This document shows positions 1-64,000 of a stretch of DNA of 64,000 nucleotides, piece by piece. The position numbers and the translations under genes are program-made. The notes beneath the pieces are model-generated. The model was not told where the DNA came from, searched no databases, and saw nothing but the letters and a program-made list of their open reading frames with translations. The DNA is taken from assembly GCF_004348545.1 (NCBI RefSeq), contig NZ_SMKL01000016.1, positions 1 through 64,000 of the forward strand, read 5' to 3'. Position 1 is the stretch's first letter; every line of letters starts with the position of its first letter. The stretch comes from Jiangella ureilytica. GTDB taxonomy: Bacteria; Actinomycetota; Actinomycetes; Jiangellales; Jiangellaceae.

Positions 1-490
1 GCCCAGGGCCGGGGCGGTCTGTTTGTGGGGCGGGGGAGCGACGGCGGCCAGCGCACTGGCGGCGCTGGCCTTCCTCGAGAGCGGCCCGGTCCACGTGCAC
101 GTGCGGTCCGCGGCGCGCGCGGGGGCGGCGCTGGCGGTCGCGGCCGCCCTGGGACACCCGGCCGAGCCGGCGCCGTGGGCGGTCCTGCCCGCGTGCGGCG
201 AGGCCGGCGTGACGGTGACGACAGCGCCGTCGGGGGCCATGGACCCGCTGGCGACGTCCGTGGCCGCGGCGGGCGGTGCGGCCGCAGGGGGCGTGCTGTT
301 CGACGTCGTCTACGATCCGTGGCCCACTCCGGTCGCCGCCGCCTGGCAGGAAGCCGGGGGAGTCGTGGCCAGCGGGCTCGAGCTCCTCGTGCACCAGGCG
401 GTCGGCCAGGTGCGCCTCATGACCGGATCCGACGTGCCTGCGGACGTCCTGCGCTCCGCGGCGCTGGCCGCGATCGGCGCCCGCGCGTGA
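1..490 (+). CDS. aroE: Shikimate dehydrogenase, 3' part (5' end outside the window)
   Basis: About 162 codons are visible, open from the window edge; the family is about 270-290 residues, so the catalytic N-terminal domain is missing only because of the window boundary. The visible part starts in the Rossmann domain (glycine-rich GGGATAASALAAL) and carries the AroE C-terminal signatures DVVYDPWPTP and GLELLVHQAVGQ. The enzyme reduces 3-dehydroshikimate to shikimate with NADPH in cytosolic aromatic amino acid synthesis. Its stop overlaps the GTG start of the prepilin peptidase gene by 4 bp, so the two are probably co-translated. Identity is fairly sure from the C-terminal motifs; a quinate/shikimate paralogue cannot be excluded. 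Confidence 0.85.
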   Translation, partial: PRAGAVCLWGGGATAASALAALAFLESGPVHVHVRSAARAGAALAVAAALGHPAEPAPWAVLPACGEAGVTVTTAPSGAMDPLATSVAAAGGAAAGGVLFDVVYDPWPTPVAAAWQEAGGVVASGLELLVHQAVGQVRLMTGSDVPADVLRSAALAAIGARA

Positions 491-1215
491 CCCTGGTCCT
501 CGTCCTGGCGGTGGCCGGGCTCGCCGCGGGGGCCCTGCTGCCGGTGCTGATCGCCCGGATCCCGGATCGCGAACCGGTCGATGTCCCGGTTGCGGCCGAA
601 CCGGAACCGTCCCCGGAACTGGTCGAGGGCGGCCGGCCGCCGACGCCCGTCCCGTACCGCGAGCTGGCGGCCGCGCCCCGGCTGGCGGTGCGGCTGGCGG
701 TGGCGACGGCGGCGGTCTGGGCGCTGCTGACGATCGCCCGCGACGACGCGCCCGGCGCACCGGAGGACCTGCCGGCCTACCTCGCGGTCGGGCTCCTCGG
801 CGTCGCCATGGCCTACGTCGACCTGCGCACGCAGCTGCTGCCGGACTGGCTGACGCTGACGGCGTTCGGCGCGGCGGGCGCCTGGCTCACGGTCGCCGCC
901 GCCCTGACCGACTCGTGGGGCGCGTACGGACGGGCCTGGGCGGCGGCCGGCGCCTGCCTGGCGTTCTACCTGCTGCTGGCCCTGCTGCGCCCGGCCGACC
1001 TCGGCCTCGGCGACGTGAAGCTGTCCGTGTCGCTGGGGCTTCTCCTCGGCTGGACGGGATGGGCGGCGGTCGCGTCCGGGGTGTTCCTGGCGTTCGTGGT
1101 GGGCGGTGTCATCGGCATCGTGCTGCTGGCGGCGGGGCGGGCGGGCCGGCGGACGAGCCTGCCGTTCGGCCCGCCGATGCTCGTGGGCGCGCTGCTCGCC
1201 CTGCTCCTCGCGTAA
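487..1215 (+). CDS. Prepilin peptidase, A24 family (short form)
   Basis: A 242-residue polytopic membrane protein starting at GTG inside the aroE stop (GTGA overlap). The two aspartates of A24 peptidases are visible: D112 in YVDLRTQLLPD and D176 in the LGLGDVK loop. The protein lacks the N-terminal cytosolic methylase domain with CxxC pairs found in PilD, as is usual for actinobacterial short forms. It should cleave class III leader peptides of type IV pilin or Flp/Tad pilin precursors at the membrane. No pilin or assembly genes lie in the window. Coupling to aroE is common in actinobacteria; the hairpin right downstream suggests the unit ends here. Confidence 0.88.
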   Translation: MTLVLVLAVAGLAAGALLPVLIARIPDREPVDVPVAAEPEPSPELVEGGRPPTPVPYRELAAAPRLAVRLAVATAAVWALLTIARDDAPGAPEDLPAYLAVGLLGVAMAYVDLRTQLLPDWLTLTAFGAAGAWLTVAAALTDSWGAYGRAWAAAGACLAFYLLLALLRPADLGLGDVKLSVSLGLLLGWTGWAAVASGVFLAFVVGGVIGIVLLAAGRAGRRTSLPFGPPMLVGALLALLLA

Positions 1216-1245
1216 TGCCCGCAGCCGCCGCGACGGAGAACAGAC

Positions 1246-1282
1246 CCCGCCCGGTGGGGTGGGACCCCACCCTACGGGCGGG
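1246..1282 (+). terminator. Hairpin after the prepilin peptidase gene
   Basis: CCCGCCCG (1246-1253) pairs perfectly with CGGGCGGG (1275-1282). Between them GGGTGGG and CCCACCC could extend the stem, but with a 2-nt loop, so only partly. There is no T run, as is common in very high-GC actinobacteria. The rest of 1216-1447 shows no gene. Confidence 0.55.
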
Positions 1283-1447
1283 CACCGACACCCTCCAACG
1301 CCCACCGACGACTCCGCGCCACCGCGACGGCGGACGGCCCGGCCCGGCTCCGGCGCGGCCGAGTCGATCGTGGAGCAACGGCGGGATCAACCGGGCATTC
1401 CGGACCGCAATGCCGCGGAAGCTCCCGGATCGACGGGGGAGTGGGCG

Positions 1448-1927
1448 TCAGGTGCGGCCGTCGGCCTCCTGGGCGGAGAAGAGCGTCGGGTCGGGGCGGC
1501 TCCACTCGACCTCGTAGACGGTGAATCCGGCGGAACGGGCGGCGGTGCAGACGGCGGGATCATCGTCGACCAGCATGGCGACGTCGCGGTGCTCGGCCAG
1601 GCGACGCAGCACGCCGACCTTGAACAAGCGGGCCGGCCGGCGGTCGTCGTCGGGGCGGAGCGTGATGGTGCCGCGCGGCGCGCCGTGGGCGGCGAGCCAC
1701 GCCTGCGTGACGGCGCGGGTGCGCTCGGGCCGGCCACTCAGGTACTGCACCTCGTGCTCGTGCGCCAGCAGCGTGACCAGCTCGATCCCCTCGGGGAACG
1801 GCTGGTCGTCGCCCATGGCGGCGAAGAAGCCGGCCCAGTCCTTCGGGCTGCGATCCAGATGGTGCAGGCGGTGCTCGACGTTCGCGAGCACGCCGTCGAT
1901 GTCGATGACGGCGACGGGGCGGGTCAT
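1448..1927 (-). CDS. HAD-family phosphatase (PNK 3'-phosphatase-like)
   Basis: 159 residues. HAD motif I is visible as VIDIDGVLANVEHRLH near the N-terminus (D9 nucleophile, D11 acid/base), a Ser/Gly-Arg motif as QYLSGRPERTR, and a terminal acidic motif as MLVDDDPAV. The arrangement resembles the phosphatase domain of polynucleotide kinase and other small HAD proteins, with no cap domain. Its ATG overlaps the stop of the upstream polysaccharide deacetylase gene by 4 bp (ATGA), so both are on one transcript. The substrate cannot be read from sequence: a small phosphate ester or a 3'-phosphorylated nucleic acid end are options. Confidence 0.7.
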   Translation of the reverse strand: MTRPVAVIDIDGVLANVEHRLHHLDRSPKDWAGFFAAMGDDQPFPEGIELVTLLAHEHEVQYLSGRPERTRAVTQAWLAAHGAPRGTITLRPDDDRRPARLFKVGVLRRLAEHRDVAMLVDDDPAVCTAARSAGFTVYEVEWSRPDPTLFSAQEADGRT

Positions 1928-2781
1928 CGGTCTCCCGGGAGGACGTACTGGTAGCCGGCGGCGTCGAGGCCGGTCAGGACCTGCTCGAGCGCCGTCACGG
2001 TCTGCGACCGGTCGCCGCCGCCGTCGTGCAGCAGGATGATCGCTCCCGGCTCGAGCCGGCCGAGCGTCTGCTGCACGATCGGCACCACACCCGGGCGCGA
2101 CCAGTCCCTCGGGTCGACGGTCCAGTCGAGCGGCTCGAGGCCGACGTCGTCGAGGACGGACTCGACGGGCGGCTGGACGTAGGTGTTCGGCTGACGGAAC
2201 CAGCGCACCTCGGCCTCCTCGCCCAGGGCGTCGTCGAACGCCTCGTCGGTGTCGCCGATCTCGCGCACGATCTGCTCGCGGGTGCGCTCGGAGAGCTGCT
2301 CGTCGTGCGTGAAGGTGTGGTTGCACAGCGCGTGCCCGGCGTCGACGACCTGGCGCACGACCTCGGGGTGCTCGCGGACCCGCTCGCCCACCATGCAGAA
2401 CACGGCGGTCGCCTCGTGCTTCTCGAGCAGGTCGAGGATCTGCGGCGTGTAGACCGGGTGCGGGCCGTCGTCGAAGGTCAGGGTGACGGTGTAGTCGGCC
2501 GGGTCTCCGCCGGTGTCCGGCGCGCCGTCCCCGCTGCTGTCGCCGGAACCGTCACCGGAGCTGTCACCCGAGCCGGCGCCCGAGCCCGAACCGGAGCCGC
2601 CGCCGTCGTCATCGGAGCCGGAACCCCCGGAACCGTCACCCGAGCCGTCGCCGGGGGAGGCGGTCGACGACGGGCTCGCCGTCGGGTCGTCGCCGTCCTC
2701 GCCGGAGCGCTCGGCGGCGACCGCGATGAGGCCGATGAACAGGCCGATGAGGATGGTGGCCGGCCAGGACAGGTTGTTCAC
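1924..2781 (-). CDS. Membrane-anchored polysaccharide deacetylase (NodB domain)
   Basis: The preferred GTG start at 2781 has AAGGAGG 8 nt upstream; the longer frame to 2788-2790 would put that ribosome site directly against its GTG. The 285-residue product has an N-terminal membrane segment (WPATILIGLFIGLIAVAA), then about 65 residues of Ser/Gly/Asp-rich linker, then a NodB domain. Its motifs are TFDDGPHP (metal/catalytic aspartates), HTFTH (metal histidines), RQPN, WTVDPRDW and ILLHDGGG. It should remove acetyl groups from cell-wall or exported polysaccharide outside the membrane, with the linker spanning the wall. It is translationally coupled to the HAD gene. The acidic DNA repeat coding the linker is low-complexity and prone to slippage. 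Confidence 0.87.
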   Translation of the reverse strand: MNNLSWPATILIGLFIGLIAVAAERSGEDGDDPTASPSSTASPGDGSGDGSGGSGSDDDGGGSGSGSGAGSGDSSGDGSGDSSGDGAPDTGGDPADYTVTLTFDDGPHPVYTPQILDLLEKHEATAVFCMVGERVREHPEVVRQVVDAGHALCNHTFTHDEQLSERTREQIVREIGDTDEAFDDALGEEAEVRWFRQPNTYVQPPVESVLDDVGLEPLDWTVDPRDWSRPGVVPIVQQTLGRLEPGAIILLHDGGGDRSQTVTALEQVLTGLDAAGYQYVLPGDR

Positions 2782-2864
2782 CGGTGCCACCTCCTTCAGG
2801 GCCTCCTCGACCCATGATCATAGAGTCCGGCGGATCCGGAATCGGACAGGCGCGCCACGGACGG

Positions 2865-4532
2865 TCAGCAGTTGGGCCGGCACTGCCGCTCGATCATCGC
2901 CTGAAGGAAGACACTCTGGATGTCGCTGGGGTCCTCGGCGTGGTACGCCGTGGTGCCGGTCGCGGCGGAGATCTGCTGCAGCGCCTCCATGTCGGCATCG
3001 GGACCCATGCCGATGGTGATGATCGGGACCGGTGCGGCCGGGTCGAACTGGGCGGTGAGCTGGGTGAGCAGGGTCTCGAGGTCGATGCCGTCGGGGTCGT
3101 CCTCGTTGCGGCCGTCGGTCAGCAGCACGACGGAGTTGACCATGCCGGCCTGGTAACTGCTGCGCATCTCCTGGAACGCGGCCAGCGCGGTGTCGTAGAG
3201 GCCGGTGCCGCCGTCGGCGATCGACGGCAGCGACTCGGCCGCCGCGACCAGCGCCTCCTGGCGCGAGGTGCCGTCGTCGAGCACCTCGTTCATCGGCCCG
3301 ACGTCGACGAGCTGCACATAGTCTCGGGGCGGGTCCTGCAGGATCGAGAACGCCCACAGACCGATCGACGCGTCCGGCGGGAACAGCTGCAGCGCCTCGA
3401 GGGCGGCGTCGCGGGTCAGCTCGATGCGGGTGGCGTCCTCGGTGACCTGCTCGTTCATCGATCCGGAGACGTCGATGACGGCGAGCATTCGCATGTCGAG
3501 GGCCAGCGCGGCCCACTGCCTGGTCAGCTCGGTGACGGCGGCGGGATCGGGGTCGGGGAGCAGCGCCGGCATGTCCGGACGGGTGCCGTCGACGACGCCG
3601 GCGTCGCTGTCGGCGGTGCCGTCGGGGCTGCGGAAGCCGGCCCCTCGGATGGTCTCCTGAGCGTCGGTGGAGCCCAGGTACGTGACGAACGCGGCCGCAG
3701 CCGACCGGGCTGCCTCGTCCTCGTCGGGGCCGGCGATGGCCAGCGCGGGATAGTCGAAGGCGAGCGTGCCCTCGGCGGGGTAGAGCGCGGTGACCCGGGC
3801 GTCGCCGGCGTCGCGGTTGTAGGCGGCGACGGCCTGCTCGGTGGCGGTGAACGCGGCCGGCGACTCGGCCACGGCCGCGAACGCGTCGCCGACGGTGGGG
3901 ACGGCGGACTGCGACACCTGGGTCATCAGCTGGACCAGCTGGGCGCGGTCGACGTCCTCGCCGAGCGCGGTGCGGACGGCGATGAGGCTCGCGATGCCTT
4001 CGTCGTTGGCGGCGGGGTCGGCGATGACGGCGGGGGCGTCGCCCTGGACCAGCGCGGTCCACGAGATCTCCGCGCCGGAGCCGCCGAGCGCCTCGGCCGC
4101 CTGGCTCGGCATGACGACGACCAGCGGACTCAGCGCGACGCTCGCGAGCTCCGTGGCCACGCCCTCCTCGAGCGCCGGGCCGAACGCGCGGGTCTTCGGG
4201 ATCCACAGGTGCGGTCCCTCGGCGGTGCCGAGCGTGCCGACGACGTCCCCGGCCGCCGTCGCGTTGACGCCGATCTGCACGCACCGGTCGCCCTGGCGGG
4301 GGTCGGTCGCGGCATAGGCGCGGCTCAGCTCGCTGAGGACCGGCTCGATGGTGGGGTCGGCGGCGACGGTGACGGGCAGCGGTCCGGCGCAGTCGCCGCC
4401 GGCGGAGTCCAGCACCGATGCGACCCCGAGACCGGCGGCTCCGATGAGCGCGACGGCCATGACGGACAGGCCGAGCCGGCGCAACCAGGGCGACGGCGCG
4501 GCCTGACGGTGCGAGGCGTGACGTCCTGGCAT
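2865..4532 (-). CDS. Membrane-anchored solute-binding-like protein fused to a von Willebrand A domain
   Basis: 555 residues from the ATG at 4532, preceded by a GGAG; longer in-frame starts up to 4610 exist but are less likely. A basic N-terminus and membrane anchor (LGLSVMAVALIGAAGLGVASVL) are followed by an SBP_bac_11-like domain of about 300 residues. A VWA domain then begins near residue 353 with the MIDAS motif DVSGS, followed by GTGLYDTAL and VVLLTDGR. The order is typical of actinobacterial extracytoplasmic VWA proteins of unknown role, probably metal-dependent protein binding outside the cell. Two cysteines close the C-terminus (RQCRPNC). No linked transporter or MoxR ATPase is present, so the partner is unknown. 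Confidence 0.8.
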   Translation of the reverse strand: MPGRHASHRQAAPSPWLRRLGLSVMAVALIGAAGLGVASVLDSAGGDCAGPLPVTVAADPTIEPVLSELSRAYAATDPRQGDRCVQIGVNATAAGDVVGTLGTAEGPHLWIPKTRAFGPALEEGVATELASVALSPLVVVMPSQAAEALGGSGAEISWTALVQGDAPAVIADPAANDEGIASLIAVRTALGEDVDRAQLVQLMTQVSQSAVPTVGDAFAAVAESPAAFTATEQAVAAYNRDAGDARVTALYPAEGTLAFDYPALAIAGPDEDEAARSAAAAFVTYLGSTDAQETIRGAGFRSPDGTADSDAGVVDGTRPDMPALLPDPDPAAVTELTRQWAALALDMRMLAVIDVSGSMNEQVTEDATRIELTRDAALEALQLFPPDASIGLWAFSILQDPPRDYVQLVDVGPMNEVLDDGTSRQEALVAAAESLPSIADGGTGLYDTALAAFQEMRSSYQAGMVNSVVLLTDGRNEDDPDGIDLETLLTQLTAQFDPAAPVPIITIGMGPDADMEALQQISAATGTTAYHAEDPSDIQSVFLQAMIERQCRPNC

Positions 4533-4640
4533 GGTCTGCGGCTCCGGGCGAGTAGTGGGATTGCAGACTAACCGGGACCAATGCGACTCAGGTAGTTCTG
4601 TGTCACGCAAGTCACGCGTGTCACGAGAGACCGCAGGGTG

Positions 4641-4838
4641 TCAGCCGCCCGCCGGAGCCGCCGGCTCGATATGGGCGTCGGTGCCCGGATAGACCAGGCA
4701 CTGGGCGCCGTCGGACCACCGGACCAGGAACGGCGGACCGCCGTCCGGCCCGTGGGTCTCGAGCACCTCGCCCTCGCGGCGGGGCGATCCGACCCTGGTT
4801 CCCTCGACCACCAGACGGTCGCCGTCGTGTGCGCGCAC
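4641..4838 (-). CDS. DUF1918 small protein
   Basis: 65 residues. The GTG start at 4838 is set by an AAGGAGG ten bases upstream. The sequence (MRAHDGDRLVVEG, then PPFLVRWSDG and CLVYPGTDAHIEP) matches the actinobacterial DUF1918 family: short beta-rich proteins resembling one SH3-like barrel, of unknown function, often next to stress or transport genes. It lies between the DrrAB-like exporter and the VWA gene on the same strand, with 101 bp to the exporter, so co-transcription is possible but unproven. Confidence 0.75.
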   Translation of the reverse strand: MRAHDGDRLVVEGTRVGSPRREGEVLETHGPDGGPPFLVRWSDGAQCLVYPGTDAHIEPAAPAGG

Positions 4839-4939
4839 GGTCCTCGACCTCCTTCGAGCAGAACCCGAACCCGTCACCGTCCAGCGTGCTCCGGACCGGG
4901 CCCGACGGCAACGGGTCGGCCGCCGCCGGGCCCCGAGCC

Positions 4940-5790
4940 TCAGCGGCTGAGCTTCTGGTAGCGGCGGATCGACAGCGGCACGAAGATCGCCAGCAGCAGC
5001 AGTGGCCAGGCGACAGCCAGCAGCATGCTGTGCTGCGCGGCCCACGAGTCGCCGCCGAAGCCCGGGTTGCCGAAGAGCTCGCGGGTGGCCGCCACCGTCG
5101 ACGACAGCGGATTCCACTCCGACACCGCGCCCAGCCAGCCGGGCATGAGCTCCGGCGCCACGAACACGTTGGAGAGCGCCGTCAAGGGGAACGCGGCCGG
5201 GAAGACGATGACGCCGACGGTGTCGGGGTTGGGCACGACCAGGCCGAGGTAGATGCCGACCCAGGTGATGGCGATGCGCAGCAGCAGGATCAGTCCGACG
5301 GCGGCCAGCGCGTCGGCGATGCCGCCCCGCCACTGCCAGCCCACCAGCAGGCCGCAGACCACCAGTGTCGCCAGCTCGAGCACGGCCCGGATGAGGTCGG
5401 CGGCGCTGCGCCCGGCCACCAGCGCCGACCGAGCCATGGGCATGGACCGGAACCGGTCGACCACGCCGCGGTCGACGTCGAACGCGATGCCGGTGGCCGT
5501 GGCGCCCAGTCCGTACAGCATGGTCATGGTGAACACGCCCGGCAGCAGGAACTCCCGGTAGTCGCCGCCGCCGGGCAGCTCCATGCCGCTGCCGAACACG
5601 TACCCGAAGACCAGCACGAACATGATCGGCAGCGTGAAGTAGATGATCACCTCCTCCGGTGCCCGGACGACGTGCGCCATGTTGCGCTTCGTCATGACCC
5701 AGGCGTCGGCGGCGGTCCAGCGCAGCCGCGCCAGGGGAGTGCGGTCGGGCGGGGGAGCGATCAGGCCGGGCGGTCGCTGCAGCATCGTGC

Positions 5791-5794
<4 letters not shown>
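4940..5794 (-). CDS. ABC-2 type drug exporter permease (DrrB-like)
   Basis: 284 residues with about six membrane spans and the ABC-2 layout: a cytoplasmic N-terminus, a first span after the conserved IIYFTLPIMFVLVFGYVFG, and the EWNPLSSTVAATRELFG motif before the last spans. It should form the membrane channel for the ATPase encoded just upstream and export a hydrophobic or aromatic drug. The ATG overlaps the ATPase stop by 4 bp and AAGGAG lies 8 nt upstream inside the ATPase gene, so translation is coupled. The family is that of DrrB (daunorubicin exporter), but the substrate here is unknown. Confidence 0.88.
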
Positions 5795-6780
<986 letters not shown>

Positions 6781-6799
6781 AGCCACCCTCCTAGAAATT

Positions 6800-6833
6800 G
6801 TTTATGTCGTATAGCGTTGGTTTATGTTGTACA
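6800..6833. promoter_or_regulatory. Candidate TetR operator/divergent promoter: two direct repeats
   Basis: GTTTATGTCGTATA (6800-6813) and GTTTATGTTGTACA (6820-6833) match at 12 of 14 positions and are exactly 20 bp apart, two helical turns. They lie in an unusually A+T-rich patch between the divergent ABC exporter and TetR genes. A -35-like TTGTTT at 6799-6804 precedes an A/T-rich -10-like patch for the TetR direction. The regulator assignment is inferred from position. Confidence 0.5.
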
Positions 6834-6878
6834 CAGTTCTAGGATGGGCGTCAAGCGCCGAGACCGACAGGGGAGTGC

Positions 6879-7667
6879 ATGGCCGCCGCCGACAACCACA
6901 AGGCCGATCCGAACCGCACGCTCGAGCTGCTCTGGGGCGCCCAGCAGCAGCCGACGCGCGGCCCGAAGCCCGCACTGTCGCTGCAGCAGATCGTCGAGGC
7001 CGGCATCAAGGTCGCCGACGCCGAGGGAGTGGCGGCCGTCTCCATGCGCCGCGTCGCCGACGAGCTCGGCTTCACCACGATGTCGCTGTACCGCTACGTG
7101 CCCAGCAAGACCGACCTGCTCGAGCTCATGGTCGAGAACGCCGGCTTCATCGCCGACATGCCCGAGGGGCTGACCGGCTGGCGCGAGAAGCTGCGCTGGT
7201 GGGCCAACGACACCGCCGGCCTCTACCGCCGTCGCCGCTGGGCCCTCGACGTCCCGCTGAACGCCCCGCCCATGGGCCCCAACCAGATCAAGCGCATGGA
7301 GCAGGCGCTGGCCGCGCTCGACGACACCGGGCTCAGCGGGGGAGAGATGCTCGGCATCCTCGTCCTGCTCAGCGGCTACGTGCGCGGGCACGCGCAGCTG
7401 GCCAGCACACTCGCCGACGTCGAGGCGCGCACCGGCACGTCGCAGGCGGCGTGGGACGAGGCGTACGGCCGCATGCTCGCCGAGTTCGTCGACCCCGCGC
7501 TGTACCCCACGCTCGCCCGTGTCGTCGCCGAGGGCGGCTTCGAGGGCTACGACGACGCCGTCGGGGACGACCTGCTCGGCGACGACTTCGCGTTCGGCCT
7601 CGACCTGGTCCTCGACGGCATCGGCCGGTACATCGAGCGGCGGGCCGGCGCACCGTCACCCGAGTGA
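6879..7667 (+). CDS. TetR-family regulator of the divergent ABC exporter
   Basis: 262 residues. After a 30-residue N-terminal arm, the helix-turn-helix lies at about residues 30-80 (SLQQIVEAGIKVADAEG, VSMRRVADELGFTTMSLYRYVPSKTDLLELM). The C-terminal half is a TetR_C_1-type ligand domain (KLRWWANDTAGLYRRRRWALDVP). It diverges from the DrrAB-like operon and most likely represses it until a drug ligand binds. The start ATG follows ACAGGGGAGTGC, with GGGGAG about 5 nt upstream. A 13-bp direct repeat begins in its last codons and recurs before the arcA remnant. Confidence 0.88.
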   Translation: MAAADNHKADPNRTLELLWGAQQQPTRGPKPALSLQQIVEAGIKVADAEGVAAVSMRRVADELGFTTMSLYRYVPSKTDLLELMVENAGFIADMPEGLTGWREKLRWWANDTAGLYRRRRWALDVPLNAPPMGPNQIKRMEQALAALDDTGLSGGEMLGILVLLSGYVRGHAQLASTLADVEARTGTSQAAWDEAYGRMLAEFVDPALYPTLARVVAEGGFEGYDDAVGDDLLGDDFAFGLDLVLDGIGRYIERRAGAPSPE

Positions 7668-7693
7668 CATCCGGAGTGGCACCCGAGTGACAC

Positions 7694-7864
7694 ATGTGGG
7701 CGAACCCGGTCGTGTTCACCTACGACCGCAGCACCCAGACCAACGCGCTGCTGCGCGAGGCCGGCGTCGAGGTGATCCCGATCGTGGGCGCGGAACTCGG
7801 ACGCGGCCGCGGCGGCGGCCACTGCATGACCTGCCCGCTGAGCCGCGACGCCGTCGACGCCTGA
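7694..7864 (+). pseudogene. arcA: Arginine deiminase 3' remnant
   Basis: An open frame of 56 residues matches only the C-terminal end of arginine deiminase: [19 protein letters not shown], then [17 protein letters not shown] with the catalytic cysteine. Intact ArcA is about 400 residues; the other ~350, including the Asp/His/Glu catalytic residues, are absent. The preceding gene is an unrelated TetR regulator. Two copies of CACCCGAGTGACA (7657-7669 and 7680-7692) flank the left junction, consistent with a deletion. No arcB/arcC or antiporter genes are nearby. A short expressed peptide is possible but could not have deiminase activity. Confidence 0.8.
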
Positions 7865-7963
7865 CCGGCTGCCGCCCCCGCCGGGCGGCGGTGAATACTT
7901 GAGCCCTGGGCGGCGGCCGGCCGCCGCGCACATCCAGGCCCGCGGGACAGGGGAGCAGCACTG

Positions 7964-9412
7964 ATGGCTGGAACGGCACAGATCGGCGTCACCGGGCTCG
8001 CGGTCATGGGCCGCAACCTCGCGCGGAACTTCGCCCGCAACGGGTACACCGTCGCGCTGCACAACCGCACCGCGAGCCGCACCCACGACCTCGTCGAGCA
8101 GTTCGGCTCCGAGGGCTCGTTCGTGGCGACGGAGACCGCCGAGGAGTTCGTCGCCGCGCTCGAGCGGCCGCGCCGGCTGATCATCATGGTCAAGGCCGGC
8201 GACCCGACCGACGCGGTCATCGACGAATTCGCGCCGCTGCTGGAGCCGGGCGACGTCATCATCGACGGCGGCAACGCGCACTACGCCGACACCCGGCGGC
8301 GCGAGGCGAAGCTGCGCGAGCAGGGCATCCATTTCGTCGGCACCGGAATCTCCGGCGGCGAGGAGGGCGCGCTCAACGGCCCGAGCATCATGCCCGGCGG
8401 CTCCGACGAGTCCTACGAGTCGCTCGGCCCGATGCTCGAGAAGATCTCCGCCAAGGCCGCCGACGGGTCGCCCTGCTGCACGCACATCGGCGGCGACGGC
8501 GCCGGGCACTTCGTCAAGATGGTGCACAACGGCATCGAGTACGCCGACATGCAGCTCATCGCCGAGGCGTACGACCTGCTCCGGCACGCCGCCGGCTACG
8601 AGCCGGCGAAGATCGCCGAGATCTTCCGTGGCTGGAACACCGGCCGGCTCGACTCCTACCTCATCGAGATCACCGCCGAGGTGCTGGCGCACGTCGACGC
8701 CGCGACCGGCAAGCCGTTCGTCGACGTCGTCCTCGACCAGGCCGAGCAGAAGGGCACCGGCCGCTGGACCGTGCAGATCGCCCTCGACCTCGGCGTCCCG
8801 GTCAGCGGCATCGCCGAGGCCGTCTTCGCCCGGTCGCTGTCCGGACACGCCGACCTGCGCGCGGTCGGCGCCGGCCTGACCGGCCCGAGTCCCGCCGACG
8901 TGGGCCCGCTCGACGCCGCCGACGCCGAGCGGTTCGCCGCCCAGGTCGAGCAGGCGCTGTACGCGTCCAAGGTCGTCTCGTACACGCAGGGCTTCCACCA
9001 GATGCAGGCGGCGGGCGCGGAGTACGGCTGGGCGCTCGACCTCGGCGCCATCGCCGGCATCTGGCGCGGCGGCTGCATCATCCGGGCGGCCTTCCTCGAC
9101 CGCATCACCGCGGCGTACGCCAAGGATGCCGCGCTGCCGAGTTTGCTGGCCGACGAGCAGTTCGCGGCCGAGATCGGCGCGGCCCAGGACGCCTGGCGCG
9201 CGGTCGTGTCGACGGCGGCCCGGCTCGGCGTCCCGGTGCCCGGCTTCTCGACCGCGCTGGCCTACTACGACGCGCTGCGGGCGCCGCGGCTGCCGGCCGC
9301 GCTGACCCAGGGCCAGCGCGATTTCTTCGGCGCCCACACCTACCGCCGGGTCGACCGCGAGGGCTCGTTCCACACGCTGTGGTCCCGGGACCGGTCGGAG
9401 GAGCGGAGCTGA
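7964..9412 (+). CDS. gnd: 6-phosphogluconate dehydrogenase, decarboxylating (NADP-type)
   Basis: 482 residues, the normal length of the long GndA form. The N-terminus has GVTGLAVMGRNLARNFARNG and HNRT, expected for NADP binding; IIDGGNAHYADT and GTGISGGEEGALNGPSIMPGG are substrate motifs; GHFVKMVHNGIEY holds the catalytic lysine; YTQGFHQM and WRGGCIIRA are in the C-terminal domain. It oxidises 6-phosphogluconate to ribulose 5-phosphate and CO2 in the oxidative pentose phosphate pathway. AGGGGAG lies about 8 nt before the ATG. The last 73 bp overlap, tail to tail, the minus-strand imine-reductase-like gene. Confidence 0.96.
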   Translation: MAGTAQIGVTGLAVMGRNLARNFARNGYTVALHNRTASRTHDLVEQFGSEGSFVATETAEEFVAALERPRRLIIMVKAGDPTDAVIDEFAPLLEPGDVIIDGGNAHYADTRRREAKLREQGIHFVGTGISGGEEGALNGPSIMPGGSDESYESLGPMLEKISAKAADGSPCCTHIGGDGAGHFVKMVHNGIEYADMQLIAEAYDLLRHAAGYEPAKIAEIFRGWNTGRLDSYLIEITAEVLAHVDAATGKPFVDVVLDQAEQKGTGRWTVQIALDLGVPVSGIAEAVFARSLSGHADLRAVGAGLTGPSPADVGPLDAADAERFAAQVEQALYASKVVSYTQGFHQMQAAGAEYGWALDLGAIAGIWRGGCIIRAAFLDRITAAYAKDAALPSLLADEQFAAEIGAAQDAWRAVVSTAARLGVPVPGFSTALAYYDALRAPRLPAALTQGQRDFFGAHTYRRVDREGSFHTLWSRDRSEERS

Positions 9413-10290
9413 CGGGTCGTCCCGAGTACCTCGGTGACGGCGGCGATGCTGTCCGCGCCGTGGCCGGCTGCGGCCGCCTTGCGGACCAGGTCGTGCAGCG
9501 GCCGCAGCCAGTCGCCGTCGACCCCGGCGTCGCGGGCGAACTCGACGTCCCAGTCTGCGCCGGCGAGGAACAGGTCGACCGACGAGGCGCCCGCGCCGTA
9601 GTCGCGGGCGTCGATCTCGGCGGCGAACGCCGGCAGGATCTCGCCGATCATCCGCAGCCAGCGGACGGAGTAGGGGACCAGGTCGCTCGCGGCGATCCCG
9701 CGGTTGCGGGCCGCCGCGGCGCCGGCGAAGAACCCGACCAGGGTGGGCAGCAGGGTGGCGCCGACGGCGCACTCGTAGAACTTGGCGAGGTCGGGTTCGT
9801 CGCCCAGCAGGACGGTGTCGCCGCCGAGCGCCCGCAGGGTCGCCTCGTGCTCGGTGAAGACGTCCTCGGCGCCCGCGTAGTACAGCAGCGTGCCGGGCTT
9901 GCCGACGGCGTCCGGCACGTCCTTGACCGCGCCGTCGAGGAACCGGATGCCGTGCGCGGCGGCCCAGGCGGCGCACTCGCGCGCACCCGCGGGCGTGCCG
10001 CTGTTCAGGGTGACCAACGCCCGGCCCGCGAGTGCCGCCGTCGCCGGCTCCAGGACTCTCCGGGTCTCGTCGTAGCCGGTCAGGCAGGCGACCACGAGCG
10101 GACTCGCGCTGACGCCGTCGTCGATGGTGCCGGCCTGGCGAGCCCCTTCGGTGACGAGCGGGGCGGCCTTCGACGGGGTGCGGTTCCAGACGGTGGTCGG
10201 GTGCCCGGCGGCCAGGAAGGCGCGGGCCAGGGCGCTGCCCATCGAGCCGAGGCCGACGACGGTGACAGGCGCGGGTTCGTGGTGGGTCAT
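9340..10290 (-). CDS. NAD(P)-dependent oxidoreductase, imine reductase-like (NAD_binding_2)
   Basis: 316 residues from ATG 10290. A Rossmann domain (VTVVGLGSMGSALARAFLAAGH, WNRTPSKA) is followed by the all-helical C-terminal domain with KFYECAVGATLLPTLVGFFAGAAAA. This matches the 6-phosphogluconate dehydrogenase-like / imine reductase group that reduces cyclic imines with NADPH. The adjacent gnd is only a distant relative. The gene diverges from an HxlR regulator across 91 bp containing repeats, so drug- or aldehyde-responsive expression is likely. Its end overlaps the gnd end by 73 bp. The exact substrate is unknown. Confidence 0.82.
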   Translation of the reverse strand: MTHHEPAPVTVVGLGSMGSALARAFLAAGHPTTVWNRTPSKAAPLVTEGARQAGTIDDGVSASPLVVACLTGYDETRRVLEPATAALAGRALVTLNSGTPAGARECAAWAAAHGIRFLDGAVKDVPDAVGKPGTLLYYAGAEDVFTEHEATLRALGGDTVLLGDEPDLAKFYECAVGATLLPTLVGFFAGAAAARNRGIAASDLVPYSVRWLRMIGEILPAFAAEIDARDYGAGASSVDLFLAGADWDVEFARDAGVDGDWLRPLHDLVRKAAAAGHGADSIAAVTEVLGTTRQLRSSDRSRDHSVWNEPSRSTRR

Positions 10291-10327
10291 GCCCACGATG
10301 CTGCATTCGCCACTGACGCGCGCACAA

Positions 10328-10362
10328 GTACCTACAATGCTGTCCGGTACCCACATTCCTGT
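10328..10362. promoter_or_regulatory. Candidate HxlR operator
   Basis: Two related 16-bp direct repeats, GTACCTACAATGCTGT (10328-10343) and GTACCCACATTCCTGT (10347-10362), match at 13 of 16 positions. GTACC (10328) and GGTAC (10346-10350) also form an inverted repeat. The site lies between the divergent imine-reductase-like and HxlR genes. Confidence 0.5.
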
Positions 10363-10381
10363 ATGTGAGGAGTTCAGCGCC

Positions 10382-10723
10382 ATGGCCGGTCGCACCTTCA
10401 CCTGCGGGCTCGACGCCGCGATCGCCGTCATGGGCGGCAAGTGGAAGGGCCTGATCCTGTTCGCGCTCCAGGACGGCCCGTTGCGCTTCGGTGAGCTGCG
10501 AAGGACGGTGGGCGGCATCAGCGAGCGGATGCTCATCCTGCAACTGCGCGAGATGCAGACCGCCGGGCTGCTGCATCGCGAGGTGTACCAGCAGGTCCCG
10601 CCCAAGGTCGAGTACTCGCTCACCGAGTTCGGCCGGTCGCTCAACACGGCTCTGGCGCCGCTGGGGACGTGGGGGGAGGACCACATGGACCGCATCGAGG
10701 CGATCGCGTGGGAGAACTCCTGA
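10382..10723 (+). CDS. HxlR-family winged-helix regulator
   Basis: 113 residues covering the whole HxlR domain: CGLDAAIAVMGGKWKGLILFAL with the typical GGKW start, LRFGELRRTVGGISERMLILQLREMQTAGLLHREVY, then the wing VPPKVEYSLTEFGRSL. These dimeric regulators often sense electrophiles or aldehydes and control a neighbouring oxidoreductase. Here the divergent imine-reductase-like gene is the likely target. ATG 10382 has GAGGAG about 10 nt upstream. The amidase gene follows 69 bp downstream on the same strand. Confidence 0.9.
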   Translation: MAGRTFTCGLDAAIAVMGGKWKGLILFALQDGPLRFGELRRTVGGISERMLILQLREMQTAGLLHREVYQQVPPKVEYSLTEFGRSLNTALAPLGTWGEDHMDRIEAIAWENS

Positions 10724-10792
10724 GGACCGATGAGTCCGGCGCCGGCCGGTCGTTGTACCGGTGACGACGACGTGGAGGGAAGGACCTCGGAC

Positions 10793-12157
10793 ATGGCCGA
10801 CACCGATCTCACCCGGCTCACCCTGACCCGGCTGACCCAGCTGCTGGCGGCGGGGGAGGCGAGCCCGGCTGAGGTGCTCGAAGCGCACCTGACCCGCATC
10901 GACACGCTGAATCCGGGTCTGACGGCGGTGGTGTCGCTCGACGCCGGCGCCGCTCGCGCGCGGGCTGCGGCGCCGGCCTGGCCGGGGCCGCTGCACGGCG
11001 TGCCGCTGACGCTGAAGGACGCCATCGACGTCGCCGGGCTGCGCACCACCATCGGCACCGTCGAGCTCGACCACGTCGCCCGCACCGACAGCGCCGTCGC
11101 GGCCCGGCTCCGCGCGGGCGGCGCGAACCTCGTCGGGCACACCAACGTGGCCGCCTGGCTGGCCGACCACCAGAGCGCCAACCCGGTGTTCGGCCGCACG
11201 GCCAACCCGTGGGACCAGGAGCTGACGGCGGGCGGGTCCAGTGGCGGTGCCGCGGCGGCCGTCGCCGCTGGGCTGACGCCGGGGGAGATCGGCTCGGACC
11301 TGGTCGGGTCGTTGCGCCAGCCGGCGGCGTTCTGTGGGGTGTACGCGCTGAAACCGACGGAGCACCGGGTGCCGCTGACCGGCTTCTTCTCCGTGCCGGG
11401 CGGAGGGCCGCGGCCGGTGCGGATCATGGGGTGTCTCGGGCCCATCGCCCGCGGCCTCGACGACCTGGAGCTACTGTTGTCGCTGGTCGCAGGCCCGGAC
11501 GGCGATGATGGTGATGTCGCGCCGGTACCGTGGTCGCCCCGGCCCGCCGTGGCGCCGTCGTCGCTGCGCCTGGCCGTCGCGCCGACGATCCCGGGGGCGC
11601 CGGTGGCCTCCGTGCTGAGCGACCGGGTGCGGCAGGTCGCCGACGCCGTCGCCGATGCGGGGGGCCAGGTCGAGGAGGCGCTGCCGGAGGTCGCGTGGGA
11701 TGAGCAACTGGCCCTCTTCGGCGAGCTGGTGCTGACGCTGACCTCGGTGTTCGCGCCCGGCGACGGCCCGGCGCCGACGCTTGCCTGGTACCTCGACGCG
11801 CTGTCCCGCCGCGACCGGCTGATCGCCGCCTGGGAGCGGTTCTTCGCCCGCTACGACGCACTGCTCATGCCGCCGGCGGCGACATTGGCGTATCCGCACT
11901 GCGCGCCGGGGACACCGCTGTCCGTCGACGGCGTCGAGGTGCCGTACCACGAGCAGGGGTTCGTCTTCGCGCCGACGAGCCTCACCGGCCTTCCAGGACT
12001 GGTGCTGCCGGCCGGATCGGCCGCCGACGGGCTGCCGGTCGGGGTCCAGCTGGTCGGGCCGCGATGGTCCGAGTCGACGCTGCTGGCGATCGGCCGCGGA
12101 CTCGAAGCGGCCGGCGTCCTGCCCGGATTCCGGTGGCCTCCGGTTGGCGTGGAGTGA
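10793..12157 (+). CDS. Amidase, amidase-signature family
   Basis: 454 residues. The signature fold is clear: LHGVPLTLKDAIDVAG supplies the catalytic lysine, TAGGSSGGAAAAVAAG the cis-serine, and GSDLVGSLRQPAAFCGVYALKPT the nucleophile serine. In this last motif the usual GGS is VGS, a glycine-to-valine change next to the nucleophile that could alter activity. GLPGLVLPAG and GLPVGVQLVGPRWSE close the domain. It should hydrolyse an amide to acid and ammonia in the cytosol; the substrate is unknown. GGAGGG and AAGGA precede the ATG. It follows the HxlR gene by 69 bp and may share its promoter. Confidence 0.88.
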   Translation: MADTDLTRLTLTRLTQLLAAGEASPAEVLEAHLTRIDTLNPGLTAVVSLDAGAARARAAAPAWPGPLHGVPLTLKDAIDVAGLRTTIGTVELDHVARTDSAVAARLRAGGANLVGHTNVAAWLADHQSANPVFGRTANPWDQELTAGGSSGGAAAAVAAGLTPGEIGSDLVGSLRQPAAFCGVYALKPTEHRVPLTGFFSVPGGGPRPVRIMGCLGPIARGLDDLELLLSLVAGPDGDDGDVAPVPWSPRPAVAPSSLRLAVAPTIPGAPVASVLSDRVRQVADAVADAGGQVEEALPEVAWDEQLALFGELVLTLTSVFAPGDGPAPTLAWYLDALSRRDRLIAAWERFFARYDALLMPPAATLAYPHCAPGTPLSVDGVEVPYHEQGFVFAPTSLTGLPGLVLPAGSAADGLPVGVQLVGPRWSESTLLAIGRGLEAAGVLPGFRWPPVGVE

Positions 12158-12338
12158 ACCGGTAGTCTCCCGCAATGCAGTGGCTCCGCTGGGCACGATC
12201 CGCGTCGGATCGCCCCGCGGGCGCAGCTGATCGTGTGCCTCGGCGGCTGGCGATGCCGTAGTCGTCCTGGCATCGCGCCATGACGGCGACCGAGGAGGGG
12301 AGGGCGGCGAGCCGCCGTTCCGGGTGGCGATCTCACCT

Positions 12339-12366
12339 AGTTGACATAATGTGCATTATCGGCGTT
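12339..12366 (-). other. dif: Putative dif site (XerC/XerD chromosome dimer resolution)
   Basis: Read on the plus strand the site is AGTTGACATAA (XerD-type arm), TGTGCA (6-bp centre), TTATCGGCGTT (XerC-type arm), the exact 11-6-11 geometry of dif. Its reverse complement keeps the conserved core ATAATG, then 4 bp later ATTATGT, of E. coli dif, and about 19 of 28 positions agree with the E. coli site as I remember it. The site is in a gene-free stretch of 388 bp. The TTGACA at 12341 therefore need not be a promoter. Confidence 0.82.
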
Positions 12367-12489
12367 ACGGGGATGTGCGATGTCAGCGTCACCGGTCGAA
12401 CCCGATCGTCCCGCCACTGCGTGGCACCCTGCACGACACCTGCGTCCATCTCGTCAGCCTAGGCACGTCCGCACCGGTTTCAGACGACA

Positions 12490-12529
12490 CGTGGGCACCT
12501 CCGCGCGCCAAGGCAAGGAGGTGCCCACG
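12490..12529 (-). terminator. Strong hairpin terminator after the VOC gene
   Basis: A perfect 13-bp stem: CGTGGGCACCTCC (12490-12502) with GGAGGTGCCCACG (12517-12529), loop 14 nt. It lies 17 bp beyond the minus-strand VOC stop and so can end that transcript; it may also shield the dif region. The remaining intergenic DNA (12158-12338, 12367-12489) shows no convincing gene. Confidence 0.7.
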
Positions 12530-12545
12530 AACCGGCTAGTCGATA

Positions 12546-12932
12546 TCAGGCGTTGGTGACGACCTTCCAGAGGTGGCCGTCGGGGTCGCTGAAGGTGCCG
12601 CCGTAGCCGCCCCACTGAGCGCCCTCGGCAGGCTTGATGACGGTGGCACCCGCGGCGACCGCCGCCTGGATGACGGTGTCGACCTCCTCGCGGCTGCCGG
12701 CGATGAAGTGCAGCGAGAAGCCGCGGAAGCCGGAGCCGTCGGCGGGAACGCCGATGTCGTCGGCCACCGCGCCCCATTCGTACAGGGCGAGGTCCGGCCC
12801 GTCGCCCAGCGAGCAGCGGACGAAGCCCGGGTAGTCCTGGGTGGGTTCGGCACCGAGGCCGTCGACGTAGAACTCCTTGGCGCGCTCGATGTCCTTGACC
12901 CCGAGCATGACGACGCTCACCTGCAGCGACAT
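12546..12932 (-). CDS. VOC-superfamily protein (glyoxalase/bleomycin-resistance fold)
   Basis: 128 residues with paired beta-alpha-beta-beta-beta modules: VSVVMLGVKDIERAKEFYVDGLG and GFSLHFIAGSREEVDTVIQAAVAAGATVIKPA, ending GGTFSDPDGHLWKVV. The VOC fold covers glyoxalases, dioxygenases and drug-binding resistance proteins; the sequence does not say which. AAGGAG lies 7 nt before the ATG. It is a single-gene unit ended by the strong hairpin at 12490-12529. Confidence 0.82.
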   Translation of the reverse strand: MSLQVSVVMLGVKDIERAKEFYVDGLGAEPTQDYPGFVRCSLGDGPDLALYEWGAVADDIGVPADGSGFRGFSLHFIAGSREEVDTVIQAAVAAGATVIKPAEGAQWGGYGGTFSDPDGHLWKVVTNA

Positions 12933-13021
12933 GATGATCTCCTTGCATTGACGATGACTGTGATCATCACGCTACGGCCGCCACCACGCGCGCTGCTTCT
13001 CGATTCCTGACCGAATCGGCG

Positions 13022-15388
<2,367 letters not shown>

Positions 15389-15403
15389 CGTGTCTCCGTC
15401 TTC

Positions 15404-15814
15404 TCAGGTCAGGTGGTTGATGCGGATCAGGTTGCCGGAGGGGTCGCGGACGGCGGCGTCGCGGACGCCGTACGGCTGGTCGGTCGGCTCCTGAATGATG
15501 TCGGCGCCGCTGGCCTCGAGCCGCTCGAACAGGCCGTCGAGGTCGTGCGTGGCCAGGGTGACCGCGCCGAAGCTGCCCTTCGCGATGAGCTCGAGGATGG
15601 TGCGGCGCTCGTCGTCGGTGATGCCGGGATCGACGGCCGGCGGGTGCAGGACGAGCGTCGTGCCGCGCTGGTCCGGCGAGCCGACGGTGATCCAGCGCAT
15701 CCCCTCGTAGTCGACATCGTTGACGACCTCGAAGCCCAGCGCGTCGCGGTAGAAGGCGATGGCGGCCTCGGCATCGGTGTGCGGGAGGAACGCGTGGTAG
15801 ATGCGGATGTCCAT
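15404..15814 (-). CDS. VOC-superfamily protein, drug-resistance operon member
   Basis: 136 residues: MDIRIYHAFLPHTDAEAAIAFYRDALGFEV, then FGAVTLATHDLDGLFERLEASGADIIQEP and YGVRDAAVRDPSGNLIRINHL, the full two-module VOC fold. It starts 5 bp after the AraC stop and ends 15 bp before the UvrA-like gene, so the three are one unit. In this context binding or modification of a toxic compound is plausible; that is inference from linkage. Confidence 0.82.
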   Translation of the reverse strand: MDIRIYHAFLPHTDAEAAIAFYRDALGFEVVNDVDYEGMRWITVGSPDQRGTTLVLHPPAVDPGITDDERRTILELIAKGSFGAVTLATHDLDGLFERLEASGADIIQEPTDQPYGVRDAAVRDPSGNLIRINHLT

Positions 15815-15819
15815 GGCCG

Positions 15820-16278
15820 TCAGGCTAGTTGCGCCTCCGCGGGCGCGTCACGATTCGGCTCACGGTGTCGCAGCGGCCTGGTGACCTGCTTGGCCAGGCA
15901 CGGCGGCATGCCGGCGGTCTCGCCGGCCATCTGCTCGCGGTAGGTGCTCGGCGGCACCCCGACCAGCTCGGTGAAGCGGGTGCTGAACGTGCCCAGCGAC
16001 GAGCAGCCGACCTCGAAGCAGACCTCGGTGACGCTGAGGTCGCCTCGGCGCAGCAGCGCCATGGCCCGCTCGATACGCCGCGTCATCAGATACGAGTACG
16101 GCGACTCGCCGAAGACCCGCTTGAACTCGCGGCTCAGGTGGCCCGACGACATGTGCACGCCCCGGGCGAGCGCCTCGACGTCGAGCGGCCGCGCGTACTC
16201 GCGGTCCATGCGGTCGCGGACGCGGCGCAGGCGGGCGAGGTCGCTGAGTCGCTGGTCCTCCGTCGGCCGGCTGGTCAT
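15820..16278 (-). CDS. AraC-family regulator of the VOC/UvrA-like operon
   Basis: 152 residues from ATG 16278, chosen because related proteins begin just before PTEDQRLSDLARLRRVRDRMDREYA; a longer frame to 16323 has a weak GGAG. Nearly the whole protein is the double helix-turn-helix: LDVEALARGVHMSSGHLSREFKRVFGESPYSYLMTRRIERAMALL and LSVTEVCFEVGCSSLGTFSTRFTELVGVPPSTYRE. It has no sugar-binding or sensor domain, so it probably responds to level or to a small ligand in its short arms. It leads the AraC-VOC-UvrA-like unit and diverges from a TetR gene over a palindrome-rich region. Confidence 0.88.
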   Translation of the reverse strand: MTSRPTEDQRLSDLARLRRVRDRMDREYARPLDVEALARGVHMSSGHLSREFKRVFGESPYSYLMTRRIERAMALLRRGDLSVTEVCFEVGCSSLGTFSTRFTELVGVPPSTYREQMAGETAGMPPCLAKQVTRPLRHREPNRDAPAEAQLA

Positions 16279-16380
16279 GTCCCGAATGGTACGCCGATCG
16301 TGCGGGGCCAGATGCTTCGTCATGGGTCGAGCCTGCTCCGGCGCTGCCGGCCCGGGCTTCTCGAATCCTGACCGGTGCCG

Positions 16381-16417
16381 GTGGCATCGATGACAGCCGC
16401 TCTGTCATCGATGCCAC
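16381..16417. repeat. Perfect 37-bp palindrome with 5-nt centre
   Basis: GTGGCATCGATGACAG (16381-16396), then CCGCT, then CTGTCATCGATGCCAC (16402-16417): 16 of 16 bases pair. It lies between the divergent AraC and TetR genes, so a terminator role for either is unlikely. It could be an operator or a cruciform/attachment site; its role is unknown. Confidence 0.75.
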
Positions 16418-16445
16418 GCGGTAGGGTCGTCCCGGTCTGACAGCT

Positions 16446-16487
16446 TATGTGGGGAGCCATCCGCGTATCCGGAGAGCTCCCTACATA
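16446..16487. promoter_or_regulatory. Inverted repeat just upstream of the TetR gene
   Basis: TATGTGGGGAGC (16446-16457) and GCTCCCTACATA (16476-16487) are inverted copies matching at 11 of 12 positions, with 18 bp between them, about three helical turns centre to centre. The TetR start lies 18 bp downstream, so autoregulation is plausible. Confidence 0.5.
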
Positions 16488-16505
16488 TCGACGGACGGAC
16501 GGGGC

Positions 16506-17012
16506 ATGCGGGCGGACGGGCGGCGCAACCGCGAGGCGCTGGTGACGGCGGCCGCGAAGGCGTTCGCCGAACTCGGGCCCGAGGCGCCGCTCGACGACAT
16601 CGCCAAGCGCGCCGGCGTCGGCAACGCCACCCTCTACCGCCACTTCCCCACCCGCCGCGACCTGCTGGCCGCCGTCTACGCCGACGAGCTGACGGCGCTG
16701 CGCGATTACGCTGAGCTGCTGCGCGAGCAGGAGCCGCCGGCCGATGCGCTGCACGGCTGGCTGCGTGCCCTTGCCGGTCACCTCGCGCACACGAGGGATC
16801 TCGCGCTCGCGGCCGACGGCGACTGGTACGGCGTCGTCCATGCGACGGCAGCCGAGCTGCTGGCCGCGGCCCGCCACGACGGCGCGGCACGGACCGACCT
16901 GGCCGTCGCCGACCTGCTGGCGCTGGTCCGCGGCGTCGCCCTGACGGCGGACTCCCCCGCCCAGCAGGCCCGTCTGCTGGAGCTCGTGCGGCACGCGGTC
17001 GCCGCCGGCTGA
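16506..17012 (+). CDS. TetR-family regulator
   Basis: 168 residues from ATG 16506. The N-terminal domain is MRADGRRNREALVTAAAKAFAELG, PLDDIAKRAGVGNATLYRHFPTRRDLLAAVY; the C-terminal helical region (ADLLALVRGVALTADSPAQQARLLELVRHAV) resembles TetR_C_33-type ligand domains. No strong ribosome site precedes the ATG. The gene diverges from the AraC unit; its target is not obvious because the next gene is a broken methyltransferase. The inverted repeats at 16381-16417 and 16446-16487 may be its operators. Confidence 0.85.
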   Translation: MRADGRRNREALVTAAAKAFAELGPEAPLDDIAKRAGVGNATLYRHFPTRRDLLAAVYADELTALRDYAELLREQEPPADALHGWLRALAGHLAHTRDLALAADGDWYGVVHATAAELLAAARHDGAARTDLAVADLLALVRGVALTADSPAQQARLLELVRHAVAAG

Positions 17013-17139
17013 CGCCTCGGCAGGCCGGCCATTTGGGAACCGGGACGAACCGGACACCGGAACGACGATCAGCCTGGCCGAGGAGACGGCCGGCTTCGCC
17101 ACGCTGCCGCACGCCGGCGCGCGACTATCGTGGGAAGGG

Positions 17140-17813
17140 ATGACGACTGAGGAGCCCGACGCGGACGCCCGGCGCCTGGCCGCGGTGTCGCTGGCGGCCG
17201 ACGATCCCACCGGCTGGTTCGAGCACCTCTACGCCGCGGCCGCCGACGGTGCCGCCGTCGTCCCGTGGGACCGCGGCGCCCCGCATCCGCTGCTGGTCGG
17301 CTGGCTCGGCGACCGCGACCTCACCGGCGTCCGCGCCCTCGTCGTCGGGTTCGGCCCCGGCTTCGACGCGGAGCTCCTGGCGAACCGCGGCGCGCGGACC
17401 ACCGCGTTCGACGTCGCCAACAGCGCCGTCACCGCCGCCCGCGCGCGATTCCCCGGCTCCCCGTCAACTACCGCGCCGCGGACCTGCTGGCCCCGCCGGA
17501 CCAGTGGCGCCAGGCGTTCGACCTGGTCGTCGAGATCATGACGGTGCAGTCGATGCCGCCGGCCTTCCATCCGCCGGCGACGGCGTCCGTGTCGCGCTTC
17601 GTGGCGCCCGGCGGAACCCTGCTGGTCGTCGCGACGGCCGCACCCGGCACCCACCCGAACGGCGAGAACGGGCCGCCCTGGCCGCTCACCCGGGCCGAGA
17701 TCGACGCGTTCGCCCAGGACGGACTCGACACCGTCGCCGTCGAGCACCTGGACGCCGTGCCGCCGTGGCACCGCTGGCGGGCCGAGTTCCACCGAGGAAT
17801 CGAGAGACCATGA
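17140..17813 (+). pseudogene. Class I SAM methyltransferase with a frameshift
   Basis: The first 110 or so codons read MTTEEPDADARRLAAVSLAA, then ALVVGFGPGFDAELLANRGA and TTAFDVANSAVTAARARFPG, a normal SAM-binding start. Near 17461 the homology jumps to another frame (PVNYRAADLLAPPDQWRQAF, DLVVEIMTVQSMPPAF, FVAPGGTLLVVATAAPG), which stops at 17813. Restoring one C to the run of four C at 17460-17463 would rejoin both parts into about 224 residues. It is either a real -1 mutation or a homopolymer sequencing error. The repaired frame overlaps the next ATG by 4 bp, as an intact operon would. Confidence 0.75.
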
Positions 17814-18634
17814 GCGACGATCTCGGCCTGTTCGGACCGGACAGCGTGAGCTGGCGGGTGCATCGCGAGCCGGTGCTGTGGCTGGCCGGGCTCCGGGCGC
17901 TCTACCTGCAGGCACTGCACCCGCGCGCCGTCGCCGGCGTCGTCCAGAACGGCGACATCCGGCGCAACTGCTGGCCCCGGCTCATGCGCACCGCCGAGTA
18001 CGTCGGCACCGTCGTCTACGGCACCACCGAGCAGGCCGAGAAAGCGGGCCGGCGGGTGCGCCGCATCCACGACCGCCTGCGCGCGCACGATCCCGTCACC
18101 GGCGAGGAGTTCCGCGTCGACGACCCCCACCTGCTGCGCTGGGTGCACGTCACCGAGGTGGAGTCGTTCGTGTCGACGGCTCGGCGGGCGCGCATCGGGC
18201 TCACCGACGCCGACGTCGACCGCTACTACGCCGAGCAGACCCGCGCCGCGGCGCTCGTCGGGCTCGATCCCGCCACCGTCCCGGCCGGCGCCGCTGAGGT
18301 CGACGAGTTCTACCGGTCGATCCGCCCCGAGCTGGCGCTCACGGCCGAGGCCCGCGACGTCGCCCGGTTCCTCACCATGCCGCCGATGCCCGGCCGGGTG
18401 GTCGCGCTCGGCCGCCCCGCCTGGCTGGGGGTCGCGACGGCGGGGTTCGCGCTGCTCCCCCGCTGGGCGCGGCGGCTGTACCGGCTGCCCGGCCTGCCGA
18501 CGACGGACGTCGCCGCGTCGCTCACCGTCCTGGGACTGCGCGGCGTGGTCAACGCGCTGCCCGTGCGCGACGGCCCGATCTACCGCGACGCGCTGCGCCG
18601 GGCCGAGCAGGCGCGCGGCCAGGTCGCCGCCTGA
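17810..18634 (+). CDS. DUF2236 / MpaB-type oxygenase
   Basis: 274 residues. Conserved MpaB/latex-clearing-protein features are present: WRVHREPVLWLAGLRALYLQALHPRAVAGV near the N-terminus, DPHLLRWVHVTEVESF (candidate haem-coordinating histidine), and FYRSIRPEL. The family includes rubber oxygenase Lcp and fungal MpaB, haem-b proteins that cleave or oxidise unsaturated chains; most actinobacterial members are uncharacterised. GAGGA precedes the ATG, which overlaps the stop of the repaired methyltransferase frame by 4 bp, so the pair probably acted together. It converges on the cytochrome b gene with a 3-bp gap. Confidence 0.85.
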   Translation: MSDDLGLFGPDSVSWRVHREPVLWLAGLRALYLQALHPRAVAGVVQNGDIRRNCWPRLMRTAEYVGTVVYGTTEQAEKAGRRVRRIHDRLRAHDPVTGEEFRVDDPHLLRWVHVTEVESFVSTARRARIGLTDADVDRYYAEQTRAAALVGLDPATVPAGAAEVDEFYRSIRPELALTAEARDVARFLTMPPMPGRVVALGRPAWLGVATAGFALLPRWARRLYRLPGLPTTDVAASLTVLGLRGVVNALPVRDGPIYRDALRRAEQARGQVAA

Positions 18635-18637
18635 TCC

Positions 18638-19372
18638 TCAATGAAACCGCGCCTGCCGCGGCTCGTCGTCCTCGCCCGGGCCGTCCACGCCTTCATCCTC
18701 GACAGCGCTCGCAGCGGCGTCGGTGCGCTCGAGCCAGCCCGGCCAGACCCGCGCGGCGTCGCGGCGGCGCAGCCGGCCGCCCAGGTGCATGGCCCGCCAC
18801 ACCCCGCGGTAGCCGGGCAGGATGCCGGACGCGATCAGGACGTGCCCCACGATCACCGGCGTGAACAGGTACGTCGCCCAGCGGTGCAGGCGGTTGAACC
18901 AGACGAACGCCGGCCCGCCCGACACCGACCACAGCCCGATGCCGGTCACGATCAGCACCAGCAGCAGGACGATCAATGCGAGATTCGCCAGCCGCTGGCC
19001 CGGGTCGAAGTGCCCTTCATGACGGGCGAACCGCCCGGTGACGACGGCCCGCGGCCAGTGCGCGAACCAGCGCACGTCGGCCCGCCGGAACCGCACCGAG
19101 TCCGTCAGCAGCGTCCGCGCCGCCCGCCAGCCGGCCACAGCGCCGAGCACCGCGACCCCGGTGAAGACCCACCCGATCGTGGTGTGCAGCTCCGCGTCCG
19201 ACTGCCCGGTCAGCTCCGACAGCGGGCTCGGCCGGCCCTCCTGGCCGAGTGTCAGCCACCAGCCGGTGAGCAGCAACACCAGCACCGTCGTGGAGACGGC
19301 GGCGTGCAGCCAGCGGGTGCGGGCGTTGTTGCGCTCGACGGTCGGCCGCGGCGTGCCGGGCTCAGTAGTCAT
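18638..19372 (-). CDS. Cytochrome b561-like membrane protein
   Basis: 244 residues with four to five membrane spans. Histidines typical of di-haem cytochrome b561/formate dehydrogenase gamma proteins are visible: RWLHAAVSTTVLVLLLTGWWL, ELHTTIGWVF, FNRLHRWATYLF and PVIVGHVLIASG. It should carry electrons across the membrane between haems. The ATG overlaps the end of the lipoprotein gene by 11 bp, so the two form an operon. A dehydrogenase or other electron partner is not encoded nearby. The C-terminal 30 residues are charged and cytoplasmic. Confidence 0.83.
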   Translation of the reverse strand: MTTEPGTPRPTVERNNARTRWLHAAVSTTVLVLLLTGWWLTLGQEGRPSPLSELTGQSDAELHTTIGWVFTGVAVLGAVAGWRAARTLLTDSVRFRRADVRWFAHWPRAVVTGRFARHEGHFDPGQRLANLALIVLLLVLIVTGIGLWSVSGGPAFVWFNRLHRWATYLFTPVIVGHVLIASGILPGYRGVWRAMHLGGRLRRRDAARVWPGWLERTDAAASAVEDEGVDGPGEDDEPRQARFH

Positions 19373-19844
19373 AGTCCGGTGGTTCCTCGGACTCGTCGTT
19401 CTCGTCGTCGGACGGGGAGCCGCCCGAGCCCGCCTCCCCCACGGTGACCGTGATCTCGGCGTCGGCGCCCGCCGCGGAGTGGTCGGCGTTGCGCAGCGAG
19501 ACGTTCAGCGTGTGCTCGCCCGGCTCCAGTCCCTCCAGAGCCGGCGAGTCGGCGGTGATCTCGTGCTCCTCGCCGTTGCCGGATTCGATCACCTCATAGG
19601 AACTGTCGTCGCCGTCGAAATAGACGTGGACGTGATGATTCCCGGTGTCGGTCGGGCCGAGTTCCTCACTGGAATCGACGACGAGCGTGAACGGCACGCC
19701 GATCTCGGCGCCGCCCGCCGGCTCGACGATCTCCACGGACGGTCCGCCACCCCCTTCGGACGCGGTACTCGTGTCATCGTCGCCGCCACACGCTGCGAGA
19801 ACGAGCGCAAGCGCGAAGCTGGACACCATCAAGGGTCTGGACAT
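19362..19844 (-). CDS. Secreted lipoprotein with a beta-rich domain
   Basis: 160 residues: signal peptide with lipobox LAAC (cleavage before Cys19), a short Asp/Ser/Gly linker, then a domain with VEIVEPAGGAEIGVPFTLVVDSS, NHHVHVYFDG and PGEHTLNVSLRNADHS, similar to DUF4399/Ig-like folds. A Ser/Asp/Glu tail ends PPDYDY. AAGGAGA lies 5 nt before the ATG. It leads a two-gene unit with the cytochrome b gene; a histidine-rich face (HHVHVYF) could bind metal, but that is conjecture. Function unknown. Confidence 0.78.
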   Translation of the reverse strand: MSRPLMVSSFALALVLAACGGDDDTSTASEGGGGPSVEIVEPAGGAEIGVPFTLVVDSSEELGPTDTGNHHVHVYFDGDDSSYEVIESGNGEEHEITADSPALEGLEPGEHTLNVSLRNADHSAAGADAEITVTVGEAGSGGSPSDDENDESEEPPDYDY

Positions 19845-19902
19845 GATCCCTCTCCTTCCGTCGTTCGGCGTTCTTTCTGGAATACGCCGCCGCGGACCGG
19901 AG

Positions 19903-19970
19903 GGATTGACGTGGAATCAGGTCAATCCTTGTGCGGGCGCCAACCGTATAACACAGTGGGACGTCCCACT
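19903..19970 (-). promoter_or_regulatory. Promoter region of the lipoprotein-cytochrome b operon with two palindromes
   Basis: AGTGGGACGTCCCACT (19955-19970) is a perfect 16-bp palindrome. A -10-like TTATAC (complement of 19946-19951) lies just downstream of it in the minus direction. GGATTGAC (19903-19910) and GTCAATCC (19921-19928) form a perfect 8-bp inverted repeat in the leader. The stacking suggests a repressor-controlled promoter; the regulator is not in the window as far as can be told. Confidence 0.55.
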
Positions 19971-19994
19971 CCAGCGCCTATGCATTGGTACTAG

Positions 19995-21566
19995 TCACAA
20001 CGGGGATGGGGTCTCCAGCACGGCCATGGCGGCCGCTCGGCCCGGGATGGCGCTGACTCCCCCGCCGCGCCGGGCGCCGGCGCCGCACAGCAGCACCCGC
20101 GGATGGGCGGTCTCGACGCCCCAGCGGCCCACCTCGTCGGGCGACTCGGCGAACGGCCACGACAGGTCGCGGTGGAAGATGTGCCCGCCAGGCAGGCCGA
20201 CCGACGCCTCGAGGTCGACGGGGGTGCGGGCGTCCAGGCAGGGCCGGCCATCGGCGTCGACGGCGAGGCAGTCCTCGATCGGCTCGGCGAGCACGGAGTT
20301 CAGCGAGGCCAGCGTGGCCTTCACGGCCGCCGTCCGGGACCCCTCGTTGTCGGCGCGGAACAGCCGGGCCGGCTGGTGCAGGCCGAACAGCGTGATCGTG
20401 TGCGCGCCCGCCTCCTGCAGCGACGGCCCGAGGATCGACGGGTCGGTCAGCGAGTGGCAGTAGATCTCGCACGGCGGCAGGTCGGGCACCGCGCCGGCCG
20501 CGGCCTGCGCGTATGCCGTCTCGAGCTGCGTCAGCGACTCGTTGACGTGGAAGGTGCCGCTGAACGCGGCCACCGGGTCGACGTCGGAGCGCAGCCGCGG
20601 CAGCCGGGTCAGCAGCAGGTTGATCTTCAACTGCGCGCCCTCGGGCTCATCCCACGGCGACGGAGGCGCCCCGCCCAGCAGCCGGGCCAGCGTCGACGGC
20701 GCACACCCGGCCAGGACGTGCCCCGCACCCACCCGCCGGCTGACGCCGTCGCCGTCGGTGAACTCCACCTCGCCGGTCGCGGGGTCGACGGCGGTGACCG
20801 TCGCCCGGGTGACGACGGCGGCACCGGCGGCCACCGCCGCGTCGCGCAGGGCGCCGCTGACCGCTCCCATGCCGCCGACCGGGACGTCCCAGTCGCCGGT
20901 GCCGTTGCCGATGACGTGGTACAGGAAGCACCGGTTCTGCCGCAGCGACGGCTCGTCGACGGCGGCGAAGGTGCCGATCAGCGCGTCGGTGAGGACGACG
21001 CCCTGCACTGTGTCGTCGGCGAAGGTGTCGCGGACCACCGTCCCGACCGGCTCCTCGAACAGCGCCCGCCAGGCCCTTTCACCGACCGCCGACCGGACCT
21101 CCGCCGCCGGCAGCAGCGGCTGCGTCAGCGTGGGCGCCAGGCGGCGCGCCACCTCGCCGGTCATGGCGTAGAACCGCGACCACGCGTCGTGGTCGGCGGC
21201 CGCGCCGAGCGACCCGAACGACGCCCGCGTCGCGGCCGCGGATCCCGTGTCGACCAGCAGCCCGCCGTCGCCGACCGGCGTGTACGACGAATACCGGCGC
21301 CGCCGCAGCGTGATCGGCAGCGCGAGCTCGTCGACGATCTGCCGGGGCAGCAGCGACACCAGGTACGAGTAGCGCGACAGCCGGGCGTCGACGCCGGGGA
21401 ACGGCCGCTCCGAGACGGCCGCTCCCCCGACGTGGTCGAGCCGTTCCAGGACCAGCACGCTGCGCCCGGCCCGGGCGAGGTAGGCGGCGGCGGTGAGGCC
21501 GTTGTGCCCGCCGCCCACCACGACGGCGTCGTACCGGGCCCGCAAGGTCGAGAGATCGTCAGCCAT
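19995..21566 (-). CDS. FAD-dependent amine oxidase / phytoene desaturase-like protein
   Basis: 523 residues. DAVVVGGGHNGLTAAAYLARAGRSVLVLERLDHVGG is the dinucleotide-binding FAD motif; LPGGHIFHRDLSWPFAE, then VLLCGAGARRGGGVSAIPGRAAAMAVL close the FAD domain. This fits the NAD(P)/FAD oxidoreductase group that includes carotenoid desaturases. ATG 21566 is preferred over 21575 because GAGG lies 9 nt upstream. The MMPL exporter lies 62 bp upstream on the same strand and may be co-transcribed. No carotenoid genes are nearby, so the substrate is unknown. Confidence 0.84.
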   Translation of the reverse strand: MADDLSTLRARYDAVVVGGGHNGLTAAAYLARAGRSVLVLERLDHVGGAAVSERPFPGVDARLSRYSYLVSLLPRQIVDELALPITLRRRRYSSYTPVGDGGLLVDTGSAAATRASFGSLGAAADHDAWSRFYAMTGEVARRLAPTLTQPLLPAAEVRSAVGERAWRALFEEPVGTVVRDTFADDTVQGVVLTDALIGTFAAVDEPSLRQNRCFLYHVIGNGTGDWDVPVGGMGAVSGALRDAAVAAGAAVVTRATVTAVDPATGEVEFTDGDGVSRRVGAGHVLAGCAPSTLARLLGGAPPSPWDEPEGAQLKINLLLTRLPRLRSDVDPVAAFSGTFHVNESLTQLETAYAQAAAGAVPDLPPCEIYCHSLTDPSILGPSLQEAGAHTITLFGLHQPARLFRADNEGSRTAAVKATLASLNSVLAEPIEDCLAVDADGRPCLDARTPVDLEASVGLPGGHIFHRDLSWPFAESPDEVGRWGVETAHPRVLLCGAGARRGGGVSAIPGRAAAMAVLETPSPL

Positions 21567-21628
21567 GCCGGCCATCCTCACGCGAACCCCGCCTCCGCGG
21601 CCACCCGGGACCGCCGTCAGCCAGAGCA

Positions 21629-23815
21629 TCAGCCGACCGGCGTCAGCTCGCGGTCCGCGGCGGGAACCGGCCGCGACCGGCGCAGCCACCGCGGCGCCCA
21701 CCAGTTCGCGTTCCCGAGCAGCGCCATCAGCGACGGCAGCACGACCGCCCGGATCACGACCGCGTCGATGAGGACGGCGACGGCGAGCCCGACGCCCATC
21801 TGCTTCATCTCGATGACGCGCATGGCCGCGAACAGCCCGAACACCGCGACCATGACAAGGGCGGCGCTGGTGACGGTGCCGGCCGAGCTGGTGATGCCCT
21901 CGCGGACGGCGGCCCGGATCGGCAGCCCGCGGTCGGCGGCCTCGCGGATCCGGCTGACGACGAACACGTGGTAGTCCATCGACAGGCCGAACAGGATCAC
22001 GAACAGGAACAGCGGGATCCAGACCACCACGGACCCCGTCGACGTGAAGTCCAGCAGGCCCTCGGCCCACGAGTACTGGAACACCAGCGCCAGCACGCCG
22101 AACGCCGCCACCGTCGACAGCAGGTTGACGACGACCGTCGTGAGGCCGACGACCACGGAGCGGAACGTCACCGTCATCATGACGAAGGCCAGGCCGAGCA
22201 CGAACGCGATGATCCACGGCAGCTTGCTCGAGAGGTTGTCGTTGTAGTCGACGCCGCCGGCGACGTCCCCGGTGACCGCCGTCGTGGCATCCGGCAGGGC
22301 GCCCGTCGTCGCCGGGATGAGCTCGCCGCGCAGCACGTCCAGCGAGTGCGCGGCCTCGTCGGTGTCCGGCCCGAACGGCACGCCCACCGTCAGCGAGCTG
22401 AACCGGCCGTCGTCGGACTGCGCGATGACCGGCTCCTGGTCGTGGGCGAAGTTCTTGTCGGCGCCGGTGCGGGCAGCCAGGTCCTCGAGGGCCGCGCGGA
22501 CACGGCCGGCCTCCCCTGCCGGCGCCTCGACGACGACGGTGTGCGCGGCGCCCGTGCTCGGGAACGCCTCGACCAGGCGGTCGTAGCTCCGCATCACCGG
22601 CAGACTGCGCGGGAACGACTCCTCGCCGGGGTCGGTGAGCCGCAGGTTCAGGGCGGGCGCGGCCAGCGCGAGCAGCGCCAGGACCGAGACGACCAGCGTG
22701 GCCGCCGGGTGGCGCAGTGCCGGGCGCAGGACGGCCGGCCAGAACCGCGGCGGCCGCTGCTGGTTCGTCAGCCGCCACACGAACGGGACGCGCGGGCGGT
22801 CGATTCGGTGCCCGAGCTTCGCCAGCAGCGCCGGCAGCACCGTCAGCGACCCGATGACGGCGATGGCGACGACGAGGATCGCGCCGGTGGCCATCGAGGC
22901 GAAGTTGACGTCCGCGGCCAGGTAGAGCCCGGCCATCGACACCGCGACGGCCAGCCCGGACACCACGACGGAGTGGCCGGAGGTCGCGGCCGCGATCTCC
23001 ACGGCCTCGAGCGTGCCGCGCCCCTTGGCCCGTTCCTCGCGCTCGCGGCGCAGGTAGAACAGCGAGTAGTCGACACCGACCGCCATGCCGATCAGCAGCA
23101 CCAGGTGGGTGACGGTGCCGCCGTCGGGCACCGCGTGCGACGCCAGCGCGTAGAGCCCGATGGCCGACCCGACCGACGAGATCGCCAGCAGCACCGGCAC
23201 CCCGGCCGCGAGGACCGCGCCGAACGCCACCAGCAGCACGATCAGCGTGATCGGCAGGCTCAGCATCGCGATCGTGCCGAGGTCCTCCTCGAGCAGCGCG
23301 AAGAAGCCCTTCATGACCGACGCCTCACCGGCCTGCTCGACCAGCAGGTCCGGATGGTCCTCCTGCACGCCGGCGGTGACGTCGAGCAGCGCCTGGACGT
23401 CCTCCTCGGCCTGCTCCTCGTCGCCGGTCATGGTGACGGGGACGGTGACGGCGCCGCCGTCGGGCGAGGTGACGGGATCGCCGACGGCGTCGACCTCGGG
23501 CAGAGCGGCCATCCGGTCCGCGATCTCCGTAGCCGCCGAGTCGGCGCCGGCACCGGCCGGGGTGATGAGCACGTTCTCGGTGATCTGCGACTCCAGGCCG
23601 CCCTCGTCGAGCATGCGGTCGGCCCGGCCGGACTCGCCGATGCCGAGGTCGAGCTGGCTGGCCTGCTGGATGCCGGCCACGCTCATCGCGGCCAGGCACA
23701 GGACCACGAACGCGAACCAGCCGCCGATCGCACGGCCGGGGTGGGTCGCGCTCCAGCGCGCGATGCGGACGGTGACGGGTGGTCGGGAGTAGCGGGAGCT
23801 GGTGGTGTGAGACAC
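21629..23815 (-). CDS. MMPL-family RND transporter
   Basis: 728 residues from the GTG at 23815, which has GGAGGG 7 nt upstream; ATG 23857 lies further out without a good site. One N-terminal span, a large external loop, five spans with GMAVGVDYSLFYLRREREE, a second loop and five more spans with LFGLSMDYHVFVVSRIREA give the 12-span RND plan with two internal repeats. The Asp-Tyr pairs in GVDYSLF and SMDYHVF are the proton-relay residues of MmpL proteins. It should export lipids or drugs by proton antiport. It precedes the FAD gene. Confidence 0.92.
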   Translation of the reverse strand: MSHTTSSRYSRPPVTVRIARWSATHPGRAIGGWFAFVVLCLAAMSVAGIQQASQLDLGIGESGRADRMLDEGGLESQITENVLITPAGAGADSAATEIADRMAALPEVDAVGDPVTSPDGGAVTVPVTMTGDEEQAEEDVQALLDVTAGVQEDHPDLLVEQAGEASVMKGFFALLEEDLGTIAMLSLPITLIVLLVAFGAVLAAGVPVLLAISSVGSAIGLYALASHAVPDGGTVTHLVLLIGMAVGVDYSLFYLRREREERAKGRGTLEAVEIAAATSGHSVVVSGLAVAVSMAGLYLAADVNFASMATGAILVVAIAVIGSLTVLPALLAKLGHRIDRPRVPFVWRLTNQQRPPRFWPAVLRPALRHPAATLVVSVLALLALAAPALNLRLTDPGEESFPRSLPVMRSYDRLVEAFPSTGAAHTVVVEAPAGEAGRVRAALEDLAARTGADKNFAHDQEPVIAQSDDGRFSSLTVGVPFGPDTDEAAHSLDVLRGELIPATTGALPDATTAVTGDVAGGVDYNDNLSSKLPWIIAFVLGLAFVMMTVTFRSVVVGLTTVVVNLLSTVAAFGVLALVFQYSWAEGLLDFTSTGSVVVWIPLFLFVILFGLSMDYHVFVVSRIREAADRGLPIRAAVREGITSSAGTVTSAALVMVAVFGLFAAMRVIEMKQMGVGLAVAVLIDAVVIRAVVLPSLMALLGNANWWAPRWLRRSRPVPAADRELTPVG

Positions 23816-23933
23816 CGGGCGGCCCTCCGGGCAGCTGATCGACAGGTCGCCACCCATGCTTCTCGCGCCCGGCACCACCCACATTGGTGCCAGGTACCGG
23901 CTCGGGGTGGGGCTATCCCCCGGCCGTGTCCTC

Positions 23934-23959
23934 GGGTTCGTCCGCCGGGTTCGTCCGCC
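23934..23959. repeat. Two tandem copies of a 13-bp unit
   Basis: GGGTTCGTCCGCC occurs twice in a row (23934-23946 and 23947-23959) between the MMPL and sigma factor genes. It may be simple slippage or a regulator site. Confidence 0.5.
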
Positions 23960-24034
23960 GGCGGCGACAACCGGATGCCTGCGAGCTCCGTCTAGGGGGT
24001 GACAGGATGAAGAGGCCGCTCGAGGGAGTGTGGT

Positions 24035-24556
24035 GTGAGCAGACGTCAAGCGCGAGCTGACGAGTTCGTGACGTACGTCGATGCCCGGCGGAGCTACCTG
24101 CGCCGCGTCGCCTACCTCGTGTGCGGAGACTGGCACGCCGCCGAGGACCTGGTGCAGACCGCGCTGATCAAGCTGTACGCGGCCTGGCCCCGGATCCACA
24201 CCGACGGCGCCGAGGACGCCTACGTCCGCCGGATCATCGTGCGGGCGCACCTCGACGAGCGGCGCCGGCCGTGGCGCCGCGAACGGGTCGGGCTCGACGG
24301 TGTCGACGCCGCCGAGCCCGAGACGCTCTCGTTCGAGGACAACGACGCGCTCCTCGCCGCGCTCAAGACCCTGCCCCAGCGGCAGCGCGCGACCATCGTG
24401 CTGCGGTACTGGGTCGGGCTCTCCGTGGAGGAGGCGGCCGACGACCTCGGCTGCACCACGGGCACGGTGAAGAGCCAGACCTCGCGGGCGATGGCCAGCC
24501 TGCGGGCCTCCCTGTCGACCGATGACGTGACGACGACCGAGAGGCGATCGAGATGA
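24035..24556 (+). CDS. ECF sigma factor, SigE family
   Basis: 173 residues. Region 2 is FVTYVDARRSYLRRVAYLVCGDWHAAEDLVQTALIKLYAAWPRI; region 4 is LKTLPQRQRATIVLRYWVGLSVEEAADDLGCTTGTVKSQTSRAMASL. This is the actinobacterial SigE-family (often called SigE50-like) ECF type. GTG 24035 has GAGGGAG about 7 nt upstream. The stop overlaps the next gene's ATG by 4 bp; that gene encodes a single-span protein of the size and position of its anti-sigma partner. Such pairs respond to envelope signals and transcribe a small regulon. Confidence 0.92.
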   Translation: MSRRQARADEFVTYVDARRSYLRRVAYLVCGDWHAAEDLVQTALIKLYAAWPRIHTDGAEDAYVRRIIVRAHLDERRRPWRRERVGLDGVDAAEPETLSFEDNDALLAALKTLPQRQRATIVLRYWVGLSVEEAADDLGCTTGTVKSQTSRAMASLRASLSTDDVTTTERRSR

Positions 24557-25485
24557 TCGAGGACGACGAGCTGCGCAGGCAGTTCGACAGGGTGGGGTTC
24601 GCCGGCGAGCCGCCGATGGGCTCCACCGCGACGGATGACCTGGTGCGCGGACGGCGCCACCTGCGCCGCCGCCGCATCGCGACCCTGGGCGGCGGCGCGC
24701 TGGGCGTGGCCGCGGCCGGGGTGGGCGTGGCGCTGCTGCTGCCCGGCTTCGGTCCGGCGGCGTCGAGCGACCTGGACGTGGCCGGCGCCGGCCCGGCACC
24801 TGTGGAGGTCACCGACGAGACGGCACCCGCCACCCACGAGACCGGGGTGCCGTCCCAGGAGCCGTCCCAGGAGCCGACCGTGGACGACGAATACCAGCTG
24901 GGCTTCCCGCTGACCAGGCAACTGCTGCTGGACACCGCCGTCGAGCACCTCGACCCGGCGCACGAGCACCTACCGGCCGAGAGCACCGGCCTCACCGGTG
25001 GCGGGACGAACGTCGGCACCAAGCTCGAGTGGCTCGTCGACGGCGACGACGGCATGGGCTTGGTCCAAGTTGCGGTCACTGGGCCGGGATACGCCGACGA
25101 GTACGAGTTCGCGCGCCAGGACTTCGCCGCCAACATCGGCTGCGAGATCGACACCGACCGGTGTATCGAGCAGCCGATCCCCGGCACCGACGAGACCGCA
25201 CTGGTCGGCGCGGCGAATCCCGACACGCACCTGCTGTTCAGCATCGTCTACGAGCGGGCCGACGGCTCCTTCGTCGGCATCGCGGTGAGCGACCTCTTCG
25301 GCAACAACAGCCTCATCCCGCTGGCGGAGATGGACGTGTCGCTGGAGCAGGGGTTCGCCTTTGTCACCGACCCCGACCTCGCGCTCGCTCCGGGCGAGTC
25401 GGCCGAGGATTACGACGTCCTCCGCCCGGGCGAACGGGAGGACGGGAGCATCCCCGAGGGCACGTCCGAGGAGCCCGTCGACTAG
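24553..25485 (+). CDS. Single-span membrane protein, probable anti-sigma partner
   Basis: 310 residues: a short cytoplasmic N-terminus (MIEDDELRRQFDRVGF), basic RRHLRRRR, one membrane span (IATLGGGALGVAAAGVGVALLLPGF), a Pro/Glu/Thr linker and a roughly 200-residue external domain with a Cys pair (IGCEIDTDRCIEQ). There is no zinc-binding ZAS motif. The ATGA overlap with the sigma gene and the topology suggest that it holds the sigma factor at the membrane and releases it on an outside signal. The acidic C-terminal tail is unstructured. The identity as anti-sigma is inferred. Confidence 0.7.
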   Translation: MIEDDELRRQFDRVGFAGEPPMGSTATDDLVRGRRHLRRRRIATLGGGALGVAAAGVGVALLLPGFGPAASSDLDVAGAGPAPVEVTDETAPATHETGVPSQEPSQEPTVDDEYQLGFPLTRQLLLDTAVEHLDPAHEHLPAESTGLTGGGTNVGTKLEWLVDGDDGMGLVQVAVTGPGYADEYEFARQDFAANIGCEIDTDRCIEQPIPGTDETALVGAANPDTHLLFSIVYERADGSFVGIAVSDLFGNNSLIPLAEMDVSLEQGFAFVTDPDLALAPGESAEDYDVLRPGEREDGSIPEGTSEEPVD

Positions 25486-25495
25486 TGCCGTAACG

Positions 25496-25546
25496 ACGCG
25501 GTGCCGGCTGCCCCACGCTCATGGCGTAGGACAGCCGGCACCGCGT
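25496..25546. terminator. Bidirectional hairpin terminator
   Basis: A perfect 15-bp stem: ACGCGGTGCCGGCTG (25496-25510) with CAGCCGGCACCGCGT (25532-25546), loop 21 nt. It sits between the stop of the plus-strand anti-sigma-like gene and the stop of the minus-strand 56-aa gene, so it can end both. Confidence 0.75.
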
Positions 25547-25586
25547 GTCTGAACTGCAGGACGACGGATCGCGAGGGTGCGCGGTC

Positions 25587-25757
25587 CTAGTCGTCCCAGC
25601 CCGTACCGAGCGAGCTCATGGCCCAGGCAGGATCGCCCATCTGGGTGCCGCCGCCGATCTGCATGATCTGGTTCCCGTCGCGTTCGATCGGCCGCACCAG
25701 CCAGCTGTGGTTCTGTGCGTTCCAGGTCAACACGTACTCCGTGTCCCGGCGCAACAT
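25587..25757 (-). CDS. Small uncharacterised protein, 56 aa
   Basis: An open frame with AGGAGG 7 nt before its ATG and almost all third positions G or C. The product begins MLRRDTEYVLTWNAQNHSWL and ends MSSLGTGWDD, with a Gly/Met-rich middle (QIMQIGGGTQMGDPAWA). It has no membrane segment. It is not a member of a family that I recognise. It ends next to the shared hairpin at 25496-25546. The ribosome site, codon use and terminator make it likely real; the role is unknown. Confidence 0.65.
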   Translation of the reverse strand: MLRRDTEYVLTWNAQNHSWLVRPIERDGNQIMQIGGGTQMGDPAWAMSSLGTGWDD

Positions 25758-25943
25758 CGTGATCCTCCTGCTCCTCGCCGCCCGGCCGGGCCGCGATCCG
25801 TCGGTACCTGAGCTCGCCCACTACTTCGGCTAGATCCTCGAATGATCTCCCGATGATGCCGGGCCCGCAACGCGAACGACCACCGCCACGCCGCGTTTCG
25901 CCTGGTCGGCCCCCAGGTGGTGACTCTGAAACGCAAATTTCGT

Positions 25944-25975
25944 CCGTTCGGTGGTGGCGTGGCCTGACCGAACGG
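25944..25975. promoter_or_regulatory. Inverted repeat upstream of the CHRD gene
   Basis: CCGTTCGGT (25944-25952) and ACCGAACGG (25967-25975) are a perfect 9-bp inverted repeat with a 14-nt centre, 113 bp before the CHRD start. It may be an operator or a leader hairpin. The rest of 25758-26088 shows no gene. Confidence 0.4.
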
Positions 25976-26088
25976 CCGATGCCGCGCGCAGGTGGTCCGC
26001 ACCCCACGGCATCCTTTCGGCGATCACCTTCGTAGAAGGACGGGACGGCTCAGCCGGCCGTTCCGCCATCTCGGTCGGAAGGAGCATC

Positions 26089-26562
26089 ATGCGCAACGTG
26101 CTGACCCGCTCGGCGATCCTCGTCACGGTCGCCGCCACCGCGCTCGTCGCGGGCGCCGCACCCGCATCCTCCAGCGGTCCGCGCATCACGCCGCTCGTCA
26201 CCGTTCTCACCGGCGCACAGGAAGTGCCCGGACCGGGCGACGCCGACGGCCGCGGCGCGTTCGCCGGAGTCATCAAGGGCGACACGCTCTGCTACGCCCT
26301 CCTCGCCACCCGCATCGACCCGGCGACTGCGGCGCACATCCACGTCGGCGCGGCCGGCGTGGCCGGCCCGATCGTCGTGGGTCTGAACACGCCGAACCGC
26401 ACCAGCCACGGCTGCATCACGGCCGTGCCGGACGCGCAGAACACCACCATGACGCTGTCGGAGAGCGAACTGGCCGCCCTCGTCGCCAACCCGAGCGCCT
26501 ACTACGTCAACGTCCACAACGCGCCGCACCCGGCCGGAGCGGTTCGCGGCCAGTTCCGCTGA
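26089..26562 (+). CDS. Secreted CHRD-domain protein
   Basis: 157 residues: signal peptide (MRNVLTRSAILVTVAATALVAGAAPASS), then a CHRD domain with VTVLTGAQEVPGPGDADGRGAFAGV, ATAAHIHVGAAGVAGPIVVGL and YYVNVHNAPHPAGAVRGQFR. The domain, first seen in chordin, is an extracellular beta fold with a conserved HIH/HxG metal-like signature; its bacterial role is unclear. GGAAGGAG lies 4-5 nt before the ATG. It stands alone, and is followed by the ArsR promoter 18 bp later. Confidence 0.88.
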   Translation: MRNVLTRSAILVTVAATALVAGAAPASSSGPRITPLVTVLTGAQEVPGPGDADGRGAFAGVIKGDTLCYALLATRIDPATAAHIHVGAAGVAGPIVVGLNTPNRTSHGCITAVPDAQNTTMTLSESELAALVANPSAYYVNVHNAPHPAGAVRGQFR

Positions 26563-26579
26563 CCCATCCTTACATGCCG

Positions 26580-26608
26580 TTGACGGTATATAGCTGAGCA
26601 GCTATGCT
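26580..26608 (+). promoter_or_regulatory. Promoter and operator of the ArsR-SRPBCC operon
   Basis: TTGACG (26580-26585) and TATGCT (26603-26608) are 17 bp apart. The perfect inverted repeat ATAGCT-GAGC-AGCTAT (26590-26605) fills the spacer and overlaps the -10 element, as expected for an ArsR repressor site. The ATG lies only 9 bp past the -10 element, so the transcript is probably leaderless. Confidence 0.72.
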
Positions 26609-26616
26609 CGGGTGGC

Positions 26617-26931
26617 ATGCCGTCCGAACCGTTCGTCGTGCTCGCCGATCCGGCCAGGCGGCGCATCCTGGACCTGCTCCGGGAGCGTCCCCGGCTGGTC
26701 GGCGAGCTGACCGAGGCGATCGGGCTCTCGCAGCCCGGCACGTCCAAACACCTGCGCGTGCTGCGCGAGGCCGGGCTGGTCACCGTCCGCCCCGAGGCGC
26801 AACGGCGCTGGTACGAGCTGCGCCCTCAGCCGCTGGCCGAGATCGACGCCTGGCTCGCGCCGTACCGCTGGATGTGGGCCGAGCGCTTCGACGCCCTCGA
26901 GCGCCACCTCGACACCATGGGCGACGCATGA
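26617..26931 (+). CDS. ArsR-family repressor (SdpR-like)
   Basis: 104 residues, all winged helix: FVVLADPARRRILDLLRERPRLVGELTEAIGLSQPGTSKHLRVLREAGLVTVRPEAQRRWYELRPQPLAEIDAWLAPYR. There is no CxC metal site, so it is of the non-metal SdpR/BigR type that regulates SRPBCC genes. The ATG overlaps nothing upstream, and its own stop overlaps the next ATG by 4 bp. The palindrome in its promoter spacer indicates autoregulation. It leads an operon with two AHSA1 proteins. Confidence 0.92.
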   Translation: MPSEPFVVLADPARRRILDLLRERPRLVGELTEAIGLSQPGTSKHLRVLREAGLVTVRPEAQRRWYELRPQPLAEIDAWLAPYRWMWAERFDALERHLDTMGDA

Positions 26932-27434
26932 CGGCGCCCGGCAGCGTGCGGCGGGTCGGCGGCGGACGGGTCGAGATCCGGTTCGAGCGACGTCTCTCTC
27001 ATGCGCCGGCGAAGGTCTGGCGGGCCCTCACCGACCCCGCCGAGCTGCGCGGCTGGCGCTTCCCGGCCGTCGTGTCGCTCGATCCGACGCCCGGCGCGAT
27101 CCTGTACTTCCACCCCACGGACGAGCAGCGCGAGCGCTTCGGTGTCGCGCCGGAACCCGTCACCGGCCGCATGATCGCGGCCGATCCGCCCCGGCTGCTC
27201 GAGTACACCTGGGGCACCGAGACGCTGCGGTGGGAGCTGACGCCCGACGGCGACGGCTGCCGGCTGGTCTTCGTCAACACCATCGACGACGACGGCGCCG
27301 GCCCGGCCGTTGCGGGCGGCTGGCACGCCGGGCTCGACCTGCTCGAGGCGGCCCTCGCCGGCCGGGGCATCGACACCGACGACGCGTGGCAACGCGCCGC
27401 CGACCTGCAGACACAGTACGAGGAGCAGTCATGA
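26928..27434 (+). CDS. SRPBCC (AHSA1-like) protein, first of two
   Basis: 168 residues with the AHSA1/START-like fold: VEIRFERRLSHAPAKVWRALTDPAELRGW, VTGRMIAADPPRLLEYTWG, LRWELTPDGDGCRLVFVNTIDD, AAGWHAGLDLLEAALAG-type end. Such proteins bind a hydrophobic ligand in a deep cavity. It is translationally coupled on both sides (ATGA overlaps with ArsR and with the second SRPBCC gene). Ligand unknown. Confidence 0.9.
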   Translation: MTAPGSVRRVGGGRVEIRFERRLSHAPAKVWRALTDPAELRGWRFPAVVSLDPTPGAILYFHPTDEQRERFGVAPEPVTGRMIAADPPRLLEYTWGTETLRWELTPDGDGCRLVFVNTIDDDGAGPAVAGGWHAGLDLLEAALAGRGIDTDDAWQRAADLQTQYEEQS

Positions 27435-28204
27435 CCGAGACCCTGCACACCGACGGCGACCGCACGGTCCTGCACATGGAGCGCCGGTTCGGGCATCCGA
27501 GCGCCCAGGTGTGGCGCGCGCTGACCGAGCCCGACCACCTGAGCCGGTGGTTCCCGTCCCGCGCCGAGTTCGACCCGGTCGTCGGCAGCGGCGTCCGCTT
27601 CGACATGGACGGCGAGCGGTTCGACGGCCGTGTCACCGAGGCCGAGCCGGGCCGCGTGCTGGCCTTCACCTGGGGCGACGACCTCCTGCGCTTCGAACTC
27701 CACGACGACGGCGACGGCTGCCGGCTGGTGTTCACGCACACGTTCACCGACCGGTACGGTGCCGCCAGCTTCGCCTCCGGCTGGGCGCAGTGCTTCGTCG
27801 CCCTGACGGAAGTACTCGACGGCGCGCCCGTCACCGCCGCCTCGCCGTCGGCCGCCCAGCACGACGCCTATGTCGAGCAGTTCGGCCTCGCCGCCGGCGT
27901 GATCTCGACCGGTGACGACGGCGGCCGGCGGGTCCGGTTCGAGCGGCAGCTCACCGCCCCGGCCGAGGCCGCCTGGCCGGTCGTCGAACGACTCGCCGGG
28001 GTGGCGCCGGACGACGTGCTGGAGCGGGACGAGCCGAAGCTGCTCGCCTACGCCGCGCCCGACGGCGCCCGCGTGCGCTGGGAGCTCGGCGAGGGCACCG
28101 GCCACGGCGCCCGTCTGGTCCTCACCGTCAGCGGCGACCCCGGCGTCGACGACCCGGCGTGGGCCGGCCGCGTCGCAGAGCTCGCCCGCGAACTCCGCTC
28201 CTGA
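27431..28204 (+). CDS. SRPBCC (AHSA1-like) protein, longer second copy
   Basis: 257 residues. The first 145 form a complete AHSA1 domain (LHMERRFGHPSAQVWRALTEPDHLSRWFP, RVLAFTWGDDLLRFELHDDGDGCRLVFTHTF). A C-terminal part of about 90 residues (GRRVRFERQLTAPAEAAWPVVERLAGVAPD, ARVRWELGEGTGHGARLVLTVSG) looks like a second, reduced copy, so this may be an internal duplication. It follows the first SRPBCC gene with a 4-bp overlap and ends before the palindrome at 28220-28278. Ligand unknown. Confidence 0.88.
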   Translation: MTETLHTDGDRTVLHMERRFGHPSAQVWRALTEPDHLSRWFPSRAEFDPVVGSGVRFDMDGERFDGRVTEAEPGRVLAFTWGDDLLRFELHDDGDGCRLVFTHTFTDRYGAASFASGWAQCFVALTEVLDGAPVTAASPSAAQHDAYVEQFGLAAGVISTGDDGGRRVRFERQLTAPAEAAWPVVERLAGVAPDDVLERDEPKLLAYAAPDGARVRWELGEGTGHGARLVLTVSGDPGVDDPAWAGRVAELARELRS

Positions 28205-28219
28205 CGCGCGCCGGCCGCG

Positions 28220-28278
28220 TTGATCATGGAGAAGTCGGGGCTTCCCGCGGCTGGGAAGCCCGACTTCTCCGTGATCAA
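28220..28278. repeat. TTGATC-type intergenic palindrome, copy 1 (terminator-like)
   Basis: Left arm TTGATCATGGAGAAGTCG plus GGGCTTCCC; right arm GGGAAGCCC plus GACTTCTCCGTGATCAA. The arms pair over about 26 bp with one G bulge and one G-T pair; the loop is 6 nt. It follows the second SRPBCC gene and probably ends its transcript. Related copies are at 40759-40834 and 53707-53766. Confidence 0.8.
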
Positions 28279-28369
28279 TGTGGGTCGGGGCGGCGCCGGA
28301 CGGATCCTCATGGGCGGCTGGTGACTTCCGTCATGGGTGCGCCGGAGGCGATCTTCCTAGCGTGGCGGC

Positions 28370-29524
28370 ATGCCCTACGGATACCTCACCTCGACCGTCC
28401 TGCTCGCCCTCGGCACTCTGGCGGCACTCGTTTCCGTGCCGCGCCGCTACCCCGTCGTCGGCACGCTGGGGTTCGTCGCAGGGCTGGTGGTCAACGAGCT
28501 GCCGTTCCTGGCGATGTTCTGGCTGGCCGCGTCGACGGCACTGGCGTTCGTCGAGGGTGACATCGCGGGCGCGGGCGCCTGGGCGGCCGTCGGGGTCGCC
28601 GGACTGACGGCGGCCGGGCTGGTCGTCGTCGCACGGCAGTCCCTGAGCGCGCCGGGGGTCGTCCGGGCGGCATTGGCCGAGGCCTTCGGTGATGTCCCTG
28701 CCGACGCCGTCCGCGCGATTCCCTGGGCCTCGATCCTGCTGCGGCCGCTCTGGGTGCACCGCCGCGACGTCGCCCGGACCCGCAACGTCCCGTATGGCGA
28801 CGCCGGCCGCCGGAACCGGCTCGACGTCTATCGTTCCCGCGCGCGAAGCGCCGCCGGCCCGGCGCCCGTGGTCGTCTACCTCCACGGCGGCGGCTACTTC
28901 AGTGGGAGCAAGAGCCGCGAGGGTCGCCTCATGCTGTACCGCCTGGCCGCGCGGGGCTGGGTCGGCGTGAGCGCCACCTACCGGCTGCGGCCCCGCGCCA
29001 CCTTCGCCGACCACCTCGCCGACGTCGAGCGTGTCCTCGCCTGGGTGCGCGAGCACATCGCCGAGCACGGCGGCGACCCGGACCGCGTCGTCCTCGCGGG
29101 CAGCTCGGCCGGTGCGCACCTGGCGTCGATCGCCGCGCTGACGCCGCGCCCGGCGACGGAGCGGAGGCCGCTGGCGGCGGTCTGCCTCTACGGCTACTAC
29201 GGGTACTACTACGGCATGGGTCCGGCCGAGCTCCCGGTGTCGTCGCCGCTCGGGTACGCCGCCGACGTGGCGCCGCCGGTGTTCGTGGCGCACGGCGACC
29301 GCGACCCGCTGGTGCCGGTCGAGGCGGCCCGCGAGCTCGTCGCCCACCTGCGGGCGGCATCGCCGAACCCCGTGGTGTACGCCGAGCTCCCGGGCGCGCA
29401 GCACGCGTTCGACCTGTACCACTCGGTCCGGCACGAGGCCGTCGTCGACGGCGTCGAGGCGTTCGTCGCCCGCGTGCTCGCGTCGGTCACCGCGGGGCCG
29501 GCCGTGTCTCGACGGCCGGGTTGA
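28370..29524 (+). CDS. Membrane-anchored alpha/beta hydrolase (esterase, HSL/BD-FAE type)
   Basis: 384 residues. Three or four N-terminal membrane segments (first ~95 residues) precede a hydrolase domain with the oxyanion HGGG motif (VVVYLHGGGYFSGSKSREGR), nucleophile GSSAGAH, acid aspartate in VFVAHGDRDPLVP and the histidine in PGAQHAFDLY. It should hydrolyse short acyl esters at the membrane. TAGCGT lies 6 nt before the ATG, so the message is probably leaderless. It converges on the ABC exporter gene across a hairpin region. Confidence 0.88.
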   Translation: MPYGYLTSTVLLALGTLAALVSVPRRYPVVGTLGFVAGLVVNELPFLAMFWLAASTALAFVEGDIAGAGAWAAVGVAGLTAAGLVVVARQSLSAPGVVRAALAEAFGDVPADAVRAIPWASILLRPLWVHRRDVARTRNVPYGDAGRRNRLDVYRSRARSAAGPAPVVVYLHGGGYFSGSKSREGRLMLYRLAARGWVGVSATYRLRPRATFADHLADVERVLAWVREHIAEHGGDPDRVVLAGSSAGAHLASIAALTPRPATERRPLAAVCLYGYYGYYYGMGPAELPVSSPLGYAADVAPPVFVAHGDRDPLVPVEAARELVAHLRAASPNPVVYAELPGAQHAFDLYHSVRHEAVVDGVEAFVARVLASVTAGPAVSRRPG

Positions 29525-29536
29525 GCGCGAGCCACG

Positions 29537-29600
29537 GCCGCGGGTGGGCCGCACGGGCGGCCGCTCCGGTCCCGCTCCAGCAGCGCCCGCCACCCGCGGC
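29537..29600. terminator. Hairpin between convergent genes
   Basis: GCCGCGGGTGG (29537-29547) and CCACCCGCGGC (29590-29600) form a perfect 11-bp inverted repeat separated by 42 nt that can also fold. It lies between the convergent esterase and ABC exporter genes. No T run. Confidence 0.5.
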
Positions 29601-29667
29601 CCGGGTGGGCCGCGGGTCAGGCACCCGCGCCGCCGTGGTGAGCGGATCCGAGAGCGTCGCGAGAAGA

Positions 29668-31548
29668 TCAGCCCGACGGCACCACGGAGTCGGTCTCGAA
29701 CTGGGTGCGGTGCAGCTCGGCGTATCGCCCACCGGCCGCCAGCAGCTCGAGGTGCGTTCCCCGCTCGACGACGCGGCCGGCCTCGATGACGAGGATCTGG
29801 TCGGCCGCCCGGATGGTCGACAGCCGGTGCGCGATGACCACCGCCGTCCGTCCCTCGAGGGCCGCGCCGAGCGCCTCTTGCACGGCCGCCTCGGAGGTGG
29901 AGTCGAGGTGGGCCGTCGCCTCGTCGAGGATGACCACGCGCGGCCGGGCCAGCAGCAGCCGCGCGATGGTGAGCCGTTGTCGTTCGCCGCCGGAGAGCCG
30001 GTAGCCGCGCTCCCCCACGACCGTGCCGAGGCCGTCGGGCAGCGACTGGACCAGCGCGTCGAGCCGGGCGAGCCGCAGCACGTCCCAGAGCTCGTCGTCG
30101 GTGGCCTCGGGCCGGGCGATGAGGAGGTTCTCGCGCAGTGACTCGTGGAACAGGTGGCCGTCCTGCGTGACCATGCCCAGCGTGGCCCGCACGGATGCCG
30201 TCGTGAGGTCGCGCACGTCGACGCCGCCGAGCCGGATGGCGCCGGAGTCGACGTCGTAGAGCCGCGGCAGCAGCTGCGCGATGGTCGACTTGCCGGCGCC
30301 GGACGAGCCGACCAGCGCCACCATCTGGCCCGGCGCGGCGGTGAACGAGACGCCGTGCAGCACCTCGTCGCCGCCGCGGGTGTCGAGCATGGCGACCTCT
30401 TCCAGCGACGCCAGCGACACCTTGTCGGCCGCCGGGTAGCTGAAGTGCACGTCGTCGAACTCGACCGACACCGGGCCGACGGGCACGTCGCGCGCGCCGG
30501 GCTTCTCCTGGATCAGCGGCTTCAGGTCGAGCACCTCGAACACCCGGGCGAAGCTGACCAGCGCGCTCATGACCTCGACCCGCGCGCTGGCCAGTGCGGT
30601 GAGCGGCGCGTACAGCCGCGTGAGCAGCAGCGCCATGGAGACGACGTCGCCGGCGTCGAGCTGGCCGCGCAGCGCGTAGAAGCCGCCCAGCCCGTAGACC
30701 AGGGCCAGCGCCAGCGCGCCGACCAACGTGAGCGCCGTGACGAACAGCCACTGCACCATGGCGGTGCGCAGCCCGATGTCGCGGACGCGGCGGGCCCGGA
30801 CGCCGAACTCGGCGGACTCTCGCTCGGGCCGGCTGAACAGCTTGACCAGGGTGGCGCCGGGTGCGGAGAACCGCTCGGTCATCTGGGTGCTCATGACGGC
30901 GTTGTGGTTGGCCGCCTCGCGTTCGAGCCGGGCCAGCTTGCCGCCCATGCGCCGGGCGGGCAGCACGAACACCGGCAGCAGCACCAGGGCCAGCAGCGTG
31001 ATCTGCCACGAGATGCCGAGCATGACCACGAGTGCGAGCACCAGCATGACGAGGTTGCTGACCACGCCGGACAGCAGGTCGCTGAACGCCCGCTGCGCGC
31101 CGATGACGTCGTTGTTGAGCCGGCTGACCAGCGCCCCGGTGCGGGTGCGGGTGAAGAACGCGATGGGCATCTTCAGCACGTGGTCGAAGACGGCCTGACG
31201 CAGGTCGACGATGAGGCCCTCGCCGATGCTGGCCGAGAGCCAGCGCTGCAGCAGCCCGACACCGGCCTCGGCCACCGCGATGACGGCGATGACCACGGCC
31301 AGCCCGACGACCGTGCCTTGCGGACCGCCGTTCATGATGGTGTCGACGACCCGCCCGGCGAGCACCGGAGTAGCCACCGCCAGGACCGCCGTCACGACGC
31401 TGAGCAGCACGAAAGCGACCAGATACCTGCGGTGCGGCCGGGCGAACCCGGCGATGCGGCGCAGCGTCGCACGCGAGAACGGCCGGGTGTCCTCTTGCGC
31501 GTGCATCGCGTTGTAGAGCGCGTTCCAGGCGGTGACTTCCATGCTCAT
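29668..31548 (-). CDS. ABC exporter half-transporter (fused permease and ATPase)
   Basis: 626 residues: six membrane spans (about residues 40-320), then an ATPase with Walker A VGSSGAGKST, Q-loop, signature RLSGGERQRL and Walker B VVILDEATAHLD. This is a homodimeric type IV exporter of the MsbA/LmrA/Rv1819-like group and should pump hydrophobic drugs or lipids. The ATG at 31548 overlaps the stop of the upstream MFS gene by 4 bp, so both are expressed from the SoxR-type promoter. An internal ATG at 31542 is an alternative. Confidence 0.92.
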   Translation of the reverse strand: MSMEVTAWNALYNAMHAQEDTRPFSRATLRRIAGFARPHRRYLVAFVLLSVVTAVLAVATPVLAGRVVDTIMNGGPQGTVVGLAVVIAVIAVAEAGVGLLQRWLSASIGEGLIVDLRQAVFDHVLKMPIAFFTRTRTGALVSRLNNDVIGAQRAFSDLLSGVVSNLVMLVLALVVMLGISWQITLLALVLLPVFVLPARRMGGKLARLEREAANHNAVMSTQMTERFSAPGATLVKLFSRPERESAEFGVRARRVRDIGLRTAMVQWLFVTALTLVGALALALVYGLGGFYALRGQLDAGDVVSMALLLTRLYAPLTALASARVEVMSALVSFARVFEVLDLKPLIQEKPGARDVPVGPVSVEFDDVHFSYPAADKVSLASLEEVAMLDTRGGDEVLHGVSFTAAPGQMVALVGSSGAGKSTIAQLLPRLYDVDSGAIRLGGVDVRDLTTASVRATLGMVTQDGHLFHESLRENLLIARPEATDDELWDVLRLARLDALVQSLPDGLGTVVGERGYRLSGGERQRLTIARLLLARPRVVILDEATAHLDSTSEAAVQEALGAALEGRTAVVIAHRLSTIRAADQILVIEAGRVVERGTHLELLAAGGRYAELHRTQFETDSVVPSG

Positions 31549-33128
31549 GGCGCGACGGCCTCCACGGTGGTGGGCTGCGGCGCGACCTCTGCGCCGGAGA
31601 CCCCGACCCGTCGCAGCAGCACCGCCGCCAGGACGGCGCCCACCAGCACGATGGCCGCGGCCACCACGGCGGTGACCCGCAGGCCGTCGGTGAACGCGTC
31701 CTGCGCCGTCGTCAGCAGCGCGGCGCCGTCGGGCAGCGCCGCCGCCACCGCGACGGCACCGGCCAGGGTGTCGCCGGCCGCCTCGGCGGCGGACGCGTCC
31801 AGCCCCGAGAGATCCGAAGAAGAGCTCATGCCCGAACGGTAGACGGCGGTACCGACACTCCCGAGGATCGCCAGGCCGAGGGCGCCGCCGAACTCGTTGC
31901 TCGTCTCCGACGCGGCCGATGCGGCACCGGCCTTCGACGGCGGCGCCGCGCTGATGACGAGGTCGGTGCCGAGCGCGGCGGGCGGCGTGAACCCGGCCGC
32001 CATGACGCACGTCCCGGTGATCAGCACGCCGAAGCCGGACGAGCCGCCGACCTGCGTCATGAGGCCGACGCCGGCGGCCGACACCAGCAGCCCGCCGGCG
32101 ATCAGCCGGCCCGGCCGGACCCGCGACGCGAGCAGCGGGACCAGGATCATCCCGAGCATCATCGCGCCCGTCATCGGCAACACCCACAGCCCGGCCCGGA
32201 ACGGCGACAGGCCGTGCACCAGCTGCAGGTACTGCATGACGAGCAGGTTCAGCCCCATCATCGCGAACGTCGCCGTCGTCATGACGCCGAGCGTCGCGCC
32301 GAAGGCCCGGTTCCGGAACAGCTCCATGTCGATGAGCGGGTCGTCGAGCGAGCGCTGCCGCCGTACGAAGAGGACGGCGAACCCCACCCCCACGACCAGG
32401 GAGGCCACCAACAGCCAGCCGAACCCGTCCTCGGCGAGCTTCTTGACGCCGTAGATGACGGGCAGCACGGCGGCGAGCAGCAGCACGGCGCTGAGCAGGT
32501 CGAGCCGGCCGGCGACGGGGTCGCGGTACTCGGGCAGCAGGAACGGCCCGGCGACCAGCAGGAGCACCATGACCGGCACGCCGACCAGGAACACCGAGCC
32601 CCACCAGAACGCCTCGAGCAGCACCCCGCCGACCAGCGGCCCGATGGAGCCGCCGACCATGAAGCTCATCATCCACAGCGAGATCGCCGTGGTCCGCTGG
32701 CGGTCGTCGTGGAACATGTTGCGGATCAGCGAGAGCGTCGACGGCATCAGCGTGGCGCCGGCGATCCCCATCAGGGCGCGGGCGGCGATCAGCATCTCCG
32801 CGCTGGTGGCGTACGCGGACAGGACGGACGCGAGCCCGAACCCGGCCGCGCCGATGAGCAGGAGTCTGCGCCGTCCGATCCGGTCCCCCAGCGAACCCAT
32901 GGTGATGAGGAACCCGGCGATGAGGAACCCGTAGATGTCGGTGATCCAGAGCAGTTGCGAGGCGGTCGGGCTCAGGTCGGCGCTCAGGTGCGGCACGGCG
33001 AGGTGCAGCACGGTCAGGTCCATGATCACGAGCATCGCGGGCAGGCTCAGGACGGCCAGTGCGATCCACTCCTTCGCCCCGGCGCGGGGCGGCGGATCCT
33101 GGGTCATGGCGTCGGTGTCGGTCGTCAT
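31545..33128 (-). CDS. MFS drug/proton antiporter, DHA2 family (14-span)
   Basis: 527 residues from ATG 33128; a longer TTG frame to 33149 runs into the operator and is rejected. Fourteen spans, with the DHA2 motifs LVIMDLTVLHLAVPHLSADL, MGSLGDRIGRRRLLLIG and GSIGPLVGGVLLE, match QacA/SmvA-type multidrug pumps. It should extrude cationic or redox-active drugs. The ATG lies 6 nt after the -10 element, so the transcript is probably leaderless. It is followed by an ABC exporter in the same operon: two pump types under one redox-type promoter. Confidence 0.92.
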   Translation of the reverse strand: MTTDTDAMTQDPPPRAGAKEWIALAVLSLPAMLVIMDLTVLHLAVPHLSADLSPTASQLLWITDIYGFLIAGFLITMGSLGDRIGRRRLLLIGAAGFGLASVLSAYATSAEMLIAARALMGIAGATLMPSTLSLIRNMFHDDRQRTTAISLWMMSFMVGGSIGPLVGGVLLEAFWWGSVFLVGVPVMVLLLVAGPFLLPEYRDPVAGRLDLLSAVLLLAAVLPVIYGVKKLAEDGFGWLLVASLVVGVGFAVLFVRRQRSLDDPLIDMELFRNRAFGATLGVMTTATFAMMGLNLLVMQYLQLVHGLSPFRAGLWVLPMTGAMMLGMILVPLLASRVRPGRLIAGGLLVSAAGVGLMTQVGGSSGFGVLITGTCVMAAGFTPPAALGTDLVISAAPPSKAGAASAASETSNEFGGALGLAILGSVGTAVYRSGMSSSSDLSGLDASAAEAAGDTLAGAVAVAAALPDGAALLTTAQDAFTDGLRVTAVVAAAIVLVGAVLAAVLLRRVGVSGAEVAPQPTTVEAVAP

Positions 33129-33134
33129 GTCCGC

Positions 33135-33165
33135 AGTCTCGTACCTCAACGAAGGTTGAGGTCAA
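33135..33165 (-). promoter_or_regulatory. SoxR-type promoter of the MFS-ABC efflux operon
   Basis: On the plus strand CCTCAAC-GAAG-GTTGAGG (33144-33161) is a perfect 18-bp palindrome that fits the SoxR consensus CCTCAA(G/C)-N4-(G/C)TTGAGG. In the minus direction it fills the 19-bp spacer between TTGACC (33160-33165) and GAGACT (33135-33140), exactly as in the E. coli soxS promoter. SoxR-type MerR regulators need this long spacer. No soxR gene is visible in the window. The start codon is 6 nt past the -10 element. Confidence 0.8.
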
Positions 33166-33296
33166 GTCCGGCGACCCAGGAGATCCAGCGCGAGCAGCGT
33201 AGCGACCAGGCTGAGAGCCGCGGCCGCCAGTCCGCCGCGCCCCGGCTGGCCGTTCCGTTCAAGCGCCCGCCCACGCCGCCACCGTACGGTGTGGCC

Positions 33297-34475
33297 ATGG
33301 CGAGCGTGCGGCTGCGGGCGATCTGCGGATTCGCCTGCTTCGGCCTGTTCTGGGGCGCGTGGGGCGCGATCCTGCCGGCGGTGAAGGACGGCGCCGGCGT
33401 CGGCGACGGGCAGCTCGGTCTGGCCCTGCTGATGATCGGCCTGGGCGCGCTGCTGTCGATGCGGGTCACCGGCCATCTCGTCGACCGGTTCGGCGGTGTG
33501 GTGCTGCCGGCGACGGTGGCGCTGTTCGCCGTGTGCGGGGTGCTGCCGGCGTTCGCGACCTCGATGACCACGCTCGCCGTCGCGCTGTTCCTGCTGGGCG
33601 CCACGTCGGGCGCCGCGGACGTGGCGATCAACACGGCCGGGTCGCACGCCGAGGCGGTCGCCGGGCGGCCGGTGATGAACCTCGGGCACGCCTTCTTCTC
33701 CATCGCCGTCGTGGTGGCGAGCCTCGGCACCGCCGGCCTGCGCGCCGTCGGTGCCGGGGCCCTGCCGGTGCTCGGCGCCGTCCTCGCGCTGATCGCGGTC
33801 GCCGTGCTGGTGGTCCTGGCGCCGGGCGCGCGCGAGGCGGCCCCCGCGGTGGGACGCGATCAGCGGCGACGGCGGCAGCTGCGGCCGCGCTTCAGGCGGC
33901 CTGACCCGGCGCTGCTGGTGTTCGGCGGTCTCTGCGCGCTCGCCTACGTGGTCGAGAACGCCTGGCAGAGCTGGAGCGCGCTGCACCTGGAGGTCACGCT
34001 CGGCGCCGGGCCCGGGCTCGCGTCGAGCGCGCCGGCCGTGTTCGCCGCCGCGGCGGTCGCCGGGCGCATCGGCGGCAACGCACTGCTCAGCCGGGTGCGC
34101 CCGGTGCCCGTGCTGGTCGCCGGCGCGCTCGTCGCCGCCGTGGGCTCGGCGCTGGCCGCGCTCTCGGACGGCCCTGGGCCCGGTCTCGCCGGCATCGCGA
34201 TCGCCGGCCTCGGCACGTCGGTCTGCGCGCCGACGATCATCGGCATGACGGGATCCTGGGCCGGCCCGGAGCGGCGGGCGGGCGCGATCTCCACCGTCAC
34301 GACGATCGCCTACCTGGGATTCCTGCTCGGACCGCCCGCCGTGGGCGCGGTGTCCGGCGTCTGGTCCCTGCCGGTCGCGCTGGGCGGGGTCGCCGTCCTC
34401 GCCGTCGTCGTCGCCGCCCTGGCCCCGGTGGCCGGGCACGCCGAGCGCAGCGCTATTTCAGCACCCCCGCGGTGA
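33297..34475 (+). CDS. MFS transporter (FucP/YbjJ-like, 12-span)
   Basis: 392 residues with 12 spans: AICGFACFGLFWGAWGAILPAVKDGAGVGDGQLGLALL, then RVTGHLVDRFGGVV as the A-motif, and VVENAWQSWSALHLEV in helix 7. The sequence fits actinobacterial MFS proteins of the YbjJ-like type (sugar/drug efflux). TACGGT lies 6 nt before the ATG, so the message is probably leaderless. It is divergent from the SoxR-type operon (131 bp to its TSS) and its last 23 bp overlap the ngcG 3' end. Confidence 0.85.
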   Translation: MASVRLRAICGFACFGLFWGAWGAILPAVKDGAGVGDGQLGLALLMIGLGALLSMRVTGHLVDRFGGVVLPATVALFAVCGVLPAFATSMTTLAVALFLLGATSGAADVAINTAGSHAEAVAGRPVMNLGHAFFSIAVVVASLGTAGLRAVGAGALPVLGAVLALIAVAVLVVLAPGAREAAPAVGRDQRRRRQLRPRFRRPDPALLVFGGLCALAYVVENAWQSWSALHLEVTLGAGPGLASSAPAVFAAAAVAGRIGGNALLSRVRPVPVLVAGALVAAVGSALAALSDGPGPGLAGIAIAGLGTSVCAPTIIGMTGSWAGPERRAGAISTVTTIAYLGFLLGPPAVGAVSGVWSLPVALGGVAVLAVVVAALAPVAGHAERSAISAPPR

Positions 34476-35397
34476 GCCCGGCCTGCACCTGCTTCTGGAA
34501 GACGATGTAGACGATCAGCACCGGCAGCAGGGCGATCACCAGGCCGGCGAACAGGGCCGTCCAGTCGGCGCGGAACCCGGTGGTGGCCGCCAGCGTGCCC
34601 AGCCCCTGCGCCAGCACCCGCTTGTCGCCGTCCTGCATGATGACCAGCGGCAGCACGTACTGGTTCCAGTGGCCCAGGAAGTTGAACAGCGCCAGGCTGA
34701 TCATGCCCGGCCGGGCCATGGGGAGCATGACCTTCCAGAACAGCGAGAAGTGAGAGCAGCCGTCCATGATGCCGGCCTCGGCCACGGAGGTCGGCAGCGT
34801 GCGGAAGAACGCCGTCAGGAAGAAGACCGTGAACGGCATCGAGAACGCGACGTACACCAGGGCCAGGCTGAGATAGCTGTTGAGGCCCAGGAACTGGCCG
34901 ACCACCGGCAGCGAGCCGAGGTTGCGCACCACGAAGAACATCGGCACGAGCGCCAGGAAGACCGGCAGCACCAGCCCGCCCACGAACAGGTAGTACAGGA
35001 ACCGGTTGCCCGGGAAGTCGTAACGGGCCAGCACGTAGGCGCCCATCGCGCCGAACAGCATGGTCAGCGTCAGCGAGATGGACACGACGATGACGCTGTT
35101 GAGGAAGTACTGGCCGATGTTGGCCGCCGACCACGCCCGCGAGAAGTTGTCCACCTGGACGCCGGACGGCAGGCCGAGCGGGTCGACCCGGAACTCGCCG
35201 TTGGTCTTGAACGACGACAGGATCGCCCACAGCAGCGGCAGCGCCGTGATGAGCCCCCACAGCAGCAGGAAGCCGCCGTTGATCAGCCCGACCGCCTTCT
35301 CACCCGCGCCGACGCCGGGCATCCGGTCGCGCCGGCCGCCGCGCCGCGGCGAGCCGCCGTCGCCCGACACGCGGGGCGGGGACTGTGTCGTCGTCAT
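34453..35397 (-). CDS. ngcG: Amino-sugar ABC permease, NgcG/MalG type
   Basis: 314 residues, six spans, with the binding-protein-dependent permease EAA loop (EAGIMDGCSHFSLFWKVMLPMARPG). It pairs with the permease encoded just upstream (ATGA overlap). Context with an NgcE-type binding protein makes it the second membrane subunit of the N-acetylglucosamine/chitobiose importer. No ATPase is in the cluster; the shared ATPase MsiK/UgpC-type is normally encoded elsewhere. The last 23 bp overlap the MFS gene tail to tail. Confidence 0.85.
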   Translation of the reverse strand: MTTTQSPPRVSGDGGSPRRGGRRDRMPGVGAGEKAVGLINGGFLLLWGLITALPLLWAILSSFKTNGEFRVDPLGLPSGVQVDNFSRAWSAANIGQYFLNSVIVVSISLTLTMLFGAMGAYVLARYDFPGNRFLYYLFVGGLVLPVFLALVPMFFVVRNLGSLPVVGQFLGLNSYLSLALVYVAFSMPFTVFFLTAFFRTLPTSVAEAGIMDGCSHFSLFWKVMLPMARPGMISLALFNFLGHWNQYVLPLVIMQDGDKRVLAQGLGTLAATTGFRADWTALFAGLVIALLPVLIVYIVFQKQVQAGLTAGVLK

Positions 35398-36317
35398 GCC
35401 AGCTCCACCCTCTCGCGCCGCAGACCGCGCATGAACAGGATCGCCGCCACCATCGTCAGCACCAGCATGAGCACGCCGATGGCCGCGGCGTAGCCGAAGT
35501 CGGCCTCGGCGAACGCCTCGCGGTACATCGCCACGCCGAGCACGTCGCCGGCGCCCTGGACGCCGCCGTTGATGCCCAGCATGATGTGCACCGTCGCGAA
35601 GCCGTCCATCGCCTGGATCGCCATGTAGACCCAGCCGACCTGCACGGTGTCCCAGACCAGCGGCACGGTGACCTTGCGGAACGTGGTGAGCCGGCTGGAC
35701 CCGTCGAGCAGCGCCGCCTCGTAGATGTCGCGCGGAATGGCCTGCATGGCCGCCGAGAACAGCACCACGTAGAAGCCGACGAACGACCACGTCATGACCA
35801 GGACGATGATCCAGATCAGGTAGTCCGGCTCGGCCAGCCAGAGCCGTTGCAGCCCGTCGAGCCCGACGGCCCCCAGCACCCGGTTGAGGATGCCGCCGGC
35901 GTTCTCCGGCGCGAACACGTACTTGAAGACGATGCCGATGATCGCGACAGAGAGCACCTGCGGGAAGAAGTACACGACCTTGTAGATCGACGACCCGCGC
36001 ACGCCGGTGACCGCGCCGCCGCGGCTGCGGCCACCGACGTTGAGCATGGACGCGAAGAACAGGCCGAGCAGCAGCGTGAGGACGGGGACGACCAGCACCA
36101 GGATGAGGTTGTTCCACAGTGCCTTGTGGAGCTGGTCGTCGTTCCACATCTCCACGTAGTTGTCGAACCCGATGAAGGTCTGGGCGGCCGTGAGGCCGCT
36201 CCAGTCGGTCATCGAGATGTAGATGGCCTGGACATACGGCGACAGCATGTAGATCGCGTAGATCCCGACCGGAGGGAGCAGGAAGGTCAGGATGAAGAGA
36301 TACCTGCCGTGCCGCAT
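35394..36317 (-). CDS. ngcF: Amino-sugar ABC permease, NgcF/MalF type
   Basis: 307 residues from ATG 36317; GTG 36323, 6 bp upstream, is an alternative. Six spans and the EAA loop YEAALLDGSSRLTTFRKVTVPLVW identify a carbohydrate importer permease. It lies 14 bp after ngcE and overlaps ngcG by 4 bp. By position it is the first membrane subunit of the N-acetylglucosamine/chitobiose system. A conserved large cytoplasmic region would contact a separately encoded ATPase. Confidence 0.85.
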   Translation of the reverse strand: MRHGRYLFILTFLLPPVGIYAIYMLSPYVQAIYISMTDWSGLTAAQTFIGFDNYVEMWNDDQLHKALWNNLILVLVVPVLTLLLGLFFASMLNVGGRSRGGAVTGVRGSSIYKVVYFFPQVLSVAIIGIVFKYVFAPENAGGILNRVLGAVGLDGLQRLWLAEPDYLIWIIVLVMTWSFVGFYVVLFSAAMQAIPRDIYEAALLDGSSRLTTFRKVTVPLVWDTVQVGWVYMAIQAMDGFATVHIMLGINGGVQGAGDVLGVAMYREAFAEADFGYAAAIGVLMLVLTMVAAILFMRGLRRERVELA

Positions 36318-36331
36318 GTTCACCAGGGCAC

Positions 36332-37807
36332 CTACCCCTCGCGGTTCTGCTTGACGATGGAGTCGTCCTCGCGGATCTCCGTCGCCACCGCCTCGCACTG
36401 CTCGACCCACTGGTCGACCGTGAGCTCCGCGCGCAGCAGGGCGCCGGTGGCCTGGTCGATGCCGGGGTTCTCCATGGTCCCGTACCAGCTCGGGTAGAAC
36501 CAGTTGACGACGTTGTCGCCGGCGGCCTGCAGCGCGGCCTGTGCCGAGGCCAGACCGGGCGCCTCGATCTGCACGCCCTCCGAGGACCCCGCCACCGATG
36601 TCAGGCTGGTGACCCGCTCGGTGAAGCCGCGGGCGCCCTCCATCGACAACATGGCCCGCATGTACTCCATGCCGCCGAGCGGGTTCTTCGCATCGGCCGG
36701 GACGACGTACGGCTCGCCCGCCGTGGCGCGGACGGTCTCGAGCGGCATGACGGAGTCCGGCGAGAGCAGCGGGTCGGGCATCATGGCCAGCTGGAACGTC
36801 GGGTTCTCGGCGATCGCGTCGGCTTCCTCGTTCTCCAGCCACGAGCCCGACGGGCAGAACACGGCCTGGCCGCGCGCCCACAGGCCCTGCGCGTCGCGGA
36901 ACTCCATGCCCTCGACGCCGGGCAGGAAGTAGCCGTTCTCGGCGAGGCTGCGGATGGCGGCCGCGGACTCCATGACCGCCTCGTGGCCCCAGGCGCCCGG
37001 CTCGAGGTTGTCGATGGCGACCAGGATCTCCGGACCGGCCAGCTTGGTGGCCATGGAGAGCAGCGGCCAGTTCATGTACCGCGGCGCGGTGACGCCCTGG
37101 TAGACCCAGGGTGCGATGCCAGTGGCGGCAATGTCGGCGCAGACGTCCATCATCTCCTGCCACGTCGTCGGCACCGGCCAGCCGTTCTCGTCCATGAGGG
37201 TCTGGTTGAACCAGAGGCCGAAGACGGTGAACGCGTAGTTCAGGACGTACGGCTTGCCGTCGCGGGTGCCGGACTCGACGGTGCCCGGCAACAGCGTGTC
37301 GCGCACCGTCACGTTCGGGTCGTCCCAGCTCGGGGCGTCGAACAGCGGCGTGAGGTCGGCGAGCAGGCCGTCGCTGACGAGCTGGCCCGGGTCCATCTGG
37401 CCGTCGCCGGAGTTGTTGATGAAGTCCGGCGGGTCACCCGCGACGAACCGCGCCTGCAGCTCCGCGCCGATGTCGACCGCAGCGTGGTGGTCGATCTGGA
37501 TGTCCGGCCACTTCTCGTTGAAGATCGGCTGGTGCAGCTCGGTGGCGTACTCGTCGCCGAAGCCTCCGTCGAAGATGTAGACCTCGATCGGCTGGTCCGT
37601 GGGGATGCCGAGCGGGTTGTCGTCGGAGACGTCGCCGGACGGCGCCTCGGAGGCCTCGTCGTCGGCGTCGTCACCGCCGCCGGTCGCGCACGACGCCAGG
37701 AAGGCGCCACCGGGCCCGAGGGCCACGCCGGTGATTGCGAGGCGTTGCAGGAAGGCCCGGCGGTCGGTCCCGGCCGCCGCAGGGGTGCGTTCGATGCTGC
37801 TGGACAT
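36332..37807 (-). CDS. ngcE: N-acetylglucosamine/chitobiose-binding lipoprotein (NgcE-like)
   Basis: 491 residues. A Tat-type signal (TDRRAFLQRLAITGVALGPG) ends in the lipobox LASC, so the protein is an exported lipoprotein. The mature part has the NgcE pattern: EVYIFDGGFGDEY, RFVAGDPPDFINNSG, LADLTPLFDAPSW, VRDTLLPGTVESG, NYAFTVFGLWFN, DNLEPGAWGHEAV and FCPSGSWLENEE. These motifs are characteristic of the Streptomyces NgcE family rather than of general sugar-binding proteins. AGGAGAGG lies 7 nt before the ATG. The SIS gene lies 48 bp upstream in the same direction. Confidence 0.88.
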   Translation of the reverse strand: MSSSIERTPAAAGTDRRAFLQRLAITGVALGPGGAFLASCATGGGDDADDEASEAPSGDVSDDNPLGIPTDQPIEVYIFDGGFGDEYATELHQPIFNEKWPDIQIDHHAAVDIGAELQARFVAGDPPDFINNSGDGQMDPGQLVSDGLLADLTPLFDAPSWDDPNVTVRDTLLPGTVESGTRDGKPYVLNYAFTVFGLWFNQTLMDENGWPVPTTWQEMMDVCADIAATGIAPWVYQGVTAPRYMNWPLLSMATKLAGPEILVAIDNLEPGAWGHEAVMESAAAIRSLAENGYFLPGVEGMEFRDAQGLWARGQAVFCPSGSWLENEEADAIAENPTFQLAMMPDPLLSPDSVMPLETVRATAGEPYVVPADAKNPLGGMEYMRAMLSMEGARGFTERVTSLTSVAGSSEGVQIEAPGLASAQAALQAAGDNVVNWFYPSWYGTMENPGIDQATGALLRAELTVDQWVEQCEAVATEIREDDSIVKQNREG

Positions 37808-37855
37808 CGTGAAACCTCTCCTGGACTGATGTCGGAAAATGGGTCCGGCGGTCGC

Positions 37856-38611
37856 TCAGCCACCGCGCCGGATCCGGCCTGCGTACCGCTGCAGCAGGCC
37901 GTCGTTGTGGACGTCTCCCCCTGGGACGTTGGCGGAGAGATAGACAGGCGGCGTGTCGCCGGCCTCGATGAGCCGGCGGACCACCTCTGCCGTGAGCAGC
38001 TGCGCGAGCAGCGCCGCGGTGATGGACGAGACCGCGCAGACCGCGCCGCCCGCGGGCAGCGGCAGCACGGCGTCGCCGAACGGTCCCCCGTTGTCGAGCA
38101 CGACGTCGGCGAAGTCGGTGAGCTTGCGCCCCGAGGGGTGGCGCGACTCCACCTGCGCGCCGTGCTGCAAGGACGTGATGGCGATGACGGGGTGGCCGTT
38201 CTTGCGGGCGACCTCGGCCATGCCGACGATGCTGCCGTTGATGCCGGAGTTCGACGCGATGACGAAGACGTCGTTCGCCTCGATGGGCGCGAGGTCGTAC
38301 AGCCGCTGAGCCAGGTTCGGGTCGCGCTCGGTGCGCGGGTCGAGGATCGTCGCCGGGTCATCGCCGCCGTACATGACCAGGTCGGACAGTGCGATCCGGT
38401 TGGTCGGGATGAGCCCGCCGGCCCGCCCGGCGATCTCCATGGCCGTCGCCTGCGAGTGCCCGGTGCCGAAGGCCTGCACCACGCCGCCGTCGCGCACCGA
38501 CCGGGCGACGATGTCCGCCGCGCGGTGCACGCCGTCGAGCTGCGACGTCGCGACGCCGTCAATGATCTCGGTGATGCGGGCCAGGTACGCGGCCGCGCTG
38601 ACGTCGTTCAC
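37856..38611 (-). CDS. SIS-domain phosphosugar isomerase/binding protein
   Basis: 251 residues with one SIS domain: VVQAFGTGHSQATAMEIAGRAGG, the serine loop VFVIASNSGINGSIVGMAEVARKNGHPVIAITS, and DVVLDNGGPFGDAVLPL. The GTG start at 38611 has AAGGAG 6 nt upstream and overlaps the regulator stop by 4 bp. It is similar to SIS proteins found in N-acetylglucosamine/muramic acid pathways (glucosamine-6-phosphate or MurNAc-6-phosphate processing). Which reaction it runs cannot be read; the kinase at 39761 would supply the phosphosugar. Confidence 0.83.
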   Translation of the reverse strand: MNDVSAAAYLARITEIIDGVATSQLDGVHRAADIVARSVRDGGVVQAFGTGHSQATAMEIAGRAGGLIPTNRIALSDLVMYGGDDPATILDPRTERDPNLAQRLYDLAPIEANDVFVIASNSGINGSIVGMAEVARKNGHPVIAITSLQHGAQVESRHPSGRKLTDFADVVLDNGGPFGDAVLPLPAGGAVCAVSSITAALLAQLLTAEVVRRLIEAGDTPPVYLSANVPGGDVHNDGLLQRYAGRIRRGG

Positions 38612-39600
38612 CGCTGCTCCTTCCGCAGGGCCCGGGCCAGCTCGGGACTGAGCGCCCGGTGCGAGCTGACCGCCTGCGCCGTCAGGTTGAGGGCCACCCC
38701 GGTGGTCTCGTACCGCCGCTGCGCGACCGCCACGTAGATGAGGTCGAGCACGATGAGCTGCGGGTGCCGGGCCGCCAGGGCGTCGGGCCGGAACGTCGTC
38801 TCGTGGATGGCGGTCGTGAGGACGATGTCGGCGACCTCGGCCAGCGCGGAGTTGCGGAAGCTGGTGAGTGCGACGGTGGACGCGCCGCGGCTGCCGGCCG
38901 CCGACAGCATCTCGACCGTCTCGTAGGTGGCGCCGGAGTGCGACACCGCGATGGCGACGTCGCTGGGGCCGAGGAGGGCGGCGCTGGTGAGGCCGGAGTG
39001 GACGTCGCTCCACGACCACGTCGGGATGCCGATGCGGTGCAGGCACAGCTGCATCTCGCCGGCGACCAGGGCGCTGCCGCCGATGCCGTAGACCTCGACC
39101 CGGCCGGCGTGGGCGATGGCGTCGGCGGCCTTCTCGACCTCGGCGAGGTCCAGCTGGGCGGCGGTCTCTTGGATGGCTCGCAGGTCGGCCGTCGTGATGA
39201 GGTCGAGCATGGCCTGCAGGGAGTCCGTCGGCAGGATCTCGCGGCCGATGTCGATCTCCCAGCCGGCGACGGCGGACGAGCGCCCGGTCTCCTCGGCCAT
39301 GGCCAGCCGCAGGTCGGCGTAGCCGGGCAGTCCGAGCGCCCGGCAGAACCGGGTCACCGTCGCCGCCGACGTCCCGCTGCGCTCCGCCGTCTCGAGGATG
39401 GTGGCCCGGGCGACGACGGCGGGCGCGGACAGCACCTGCTCCCCCACCCGCTGCAGCGCGGCGGGCAGGTCCGGCAGTGCGGCCCGGATCCGCATGAGCA
39501 CGGAGTCGGCCGGCGGCCCGGCCTCGGGCACTTCCGCCGGCTGCTTCGCGGCCTCACCGGAGGTGCGTGCCTCGGCCGTCGGTAGTGTCCCTTCCGCCAA
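38608..39600 (-). CDS. MurR/RpiR-family regulator of the amino-sugar cluster
   Basis: 330 residues. An HTH_6 domain (VLMRIRAALPDLPAALQRVGEQVL, ILETAERSGTSAATVTRFCRALGLPGYADLR) is followed by a SIS sensor domain (RVEVYGIGGSALVAGEMQLCL, DVAIAVSHSGATYETVEMLSAAGSRGASTVALTS). Start is TTG 39600, with GGGAGG 5 nt upstream. It is divergent from the kinase gene and first in an operon with SIS and ngcEFG; a phosphorylated amino sugar is the likely signal. The promoter region carries a GTCAA/TTGAC palindrome. Confidence 0.9.
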   Translation of the reverse strand: MAEGTLPTAEARTSGEAAKQPAEVPEAGPPADSVLMRIRAALPDLPAALQRVGEQVLSAPAVVARATILETAERSGTSAATVTRFCRALGLPGYADLRLAMAEETGRSSAVAGWEIDIGREILPTDSLQAMLDLITTADLRAIQETAAQLDLAEVEKAADAIAHAGRVEVYGIGGSALVAGEMQLCLHRIGIPTWSWSDVHSGLTSAALLGPSDVAIAVSHSGATYETVEMLSAAGSRGASTVALTSFRNSALAEVADIVLTTAIHETTFRPDALAARHPQLIVLDLIYVAVAQRRYETTGVALNLTAQAVSSHRALSPELARALRKEQR

Positions 39601-39654
39601 CGCGACCTCCCGGCCTGGTAGTCAGTTTCGCCCGTGCCCTCTAGGGCCGCGGTG

Positions 39655-39698
39655 GTGAGAATTCTTTCTACCCTGGCCCGGATGTCAAGTGTTTGACG
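39655..39698. promoter_or_regulatory. Divergent promoter region of the amino-sugar cluster
   Basis: GTCAA-GTGT-TTGAC (39684-39697) is a perfect inverted repeat. Its left arm gives TTGACA in the minus direction, 16 bp from AAGAAT (complement within 39661-39666). Its right arm gives TTGACG in the plus direction without an obvious -10. It lies between the RpiR regulator and kinase genes and is a likely RpiR operator. Confidence 0.5.
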
Positions 39699-39760
39699 AG
39701 AGTTTTCAGAAGCGTGACCCAGCCGCAGCCCGGGTGAGACCGGACGGAGAGGATTGCTAC

Positions 39761-40765
39761 GTGGGGACGATGGAGGCGCCGCTCGCGCTGGGTCTGGACA
39801 TCGGTGGCACGTCCACCCGGGCGCTGGTCATCGACGGCGCGGGCCGGCGGCTGGGTTCGGGGCGGGCCGACGGCGCCAACCTCACCTCGCACGCCACGGA
39901 GAAGGCGTTCGACGCGGTCTCGGCGGCGGTGGCGGCCGCCCTGTCCGACGTCGCTCCGGCCGCGGTCGGTGCCGCCGTCATCGCGACCGCCGGCGACCAC
40001 AACTTCACCCGGCCCGAGATCGCGGCCGAGCTCTCCGCACGGTGGAAGGCGGCGGGTCTGACCTGCGGCTACACCGTCGTCGCCGACGCCCTGGCCGCCT
40101 TCGTGGCCGGCACGCCGTCGCCGGACGGCACGCTGGTGCTGTCGGGCACCGGCGCGATCACCGCCCGGTTCACCGACCGCGTTCTCGGGCAGATCATCGA
40201 CGGCCACGGCTGGCTGCTGGGCGACTTCGGCTCCGGGTTCTGGCTCGGCCGCGAGGCGGTGCTGTCGACGCTGGCCGCCCTCGACCGGGGCGTCGTTCCC
40301 GGGCCGATGGGTCGGGCCATGGTGACGGCACTGCTCGGGCCGTCCGGGTCCTCGGCCGCGCCGTCGCGCGCCGTCACCAACGACATCGTGCTGGCGGTGC
40401 ATGCCCGCCCGCCGGTCACGTTGTCGGAACTGGCCCCGCTGGTGACGGCACACGCGGGAGCCGACGCCGAGGCGGACCGCATCCTCGCCGCGGCCGCCGA
40501 TCACCTGCTCGCGGCCGCTTCGGTGGTTCGGGAGGCCGACGACGTGACGCCGATCGTGCTGGCCGGGTCGCTGCTCACCGGCGACACGCCGCTCGCTTCC
40601 TTGGTGCGGGCAGGGGTGGCGACGTCCTGGCCTTCGGCGCCGGTCGGGGTGGCATCGGACGGAGCCGCCGGGGCCGCCTGGCTCGCCGCCCGCTCCCTGC
40701 TCGCCGGCGACGACGCCGCGGACCGCCTGCACGCCGCCCTCTTCCCGCCCCCCGCCCAACGTTGA
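39761..40765 (+). CDS. BadF/BadG-type sugar kinase (N-acetylglucosamine kinase-like)
   Basis: 334 residues from GTG 39761, preceded by GGAGAGGA; ATG 39770 is an alternative. The ASKHA fold is clear: LALGLDIGGTSTRALVIDGAG (phosphate 1), VVADALAAFVAG, TLVLSGTGAITARF (phosphate 2), GHGWLLGDFGSGFWLGREAV and PIVLAGSLLTGD (adenosine). BadF-type kinases of this length phosphorylate GlcNAc or MurNAc. With NgcEFG import and the SIS protein, this gives a complete uptake and phosphorylation route. It is divergent from the regulator and ends at the palindrome at 40759. Confidence 0.85.
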   Translation: MGTMEAPLALGLDIGGTSTRALVIDGAGRRLGSGRADGANLTSHATEKAFDAVSAAVAAALSDVAPAAVGAAVIATAGDHNFTRPEIAAELSARWKAAGLTCGYTVVADALAAFVAGTPSPDGTLVLSGTGAITARFTDRVLGQIIDGHGWLLGDFGSGFWLGREAVLSTLAALDRGVVPGPMGRAMVTALLGPSGSSAAPSRAVTNDIVLAVHARPPVTLSELAPLVTAHAGADAEADRILAAAADHLLAAASVVREADDVTPIVLAGSLLTGDTPLASLVRAGVATSWPSAPVGVASDGAAGAAWLAARSLLAGDDAADRLHAALFPPPAQR

Positions 40766-40834
40766 TCTTGGAGTGATGGCAGGGTTCCGGTCCGGAATGT
40801 CCGATGACTACCGCACTCACTCCAAGATCGACGT
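40759..40834. repeat. TTGATC-type intergenic palindrome, copy 2 (terminator-like)
   Basis: Left arm ACGTTGATCTTGGAGTG (40759-40775), right arm CACTCCAAGATCGACGT (40818-40834): 16 of 17 bases pair and the last is a G-T pair. A smaller hairpin (TTCCGG/CCGGAA) lies inside. It separates the convergent kinase and subtilase genes. Confidence 0.8.
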
Positions 40835-40845
40835 CGGGTGGGCGG

Positions 40846-43800
40846 TCAGGGGCAGGCCAGCCGCACCTCCACGACCGACGGGCCGGCAGCGGGCGGCCGG
40901 ACGCGGCGCGAGTCGGACTCATAGCCGTCCGCCGTCGTCGTGAGGGTCAGCGGCATCTCCGACCGGTCCAGCCAGCGCAGGAACCGGCCGTCGCGGTCGG
41001 TGCGGACGGTCGCGTCGGCGCCGCGGCCGTCGATCAGCACGTGCGCCCCGGAGACGGGCCCGTCCTCGCCGCCCGAACCGCAGGCCTCGCCCGTCACCGT
41101 CCCGCTCAGCGCACCCCAGCGGCGTGGCACCTCGACGGTCAGCGACACGTCGACGGGGTCGAGGGCGTACGGGGTGTCCTCGCGCACCCAGAGCCCGCCC
41201 TCGTACGTCCCCGGCTGGGCGACGCCGGCGGTGACGTGCAGCGTCACGTCGGCCGACTCGCCGGGCTCCAGCACGCCCGGCGCGTCGCCGACGGACAGCC
41301 AGGACACGTCGGCCGACCGGCAGTCGCCGTACGTCGGGAGCTGGTCCACGGTCGTGACCGGGAAGAATCCCGTCCGGTCGCTGCCGCCGACCCGGTTCAG
41401 GCCGCACGTGCTGCCGGCGCGGTACAGCACGTTCGCCGGCGCCGGGAGGTCGAGCCAGGCGTCGGTGTCGGGGTCGTACGCCCAGCTCTCGTTGGTGATG
41501 GCGGTGCCGTCGTAGCCGCCGGCGACGATCAGCTCGTCGGACGCGCCGGTATAGGCCATGCCCCAACGAGCCGCCGGCAGGTCGGCGACCCGGCTCCAGC
41601 TGTCGGTGGCGGGGTCGTAGGCGTACGTGTGGTCGGAGATGCGGCCGTCGCGCTGGATGCCGCCGGCGCAGTACACCCGGCCCTCGATACCGGCGCAGGC
41701 CTGCCGCGACGTGCTGGTGGGGTACGGCGCCAGCGTGGCCCAGGTGTCCGTCGGCGGGTCGTAGCGGTAGACGGTGTCGCGGCCGCAGTTGTTGTCGCAG
41801 CCGCCGACCACGTACAGCTGCCCGTCGAGCACCGCCCGTCCGGCGCCGTAGACGGGCATCGGCGCCGCGGCCAGGGCCGTCCACCGGTCGGTGTGCGCGT
41901 CGTAGGCCCAGGTGTCGCTCTTGGGCCGCTGGTCGCTCCACCGCCCGCCGGTGACGTAGAACAACTCGCCGATGACGGCACCCATGGCGGCCTCGCGGGC
42001 CTGCGGCAGGTCGGCGATCGGTTCCCAGCGCAGCGTCGCCGGGTCGTACGTCCAGCCCGCGCTCACCCAGTCGAGGTTCCCGGTGCCGCCGATGCCGCCG
42101 ACGGAGAAGATGCGCCCGTTCAGCTCGCCGACGGCGTTGTCGAGCACCGGCATCGGGTAGTCGGCGAGGTCGGTCCACGGCCCGTCGGCAGGCGTTCCGG
42201 CGCCCGCCGAGCCGGCCGCGCCGCCGGTGGCACCGTCGGTCGCCGGGTCGAAGCCGAGCGGCGACGCGTCGCCGTCGACCCGCACGATCTCCGCGCCCTC
42301 GGCGGCCGCGACGTCGGCCCGGCCGAGGCTGCTGCCGTCGGGCCGCAGGATCGTGCTGCTCCCCTGCCGCTCGGTGAGCTCGACGGCGACCGGCGCGGTC
42401 CCGGTGTTGGTCAGCGTGACGGTGTGCTCGGCCGACGCGCCCAGTTCGAGCGCCGTGTCGATACCGCCGGACACCGCCAGCCGGCCCGCGGCGAGTGCGA
42501 TGTCGTGCCTGGTCACGCCCCCGGCGACGACGGCGACAGCGTGCTCGCCGCGGGCGTACCGGTCGGCGTCGGCCGTGAGGACGGGCGTGACACCGGCCGC
42601 GAACAGCGCGTAGAACCCGTCCACCGACTCGACCGGGTCGAGCGGCGCCGCGGCGTCGGCCACGCGGGCCCCGGTGAGCGGCGTGCCCGTGTTGGCGTCG
42701 GTGACGGTTCCGACCACCAGCCCGCCCTCGACCGGCACGCACTCGCGGCTGCCGACGTACACGTCGTCGAGCTGCCAGGAGTACGAGCTGAACCGGGCGT
42801 CGTAGTAGTGGAACCGCACCTGGACGTCCGGATCCCCGGCGGCCTGCGGGATCGGGATCGTCCGCTCCACGCCGCCGCGCGTGTTGACGCCGGTCTGGCG
42901 CAGCACGGTCTCCCAGGTGACGCCGCCGTCGAGGCTGAGGTCGACGTCCGCGACGTCGCCGAGCTGGTTGAGCGCCTGCCGGAACCCGATGACCGGCGCG
43001 GCGTCGTCGCTGAGGTCGTAGACCGGCGTGGTCAGCGTGGTGTCGACGTAGACGCCGAGTCCGGGGCTCTGCACACTGGCCGAGGCCTCGCTGCCGCCGG
43101 TGAGGTTGCCCTTGTCGTACGGATCGTCGAACGCCCAGACCTCGCCGCTGCCGTTGCCGTCGGCGACCGTCCAGCCGGCGGGCAGGCCGTGGTCGAGGTC
43201 GGTGCCGCCGCCGGTGTAGGTGTACGCGTAGCCGGGGGTCGTGCATCGGCCGGCCACCCGGGCGAGCGCGATGTCGGCCGTCACGTCCTCGTCCCCGGCG
43301 ACGACGGTGGCGGCGCCCGGCTGGTAGCCGGGATACTCCGAGGCGACGGCGAGGGTGTACGACGCGCCCGCCGGAACCTCGACGGCGTACCGCCCGGTCT
43401 CCGGGTCGGTGTGCACGGTGCCGCCGGGCATGGCGTCGACCGTGACCTCGGCGTGCAGGGGCCAGCCCTGCCCGGACCCGTCGGTGACCCGGCCGCTGAC
43501 GGTGACGGTGTCCTGTGCCGTCAGGGCGAGCTCGAGGGTCGCCGTCTCGTCCTGCGTGACCGTCACCGAACCCGAGCGCGGTACGTAGCCGAACGCCGTC
43601 GCCGTCACCTCGTAGTCGCCGACCCGCAACGGGACGGTGTAGCTGCCGTCGTCGCCGGTGGTCCGTTCGCGCTCGACCGGTCCGGTGATCGAGATCAGCG
43701 CGCCCGGGACCGGCTCGCCGGTCGCGGCGTCGGTGACCGTGGTGACCAGCGTGCCGGTGTCGCCGACCGGTGCGGAGTCGAGCAGCGCGAGCGCGTCGAG

Positions 43801-45231
43801 CCGGCCCTCGCCGAACACGTTGTTGTCCTCGGCGGTGCCGCCGCACTCGTCGTTCGCGGTGTCGCGGGCGGTGCCGTCGAGCAGCTCGATGGTGCTCTCC
43901 ACGTCGCCGGCCAGCGCGGGCGCCGCCGACCACGCGAGCGCGACGGCGCCCGCCACGTGCGGTGCGGCCATCGACGTGCCGTCGGCGATCTCGTAACCCC
44001 CGCCCGGCCAGGCGGACCGGACGTCGACCCCGGGCGCGGAGAGGTTCGGCTTGATCTCGCCGTCCTGGCCGGTGCCACGGCCGGAGAACCCGGCGATCGT
44101 GTCCGTGACGTCGTAGGCGCCGACCGAGTAGTTGACGGTCCGGCTGCCCGGCGAGCTGGACGTCAGGCAGCGGGAGCCGAGGTTGCCGTTGGCCCAGACC
44201 GCGAAGATCCCCGAGGCCGCCCAGGCCCGGCTGATGTCCTCCATGAACGGGTCGGTCGACGGTGTCTGGCTGCCCCACGAGTTGTTGACGACGTGCGGCC
44301 GGCGGCTCGCGTCGGGGTGCTCACCGTGCGGGTCGGTGGGCTCGAGCAGCCACTGGCCCGATGCGATCAGGGCCTCGTCGGTGCAGCAGCCGTTGGTCGC
44401 GATCCAGCGCGCTCCGGGCGCCACCCCGATGGCGCTGCCGCCCGCGTCGTCGCCGGCCATGGTGCCCATGGTGTGGGTGCCGTGGCCGTTGTCGTCGCAC
44501 GGGGCCCCGCCGCAGACGCCCCGGGCGTCGAACCAGTTGTAGGCGTGGTCGACGGTGCCGTCGGCGCGGGCGCCGCGGTACTGGCCGGCCAGGGCCGGGT
44601 GGTCGTACTGGACGCCGGAGTCGATGCTCGCGACCGTGATGCCCTCGCCCGCGACGCCGTACTGCGCCCAGACGTCGTCGGCGTTGATGTTCGCGATGCC
44701 CCACTCGACGGCGGCGGCCGCGCGGGCGTGGGCGGCCGGCCGGGTGTCGGGGTCGGGCAACTCGTAGGCACGGGCCGGGTGGAGCGAGCCGACCTCCGGC
44801 TGCGCGGCCAGCTCGGCCGCGAGCTCGGCGGTGCCCGCCTGGATCCGGATGGCGTTGGTGGCCCAGAACGCCTCGTACGCGACGCCTTCCTCGTCGAGCC
44901 GTTCGCGGACGGCGGCCTGGCTGCTCTCGGCGGTCTGCCGCAGCGCGGCCGCCACCGCCGCGCCTCGCTCGGTCCAGTCCGCGACCGCCGCGGCCGCCGC
45001 CAGGTCGGCCTCGTCCTCGAACCGGACCCAGAGCTCGGCGGTGTCCTCGGCGGCCAGCTGACGACGCAGCTGCGCCTCGATGGGCGCCGGCGCGTCGGCG
45101 GCCGTCCCGGCCGCCGGGACGGCCGCCGGGACGGCCGCGGGAACCGCGGCCGTCGTCGGGACCGGGACGAACGCCGCCGCCAGCGCGAGCGCGCCCAGCA
45201 CGCCCAGCCCGGCCCGCACCCGCATGTTCAT
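40846..45231 (-). CDS. Secreted subtilisin-like protease with carboxypeptidase-regulatory and Kelch domains
   Basis: 1461 residues. A signal peptide and Ala/Pro repeat linker (to ~50) precede a propeptide (~50-150) and an S8 domain with Asp204 (ASIDSGVQ), His250 (NGHGTHTMGT) and Ser420 (DGTSMAAPHVAG). Then come two carboxypeptidase-regulatory-like beta sandwiches (~475-640), a jelly-roll/MAM-like part (~650-820), a third regulatory-like domain (~825-890), about five Kelch repeats (~1010-1270: FSVGGIGG, FYVTGG, YVVGGCDN, YCAGGI, IVAGGYDG) and a final beta sandwich. It is an extracellular endopeptidase; the accessory domains probably bind substrate or wall. A 12-bp GC repeat codes the linker. 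Confidence 0.9.
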   Translation of the reverse strand: MNMRVRAGLGVLGALALAAAFVPVPTTAAVPAAVPAAVPAAGTAADAPAPIEAQLRRQLAAEDTAELWVRFEDEADLAAAAAVADWTERGAAVAAALRQTAESSQAAVRERLDEEGVAYEAFWATNAIRIQAGTAELAAELAAQPEVGSLHPARAYELPDPDTRPAAHARAAAAVEWGIANINADDVWAQYGVAGEGITVASIDSGVQYDHPALAGQYRGARADGTVDHAYNWFDARGVCGGAPCDDNGHGTHTMGTMAGDDAGGSAIGVAPGARWIATNGCCTDEALIASGQWLLEPTDPHGEHPDASRRPHVVNNSWGSQTPSTDPFMEDISRAWAASGIFAVWANGNLGSRCLTSSSPGSRTVNYSVGAYDVTDTIAGFSGRGTGQDGEIKPNLSAPGVDVRSAWPGGGYEIADGTSMAAPHVAGAVALAWSAAPALAGDVESTIELLDGTARDTANDECGGTAEDNNVFGEGRLDALALLDSAPVGDTGTLVTTVTDAATGEPVPGALISITGPVERERTTGDDGSYTVPLRVGDYEVTATAFGYVPRSGSVTVTQDETATLELALTAQDTVTVSGRVTDGSGQGWPLHAEVTVDAMPGGTVHTDPETGRYAVEVPAGASYTLAVASEYPGYQPGAATVVAGDEDVTADIALARVAGRCTTPGYAYTYTGGGTDLDHGLPAGWTVADGNGSGEVWAFDDPYDKGNLTGGSEASASVQSPGLGVYVDTTLTTPVYDLSDDAAPVIGFRQALNQLGDVADVDLSLDGGVTWETVLRQTGVNTRGGVERTIPIPQAAGDPDVQVRFHYYDARFSSYSWQLDDVYVGSRECVPVEGGLVVGTVTDANTGTPLTGARVADAAAPLDPVESVDGFYALFAAGVTPVLTADADRYARGEHAVAVVAGGVTRHDIALAAGRLAVSGGIDTALELGASAEHTVTLTNTGTAPVAVELTERQGSSTILRPDGSSLGRADVAAAEGAEIVRVDGDASPLGFDPATDGATGGAAGSAGAGTPADGPWTDLADYPMPVLDNAVGELNGRIFSVGGIGGTGNLDWVSAGWTYDPATLRWEPIADLPQAREAAMGAVIGELFYVTGGRWSDQRPKSDTWAYDAHTDRWTALAAAPMPVYGAGRAVLDGQLYVVGGCDNNCGRDTVYRYDPPTDTWATLAPYPTSTSRQACAGIEGRVYCAGGIQRDGRISDHTYAYDPATDSWSRVADLPAARWGMAYTGASDELIVAGGYDGTAITNESWAYDPDTDAWLDLPAPANVLYRAGSTCGLNRVGGSDRTGFFPVTTVDQLPTYGDCRSADVSWLSVGDAPGVLEPGESADVTLHVTAGVAQPGTYEGGLWVREDTPYALDPVDVSLTVEVPRRWGALSGTVTGEACGSGGEDGPVSGAHVLIDGRGADATVRTDRDGRFLRWLDRSEMPLTLTTTADGYESDSRRVRPPAAGPSVVEVRLACP

Positions 45232-45427
45232 CGACCTGACCTCCCATGACGCCGACAGTGGCAGTGACCCTAGGGGCGGAAACGGGCGGATTCCGGGTCG
45301 GGATCAGGGCAGTTCACGGGCAATTGGAGGATGTCGTCCACAGCTTGTACGACGTGTTTGACGCGGCGGGCCGTGCGGGGTCACGATGAACCGCACATCC
45401 GGCATAGCGGACATCCCGGAGGCGCGT

Positions 45428-46246
45428 GTGCAGACCGAGTCGCTGCTCGAAGAGCTGGGCCTCACCAAGACCGAGGCGCGTGTCTACCTGTGTCTGCTCG
45501 AGCAGTCACCGCTGGCCGCCGGCACCATCGCCGACATCACCGGCACCTCGCGCAGCAGTGTCTACCTCATCCTGCGGTCGCTGGTCGACAAGGGCCTGGT
45601 CGACGCCGGCGCGGGCTACAGCAGCAGGTTCGCGCCGTCGGCACCCGATGTCGCGTTCGCGGGGCTGCTCGAGCGCGACCGCGAGGAGCTGCGCGAGCGC
45701 GAGCGCAACGTCGAGACGGCGCTGCCCGAGCTCATGCGGCGGTTCGGCTCCCATGCCGGCGGCGACGGCGAGCTGGTCGAGATCCTGCGCACGCCCAAGC
45801 TCGTCGGCGACCGCTTCGACCGGCTGCACGCCGCGGCCGAAGAGAGCATCGACATCGTGGTGCGCCGGCCGGTCCAGGTCGGCGGCTCCAACCAGCCCGA
45901 GCTGGACGCGCTGGCCCGCGGGGTCCGGGCGCGCGCCATCTACGACCACGGCCTCATGCACCACCCGGCCGTCGCCGACAACATCGGGGCCTGGATCGCC
46001 GCCGGTGAAGAGGCCCGCGTCTACCACAGCGACCTGCCCATGAAGTTCGCCGTGTTCGACTCCCACACCGTGCTGATGCCGCTGTTCGCCTCCGGCGTCG
46101 GCGGCGTGGTCGCGCTCATCGTGCGCAGCCGCGAGCTGGCCGGGGCGCTCGGGCTGCTCTTCGACACCCTCTGGTCGGCGTCGGTGACGGTCGAGCCGGT
46201 TCGCGAGCCGGTGATCGAGACGATGGGCGGCGGCCATGCCCAGTGA
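45428..46246 (+). CDS. TrmB-family regulator
   Basis: 272 residues from GTG 45428, which has GGAGG 5 nt upstream; the ATG at 45386 would give 286. An N-terminal winged helix (LLEELGLTKTEARVYLCLLEQSPLAAGTIADITGTSRSSVYLILRSLVDKGLV) is joined by a coiled helix (ERDREELRERERNVETALPEL) to a PLD-like sensor domain (VEILRTPKLVGDRFDRLHAAAEESIDIVVR). The family senses sugars or stress. It diverges from the big subtilase gene and overlaps the next regulator by 11 bp, so both may control the protease. Confidence 0.85.
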   Translation: MQTESLLEELGLTKTEARVYLCLLEQSPLAAGTIADITGTSRSSVYLILRSLVDKGLVDAGAGYSSRFAPSAPDVAFAGLLERDREELRERERNVETALPELMRRFGSHAGGDGELVEILRTPKLVGDRFDRLHAAAEESIDIVVRRPVQVGGSNQPELDALARGVRARAIYDHGLMHHPAVADNIGAWIAAGEEARVYHSDLPMKFAVFDSHTVLMPLFASGVGGVVALIVRSRELAGALGLLFDTLWSASVTVEPVREPVIETMGGGHAQ

Positions 46247-46766
46247 CCCGGCACCGGTGGTCGTGTGCATCACCAGCTCCCCGGCCGAGCGGGCGCGACT
46301 CGCGGGCCAGTTCGACGGCGCCGGCATCCTCGTGCTCGCGCCCGACGCCGGCAGCGCCGGCAGTTTCCTGCGCCGGCTGGCCGGAAGTGCCGCCGCCGTG
46401 CCGGTCCGCTCGCCGTCGCCGCCGCCGCCCGACGAGGTGGTGCGGGTCGGCGGCCTCGCCCTCCACCTCTCCCGGCACGAGGCCACCTGGCACGGCCGCG
46501 GACTGGCTCTGACGCCGTACGAGTTCAAGGTGCTCGGCTGCCTGGCGGGCCGCCCCGGCCAGGTCTGGACCTACCAGCAGCTGCACGAACACGCCTGGGG
46601 CGGCACCTACATCGCCGGCCCGGCAGCGGTGCAGTCGGTCATCAAGCGGCTGCGGGCCAAGCTCCGCGAGGTCGGCGCCTCCGTGAGCATCCGCGCCACC
46701 CGCGGGGTCGGCTTCCGCCTCGACGGCGGACCGGAGCTCTCGCTCGTCCGGCCCGCCGCCCGCTGA
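46236..46766 (+). CDS. OmpR/PhoB-type DNA-binding protein with a degenerate receiver
   Basis: 176 residues. The last 95 are a winged helix of response-regulator type (LALTPYEFKVLGCLAGRPGQVWTYQQLHEHAWGGTYIAGPAAVQSVIKRLRAKLREVGASVSIRATRGVGFRL). The first 60 (VVVCITSSPAERARLAGQFDGAGILVLAPDAGS) look like a shortened receiver without the phospho-acceptor Asp. It has no cognate kinase nearby and overlaps the TrmB gene by 11 bp, so it is probably an orphan regulator acting with it. Confidence 0.85.
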   Translation: MPSDPAPVVVCITSSPAERARLAGQFDGAGILVLAPDAGSAGSFLRRLAGSAAAVPVRSPSPPPPDEVVRVGGLALHLSRHEATWHGRGLALTPYEFKVLGCLAGRPGQVWTYQQLHEHAWGGTYIAGPAAVQSVIKRLRAKLREVGASVSIRATRGVGFRLDGGPELSLVRPAAR

Positions 46767-46805
46767 CGCCGCCGCTCGCCGTCACCCGTCGGCTGTCGAG
46801 CGATC

Positions 46806-48083
<1,278 letters not shown>

Positions 48084-48123
48084 GGCGAGAGCCACATCCC
48101 CTCGATGTGTCGGTGTCTTCCGG

Positions 48124-48222
48124 GGCACCCAGGCGCGCGGTGCCACGGACGTCTGCTCCCCGGTGGTCGGTTCCACCCGTGCCCGGTCTCCCGGGCCGTT
48201 GCGCCAGTCGCGACGGGCATCA
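48124..48222 (-). promoter_or_regulatory. ZTP (pfl) riboswitch before glyA
   Basis: Read on the minus strand, the RNA has the hallmark order of the pfl motif: GTCGCGACTGGCG in the first half, GTGGAACC then CCACCGGGGAGC, and a final CCGCGCGCCTGGG, with a variable hairpin (CCCGGGAGACCGGG) between. The 3' end is 40 nt from the glyA ATG. A short stem CACATC/GATGTG with the GAGGGG ribosome site in its loop follows and may be the expression platform. ZTP/ZMP signals 10-formyl-THF shortage and turns glyA on. Confidence 0.93.
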
Positions 48223-48921
48223 CTCTAACGGTTCTCCGGGCGCCTCGGGCGCCGCGTGGCCGGACCAGTGCGCCACCGCCATCTCCGCCTCCAGCCGCCA
48301 GCCGAGGCGCTCGTAGAGCTTGCGCCCGTCGGCCGACGCGACCAGCAGCCCGGTCCGCGCGCCCCGCTCGCGGGCCGCCGCCGTCAGCGCCCCCATGACG
48401 ACGGAGCCGAGCCCGCGCCGGCGGTGCGCGGGGACGGTGAAGATGCGGTCGGCGACGGCGTCGGCGTCGCCCGCGCCGGCGACGGCCAGGTGGCCCTTGG
48501 CCGCGAGCGCGCGCGGGTCGCCGCCGGCCGTCACGACCTCGGCGACCAGGACCGGCGGCCGGCCGCTGAGCCACACCTCGTAGCCGTCCGGCGCGGCCGG
48601 CCCGAGCTGGTCGTCGAGCGCGCGCGACATCAGCCACTCCGGCGGGTGCAGCTCGAACCCGGCGGCGACGGCGGCGGCCTCGGTCCGCGCGCGGTCACTG
48701 GTGGGCGCCGTGAGCCAGCGGCTCGGCCCGCCGATCCGCGCGGCCACGTCGGCGTAGAGGTCCGGGTCGTCGCTGAGCAGGATCGTCTCGGTGATGCGGT
48801 CCGGCAGCCCGATGCGCACCGTCACGACGTCGCCGTCGACGCTGCTGCGGTAGTCGCGCGCCGTCACCCAGCCCGCGTGCCAGCGCAGCACCACGTCGCG
48901 CAGGTCCCCGTCCTCGCTCAC
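48220..48921 (-). CDS. GNAT-family N-acetyltransferase
   Basis: 233 residues from GTG 48921, which has AGGAGG 4-5 nt upstream. The acetyl-CoA loop is visible as DRIFTVPAHRRRGLGSVVMGALTAAARERGAR, and the end has GLLVASADGRKLYERLGWRLEAEM. The N-terminal 100 residues are a variable substrate-binding extension. It should acetylate an amine of a small molecule or protein; substrate unknown. It lies 2-3 nt before the riboswitch and 30 bp from the divergent GDPD gene. It probably shares a promoter with glyA through readthrough. Confidence 0.85.
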   Translation of the reverse strand: MSEDGDLRDVVLRWHAGWVTARDYRSSVDGDVVTVRIGLPDRITETILLSDDPDLYADVAARIGGPSRWLTAPTSDRARTEAAAVAAGFELHPPEWLMSRALDDQLGPAAPDGYEVWLSGRPPVLVAEVVTAGGDPRALAAKGHLAVAGAGDADAVADRIFTVPAHRRRGLGSVVMGALTAAARERGARTGLLVASADGRKLYERLGWRLEAEMAVAHWSGHAAPEAPGEPLE

Positions 48922-48951
48922 ACCGCCTCCTGTGCCGGTTAGCCTGGCCCC

Positions 48952-49737
48952 GTGCCCGGACCTCATCCGTATCTCGACCGTCCGGGCCCGCTCGCGCTGG
49001 CCCACCGGGGATTCTCCCTCGACGGTCTCGAGAACAGCATGGCCGCCTTCGCCGCAGCCGTGGATCTCGGCTACGGGTACGTCGAGACCGACGTCCACGC
49101 CACGGCCGACGGCGTGGCCGTCGCCCTGCACGACGCCACGCTGGATCGCGTCACCGATCGCACCGGCGCCGTCGCCGCCCTCCCCTGGGCCGAGGTGCGC
49201 CGCGCGCTGATCGGCGGGGTCGAGCCGGTGCCGGCGCTCGAGGACGTGCTGGGCAGCTGGCCGGACCTGCGGGTGAACATCGACGTGAAGTCCGCCGGCG
49301 CCGTCGTGCCGCTGGCCCGGGTGCTCGACCGCACCCGCGCCCACGACCGGGTGTGCGTCGCCTCGTTCTCCGACGCGCGCCGCCGGGCCGTGGTGCGCCG
49401 GGTGGCCTCGCCGGTCGCCACGTCGGCCGGCCAGGCGCTGATCGCGGCCTTCGTGGGGGCGGCGTCCACCCCCGGCGCGCGCCGGTTCGCCGCCTCCGTC
49501 CTGCGCGGGGTCGACTGCCTGCAGGTGCCGGCGACGTTCCGGGGCCGGACGGTGGTGACGACGGCGACCGTGGCGGCCGCGCACGCCGCGGGCCGGCAGG
49601 TGCACGTCTGGACGGTGAACGAGCCGGCCGAGATGCGCCGGCTGCTCGACCTCGGCGTCGACGGGATCATCACCGACCGCGCCGACCTGCTCCGCGACGT
49701 CCTCGAGTCGCGCGGCCAGTGGGACCCGCCGAGCTGA
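48952..49737 (+). CDS. Glycerophosphodiester phosphodiesterase
   Basis: 261 residues, GDPD barrel: LALAHRGFSLDGLENSMAAFAAAVDLGYGYVETDVHATADGVAVALHDATLDRVT with the catalytic HR and metal-binding Glu/Asp, then VNIDVKS and VHVWTVNEPAEMRRLLDLGVDGIITDRADL. It hydrolyses glycerophosphodiesters to glycerol 3-phosphate and an alcohol. There is no signal peptide, so it is cytosolic. TAGCCT lies 6 nt before the GTG, so the message is probably leaderless. It abuts the SHOCT gene stop to stop. Confidence 0.92.
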   Translation: MPGPHPYLDRPGPLALAHRGFSLDGLENSMAAFAAAVDLGYGYVETDVHATADGVAVALHDATLDRVTDRTGAVAALPWAEVRRALIGGVEPVPALEDVLGSWPDLRVNIDVKSAGAVVPLARVLDRTRAHDRVCVASFSDARRRAVVRRVASPVATSAGQALIAAFVGAASTPGARRFAASVLRGVDCLQVPATFRGRTVVTTATVAAAHAAGRQVHVWTVNEPAEMRRLLDLGVDGIITDRADLLRDVLESRGQWDPPS

Positions 49738-49965
49738 TCAGAGCCGGCGCAGCAGCTCGGCCTTCTTCGCGGCGAACTCCTCGTCGGTGAGGATCCCGTC
49801 GCCGTGCAGCTCGCCCAGCCGGCGGATCTGCTCGATGATCCCGTCCGCGGCCGGCAGGGCCGGCGGGGCCGCCGCGGCTGGTCCGGGGGCGGCGAGGCGC
49901 TCGCGCAGCCGCTCGGTCAGTTCGCGGCCGTCGTCCTTGTGCACGTTGGTGACCTCCGCCTTCAC
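49738..49965 (-). CDS. SHOCT-domain small protein (possibly the 3' half of a frameshifted gene)
   Basis: 75 residues from a GTG at 49965. The C-terminus is a SHOCT domain (IIEQIRRLGELHGDGILTDEEFAAKKAELLRRL), a short helical pair that mediates oligomerisation. An upstream open frame (49962-50084, MTIDDEDDLRSDIAAAKALM) ends in a stop overlapping this GTG by 4 bp. Its last codons run into the wrong frame: the other frame reads TVVVHAFGVKAEVTN and joins smoothly if one base is added near 50000. The gene may be a broken 114-115 residue protein or two coupled genes. Confidence 0.75.
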   Translation of the reverse strand: MKAEVTNVHKDDGRELTERLRERLAAPGPAAAAPPALPAADGIIEQIRRLGELHGDGILTDEEFAAKKAELLRRL

Positions 49966-50120
49966 GCCGAAGGCGTGGACGACGACGGTCCCGCTCGCTC
50001 GCGGCCGCCGCCGGACGTCAGCCGCATGAGCGCTTTCGCCGCAGCGATGTCGGACCGCAGGTCGTCCTCGTCGTCGATGGTCATGGCCCCCCTCACGACG
50101 CGCTCACGTCGTCGCGAAGC

Positions 50121-51071
50121 CTAGCCGCGGTCGAGGTCGGCCAGGACGTCGGCGAACCACTCGATGCCGGCGACGGAGCTCGGGTCCAGCCAGACCTGGA
50201 TGTGCGACACGCCGGCCGCGGCGTACCCGCGCAGCGTCTCGGCCACCTGGGTCGGCTCGCCACGGATCGCGCGCCCGCGCCCGGACCGGTACAGCTCGCT
50301 GCCCGGGTGCGAGGCGACGTCGGGCAGGTCGACCTGCAGTGCTGCCGAACGCCGCAGCGTGGCCGGGTCGCGGCCGGCGGCGGCACACGCCTCGTCGCCG
50401 CGCGGGCTCACCTCGGCCAGCTCCTCGACGCTCTGGCGCCACGGGATGTTCCACTCGTCGGCGTAGGCGGCGACCAGGCGCAGCATCCGGGGCCGCAGGG
50501 CGCCGACCATGATCGGCGGGCCTTCGGGGCGCGGCCCGCGCGGGCGCAGCTCGCAGTCGCGGATCGTGTGGAAGCGGCCCTGGTGATCGATGCGGCCGGT
50601 GCGCAGGAGGGTGTGGATGATGCCGATCTCCTCCTCGAACCGGCTCACCCGGTGCTCCCAGCTGTCGTAGCCGAACGCCGGGAACTCGGGCCCGTGCGAG
50701 CCCGCGCCGAGGCCGAGGATCACCCGTCCGCCGCTGATCTCCTCGACGGCGTCGACCGCCTTGGCGAACATCGCCGGGTTGCGCCACGGCGTGACGGTGA
50801 CCAGCGTGCCGAGCTCGACCCGGCGGGTCACCGCCGCGAGCGCCGCCATGAGCGACCAGCACTCCGTCACGCCGAGCTGCGGGGTGTCGGGGAACCGGTA
50901 CAGCAGGTGGTCGGCGAGCCAGAGCGAGTCGAAGCCGGCATCCTCGGCCGCGATGGCGAGGGCGGCGAGGTCGGCCCAGCGGGCGGTGCCACCGAGGTAG
51001 GAGCCCTCGAGGTGCGGCAGCAGCAGCCCGACCTGCACCGGCCGGCGTCGCGCCGGGTCCCGGTCAGGCAC
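50121..51071 (-). CDS. LLM-class F420-dependent oxidoreductase
   Basis: 316 residues of the luciferase-like monooxygenase barrel: VGLLLPHLEGSYLGGTARWADLAALAIAAEDAGFDSLWLADHLLYR, TPWRNPAMFAKAVDAVEEISGGRVILGLGAGSHGPEFPAFG and PPIMVGALRPRMLRLVAAYADEWNI. This actinobacterial subgroup uses coenzyme F420. It should transfer hydride to or from a small organic substrate, unknown here. The last 8 bp of the def gene overlap its start, so the two share a transcript. Confidence 0.88.
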   Translation of the reverse strand: MPDRDPARRRPVQVGLLLPHLEGSYLGGTARWADLAALAIAAEDAGFDSLWLADHLLYRFPDTPQLGVTECWSLMAALAAVTRRVELGTLVTVTPWRNPAMFAKAVDAVEEISGGRVILGLGAGSHGPEFPAFGYDSWEHRVSRFEEEIGIIHTLLRTGRIDHQGRFHTIRDCELRPRGPRPEGPPIMVGALRPRMLRLVAAYADEWNIPWRQSVEELAEVSPRGDEACAAAGRDPATLRRSAALQVDLPDVASHPGSELYRSGRGRAIRGEPTQVAETLRGYAAAGVSHIQVWLDPSSVAGIEWFADVLADLDRG

Positions 51072-51558
51072 TGAACCAGGCCGTGCGGCGGATCTCGCGC
51101 ATGGCGCCCCGGCGGATCGACGGCTCGAGTCGGTGGATGTAGACGATGCCGTCGACGTGGTCGGTCTCGTGCTGCAGGCAGCGGGCCAGTTCGCCCTCGC
51201 CCTCGACCCGCACCGGCTCGCCGTCGGCGTCGAAGCCCTCGACGGCGGCCCAGGCGGCCCGCGGCGTCGGGAACCAGAGGCCGGGCACCGACAGGCACCC
51301 TTCCTCGCCGCCCTGCTCCCCCTCGGTCGCGACCAGGGTGGGGTTGAACACGACGCCTCGCTGCCCCTCGAGGTCGTACGAGAACGCCCGCAGCGGCACG
51401 CCGATCTGCGGCGCCGCCACGCCCGCCCGCCCGGGCAGGTCGAGCGTGTCGAGCAGGTCCTGGGCCAGCGCGCGGCTCGCCTCGCCGAACTCCTTGACCG
51501 GATCGGCCACCGTCCGCAACACCGGGTCGCCGTAGAGGCGGATCTCCCGCACCGTCAC
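51064..51558 (-). CDS. def: Peptide deformylase
   Basis: 164 residues from GTG 51558, preceded by GAGGAG. All three deformylase motifs are present: GVAAPQIGVP, EEGCLSVPGLW (metal-binding Cys) and CLQHETDHVDGIVYI (metal-binding His pair). It removes formyl groups from new proteins. It overlaps the LLM gene start by 8 bp. A second copy is often found in actinobacteria; which is the essential one cannot be told from here. Confidence 0.94.
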   Translation of the reverse strand: MTVREIRLYGDPVLRTVADPVKEFGEASRALAQDLLDTLDLPGRAGVAAPQIGVPLRAFSYDLEGQRGVVFNPTLVATEGEQGGEEGCLSVPGLWFPTPRAAWAAVEGFDADGEPVRVEGEGELARCLQHETDHVDGIVYIHRLEPSIRRGAMREIRRTAWFSA

Positions 51559-51642
51559 CGTCGTCGTCTCCTCATCACTCGTTCATCGTCGAGCCATCGT
51601 GTCGTCTGGCCACGACGGCCCCGCACCCGGTAGCGTCCGCGC

Positions 51643-53040
51643 GTGACCCGCGTCCTCGCCCCGTCGGGCCCGCTGGCCGACCCCGTCGAGCGGGCCAGGG
51701 AGCACCGTGCATGGTACTTCTACGACTGGGCGAACTCGGCCTTCGTCACCACGACGGCCACCGTCCTGTTCGGTCCGTACCTGACGGCGGTCGCCGAGAC
51801 TGCCGCCTGCGGCGAGGCCGGCACCACAGGCGACCCGTGCCGCGGCGACCTGTCCGTGCTGGGCATCCCCATCGCCGCCGGGTCGGTGGCCGCGTACACC
51901 GTCACGTTCGCGACCATCCTGTCGGCGATCCTGCTGCCGATCGTGGGGGCGATCGCCGACCGCACGTCCAAGAAGCGGCACCTCATGGCCGGCTTCGCGT
52001 GGACGGGGTCCGCCGCGGCCGCGGCGATGTTCTTCGTCGTCGGGGCGAACTGGCAGCTCGGGGCCGGACTGCTGGTGGTCGCGGCGATCTGTCTCGGCTC
52101 ATCGATGGTCGTCTATGACGCGATCCTGGTGCAGATCGCGCACGAGGACGACCGCGACCGCGTGTCGTCGCGCGGCTGGGCGTTCGGCTACCTGGGCGGC
52201 GGCCTGCTGCTGGCGCTGAACCTCGCCCTGGTGACACTGGAGCCGTTCGGGCTGAGCCGGTCCGACACCGTCCGCATCAGCCTGCTGTCGGCCGGGCTGT
52301 GGTGGGCGGCGTGGACGATCATCCCCTACCGCGGCATCCGCGACCGGCCCGCCACCGGCGTGGAGCGAGTCGGCGGCGGGGCCGGCCGGCAGGCGTTCGG
52401 CCAGCTGCGCGAGACGCTTCGGCATGCCCGCGGCTACCCGCAGACCCTGCTGTTCCTGATCGCGTACATGCTCTACAACGACGGCGTCCAGACCGTCATC
52501 TCGGCGTCGTCGATCTACGGCAACCGCGAGCTCGGGCTCGGCGAGGACGTCCTGATCATCGCGATCCTCATCGTGCAGTTCGTGGCCTTCGGCGGCGCGC
52601 TGGCGCTGGGTCGGCTGGCGAACCGGTACGGTGCCAAGAACGTCGTCATGACCAGCCTGGGGCTGTGGACGGTGGTCGTCGCCTCGGCGTTCTTCCTGCC
52701 GGTCGAGCAGGTGGTGCCGTTCCTCGTCCTGGCCGTGGCCATCGGGTTCGTGCTGGGCGGCAGCCAGGCGCTGTCGCGCTCGCTGTTCAGCCTGCTCGTC
52801 CCCAAGGGCAAGGAGGCGGAGTACTTCAGTCTCTACCAGGCCGCCGAGCGCGGCACGAGCTGGTTCGGAACCCTGGCGTTCGGTTTGGCGTTCCAGTTGA
52901 CGGGTAGCTACCGGTGGTCGGTGCTCGTGCTGGTGACGTTCTTCATCGCCGGGATGATCCTGCTGTCGCGGGTCGACCTGCGGGCCGGCATTCTCGCGGC
53001 GGGCAACCAGGTGCCCCGGTCGGTCGATCGTTACCGGTGA
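51643..53040 (+). CDS. MFS transporter, UMF1/Atg22 family
   Basis: 465 residues, 12 spans. The UMF1 start AWYFYDWANSAFVTTTATVLFGPYLT is diagnostic, followed by LPIVGAIADRTSKKRHLMAGF and GLSRSLFSLL-type SQALSRSLFSLLVPKGKEAEYFSLYQ. The fungal relative Atg22 exports amino acids from the vacuole; bacterial substrates are not known. TAGCGT lies 6 nt before the GTG, so the message is probably leaderless. It is divergent from def across 84 bp. Confidence 0.9.
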   Translation: MTRVLAPSGPLADPVERAREHRAWYFYDWANSAFVTTTATVLFGPYLTAVAETAACGEAGTTGDPCRGDLSVLGIPIAAGSVAAYTVTFATILSAILLPIVGAIADRTSKKRHLMAGFAWTGSAAAAAMFFVVGANWQLGAGLLVVAAICLGSSMVVYDAILVQIAHEDDRDRVSSRGWAFGYLGGGLLLALNLALVTLEPFGLSRSDTVRISLLSAGLWWAAWTIIPYRGIRDRPATGVERVGGGAGRQAFGQLRETLRHARGYPQTLLFLIAYMLYNDGVQTVISASSIYGNRELGLGEDVLIIAILIVQFVAFGGALALGRLANRYGAKNVVMTSLGLWTVVVASAFFLPVEQVVPFLVLAVAIGFVLGGSQALSRSLFSLLVPKGKEAEYFSLYQAAERGTSWFGTLAFGLAFQLTGSYRWSVLVLVTFFIAGMILLSRVDLRAGILAAGNQVPRSVDRYR

Positions 53041-53081
53041 GGAACATCACGTCACCCGAATTGCATTATCACAGAGAACGC

Positions 53082-53107
53082 GGAACATTACTCTTCGGCT
53101 GTCCGTT
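53082..53107 (+). promoter_or_regulatory. SigR-type promoter of rbpA
   Basis: GGAAC (53082-53086) is followed by exactly 18 bp and then GTT (53105-53107), the GGAAT-N18-GTT pattern of the thiol-oxidative-stress sigma factor SigR. RbpA is known to be SigR-controlled in Streptomyces. The start codon lies 95 bp downstream, so the 5' leader is long. Confidence 0.65.
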
Positions 53108-53202
53108 GTCACCATGTCGTTGTGATCGCTACCTGACCACCACGGCGAGGTAATGGACCGACGTCTCGTCCCAGGGGCTACCGCCCCGGAAGGGTTTCAC
53201 AC

Positions 53203-53592
53203 ATGTCCGAGCGTTCCACCCTGCGCGGCTCCCGCCTCGGCGCGACGAGCTACGAGGACGAGCGCGGCGTCGAGTTCGCCGAGCGCCAGACGGTCGCCTA
53301 CAGCTGCACCGCCGGCCACCGCTTCGAGATGACCTTCTCGACCGAGGCTGAGGTGCCGGCACTGTGGGACTGCCCGCGGTGCGGCTCGGAGTCGCTGCGT
53401 GTCGCCACTGACCGTCCCGAGGAGGCCCCGGCCAAGCCGGCGCGCACCCACTGGGACATGCTGCTCGAGCGCCGCTCCATCGAGGACCTCGAGGCGCTTC
53501 TCGACGAGCGGCTCGAACTGCTGCGCTCCGGGCTCATCCCCGGTGCCGCCCACCTGGCCGACCGAGGGGCGCGTCGCAAGAAGACCGCCTGA
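53203..53592 (+). CDS. rbpA: RNA polymerase-binding protein RbpA
   Basis: 129 residues with all RbpA parts: N-terminal tail, core with VAYSCTAGHRFEMTFSTEAEVPALWDCPRCGSES (zinc-type Cys/His positions), basic linker KPARTHWDMLLERRS and the sigma-interaction domain IEDLEALLDERLELLRSG. RbpA binds RNA polymerase and principal sigma and stabilises the open complex in actinobacteria. The SigR-like promoter at 53082-53107 and the hairpin at 53624-53658 frame it as a single-gene unit. Confidence 0.97.
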   Translation: MSERSTLRGSRLGATSYEDERGVEFAERQTVAYSCTAGHRFEMTFSTEAEVPALWDCPRCGSESLRVATDRPEEAPAKPARTHWDMLLERRSIEDLEALLDERLELLRSGLIPGAAHLADRGARRKKTA

Positions 53593-53623
53593 CGGCCACG
53601 GCCGTTCGTCTCGTCCGCTGAAC

Positions 53624-53658
53624 CGCGCCTGCCCCGGAACCCATCCGGGGCAGGCGCG
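53624..53658 (+). terminator. Terminator after rbpA
   Basis: A perfect 14-bp stem: CGCGCCTGCCCCGG (53624-53637) with CCGGGGCAGGCGCG (53645-53658), 7-nt loop, followed by TTGT. It lies 31 bp past the rbpA stop. Confidence 0.85.
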
Positions 53659-53706
53659 TTGTCATGTCCGCTCATCCCTTACCGGCGTCGTCTCACCCTG
53701 CCCGGA

Positions 53707-53766
53707 TCGATCATGGAGAAGGCCGGCTCCGTCGCGCGGCGGAAGCCTCCCTTTCTCCATGATCGA
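53707..53766. repeat. TTGATC-type intergenic palindrome, copy 3 (terminator-like)
   Basis: Left arm TCGATCATGGAGAA (53707-53720), right arm TTCTCCATGATCGA (53753-53766), perfectly paired over 14 bp with a looser inner part. It lies between the convergent rbpA and FxsA genes, after the separate rbpA terminator. Confidence 0.8.
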
Positions 53767-53895
53767 GCGTTTCCGCTGGGCGGCCGAGGGCGGGGACCAT
53801 CGTCGGCCTGTCGACGCACCATGCCAGCAGTCGGCCTCGATGTCTGCACGCTCGCGCGCGCCCGACCCGAGTCGGCGGCCGCCGGGGCGACGGGG

Positions 53896-54417
53896 TCAGC
53901 GCTGGTCGCGGGGCGAGTCGTTCTCGACGACCTCGCCCTCGATGACGACGCCGTGGTGGATGCCACCCGGCCCGGTCGCACCCGGACCACCCTGCCCGCC
54001 GGGGCGGCCGAGTCCGCCGGGCCCACGCCGGCCGGGGAAGGTCCGGAACGCCGAGGCGGCCAGCCGCCGGCCGACGCCGCGGCGGACGGGCGGGACCAGC
54101 AGGACCAGGCCGATGAGGTCGGTGACGAACCCGGGGAAGGTCAACAGGATGCCGGAGAGGATGCGCGCGCCGGTGTCGGCCATGCGCGCCGACCGGGCGT
54201 TGGCGGTCTCGGCCTCGCCCTCGGGATAGCGGCCGTCGGCCGCGGCGGCGCGCAGTTCGGACCAGGCGCGCAGTCCTTCGATGCGCAGCAGGGCGACGCC
54301 GAGGACGCTGGTGCCGGCCAGGATCAGCAGCGCCCACCCGAGTCCGACCCAGTTGGCCACCATGACCAGCGCGATCAGTTCGATCACGCCGAGGGCTAAC
54401 GGGCCGAAGCGTCTCAC
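53896..54417 (-). CDS. FxsA-family membrane protein
   Basis: 173 residues from GTG 54417, preceded by GGAGGG 7 nt upstream. FxsA features: VIELIALVMVANWVGLGWALLILAGTSVLGVALLRIEGL, then MADTGARILSGILLTFPGFVTDLIGLVLLVPPVRRGVGRRL. The C-terminal 45 residues are Gly/Pro-rich. In E. coli FxsA modifies exclusion of phage T7; its usual role is unknown. The start overlaps the mannose synthase stop by 4 bp, as the last gene of the lnt operon. Confidence 0.87.
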   Translation of the reverse strand: MRRFGPLALGVIELIALVMVANWVGLGWALLILAGTSVLGVALLRIEGLRAWSELRAAAADGRYPEGEAETANARSARMADTGARILSGILLTFPGFVTDLIGLVLLVPPVRRGVGRRLAASAFRTFPGRRGPGGLGRPGGQGGPGATGPGGIHHGVVIEGEVVENDSPRDQR

Positions 54418-55157
54418 CGCCGGCTCCCTCCGAGCAGTCCGCGCAGCTGCCGGCCGCGGTGGGCGGCACCCCACTGGGTGACCCGCCACAGCGCCTCGCG
54501 CACGATCCTGCCGTCCATCTTCGACTCTCCCTGCTCGCGCTCGACGAACGTGATGGGGACCTCCATGACCCGAAGACCGGCCCGGATGGTCCGCCACGCC
54601 ATGTCGACCTGGAAGCAATAACCTTGCGACGCCACGGCCTGCATGTCCAGTGCGCGCAGGGCGGAGGCGCGATACGCCCGGAACCCGCCGGTGGAGTCGC
54701 GCAGCGTCGTCCCGAGGACGATGCGGGTGTAGGTGTTGCCGATGCGCGAGATGGCCTGCCGCTTGTACGGCCAGTTGACGGTCCGCCCGCCGGGCACGTA
54801 CCGCGACCCGATGACGAGGTCGGCCCGCTCGAGCGCGTGCAGCAGCAGCGGCAGCTCCTCGGGCTGGTGCGAGCCGTCGGCGTCCATCTCGACCAGGACG
54901 TCGTAGTCGCGCGACAGCCCCCAGCCGAAGCCGGCCAGGTAGGCCGCGCCGAGGCCCTGCTTGCCGCCGCGGTGCAGCACGTGGACGTGGTCGTCGAGGT
55001 CGGCGAGCTCGTCGGCGATGGCGCCGGTGCCGTCGGGCGAGCCGTCGTCGACCACCAGGACGTGGGCGTCGGGCACCGACGTGCGGGTGCGGTCGACGGC
55101 CTTGGCGATGGTCAGAGCCTCGTTGTAGGTCGGGATCACCACCAGGACGGACGTCAC
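54414..55157 (-). CDS. Polyprenol-phosphate mannosyltransferase (GT2)
   Basis: 247 residues: VLVVIPTYNEALTIAKAVDRTR, VLVVDDGSPDGTGAIADEL, the catalytic DXD as VLVEMDADGSHQPEELP, and STGGFRAYRASALRAL. It transfers mannose from GDP-mannose to polyprenol phosphate, giving the donor for lipoglycans and protein O-mannosylation. Lacking its own membrane spans, it corresponds to the catalytic half of mycobacterial Ppm1; the acyltransferase half (Lnt) is the separate gene just upstream, overlapping by 4 bp. Confidence 0.93.
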   Translation of the reverse strand: MTSVLVVIPTYNEALTIAKAVDRTRTSVPDAHVLVVDDGSPDGTGAIADELADLDDHVHVLHRGGKQGLGAAYLAGFGWGLSRDYDVLVEMDADGSHQPEELPLLLHALERADLVIGSRYVPGGRTVNWPYKRQAISRIGNTYTRIVLGTTLRDSTGGFRAYRASALRALDMQAVASQGYCFQVDMAWRTIRAGLRVMEVPITFVEREQGESKMDGRIVREALWRVTQWGAAHRGRQLRGLLGGSRR

Positions 55158-56695
55158 TGTACCCCCGCCTCGACGGCGGGCCGGGACTGGTCGTCGACGG
55201 GTCTGTCGTCGCGCCGGTCGCGGCGTGCGTTGACGATGACGAGCGCGACGGCGCCGGCGCCCATCGCGGTGAGCAGCCACTCGGGCCAGGCGCCGAGGCG
55301 GGTGGCCGGCGTGCGGCCGTCGGCCAGCGCGACGTCGGTGACCAGGACGTCCTGGGTGAACAGCTCGGCGCGGTCGAGCACGCTGCCGTCGGGGGCGACG
55401 ACGGCGCTGACCCCGGCCAGGGCCGACACCAGCACCGTCCGGCCGTGCTCGAACGCCCGCAGCCGCGACTGCGCGAGCTGCTGCTCGGTCATCTCGGTGC
55501 GCCCGAACGTGGCGTTGTTGGTCTGGACGGCGAGGAACTGCGCGCCCTCGTTCACGGCATCGCGGACGATGCCGTCGAAGGCGACCTCGAAGCAGATGAC
55601 GTCGCCGAGGGTGACGTCGCCGACCTGGAAGGTGCCGATGCGGTCGCCGGGCAGGTGGTCGCGCGGCTGCTGGCGGACGGCGTCGGTGATGCGCTCGGCG
55701 ATGGACCGGAACGGGATGTACTCGCCGAAGGGCATCGGATGCCGCTTGACGTAGGTCTGCCCCGGCCCGTCGGCGGGGTCCCAGAGGATCGAGGTGTTGC
55801 GGACGTTGCGGCCGTCCTCGGTGGGGACGATGGCGCTGATCAGCGTCGGCACGCCGATGGCGCGCACGGCGCCGTCGATGGCCCGGCGGGTGTCGGCGTC
55901 GTCGAAGGGGCTGATGTCGGAGGAGTTCTCGGGCCACACGACGATGTCGGGTCGCTCGACCCGGCCGGCCTCGACGTCTTCGGCAAGCCGCTCGGTGGCC
56001 TCGACGTGGTTGCGCGTGATGGCGCGCTTCTCGTCGTTGTAGGCCAGCCCCTCGGCGGGCACGTTGCCCTGCACGATCGCCACGGTGACGGTGTCGCCGC
56101 CGGGCTCCATGGGCTGGATGAGCGCCGGGACGAGGACGACGGCGATGGCGCCGGCTGCGGCCGCCGCGCGGATCCAGAGCCGCCGCTCGACGACGACCCA
56201 GGCCAGCAGTCCGCCGGCCAGCGCGATGGCGAACGAGAGCCCGGGCGAGCCGAACCAGGACACCAGGCCCAGCGTGGGGCTGTCGGCCTGCGAGAACGCC
56301 AGCTTGCCCCAGGTGAAGCCGCCGTACGGGATGCGGCCGCGGACGGCCTCGTCGGCGACCCAGACCGCCGCCGTCCACACCGGCCAGCCGGGCAGCCGCA
56401 TAACCAGCGTGACGCCGAGCGCCAGCGGGATGAAGAACAGCGCCTCGAACAAGGCCAGGATGATCCACGGGATCGGCCCGACCTCCATGCCGGTCCAGTC
56501 CAGCAGCGGCAGGAAGAACCCGGCGCCGAACAGGTAGCCCAGCACGGCCGAGCGCTTCAGCGGCTGGTCGCGGACCAGCAGCGCGAAGGCGGCAGGAACG
56601 AGTACCGCGACGATCCAGAGGTCGTACGGCGGGAACGCGGCGGTGAGGGACGCGCCGAGGAGCGCGGCTCCTGCGTATCGCCACAGGTGACTCAC
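55154..56695 (-). CDS. lnt: Apolipoprotein N-acyltransferase
   Basis: 513 residues: eight or so membrane spans, then a carbon-nitrogen hydrolase domain outside the membrane. The triad is visible: Glu in DIVVWPENSSD, Lys in TYVKRHPMPFGEYIPF, Cys in LGDVICFEVAFD. It adds the third acyl chain to lipoproteins. Its GTG lies at 56695 and its stop overlaps the mannose synthase start by 4 bp; in mycobacteria the two are fused as Ppm1. The secreted lipoproteins elsewhere in the window (NgcE, 19362-19844) are substrates in principle. Confidence 0.93.
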   Translation of the reverse strand: MSHLWRYAGAALLGASLTAAFPPYDLWIVAVLVPAAFALLVRDQPLKRSAVLGYLFGAGFFLPLLDWTGMEVGPIPWIILALFEALFFIPLALGVTLVMRLPGWPVWTAAVWVADEAVRGRIPYGGFTWGKLAFSQADSPTLGLVSWFGSPGLSFAIALAGGLLAWVVVERRLWIRAAAAAGAIAVVLVPALIQPMEPGGDTVTVAIVQGNVPAEGLAYNDEKRAITRNHVEATERLAEDVEAGRVERPDIVVWPENSSDISPFDDADTRRAIDGAVRAIGVPTLISAIVPTEDGRNVRNTSILWDPADGPGQTYVKRHPMPFGEYIPFRSIAERITDAVRQQPRDHLPGDRIGTFQVGDVTLGDVICFEVAFDGIVRDAVNEGAQFLAVQTNNATFGRTEMTEQQLAQSRLRAFEHGRTVLVSALAGVSAVVAPDGSVLDRAELFTQDVLVTDVALADGRTPATRLGAWPEWLLTAMGAGAVALVIVNARRDRRDDRPVDDQSRPAVEAGVQ

Positions 56696-56699
56696 GTGT

Positions 56700-57285
56700 C
56701 GTGCTCCGTCCGACGTCCAGCGGCTGGCGTTGGCGACCCATCGATGCGGGCTGCCCCGTCAAGTGTGATGCCGATCGCGCGACGGTTCAACGTGCACCCT
56801 GGGCAGAGAGTGCCCGGGGCCGGTGCGATCCAGCGATGTGTGACGAAGGACGCAGCCCGGCTCCGCCCTTCGGACCGGGCCGCGGACGCCGCTGGATGCG
56901 GCTCGCGGACCGTTGTCTACTGGGCGGGCCGGGCCCGACCTCGTCTCACCCCGTGCCGTTGCGAGCGACATACGGGCGAGCCATGCGAGCGAGGGCCTGG
57001 CTCACGAAGGATGCCCGGCCCCGGTGAGACACCGGAACCGCCCCTCGACCCTCCTCGCAACGCCCGCCCGGGCCGTCGACCCGAACGGTTTCGTCCGCTG
57101 GTGGACTGTCGTGACTTTGCTGCACGCAAAGGCAGGGTGTCAAGCCGCTGGTCGACCTGCGGAAACGCCTCTGCGAAGCTGGTCAGGCACGATTGGATCC
57201 GCGGAAGTCGATCTCAAAACATTGACATCCACCGGCGTGTCGTGATCGCCGAGACGGACAAACCGCCTCCCATGATCATCAATCG
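56700..57285. other. Gene-poor stretch upstream of lnt
   Basis: No convincing gene: open frames here lack ribosome sites and have poor codon use. A TTGACA (complement of 57138-57143) has no strong -10, and another TTGACA is at 57224-57229. The base composition is less G+C-biased than in neighbours. It may hold the lnt operon leader. Confidence 0.5.
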
Positions 57286-57384
57286 TCAGCGGGTCGCGAG
57301 ATCGATCACGAAGCCGGCCGGGACGACGAGCAGGAGGACGAGGGGCACCATCGGCCCGACGATCGATCCGCCGGCGACGCCCAT
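57286..57384 (-). CDS. Possible 32-aa membrane peptide
   Basis: ATG at 57384 codes MGVAGGSIVGPMVPLVLLLV, then VPAGFVIDLATR: one hydrophobic span. Nearly every codon ends in G or C, unlike the shadow frames. A GGAG lies 12 nt upstream, which is weak. It is in the same frame as the amidohydrolase just upstream, after that gene's stop, so readthrough would add a membrane tail. It may be a real small protein or the end of a formerly longer gene. Confidence 0.35.
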   Translation of the reverse strand: MGVAGGSIVGPMVPLVLLLVVPAGFVIDLATR

Positions 57385-57444
57385 GACGTCCGGCGGCTCC
57401 GGTTCCGGCCGGACGGGGCGAGCGGGTCCTCTCCTGTCGCCAGG

Positions 57445-59037
57445 TCAAGACTGCGCCGAGTACACCGTCCTCCCCCGGACCACGGTGCGCAGGCATCGGG
57501 GCAGCGGCGCGCCCGGCGACAGGTCGGGCAGCCCCGGCACACCGGCCCGCGGATCGGTCGACCACGCGGCCACCCGCGAGTCCGGCGCCTGGACGACCAG
57601 CTCGTACGGCACCTCCCACACCGCGAACGAGGCCCGCATCCCGGGCGCCAGCACGCCGGCGTCCTCCACGCGCGCCGCCCGCCAGCCGCCTCGGGTCGCC
57701 GCCGTGAAGGCGGCCCGGGCGCTCAGCCGCTGCGACGGCGTGCGGTGCTGCGACGCCGCGCGCACGGTCTCCCAGCCGGCCAGCGGCGTCACCGGTGAGT
57801 CCGACCCGAACGCGAGCAGCACGCCGGCCCGGGCCATGGCGGCGAACGGGTTCAACGACACGCCCCGATCGGGACCCAGCCGCTCCACGTACAGCCCGTC
57901 GGACCCGCCCCACAGCGCGTCGAACGCCGGTTGCACGCTCGCCACCACCCCGAGCCGCGCCAGTTCGGCGATCAGCAGGTCGTCGATCATCTCGACGTGC
58001 TCCAGCCGGTGCCGCGAGCCGACCACGGCGGCCAGCCCGCACACCTCGGCGGCTGCGGCGACGGCCTCGACGGCGACCCGGACGGCCTCGTCGCCGATGC
58101 AGTGGAAGCCGGCCTGGATGCCGGCCCGCGTGCAGGCGATGACGTGTTCGGCGGCGGTCTCGGGGTGGAGATAGAGCAACCCGCGAGATGACGGGTCGTC
58201 CGCGTACGGCGCCGACAGCCGGGCGCTGCGCGAGCCGATCGAGCCGTCGACGTTGAGGTCCCCCGCGGCGCCGGCCGCGCCCAGCGCCTGGGCCTCGCCG
58301 ACCGCCGTCGCGCCCCAGTAGCCGATGACGTCCGGCAGCTCCGGGGACGACCCCAACGCGAGGACGGCCGCGAAGTCCGACGGGTCGCTGATGTGCGGCG
58401 CGCCGATCTCGTGCACGGCACCGATGCCCAGCGACGCCGCGTGCCGCAGCGCGTCCTCGCGCAGCCGTGCCATCCGACCGGCGGGGACGGCGGACCGGGC
58501 GGCCTGCCGGGCGCGGTGGTGTGCGTCGCGACGCACCACGCCGCCCGAGGCGCCGTCGGCGCGGGCGATGGACGGGTCGGCGTTGAGCAGCGCACTCGAC
58601 ACGGCGGCGGTGTGCACGTCGCGGCGGGCGAGGTAGACGGGGGCGCCTGCGGCCGCGCGGTCGAGCTCGTCGGGCAGCGGCGCGCGACGCTCGGGCCAGC
58701 CGTCCTCCTCCCAGCCGAAGCCCAGGATCACCTCGTTCGGCCGTTCCTTCGCCCGCGCCGCGACCAGGTCGAGCAGAGCGGTCAGGCTGGCGAGCCCCTC
58801 CAGCGCGAGGCCGTCGTGGGCCAGCCCGGTCTCCGTCAGGTGCACGTGCGCGTCGACGAACGCGGGGGCGACCAGCGCGTCCTCCAGGTCGACGACCTCG
58901 TCGGCCGCGTCGAGGTGTGTCTGCGCGGCGCCCTCGGCGCCCACCCAGGCGACGGTGTCGTCGACCACCACCATCGCGGTCGCGAACGGGTCGGCGGGAC
59001 TGTGGATGCGGCCGTTGCGGTAGAGCGTCGTCGTCAC
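57445..59037 (-). CDS. Amidohydrolase, YtcJ-like (amidohydrolase_3)
   Basis: 530 residues. Metal-site motifs: APAFVDAHVHLTETG near the N-terminus, GFHCIGDEAVRVAVEAV, RHRLEHVEMID and AFGSDSPVTPLAGWETVRAA with the catalytic Asp. It belongs to the wide YtcJ group of metal-dependent hydrolases acting on amides of unknown nature. It is divergent from the gene at 59100 across 62 bp. The stop is followed in frame by the possible membrane peptide at 57286-57384. Confidence 0.87.
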   Translation of the reverse strand: MTTTLYRNGRIHSPADPFATAMVVVDDTVAWVGAEGAAQTHLDAADEVVDLEDALVAPAFVDAHVHLTETGLAHDGLALEGLASLTALLDLVAARAKERPNEVILGFGWEEDGWPERRAPLPDELDRAAAGAPVYLARRDVHTAAVSSALLNADPSIARADGASGGVVRRDAHHRARQAARSAVPAGRMARLREDALRHAASLGIGAVHEIGAPHISDPSDFAAVLALGSSPELPDVIGYWGATAVGEAQALGAAGAAGDLNVDGSIGSRSARLSAPYADDPSSRGLLYLHPETAAEHVIACTRAGIQAGFHCIGDEAVRVAVEAVAAAAEVCGLAAVVGSRHRLEHVEMIDDLLIAELARLGVVASVQPAFDALWGGSDGLYVERLGPDRGVSLNPFAAMARAGVLLAFGSDSPVTPLAGWETVRAASQHRTPSQRLSARAAFTAATRGGWRAARVEDAGVLAPGMRASFAVWEVPYELVVQAPDSRVAAWSTDPRAGVPGLPDLSPGAPLPRCLRTVVRGRTVYSAQS

Positions 59038-59099
59038 CCGCCGATTGTCCCCGCCGCCCCCGAGTGACGTCGCCGCCGGGGTGCGAGAGGGTGGGGCGC

Positions 59100-60203
59100 A
59101 TGCCCGACGTGCTCACCCGGCGCGAGCTGAACCGTGCCACGCTGGCCCGGCAGCTGCTGCTGGACCGCGCCGACCGCCAGGTGCTCCAGACCGTCGAGCA
59201 CCTGGCGGGGCTGCAGGCTCAGCAGCCGTTCTCGCCGTACTACCAGCTCTGGTCCCGGCTGCGCGGGTTCCGGCCCGACGACCTCGCCCGGCTGCTGGTC
59301 GACCGGACGGTGGTGCGCGTCGCCGCGCAGCGGGGCACCATCCACCTGCTCTCGGTGCCCGACGCGGTGGGCGTGCGGGCGTGGGTGCAGCCTCTGTACG
59401 TCACCGATCTGCGCACGAACGCCGAGCACGCGAAGGCGCTGGCCGGCATCGACGTCGACGCCGTCGCCGCGGCCGCCCGGACGCTGCTCGACGAGAAGCC
59501 GCGCACCATGGCCGAGCTGGGCGCGCTGCTGGCGCCGTCGTGGCCCGGCGTCGGGCCGACCCACCTCGCGTACGTGGCGCGGGCACTGCTCGGGCTGGTG
59601 CAGGTGCCGCCGCGCGCCGTCTGGGGACAGAGAGGCCAGACCCGGGTGACGACGGTGGAGGACTGGCTCGGGCGGCCGCTGGACCCGGCGCCGTCGCCGG
59701 CGGAGTACGTGCGCCGCTATCTCGGGTCGTTCGGTCCGGCGTCGGTCATGGACGTGCAGACCTGGTGCGGGCTGACCCGGCTGAAGTCGGTGGTCGACGA
59801 GCTGCGGCCGTCACTGCGCGTCTTCCGCGACGAGGCCGGCCGCGAGCTGTTCGATCTGCCCGGGGCGCCCCGGCCGCCGGCCGACACCCCCGCTCCGGTC
59901 CGGTTCCTGCCCGACTTCGACAACGTGCTCCGCTCGCACGCCGACCGCACCCGCGTCGTCGACGACGTCAGCCGCAAGCGGATGAACCGCCGCAACGGCG
60001 TCGTCCCGCACGCGCTGCTGGTCGACGGCGAGGTGGCGGGATGGTGGCGGCTCGAGGACGGGGTGCTGACGGTGACGCCGTTCCGCCCGCTGTCGGCTGC
60101 GGAGACCGACGCCGTCGAGGCCGAGGGCCGCGACCTGCTGACGTTCGCGCTCGACGGTGCGGCCGGGGGCGCCGAGGTGCGGATGCTCCCGGCCGAGGAG
60201 TGA
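59100..60203 (+). CDS. Winged-helix DNA-binding protein, AlkZ/YcaQ-like
   Basis: 367 residues with the HTH_42 (winged helix DNA-binding) layout: LTRRELNRATLARQLLLDRADR, EHLAGLQAQQPFSPYYQLWSRL, RGTIHLLSVPDAVGVRAWVQPLY, RFLPDFDNVLRSHADRTRV. The family includes AlkZ and YcaQ, DNA glycosylases that unhook cross-links or alkyl adducts; residues near QAQ (LQAQQP) match. GAGGG precedes the ATG by ~10 nt. Divergent from the amidohydrolase. The glycosylase role is likely but not certain. Confidence 0.82.
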   Translation: MPDVLTRRELNRATLARQLLLDRADRQVLQTVEHLAGLQAQQPFSPYYQLWSRLRGFRPDDLARLLVDRTVVRVAAQRGTIHLLSVPDAVGVRAWVQPLYVTDLRTNAEHAKALAGIDVDAVAAAARTLLDEKPRTMAELGALLAPSWPGVGPTHLAYVARALLGLVQVPPRAVWGQRGQTRVTTVEDWLGRPLDPAPSPAEYVRRYLGSFGPASVMDVQTWCGLTRLKSVVDELRPSLRVFRDEAGRELFDLPGAPRPPADTPAPVRFLPDFDNVLRSHADRTRVVDDVSRKRMNRRNGVVPHALLVDGEVAGWWRLEDGVLTVTPFRPLSAAETDAVEAEGRDLLTFALDGAAGGAEVRMLPAEE

Positions 60204-60213
60204 GCCGCGGCCG

Positions 60214-60777
60214 TCACGTGCGCGGACGCATGATCAACGCGGCCACGTGGTACGTGCACGGCTCGGCCCAGGGGTTGGCGTACGCGTGCGCGACGTCGGC
60301 GGCGAAGTAGATCGAGTCGCCGGCCGTGAGCTCGTACACGTCGTCCACGCGGAGGGTCAGCCGCAGTCGGCCGGTCTCGACGACGACGTACTCGTGCGAG
60401 CCCGCCGCCCACCCCGGGTAGTCGAGGCGCTCGCAGTGCGGCGGGAGCTCGGTGCGGACCCACTCGAAGTTCACCCCCGGCACCACCGGCGTCAGGATGG
60501 TGCGCCGCCAGCCGTCGGGCGCCTCGGCGACGTCCTGCTCGGCGGCCCGGCGGACGATCACCCGCGCTACCTCGCCGGTGTCGAGCAGCGCGGCGAGCGG
60601 GGTGCCCAGCGCCCGGGCGATCCGGTCCAGCACGACGACGGTGGGCGCCTTGCGGCCGCGCTCGACCGACCAGAGCATGCTGGCGCTGACGCCGGCCCGC
60701 TCGGCCAGCGCCTTCATGGTCGTGCGGCGTTGCAGCCGCGCGTCGGTGATGCGCCGGCCGAGCGCTTCGAGGTCCAT
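60214..60777 (-). CDS. XRE-family regulator with a cupin domain
   Basis: 187 residues: helix-turn-helix (LGRRITDARLQRRTTMKALAERAGVSASMLWSVERGRKAPTVVVLDRIARALGTPLAALL) and a C-terminal cupin (RTELPPHCERLDYPGWAAGSHEYVVVETGRLRLTLRVDDVYELTAGDSIYFAADVAHAYANP). These proteins often sense small ligands and control amine or polyamine genes. It is divergent from a GNAT gene across only 21 bp with a shared -10 element, so it probably controls both. Confidence 0.9.
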   Translation of the reverse strand: MDLEALGRRITDARLQRRTTMKALAERAGVSASMLWSVERGRKAPTVVVLDRIARALGTPLAALLDTGEVARVIVRRAAEQDVAEAPDGWRRTILTPVVPGVNFEWVRTELPPHCERLDYPGWAAGSHEYVVVETGRLRLTLRVDDVYELTAGDSIYFAADVAHAYANPWAEPCTYHVAALIMRPRT

Positions 60778-60785
60778 GACGAATC

Positions 60786-60793
60786 ACTATAAT
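60786..60793. promoter_or_regulatory. Shared -10 element of a bidirectional promoter
   Basis: ACTATAAT reads as TATAAT (60788-60793) to the right and TATAGT (complement of 60786-60791) to the left. The GNAT ATG begins 5 nt past the first; the regulator ATG 8 nt past the second. Both transcripts would be leaderless. An imperfect inverted repeat (CTATA/TATAG around 60787-60812) is a candidate operator. Confidence 0.6.
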
Positions 60794-60798
60794 GAGGC

Positions 60799-61323
60799 AT
60801 GCTTCGCTATAGCGAACGGCCGGTCATCCGCCCGGCGACGGTGGCCGACCTGCCCGCCGTCGCCGCGATCTTCGCCCACTACGTCGAGACCAGCGTCGTC
60901 ACGTTCGAGGAGACGCCCCCGACGGTCGCTGACTGGGCACGCAAGCTCGCCGACCTCGACGACCACGGGCTCCCCTTCCTCGTCACGGCGGAAGCGGACA
61001 CCGGCGCGGTGGCCGGCTACGCCTACGCCGCGCCCTGGCGGCCGAAGCCGGCCTACCGGCACACCGCCGAGAACACCGTCTACCTCTCCCCCGCGCACAC
61101 CGGCCGGGGCCTCGGCCGGTCCTTGGTGACGGCGCTTCTCGACGCCTGCACACGCACCGCCGTCCGGCAGCTGGTCGCCGTCGTCGTCGACGAGAAGGGC
61201 GAACCGAACCCGTCACTGGCCCTGCACCGCTCCCTCGGCTTCACCGAGGCCGGCCGGCTGAGCGCCGTCGGGCACAAGCACGGGCGCTGGCTCGACACCG
61301 TCCTGCTGCAGCGCGCCGTCTGA
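60799..61323 (+). CDS. GNAT acetyltransferase, phosphinothricin acetyltransferase-like
   Basis: 174 residues: RPATVADLPAVAAIFAHYVETSVVTFEETPPTVADWARKL, the acetyl-CoA loop YLSPAHTGRGLGRSLVTALLDAC and SLALHRSLGFTEAGRLSAVGHKHGRWLDTVLLQ, the Pat/Bar/MddA pattern. It may acetylate phosphinothricin or methionine sulfoximine or related amino acids. The divergent XRE-cupin gene is its likely regulator. The ATG follows the -10 element by 5 nt, and GAGG by 1 nt, so leaderless translation is likely. Confidence 0.88.
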   Translation: MLRYSERPVIRPATVADLPAVAAIFAHYVETSVVTFEETPPTVADWARKLADLDDHGLPFLVTAEADTGAVAGYAYAAPWRPKPAYRHTAENTVYLSPAHTGRGLGRSLVTALLDACTRTAVRQLVAVVVDEKGEPNPSLALHRSLGFTEAGRLSAVGHKHGRWLDTVLLQRAV

Positions 61324-61368
61324 AACGCGCCGGAAGCGCCCATTCGCGCCGGACCGGGACGGGATGTC

Positions 61369-61399
61369 TTCTTGCGATACCCGCCCAACAACGCAAGAA
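61369..61399. promoter_or_regulatory. Inverted repeat upstream of lat, possible Lrp/AsnC operator
   Basis: TTCTTGCG (61369-61376) and CGCAAGAA (61392-61399) are a perfect 8-bp inverted repeat, 15 nt apart, 70 bp before the lat start. In mycobacteria lat is controlled by an Lrp-type protein; no such gene is in the window. Confidence 0.45.
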
Positions 61400-61468
61400 T
61401 TACAGGAAGGCGAGCCTCACGAGGGACGTCTTCTGTCACCGTTCCCGGTTCGAGGAGGTTCACCGATC

Positions 61469-62809
61469 GTGGCCGAACAGCTCACCATCACCGCCGCCGA
61501 GGTCCACGCCGTGCTGGGCAGGCACCTGCTGACCGACGGCTTCAAGCTGGTCCTCGACACCGACGCGAGCCAGGGCAGCTGGCTGGTCGACGCCCGCGAC
61601 GGCAAGCGCTACCTCGACATGTACACCTTCTTCGCGTCCGCGCCGCTGGGCTGCAACCCGCCCGGCCTGGTCGACGACCTCGCGTTCATGGACCTGCTGG
61701 GCCGCGTCGCCGCGAACAAGCCGGCGAACCCCGACATCTACTCGATCCACCTCGCCGAGTTCACCGAGACGTTCGTCCGCGTGCTCGGCGATCCGCGGCT
61801 GCCGCACCTGTTCTTCGTCGAGGGCGGCGCGCTGGCCGTCGAGAACGCGCTCAAGGTCGCCTTCGACTGGAAGAGCCGGCACAACGAGGCCAACGGCCGC
61901 GACCCGCGCCTGGGCACCCGGGTCATGCACCTCACCCGCGCGTTCCACGGGCGCAGCGGCTACACCATGTCGCTCACGAACACCGAGCCGAACAAGACCG
62001 CCCGGTTCCCGCAGTTCGACTGGCCGCGCATCGACGTCCCGGCCATCACGTTCCCGCTCGAGGAGCACCTGGCCGAGGTCGAGGAGGCCGAGCGGCACGC
62101 CCTCGACCAGGCCCGGGCCGCGTTCGAGGCACACCCGCACGACATCGCCGCGTTCATCTGCGAGCCGATCCAGGGCGAGGGCGGCGACAACCACATGCGC
62201 GCCGAGTTCCTGCAGGCCATGCAGGCCCTGGTGCACGAGCACGACGCGCTGTTCATCGTCGACGAGGTCCAGACCGGCGCCGGCACCACGGGGTCCGCCT
62301 GGGCCTACCAGCAGCTCGGCCTGCGGCCCGACGTCGTCGCGTTCTCGAAGAAGACCCAGGTCGGCGGCATCATGGCCGGCGGCCGGGTCGACGAGGTCGC
62401 CGACAACGTGTTCACCGTCTCCGGCCGCATCAACTCCACCTGGGGCGGCGGGCTGGCCGACATGGTCCGCTCGCGCCGCCTGCTCGAGATCATCGAGCGC
62501 GACGGCCTCGTCGAGGCCGCCCGCGCCAAGGGCGAGCGGTTCCTCGCCGGGCTGCGCGCCGTCGCCACCGAGACCGGCGCCGTCAGCAACGTGCGCGGCC
62601 GCGGCCTCATGCTCGCCTGCGACCTGCCCGACGGCGCCACCCGCGACGCCGTCCTGTCCGACCTCCGCGAGAAGGAGCAGGTCATCGCGCTGCCCAGCGG
62701 CGAACGGGCGATCCGCTTCCGCCCCGCGCTGTCGGTGACCGATGATGAGATCGACCTCGCCGTCGCGGCGCTCGGCCGCGCCGTCGCCCGTCAGTTCGCC
62801 CGCGTCTGA
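61469..62809 (+). CDS. lat: L-lysine 6-aminotransferase
   Basis: 446 residues from GTG 61469, which has AGGAGG 10 nt upstream. Class III PLP aminotransferase: FFVEGGALAVENALKVAFDWK, HGRSGYTMSLTNT, FICEPIQGEGGDNHMR, FIVDEVQTGAG and FSKKTQVGGIMAGGRVDEV with the PLP lysine. The long DWKSRHNEANGR insert and KKTQVGG are typical of Lat rather than GABA aminotransferase. It moves the epsilon amine of lysine to 2-oxoglutarate, giving a semialdehyde that closes to piperideine-6-carboxylate. The dehydrogenase for that product starts 22 bp later. Confidence 0.93.
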   Translation: MAEQLTITAAEVHAVLGRHLLTDGFKLVLDTDASQGSWLVDARDGKRYLDMYTFFASAPLGCNPPGLVDDLAFMDLLGRVAANKPANPDIYSIHLAEFTETFVRVLGDPRLPHLFFVEGGALAVENALKVAFDWKSRHNEANGRDPRLGTRVMHLTRAFHGRSGYTMSLTNTEPNKTARFPQFDWPRIDVPAITFPLEEHLAEVEEAERHALDQARAAFEAHPHDIAAFICEPIQGEGGDNHMRAEFLQAMQALVHEHDALFIVDEVQTGAGTTGSAWAYQQLGLRPDVVAFSKKTQVGGIMAGGRVDEVADNVFTVSGRINSTWGGGLADMVRSRRLLEIIERDGLVEAARAKGERFLAGLRAVATETGAVSNVRGRGLMLACDLPDGATRDAVLSDLREKEQVIALPSGERAIRFRPALSVTDDEIDLAVAALGRAVARQFARV

Positions 62810-62831
62810 GCACCCGAGGAGCACACGCACC

Positions 62832-64000
62832 GTGACCCGCACCGTCACCTCCGTCGTCGACGGCCGTCCCGTCCCCGGCGACCGCACGATCGCCAGCCTC
62901 AACCCGGCCGACCTCGACGACGTCGTCGGCGAGGTCAGCCTGGTCCCGGGCCGCATCTTCACCGCCGCCGCCGTCGTCGCCCGCAACGCGCAGAAGGCGT
63001 GGGCCGACGTGCCGGCGCCGGTGCGAGGGCGGGCCATCGCCCACATCGGCCGCGTGGTCGAGGAGAACGCCGAGTCGCTGGCGCGGCTGGTCACGCGCGA
63101 GATCGGCAAGCCCTACGCCGAAGCGCTCGGCGAGGTTCGCGAGATCGTCGACACCTGCGACTTCTTCCTGGGCGAGGGCCGGCGTCTCTACGGCCAGACG
63201 GTGCCCAGCGAGATGCCGGACAAGCAGCTGTTCACGTTCCGCAACCCGGTCGGCACGGTCGCGGTCATCACCGCCGGCAACTTCCCGGTGGCCGTGCCGT
63301 CCTGGTACATCGTCCCGGCGCTGCTCACCGGCAACACCATCGTGTGGAAGCCGGCCGAGTACTCCGCGGTCGTCTCCAACGCCTTCCACGACCTGTTCGT
63401 CAGGGGCGGCGGGCTGCCCGACGGCGTGTTCAACCTCGTGCATGCCGACGGTGCCGAGACCTACGCCGGCCTGCAGGAGTCGCTCGAGCTCGGCTACATC
63501 GACAAGGTCGGCTTCACCGGGTCGTCGGAGGTGGGCCGCGAGATCGGCGCGCTCACCGGCCGGCACCTGCAGACCGCCTGCCTCGAGCTGGGCGGCAAGA
63601 ACCCGCTCGTCGTGGCACCGAGCGCCGACCTCGACCTCGCCGTCGAGGGCGCGCTGTTCTCCGGCTTCGGCACCGCCGGCCAGCGGTGCACGTCGCTGGG
63701 CACGGTCATCGTGCACGAGTCGCTGCACGACGAGTTCGTGCGCCGCTACACCGCCGCGGTCGACTCCGCCGCCGTCGGCGACCCGTCCCAGGACGTCCTC
63801 ATGGGCCCGCTGCTCGACGCCAAGTTCGCCGAGCGGTACGAGAAGTTCCTCGGCTGGGTGCAGCCGCAGCACACCGTGCTCGGGCGCACCGGCCGCATCA
63901 CCGAGGGCAACCCGCGCCCCGGCTTCGTCGGCGATCCCACGAAGGGCCTCTTCTACCACCCGGTGGTCGTCGACGGCGTCCGCCCGGGCGACGAGCTGTT
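62832..64000 (+). CDS. pcd: Aminoadipate-semialdehyde/piperideine-6-carboxylate dehydrogenase, 5' part
   Basis: 389 codons are visible from GTG 62832 (GAGGAG about 10 nt upstream); the 3' end, about 100-120 codons, is beyond the window. Aldehyde dehydrogenase residues: AVITAGNFPVAVPSWYI, KPAEYS, GFTGSSEVGREIG, Glu252 in CLELGGKNPLVV and Cys286 in AGQRCTSLGT. The ALDH7-like type and the 22-bp gap after lat make it the enzyme that oxidises the Lat product to alpha-aminoadipate. No beta-lactam genes are in the window, so lysine breakdown is the likelier role. Confidence 0.9.
   Translation, partial: MTRTVTSVVDGRPVPGDRTIASLNPADLDDVVGEVSLVPGRIFTAAAVVARNAQKAWADVPAPVRGRAIAHIGRVVEENAESLARLVTREIGKPYAEALGEVREIVDTCDFFLGEGRRLYGQTVPSEMPDKQLFTFRNPVGTVAVITAGNFPVAVPSWYIVPALLTGNTIVWKPAEYSAVVSNAFHDLFVRGGGLPDGVFNLVHADGAETYAGLQESLELGYIDKVGFTGSSEVGREIGALTGRHLQTACLELGGKNPLVVAPSADLDLAVEGALFSGFGTAGQRCTSLGTVIVHESLHDEFVRRYTAAVDSAAVGDPSQDVLMGPLLDAKFAERYEKFLGWVQPQHTVLGRTGRITEGNPRPGFVGDPTKGLFYHPVVVDGVRPGDEL

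Follow-up and report, generated by a model that had tools for sequence, protein, structure and literature searches.

A predicted chromosomal dif site in the draft genome of Jiangella ureilytica

Is the 28-bp sequence between two convergent genes of this actinobacterium its chromosomal dif, and does it mark the terminus of replication? The window analyzed here is the first 64 kb of a 100,928-base contig (C74) in a draft genome of 168 contigs and 6.35 Mb. The initial annotation had described an 11-6-11 site in a gene-free stretch, and the 28-mer (AGTTGACATAATGTGCATTATCGGCGTT on the plus strand) is present at exactly the coordinates then given (12339–12366). It lies in a 388-bp intergenic gap (12158–12545), 12.3 kb from the contig end, with the amidase gene ending at 12157 on the plus strand and the glyoxalase-superfamily gene ending at 12546 on the minus strand (Table 1). 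We put the probability that the 28-mer serves this actinobacterium as its chromosomal dif, acted on by XerCD, at about 0.97. The observed basis of this reading consists of the sequence, the single copy, the class-wide conservation, the synteny, a location opposite dnaA in the majority of closed congeners, and genes that encode XerC, XerD and FtsK. As judged from sequence, the site is predicted to be an ordinary, well-understood dif marking the replication terminus, with the place of the terminus taken from synteny.

Table 1. Predicted dif site, its parts and the neighboring features (coordinates of the window)
Feature	Coordinates	Strand	Remarks
dif site, predicted, 28 bp	12339..12366	-	Minus-strand XerC arm, centre, XerD arm: AACGCCGATAA TGCACA TTATGTCAACT
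XerD-binding arm, predicted	12339..12349	-	TTATGTCAACT on minus strand; 9/11 identical to E. coli XerD arm
Central region, 6 bp	12350..12355	.	TGTGCA on plus strand; exchange region, layout matches known dif sites
XerC-binding arm, predicted	12356..12366	-	AACGCCGATAA on minus strand; 10/11 identical to F. alni arm
Amidase gene, left neighbor	10730..12157	+	Towards dif; Pfam Amidase PF01425, E 1.7e-81
Glyoxalase-superfamily gene, right neighbor	12546..12932	-	Towards dif; Pfam PF00903, E 8e-15
UvrA-like ABC ATPase gene, conserved dif neighborhood	13022..15388	-	Pfam ABC_tran
13-bp-stem hairpin, 3' of glyoxalase gene, outside dif	12490..12529	-	Probably that gene's terminator

The 28-mer has one match in the window at up to three mismatches (shuffled sequences, 0/100), and one match at the same threshold in the whole 6.35 Mb draft genome (reversed-pattern control, 0), in keeping with the earlier claim of one copy per chromosome. 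Its identity as dif, proposed at the same time, is upheld by comparison with the published actinobacterial site of Frankia alni (CACGCCGATAA TGCACA TTATGTCAAGT), the prediction of Hendrickson and Lawrence that is the actinobacterial seed in PMC3025954: the minus-strand site is identical to it at 26 of 28 bases. That this reference is itself only predicted counts against the dif reading. The 28-mer folds on itself no more strongly than shuffled sequences do.

The same identity is upheld by conservation across the class. Of 60 genomes, 52, the present one counted, contain exactly one copy of the site's 20-base core, and control matches were zero in all 60. Some three-mismatch core matches, including that in G030 and that in G032, seem to have arisen by chance and not to be dif; G032 contains a better dif candidate with a different centre. 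The exact 28-mer was found once each in the sampled stretches of Microbacterium hominis, Nocardia sp. and Demequina sediminicola. Within the genus, positions 3 to 26 are invariant in all 12 genomes and the flanks vary. A T precedes the 28-mer in 12/12 genomes, and A, C and G follow it in 10/12, 9/12 and 12/12, respectively; beyond this frequent T before and ACG after, the flanks differ, and a conserved site longer than the 28-mer was rejected. In column counts for 34 sites, both arms are near invariant in their inner halves and variable at their outer ends, and position 15 of the 28, in the central region, is the least conserved inner position.

Genes neighboring the dif region are common to this genome and all 11 congeners. 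The amidase ortholog adjoins dif in G002 and G007, the glyoxalase-superfamily gene does so in nine congeners, and the UvrA-like ABC ATPase (87–94% identical) is beside dif in nine. A UvrA-like ABC ATPase with 71% identity is also found beside dif in Demequina sediminicola (L042), a long-lived neighborhood.

Sites with a similar sequence were also observed on phage-like and plasmid DNA. When IMG/VR was scanned for the dif core, two contigs emerged (L179, 4704–4731; L180, 104–131) in which the actinobacterial core is accompanied by Zot-like ATPase genes; both encode Rep-like proteins (Pfam Rep_1 and REP_ORF2-G2P), and 971 identical bases around the site are common to them. These two contigs are predicted to be filamentous-phage-like because of their Zot-like and Rep-like proteins. 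Two further contigs, L209 and L213, combine the core with Zot matches, that of L209 being under the cut-off. The presence of the dif core and Zot-like proteins in four contigs suggests filamentous actinobacterial phages that use host XerC and XerD, and such phages may integrate through these host proteins. CTXphi integrates in Vibrio via host XerC and XerD. A limited literature search, which is weak evidence, found no description of Xer-using filamentous phages in actinobacteria. Dif-like 28-mers are also carried by Arthrobacter plasmids of ~100 kb (NC_008538.1, 81672–81699 (L181); NZ_CP084551.1; NC_010494.1), and the one on NC_008538.1 adjoins two recombinase/integrase genes and is perhaps a plasmid dimer-resolution site.

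The Arthrobacter plasmids, together with the 28-mers beside inovirus-like genes in the four viral contigs, favor the view that the present site came into the chromosome as a plasmid cer-like site or as the attachment site of a mobile element, and is not the chromosome's own dif. We regard such an origin as very improbable: it is contradicted by the single copy and by synteny in 11/11 congeners, plain metabolic genes flank the site on both sides, and a search of this genome and 59 relatives for Zot-like genes gave no match. That the site doubles as an attachment site for filamentous actinobacterial phages with the same dif core, via host XerC and XerD, is a separate proposal, and an unlikely one. 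A palindrome-like, AT-rich patch arisen by chance has nothing but the short length of the site in its favor and is refuted by the conservation described above, which leaves it a negligible probability. It is also opposed by the score in a weight matrix for which 16 sites of other families and that of F. alni were used, with the site's own family left out: the dif site scores 49.8 bits, whereas the runner-up among non-overlapping sites in 84 kb of the contig reaches 1.4 bits and the congener DNA sampled away from dif (2.0 Mb) gives 9.1 bits at most. Of the outcomes that the initial annotation had named as contrary to its reading, neither a second copy nor a better dif match turned up in this genome.

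With the chromosomal dif as the preferred reading, the location of the site at the terminus was addressed by synteny with the dif regions of congeners, and the position of dif was measured in congeners alone because the present genome is divided among 168 contigs. In the four closed congeners, the distance of dif from dnaA as a fraction of the circle is 0.509 (G003), 0.460 (G009), 0.506 (G011) and 0.283 (G001). Dif is thus opposite dnaA in three of the four, in support of the terminus location initially proposed; its position in G001, at 0.28 of the circle and not opposite dnaA, counts against the dif reading. With rounded genome lengths, dif is at 0.48–0.54 of the circle from dnaA in another six genomes of the class, of which five are single-contig. 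The orientation of dif relative to dnaA is not fixed, with agreement in 7/10 genomes.

GC skew was sampled in 20-kb pieces from the four closed congeners, with the terminus position of the present genome inferred from synteny. The expected coincidence of dif with the skew switch is seen in G001 (dif at 0.283, between the last positive sample at 0.235 and the first negative one at 0.286) and G009 (switch at 0.454, dif at 0.460), and only approximately in G011, where the fit is weaker (0.430 vs 0.506); it fails in G003, where the sampled skew is mostly positive to 0.83 and switches at ~0.84, with dif at 0.51, opposite dnaA, which counts against the dif reading. The displaced switch in G003 could stem from a large inversion or from an error of assembly. 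In G001, with both dif and the skew switch ~0.28 from dnaA, the replication arms are strongly unequal. When the skew of all four genomes is pooled, the two arms defined by dif differ with p = 5e-5, a value that is indicative only, because samples from the same chromosome are not independent of one another. Skewed words sought as FtsK-orienting octamers in the G003 sample gave an inconsistent profile in G001, and none is claimed.

The streptomycete telomere protein Tpg (NF047541) gave no match in this genome or in G001, G003 and G011, and one match, under the cut-off, in G009. The presence of dif and absence of Tpg are consistent with a predicted circular chromosome. The 9.2 Mb single-contig genome G039 has a strong Tpg match and is without the dif core; the contrast between dif and Tpg is suggestive only, because G059 and G037 have neither. 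Two genera of one family, represented by G057 and G037, differ in that the dif core is found in G057 and not in G037, with Tpg in neither. For SAP1, no gene is annotated as Tpg in the stretches examined.

The 13-bp inverted repeat near the site is confirmed (12490–12502 / 12517–12529), and the hairpin has a folding z of -4.2 and is without a T run. In G002, G005 and G010 the same stem motif lies 3' of the glyoxalase gene, at 151–304 bases from the start of dif; in other congeners the hairpin near dif is of another kind or is absent. The hairpin is probably the terminator of the glyoxalase gene. Protection of dif by the hairpin, as the initial annotation had suggested, was rejected: the stem stays with the glyoxalase gene at a varying distance from dif, and several congeners have no such stem close to dif.

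The proteins that would act on the site are encoded in the genome. XerC (318 bits) and XerD (326 bits) each prefer their own NCBIfam model; both fall slightly under the equivalog cut-offs, which counts against the dif reading. Both proteins align full-length to E. coli XerD and keep the catalytic H-x-x-R, H and Y positions. The XerC-like gene adjoins a dprA-like gene, and the XerD-like gene lies between ald-like and parA-like genes, these neighbors being named by eye from their translations. The genome also encodes one FtsK that contains a gamma domain (E 2.4e-24); in E. coli, this domain reads orienting sequences and activates XerD. We infer from established Xer biology that XerC and XerD would bind the site, that FtsK would provide activation and that recombination would take place there. 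An odd number of crossovers would join the sister circular chromosomes as a dimer, and FtsK at the division septum would bring the two copies of dif together. XerC and XerD would each bind one 11-bp arm and swap strands across the 6-bp centre, and this exchange would restore two monomers.

The predicted dif would pin the replication terminus of the draft genome to a single contig and favors a circular chromosome, a help both in scaffolding and in marker-free engineering with Xer cassettes. Dif sites are already known for hundreds of genomes (PMC3025954), and nothing new is learned here about dif itself.

Among known systems, the closest is the predicted dif of F. alni, in which the entire centre is included in the likeness and the arm order is equal; the difference is confined to two outer-arm bases. 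E. coli dif/XerCD shares the 11-6-11 layout, most of the XerD arm and a single copy, here at the predicted terminus, but the whole site is identical at only 19 of 28 bases. The layout initially described was retained, whereas the arm order was revised: on the plus strand the XerD arm is predicted to come first (12339–12349), with the XerC arm on the right-hand side, because, of the minus-strand arms, the right one agrees with the E. coli XerD arm at 9/11 and the left one with the XerC arm at only 6/11. The opposite arm orientation fits E. coli dif less well. Mycobacterial dif, used for Xer-mediated cassette excision (PMC4789726), resembles the present site in being an actinobacterial dif, and in laboratory work the endogenous XerC and XerD of the host cut it.

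What the first reader, a model, noticed from the sequence alone, without database searches (positions are those of the whole stretch)
48124..48222. ZTP riboswitch upstream of glyA
Seen: all sequence landmarks of the pfl motif in order on the minus strand. Known: ZTP riboswitches control one-carbon genes. The neighbouring stem with GAGGGG in its loop suggests translational control. The riboswitch also begins within 2-3 nt of the GNAT stop, so the two overlap in transcript.
Basis: partly seen in the sequence, partly recalled or inferred. Interest (0 to 1): 0.55.

Follow-up and report, generated by a model that had tools for sequence, protein, structure and literature searches.

The report
ZTP riboswitch in front of glyA
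This is a known type of RNA sensor (for the purine-pathway signal ZMP/ZTP) sitting in front of a one-carbon-metabolism gene in a soil actinomycete; it is largely ordinary, with an extra lineage-specific hairpin and what looks like its own promoter placed right at its first base.

Summary
Window 48120-48220 (minus) matches Rfam RF01750 (ZMP-ZTP riboswitch) over the full model, 37.2 bits, E 3.8e-4 for the whole genome, just under the curators' cut-off of 39. The core elements are present, directly upstream of glyA. The same leader stands before glyA in all 12 Jiangella genomes held, and the family matches 89 of 196 genomes of the class. The low score goes with an 8.5-bit composition correction and a covarying extra hairpin before P2, found in 18 of 18 family leaders. 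The riboswitch probably has its own transcript: a -10 box (TAGAGT, 48222-48227) overlaps the GNAT stop, and TANNNT lies 9-17 nt before the aptamer core in 61 of 65 loci, so the RNA should start at or next to P1. The SD-loop stem is confined to the genus and shows no compensatory change. No terminator was found, so translational control is likeliest, but folding did not show a switch. Verdict: new member of a known kind.

The parts
48120..48220 (-). ZMP-ZTP riboswitch aptamer, full-length match to RF01750
   Evidence: 37.2 bits, gathering 39, model 1-86/86
48222..48227 (-). putative -10 promoter box TAGAGT; predicted transcription start near 48214-48217 (usual box-to-start distance recalled, start not mapped)
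   Evidence: TANNNT 9-17 nt before ACTGGCG in 61 of 65 ZTP loci; coordinates
48150..48215 (-). P1: CGUCGC 48210-48215 with GC 48155-48156 and GACG 48150-48153, plus CU 48206-48207 with GG 48158-48159
   Evidence: 92.6% of cells paired, no compensatory change; coordinates
48178..48198 (-). extra hairpin CG-GCCCGG-GAGA-CCGGGC-A-CG inserted between the conserved ACUGGCG and P2
   Evidence: hairpin in 18 of 18 family leaders, 15 distinct sequences, mean z -3.3; swapping arms between 8 representatives kept the energy in 4 of 56 cases
48162..48177 (-). P2 hairpin GGUGG-AACCGA-CCACC
   Evidence: all 5 pairs invariant
48119..48149 (-). P3, extended to 10 pairs: UCCG and GGCACC with GGUGCC and CGGA, loop GCGCGCCUG
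   Evidence: 5 of 10 pairs show changes on both sides; 87% of cells paired, the outermost pair unpaired in 12 of 16 rows
48132..48205 (-). pseudoknot J1/2 GGCG 48202-48205 with L3 CGCC 48132-48135
   Evidence: 4 of 4 pairs present and invariant; required for the ZMP pocket in the literature (PMC7337938, PMC10907184, passages read)
48098..48103 (-). Shine-Dalgarno-like GAGGGG
   Evidence: sequence
   Evidence: 73% of cells paired, 0 compensatory
   Evidence: 98% of cells paired, 1 change on both sides, 59 of 500 shuffles as good, so weak
46806..48083 (-). glyA, serine hydroxymethyltransferase
   Evidence: PF00464 512.4 bits; only match to this family in the genome
48220..48921 (-). GNAT acetyltransferase gene upstream; its stop codon overlaps the -10 box
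   Evidence: PF13508 33.4 bits; the start codon is my choice

Best explanation
A ZMP/ZTP riboswitch of the RF01750 family forms the 5' end of the glyA mRNA. Transcription starts from a promoter whose -10 box overlaps the end of the GNAT gene, so the aptamer is the first thing made. When ZMP builds up because 10-formyl-THF is short, it binds the P1-P2/P3 pseudoknot and raises GlyA synthesis, which feeds one-carbon units back. With no intrinsic terminator in the leader, the output is most likely translation initiation of glyA. Shown: sequence, structure, conservation, gene linkage, conserved -10 box. Inferred: start site, ligand, ON direction, translational mode.
For: RF01750 full-length match. 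glyA downstream, the genome's only SHMT. Same arrangement in all 12 genomes of the genus and in 6 further family leaders. P3 covaries: 5 pairs with changes on both sides, 1 of 500 shuffles as good. -10 box in 61 of 65 loci against 0-5 of 65 in every other 16-base window upstream, including 37 of 41 loci outside this family; unchanged where the GNAT gene stops earlier, 3 of 14. The Streptomyces -10 consensus is TANNNT (PMC4895711, PMC8079986, passages read). No terminator. Gene choice fits pfl RNAs: purH, fhs, pfl, glyA, folD (PMC2864571, passages read).
Against: Score 1.8 bits under the Rfam cut-off. Forcing the aptamer core in thermodynamic folding hardly changed SD accessibility (mean 0.56 to 0.58) or AUG accessibility (0.30 to 0.39) over 18 leaders, so the translational switch is not visible in silico. 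The strict sigma-70 scan reported no promoter, and the -35 region is at most weakly enriched. The pseudoknot and P2 never vary, so they give no covariation support.
Confidence: 0.72

Rival explanations
1. The same aptamer acts at the level of transcription, through Rho-dependent termination or a terminator without a U-tract, not through translation.
For: The well-studied ZTP riboswitches are transcriptional ON switches (PMC10085676, PMC7337938, passages read). Folding showed little change in start-site accessibility.
Against: No terminator-like site in 47950-48400. P3 is a long stem here rather than the short, easily displaced stem of the transcriptional switches.
Confidence: 0.25
2. The riboswitch is part of a GNAT-glyA transcript.
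For: The GNAT stop lies 4 nt before P1, same strand, and overlaps the -10 box in 11 of 14 relatives; read-through from the GNAT gene is not excluded.
Against: TAGAGT is unchanged in the 3 of 14 relatives whose GNAT gene stops earlier (L009, L012, L029), and the -10 box has a nearly fixed distance to the aptamer throughout the class.
Confidence: 0.1
3. A decayed or repurposed aptamer that no longer binds ZMP.
For: Sub-threshold score; 4 of 12 genus members not reported by the family model.
Against: The core is nearly invariant over 17 distinct leaders while the extra hairpin and P3 change sequence but keep pairing, so selection appears to act still; the low score goes with the insert and an 8.5-bit composition correction.
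Confidence: 0.04

Closest known systems
ZMP/ZTP (pfl) riboswitch, Rfam RF01750
   Same: P1, J1/2, P2, linker, P3, J1/2-L3 pseudoknot, conserved ACUGGCG / GGGGAGC / CGCCUGGG, placed before glyA
   Different: 24 nt between ACUGGCG and P2 that carry an extra hairpin, long P3, score just under the cut-off
Thermosinus carboxydivorans ZTP aptamer (PDB 4XW7/4XWF; sequence read in PMC5393176)
   Same: Same order of conserved blocks; J1/2 GGCG pairs with L3 CGCC
   Different: It has only AACA where this RNA has 24 nt; short P3; transcriptional terminator platform (PMC7337938, passages read)
ZTP leaders before purH in Phytoactinopolyspora and a sister genus (L003-L007, L017)
   Same: Same core and similar -10 box distance
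   Different: No insert; purH instead of glyA

Membership tests
ZMP-ZTP riboswitch (RF01750) | Score at or above the curators' gathering score (an annotation threshold rather than a biological feature) | tested here: not met
   37.2 against 39 bits; orthologous leaders pass in 3 of 12 genus members
ZMP-ZTP riboswitch (RF01750) | Full-length alignment with all strongly conserved blocks | tested here: met
   Model 1-86 of 86; ACUGGCG, GGUGGAAC, ACCACCGGGGAGC, CGCCUGGG all matched
ZMP-ZTP riboswitch (RF01750) | P1, P2 and P3 helices | tested here: met
   93% of cells paired over 27 pairs, P3 with 5 pairs changed on both sides
ZMP-ZTP riboswitch (RF01750) | J1/2-L3 pseudoknot | tested here: met
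   GGCG/CGCC complementary and invariant in 17 distinct rows, so met by complementarity only
ZMP-ZTP riboswitch (RF01750) | Located before purine or one-carbon genes | tested here: met
   glyA at 46806-48083
ZMP-ZTP riboswitch (RF01750) | Binds ZMP/ZTP | not testable with these tools
   Needs in-line probing or ITC
ZMP-ZTP riboswitch (RF01750) | Ligand-dependent expression platform | tested here: inconclusive
   No terminator; no clear change of SD or AUG accessibility; start-codon stem only weakly supported

The most novel reading that the evidence does not exclude
In Actinomycetota the ZTP riboswitch is welded to its promoter: the 5' strand of P1 is the first transcribed sequence, so promoter and aptamer form one unit conserved across genes (glyA, purH and others) and families, and moving the start site by a few bases would itself change aptamer stability and gene output. 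The extra hairpin before P2 is a second, lineage-specific tuning element.
Probability: 0.3. Interest if true: 0.42.

Novelty: new member of a known kind. Interest (0 to 1): 0.22.

Why it matters
It adds a one-carbon control point in Jiangella that automatic annotation at the Rfam cut-off misses, in this genome and in 8 of the other 11 genomes of the genus. The near-fixed distance between -10 box and aptamer gives a predicted transcript start for many actinobacterial ZTP riboswitches; a 2026 study of whole riboswitches notes that native start sites are mostly unknown and that the leading sequence can change function (PMC13273304, passages read). It also shows a place in the aptamer that tolerates an added helix.

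Tried and rejected
Pairing of J1/2 UGGCG with the CGCCA at the glyA start as an OFF state: rejected as unproven, because CGYC before ATG occurs in 8 of 57 start-like sites of the window and in 11 of 39 ZTP-led starts outside the 18 family glyA leaders, a modest excess among related genes.

A small ORF (AUG UGG CUC UCG CCA UGA) overlapping the glyA start: rejected by inspection, as the frame is not kept in L019, L020 and L021.

A GTG start 12 nt upstream of the glyA ATG: rejected by inspection; not in frame in L018, L020, L021.

Loss of purH as a reason for ZMP accumulation: rejected. PF01808 gives no match in this genome but does in 11 of 11 congeners, and the two flanks of the gene lie at the ends of contigs C140 and C5, which points to an assembly gap.

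RNA fold z-score of the whole leader: uninformative, z -0.33. The Kim et al. 2015 paper on the ligand is not held, so the ligand claim rests on papers that cite it. The order-level search only repeated the family search.

Full report
Observation. The minus-strand stretch 48120-48220 aligns to the whole of Rfam RF01750 (ZMP-ZTP riboswitch) with 37.2 bits against a gathering score of 39, E 1.5e-4 in a scan of 601 bases against all families and E 3.8e-4 in the whole genome, where it is the only match. The gathering-threshold scan of the window gave no match to any family. The score line shows a composition correction of 8.5 bits and the alignment shows a 19-nt insertion; that these two cause the shortfall is inference.

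Gene context. The gene downstream is glyA (PF00464, 512 bits), the only SHMT found in the genome. Upstream on the same strand is a GNAT gene whose stop codon is at 48220-48222.

Conservation. In the family, 16 of 22 genomes match RF01750 at E 0.001 or better and 10 of 22 exceed the cut-off. In the genus, 8 of 12 match, 3 of 12 above the cut-off. The four genus members without a report (G005, G006, G009, G015) carry the motif upstream of glyA when read directly (L027, L028, L029, L032). In the class, 89 of 196 genomes match, 81 of 196 above the cut-off.

Structure. I aligned 18 glyA leaders of the family (12 from the genus, 6 from three other genera). The core is nearly invariant. Of 27 pairs in P1, P2, P3 and the pseudoknot, 93% of cells form standard pairs; 5 pairs, all in P3, show changes on both sides, and 1 of 500 shuffles reached that. 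P2 and the pseudoknot never vary, so they are supported by complementarity only. P3 is longer than in the crystallised T. carboxydivorans RNA (sequence read in PMC5393176).

Extra hairpin. Between ACUGGCG and P2 the family leaders carry 23-29 nt, where the T. carboxydivorans RNA has AACA and the purH leaders have about 3 nt. All 18 inserts fold into a hairpin of 6-10 pairs; there are 15 distinct sequences, mean z -3.3 against shuffled inserts (the weakest, L010, z -1.7). When arms were exchanged between 8 representatives, 4 of 56 chimeras were as stable as the weaker parent, so the pairing is kept while the sequence changes. A pattern scan of the genome-contig collection found 21 stretches with an insert of 18-34 nt at this place. 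By title or contig length, 12 are from Jiangellaceae and 9 from elsewhere. Of those 9, 6 were confirmed as RF01750 above the cut-off. L110 is a register error (no hairpin) and L126 is probably chance; the other 7 have hairpin-forming inserts with z from -2.0 to -4.2, including Myxococcales and Solirubrobacterales bins. The insertion point is therefore reused, and the helix is peripheral. Whether published consensus figures already draw it I could not see.

Promoter. TAGAGT at 48222-48227 fits the actinobacterial -10 consensus TANNNT (80.4% of S. coelicolor starts, PMC4895711; 88.7% of sequences in S. lividans, PMC8079986; passages read). I took 72 ZTP loci, 65 of which had a recognisable core. 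TANNNT occurs in the window 8-24 bases before ACTGGCG in 61 of 65; upstream 16-base windows that do not overlap it hold 0-4 of 65, and the two partly overlapping ones 3 and 5. The distance from box end to core is 12-17 in all but two or three cases. By my reading, the 37 positive loci outside this family (of 41) come from nine other GTDB families. The misses are L072, L073, L076 and L079. A -35 hexamer is not clearly enriched (7 of 61 reach 4 of 6 matches; about 4 expected from shuffles). The strict promoter scan found nothing. Of 14 relatives with a GNAT gene upstream, the stop overlaps the -10 box in 11 and lies 19-51 bases before it in 3 (L012, L009, L029); the box is TAGAGT in all 14. So in 11 of 14 coding constraint could help keep it, in 3 it cannot. 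In this GNAT gene the only TTA codon is codon 232 of 233 and lies in the -10 box. Taking the usual distance of about 6-7 nt from -10 box to start (recalled), transcription begins at or next to the first base of P1.

Expression platform. No terminator-like site lies in 47950-48400. An alternative stem that encloses the start codon (48081-48096) is paired in 98% of cells but has only one two-sided change, and 59 of 500 shuffles do as well. The two stems exclude each other. Folding 18 leaders with the aptamer core forced changed mean SD accessibility from 0.56 to 0.58 and mean AUG accessibility from 0.30 to 0.39. So translational control is the likeliest mode by exclusion, not by demonstration. 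A 2026 study reports almost no transcriptional variants of fluoride riboswitches in Actinomycetota (PMC13273304, passage read), which fits.

Known background. Weinberg et al. 2010 list glyA among the genes most often linked to pfl RNAs (PMC2864571, passages read). The mechanism of transcriptional ZTP switches is from PMC10085676, PMC7337938 and PMC10907184 (passages read). Searches for 'ZTP riboswitch' with 'glyA' (1 paper), with 'Streptomyces' (5 papers), 'RF01750' (11 papers) and 'pfl riboswitch' (13 papers) listed nothing whose title or shown abstract start concerns Jiangella or the promoter spacing. This covers only the open-licence library.

Verdict.

Noticed in passing
48220-48228: The only TTA codon of the GNAT gene (codon 232 of 233) coincides with the -10 box, as if the promoter dictates a rare codon.
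   Followed up: partly
L003, L004, L005, L006, L007, L017: Phytoactinopolyspora and a sister genus have a second ZTP leader before purH, without the insert; 6 of 20 purH loci of the family show the core, none in Jiangella.
   Followed up: partly
genome G000, contigs C140 and C5: purH is absent from this assembly; its flanks lie at two contig ends, so it is probably an assembly gap, although completeness is given as 99.97%.
   Followed up: yes
L002 (G017), L046, L053, L054, L061: ZTP leaders before a second, distant SHMT (43-47% identical to this GlyA) in one relative and in other families.
   Followed up: no
L112, L118, L119, L120, L121, L122, L124: Hairpin inserts at the same place of the ZTP aptamer in unrelated bacteria, including Myxococcales and Solirubrobacterales bins.
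   Followed up: partly
40846-45231: A 1461-aa minus-strand ORF with subtilisin-like motifs (recalled) next to the region; not examined.
   Followed up: no
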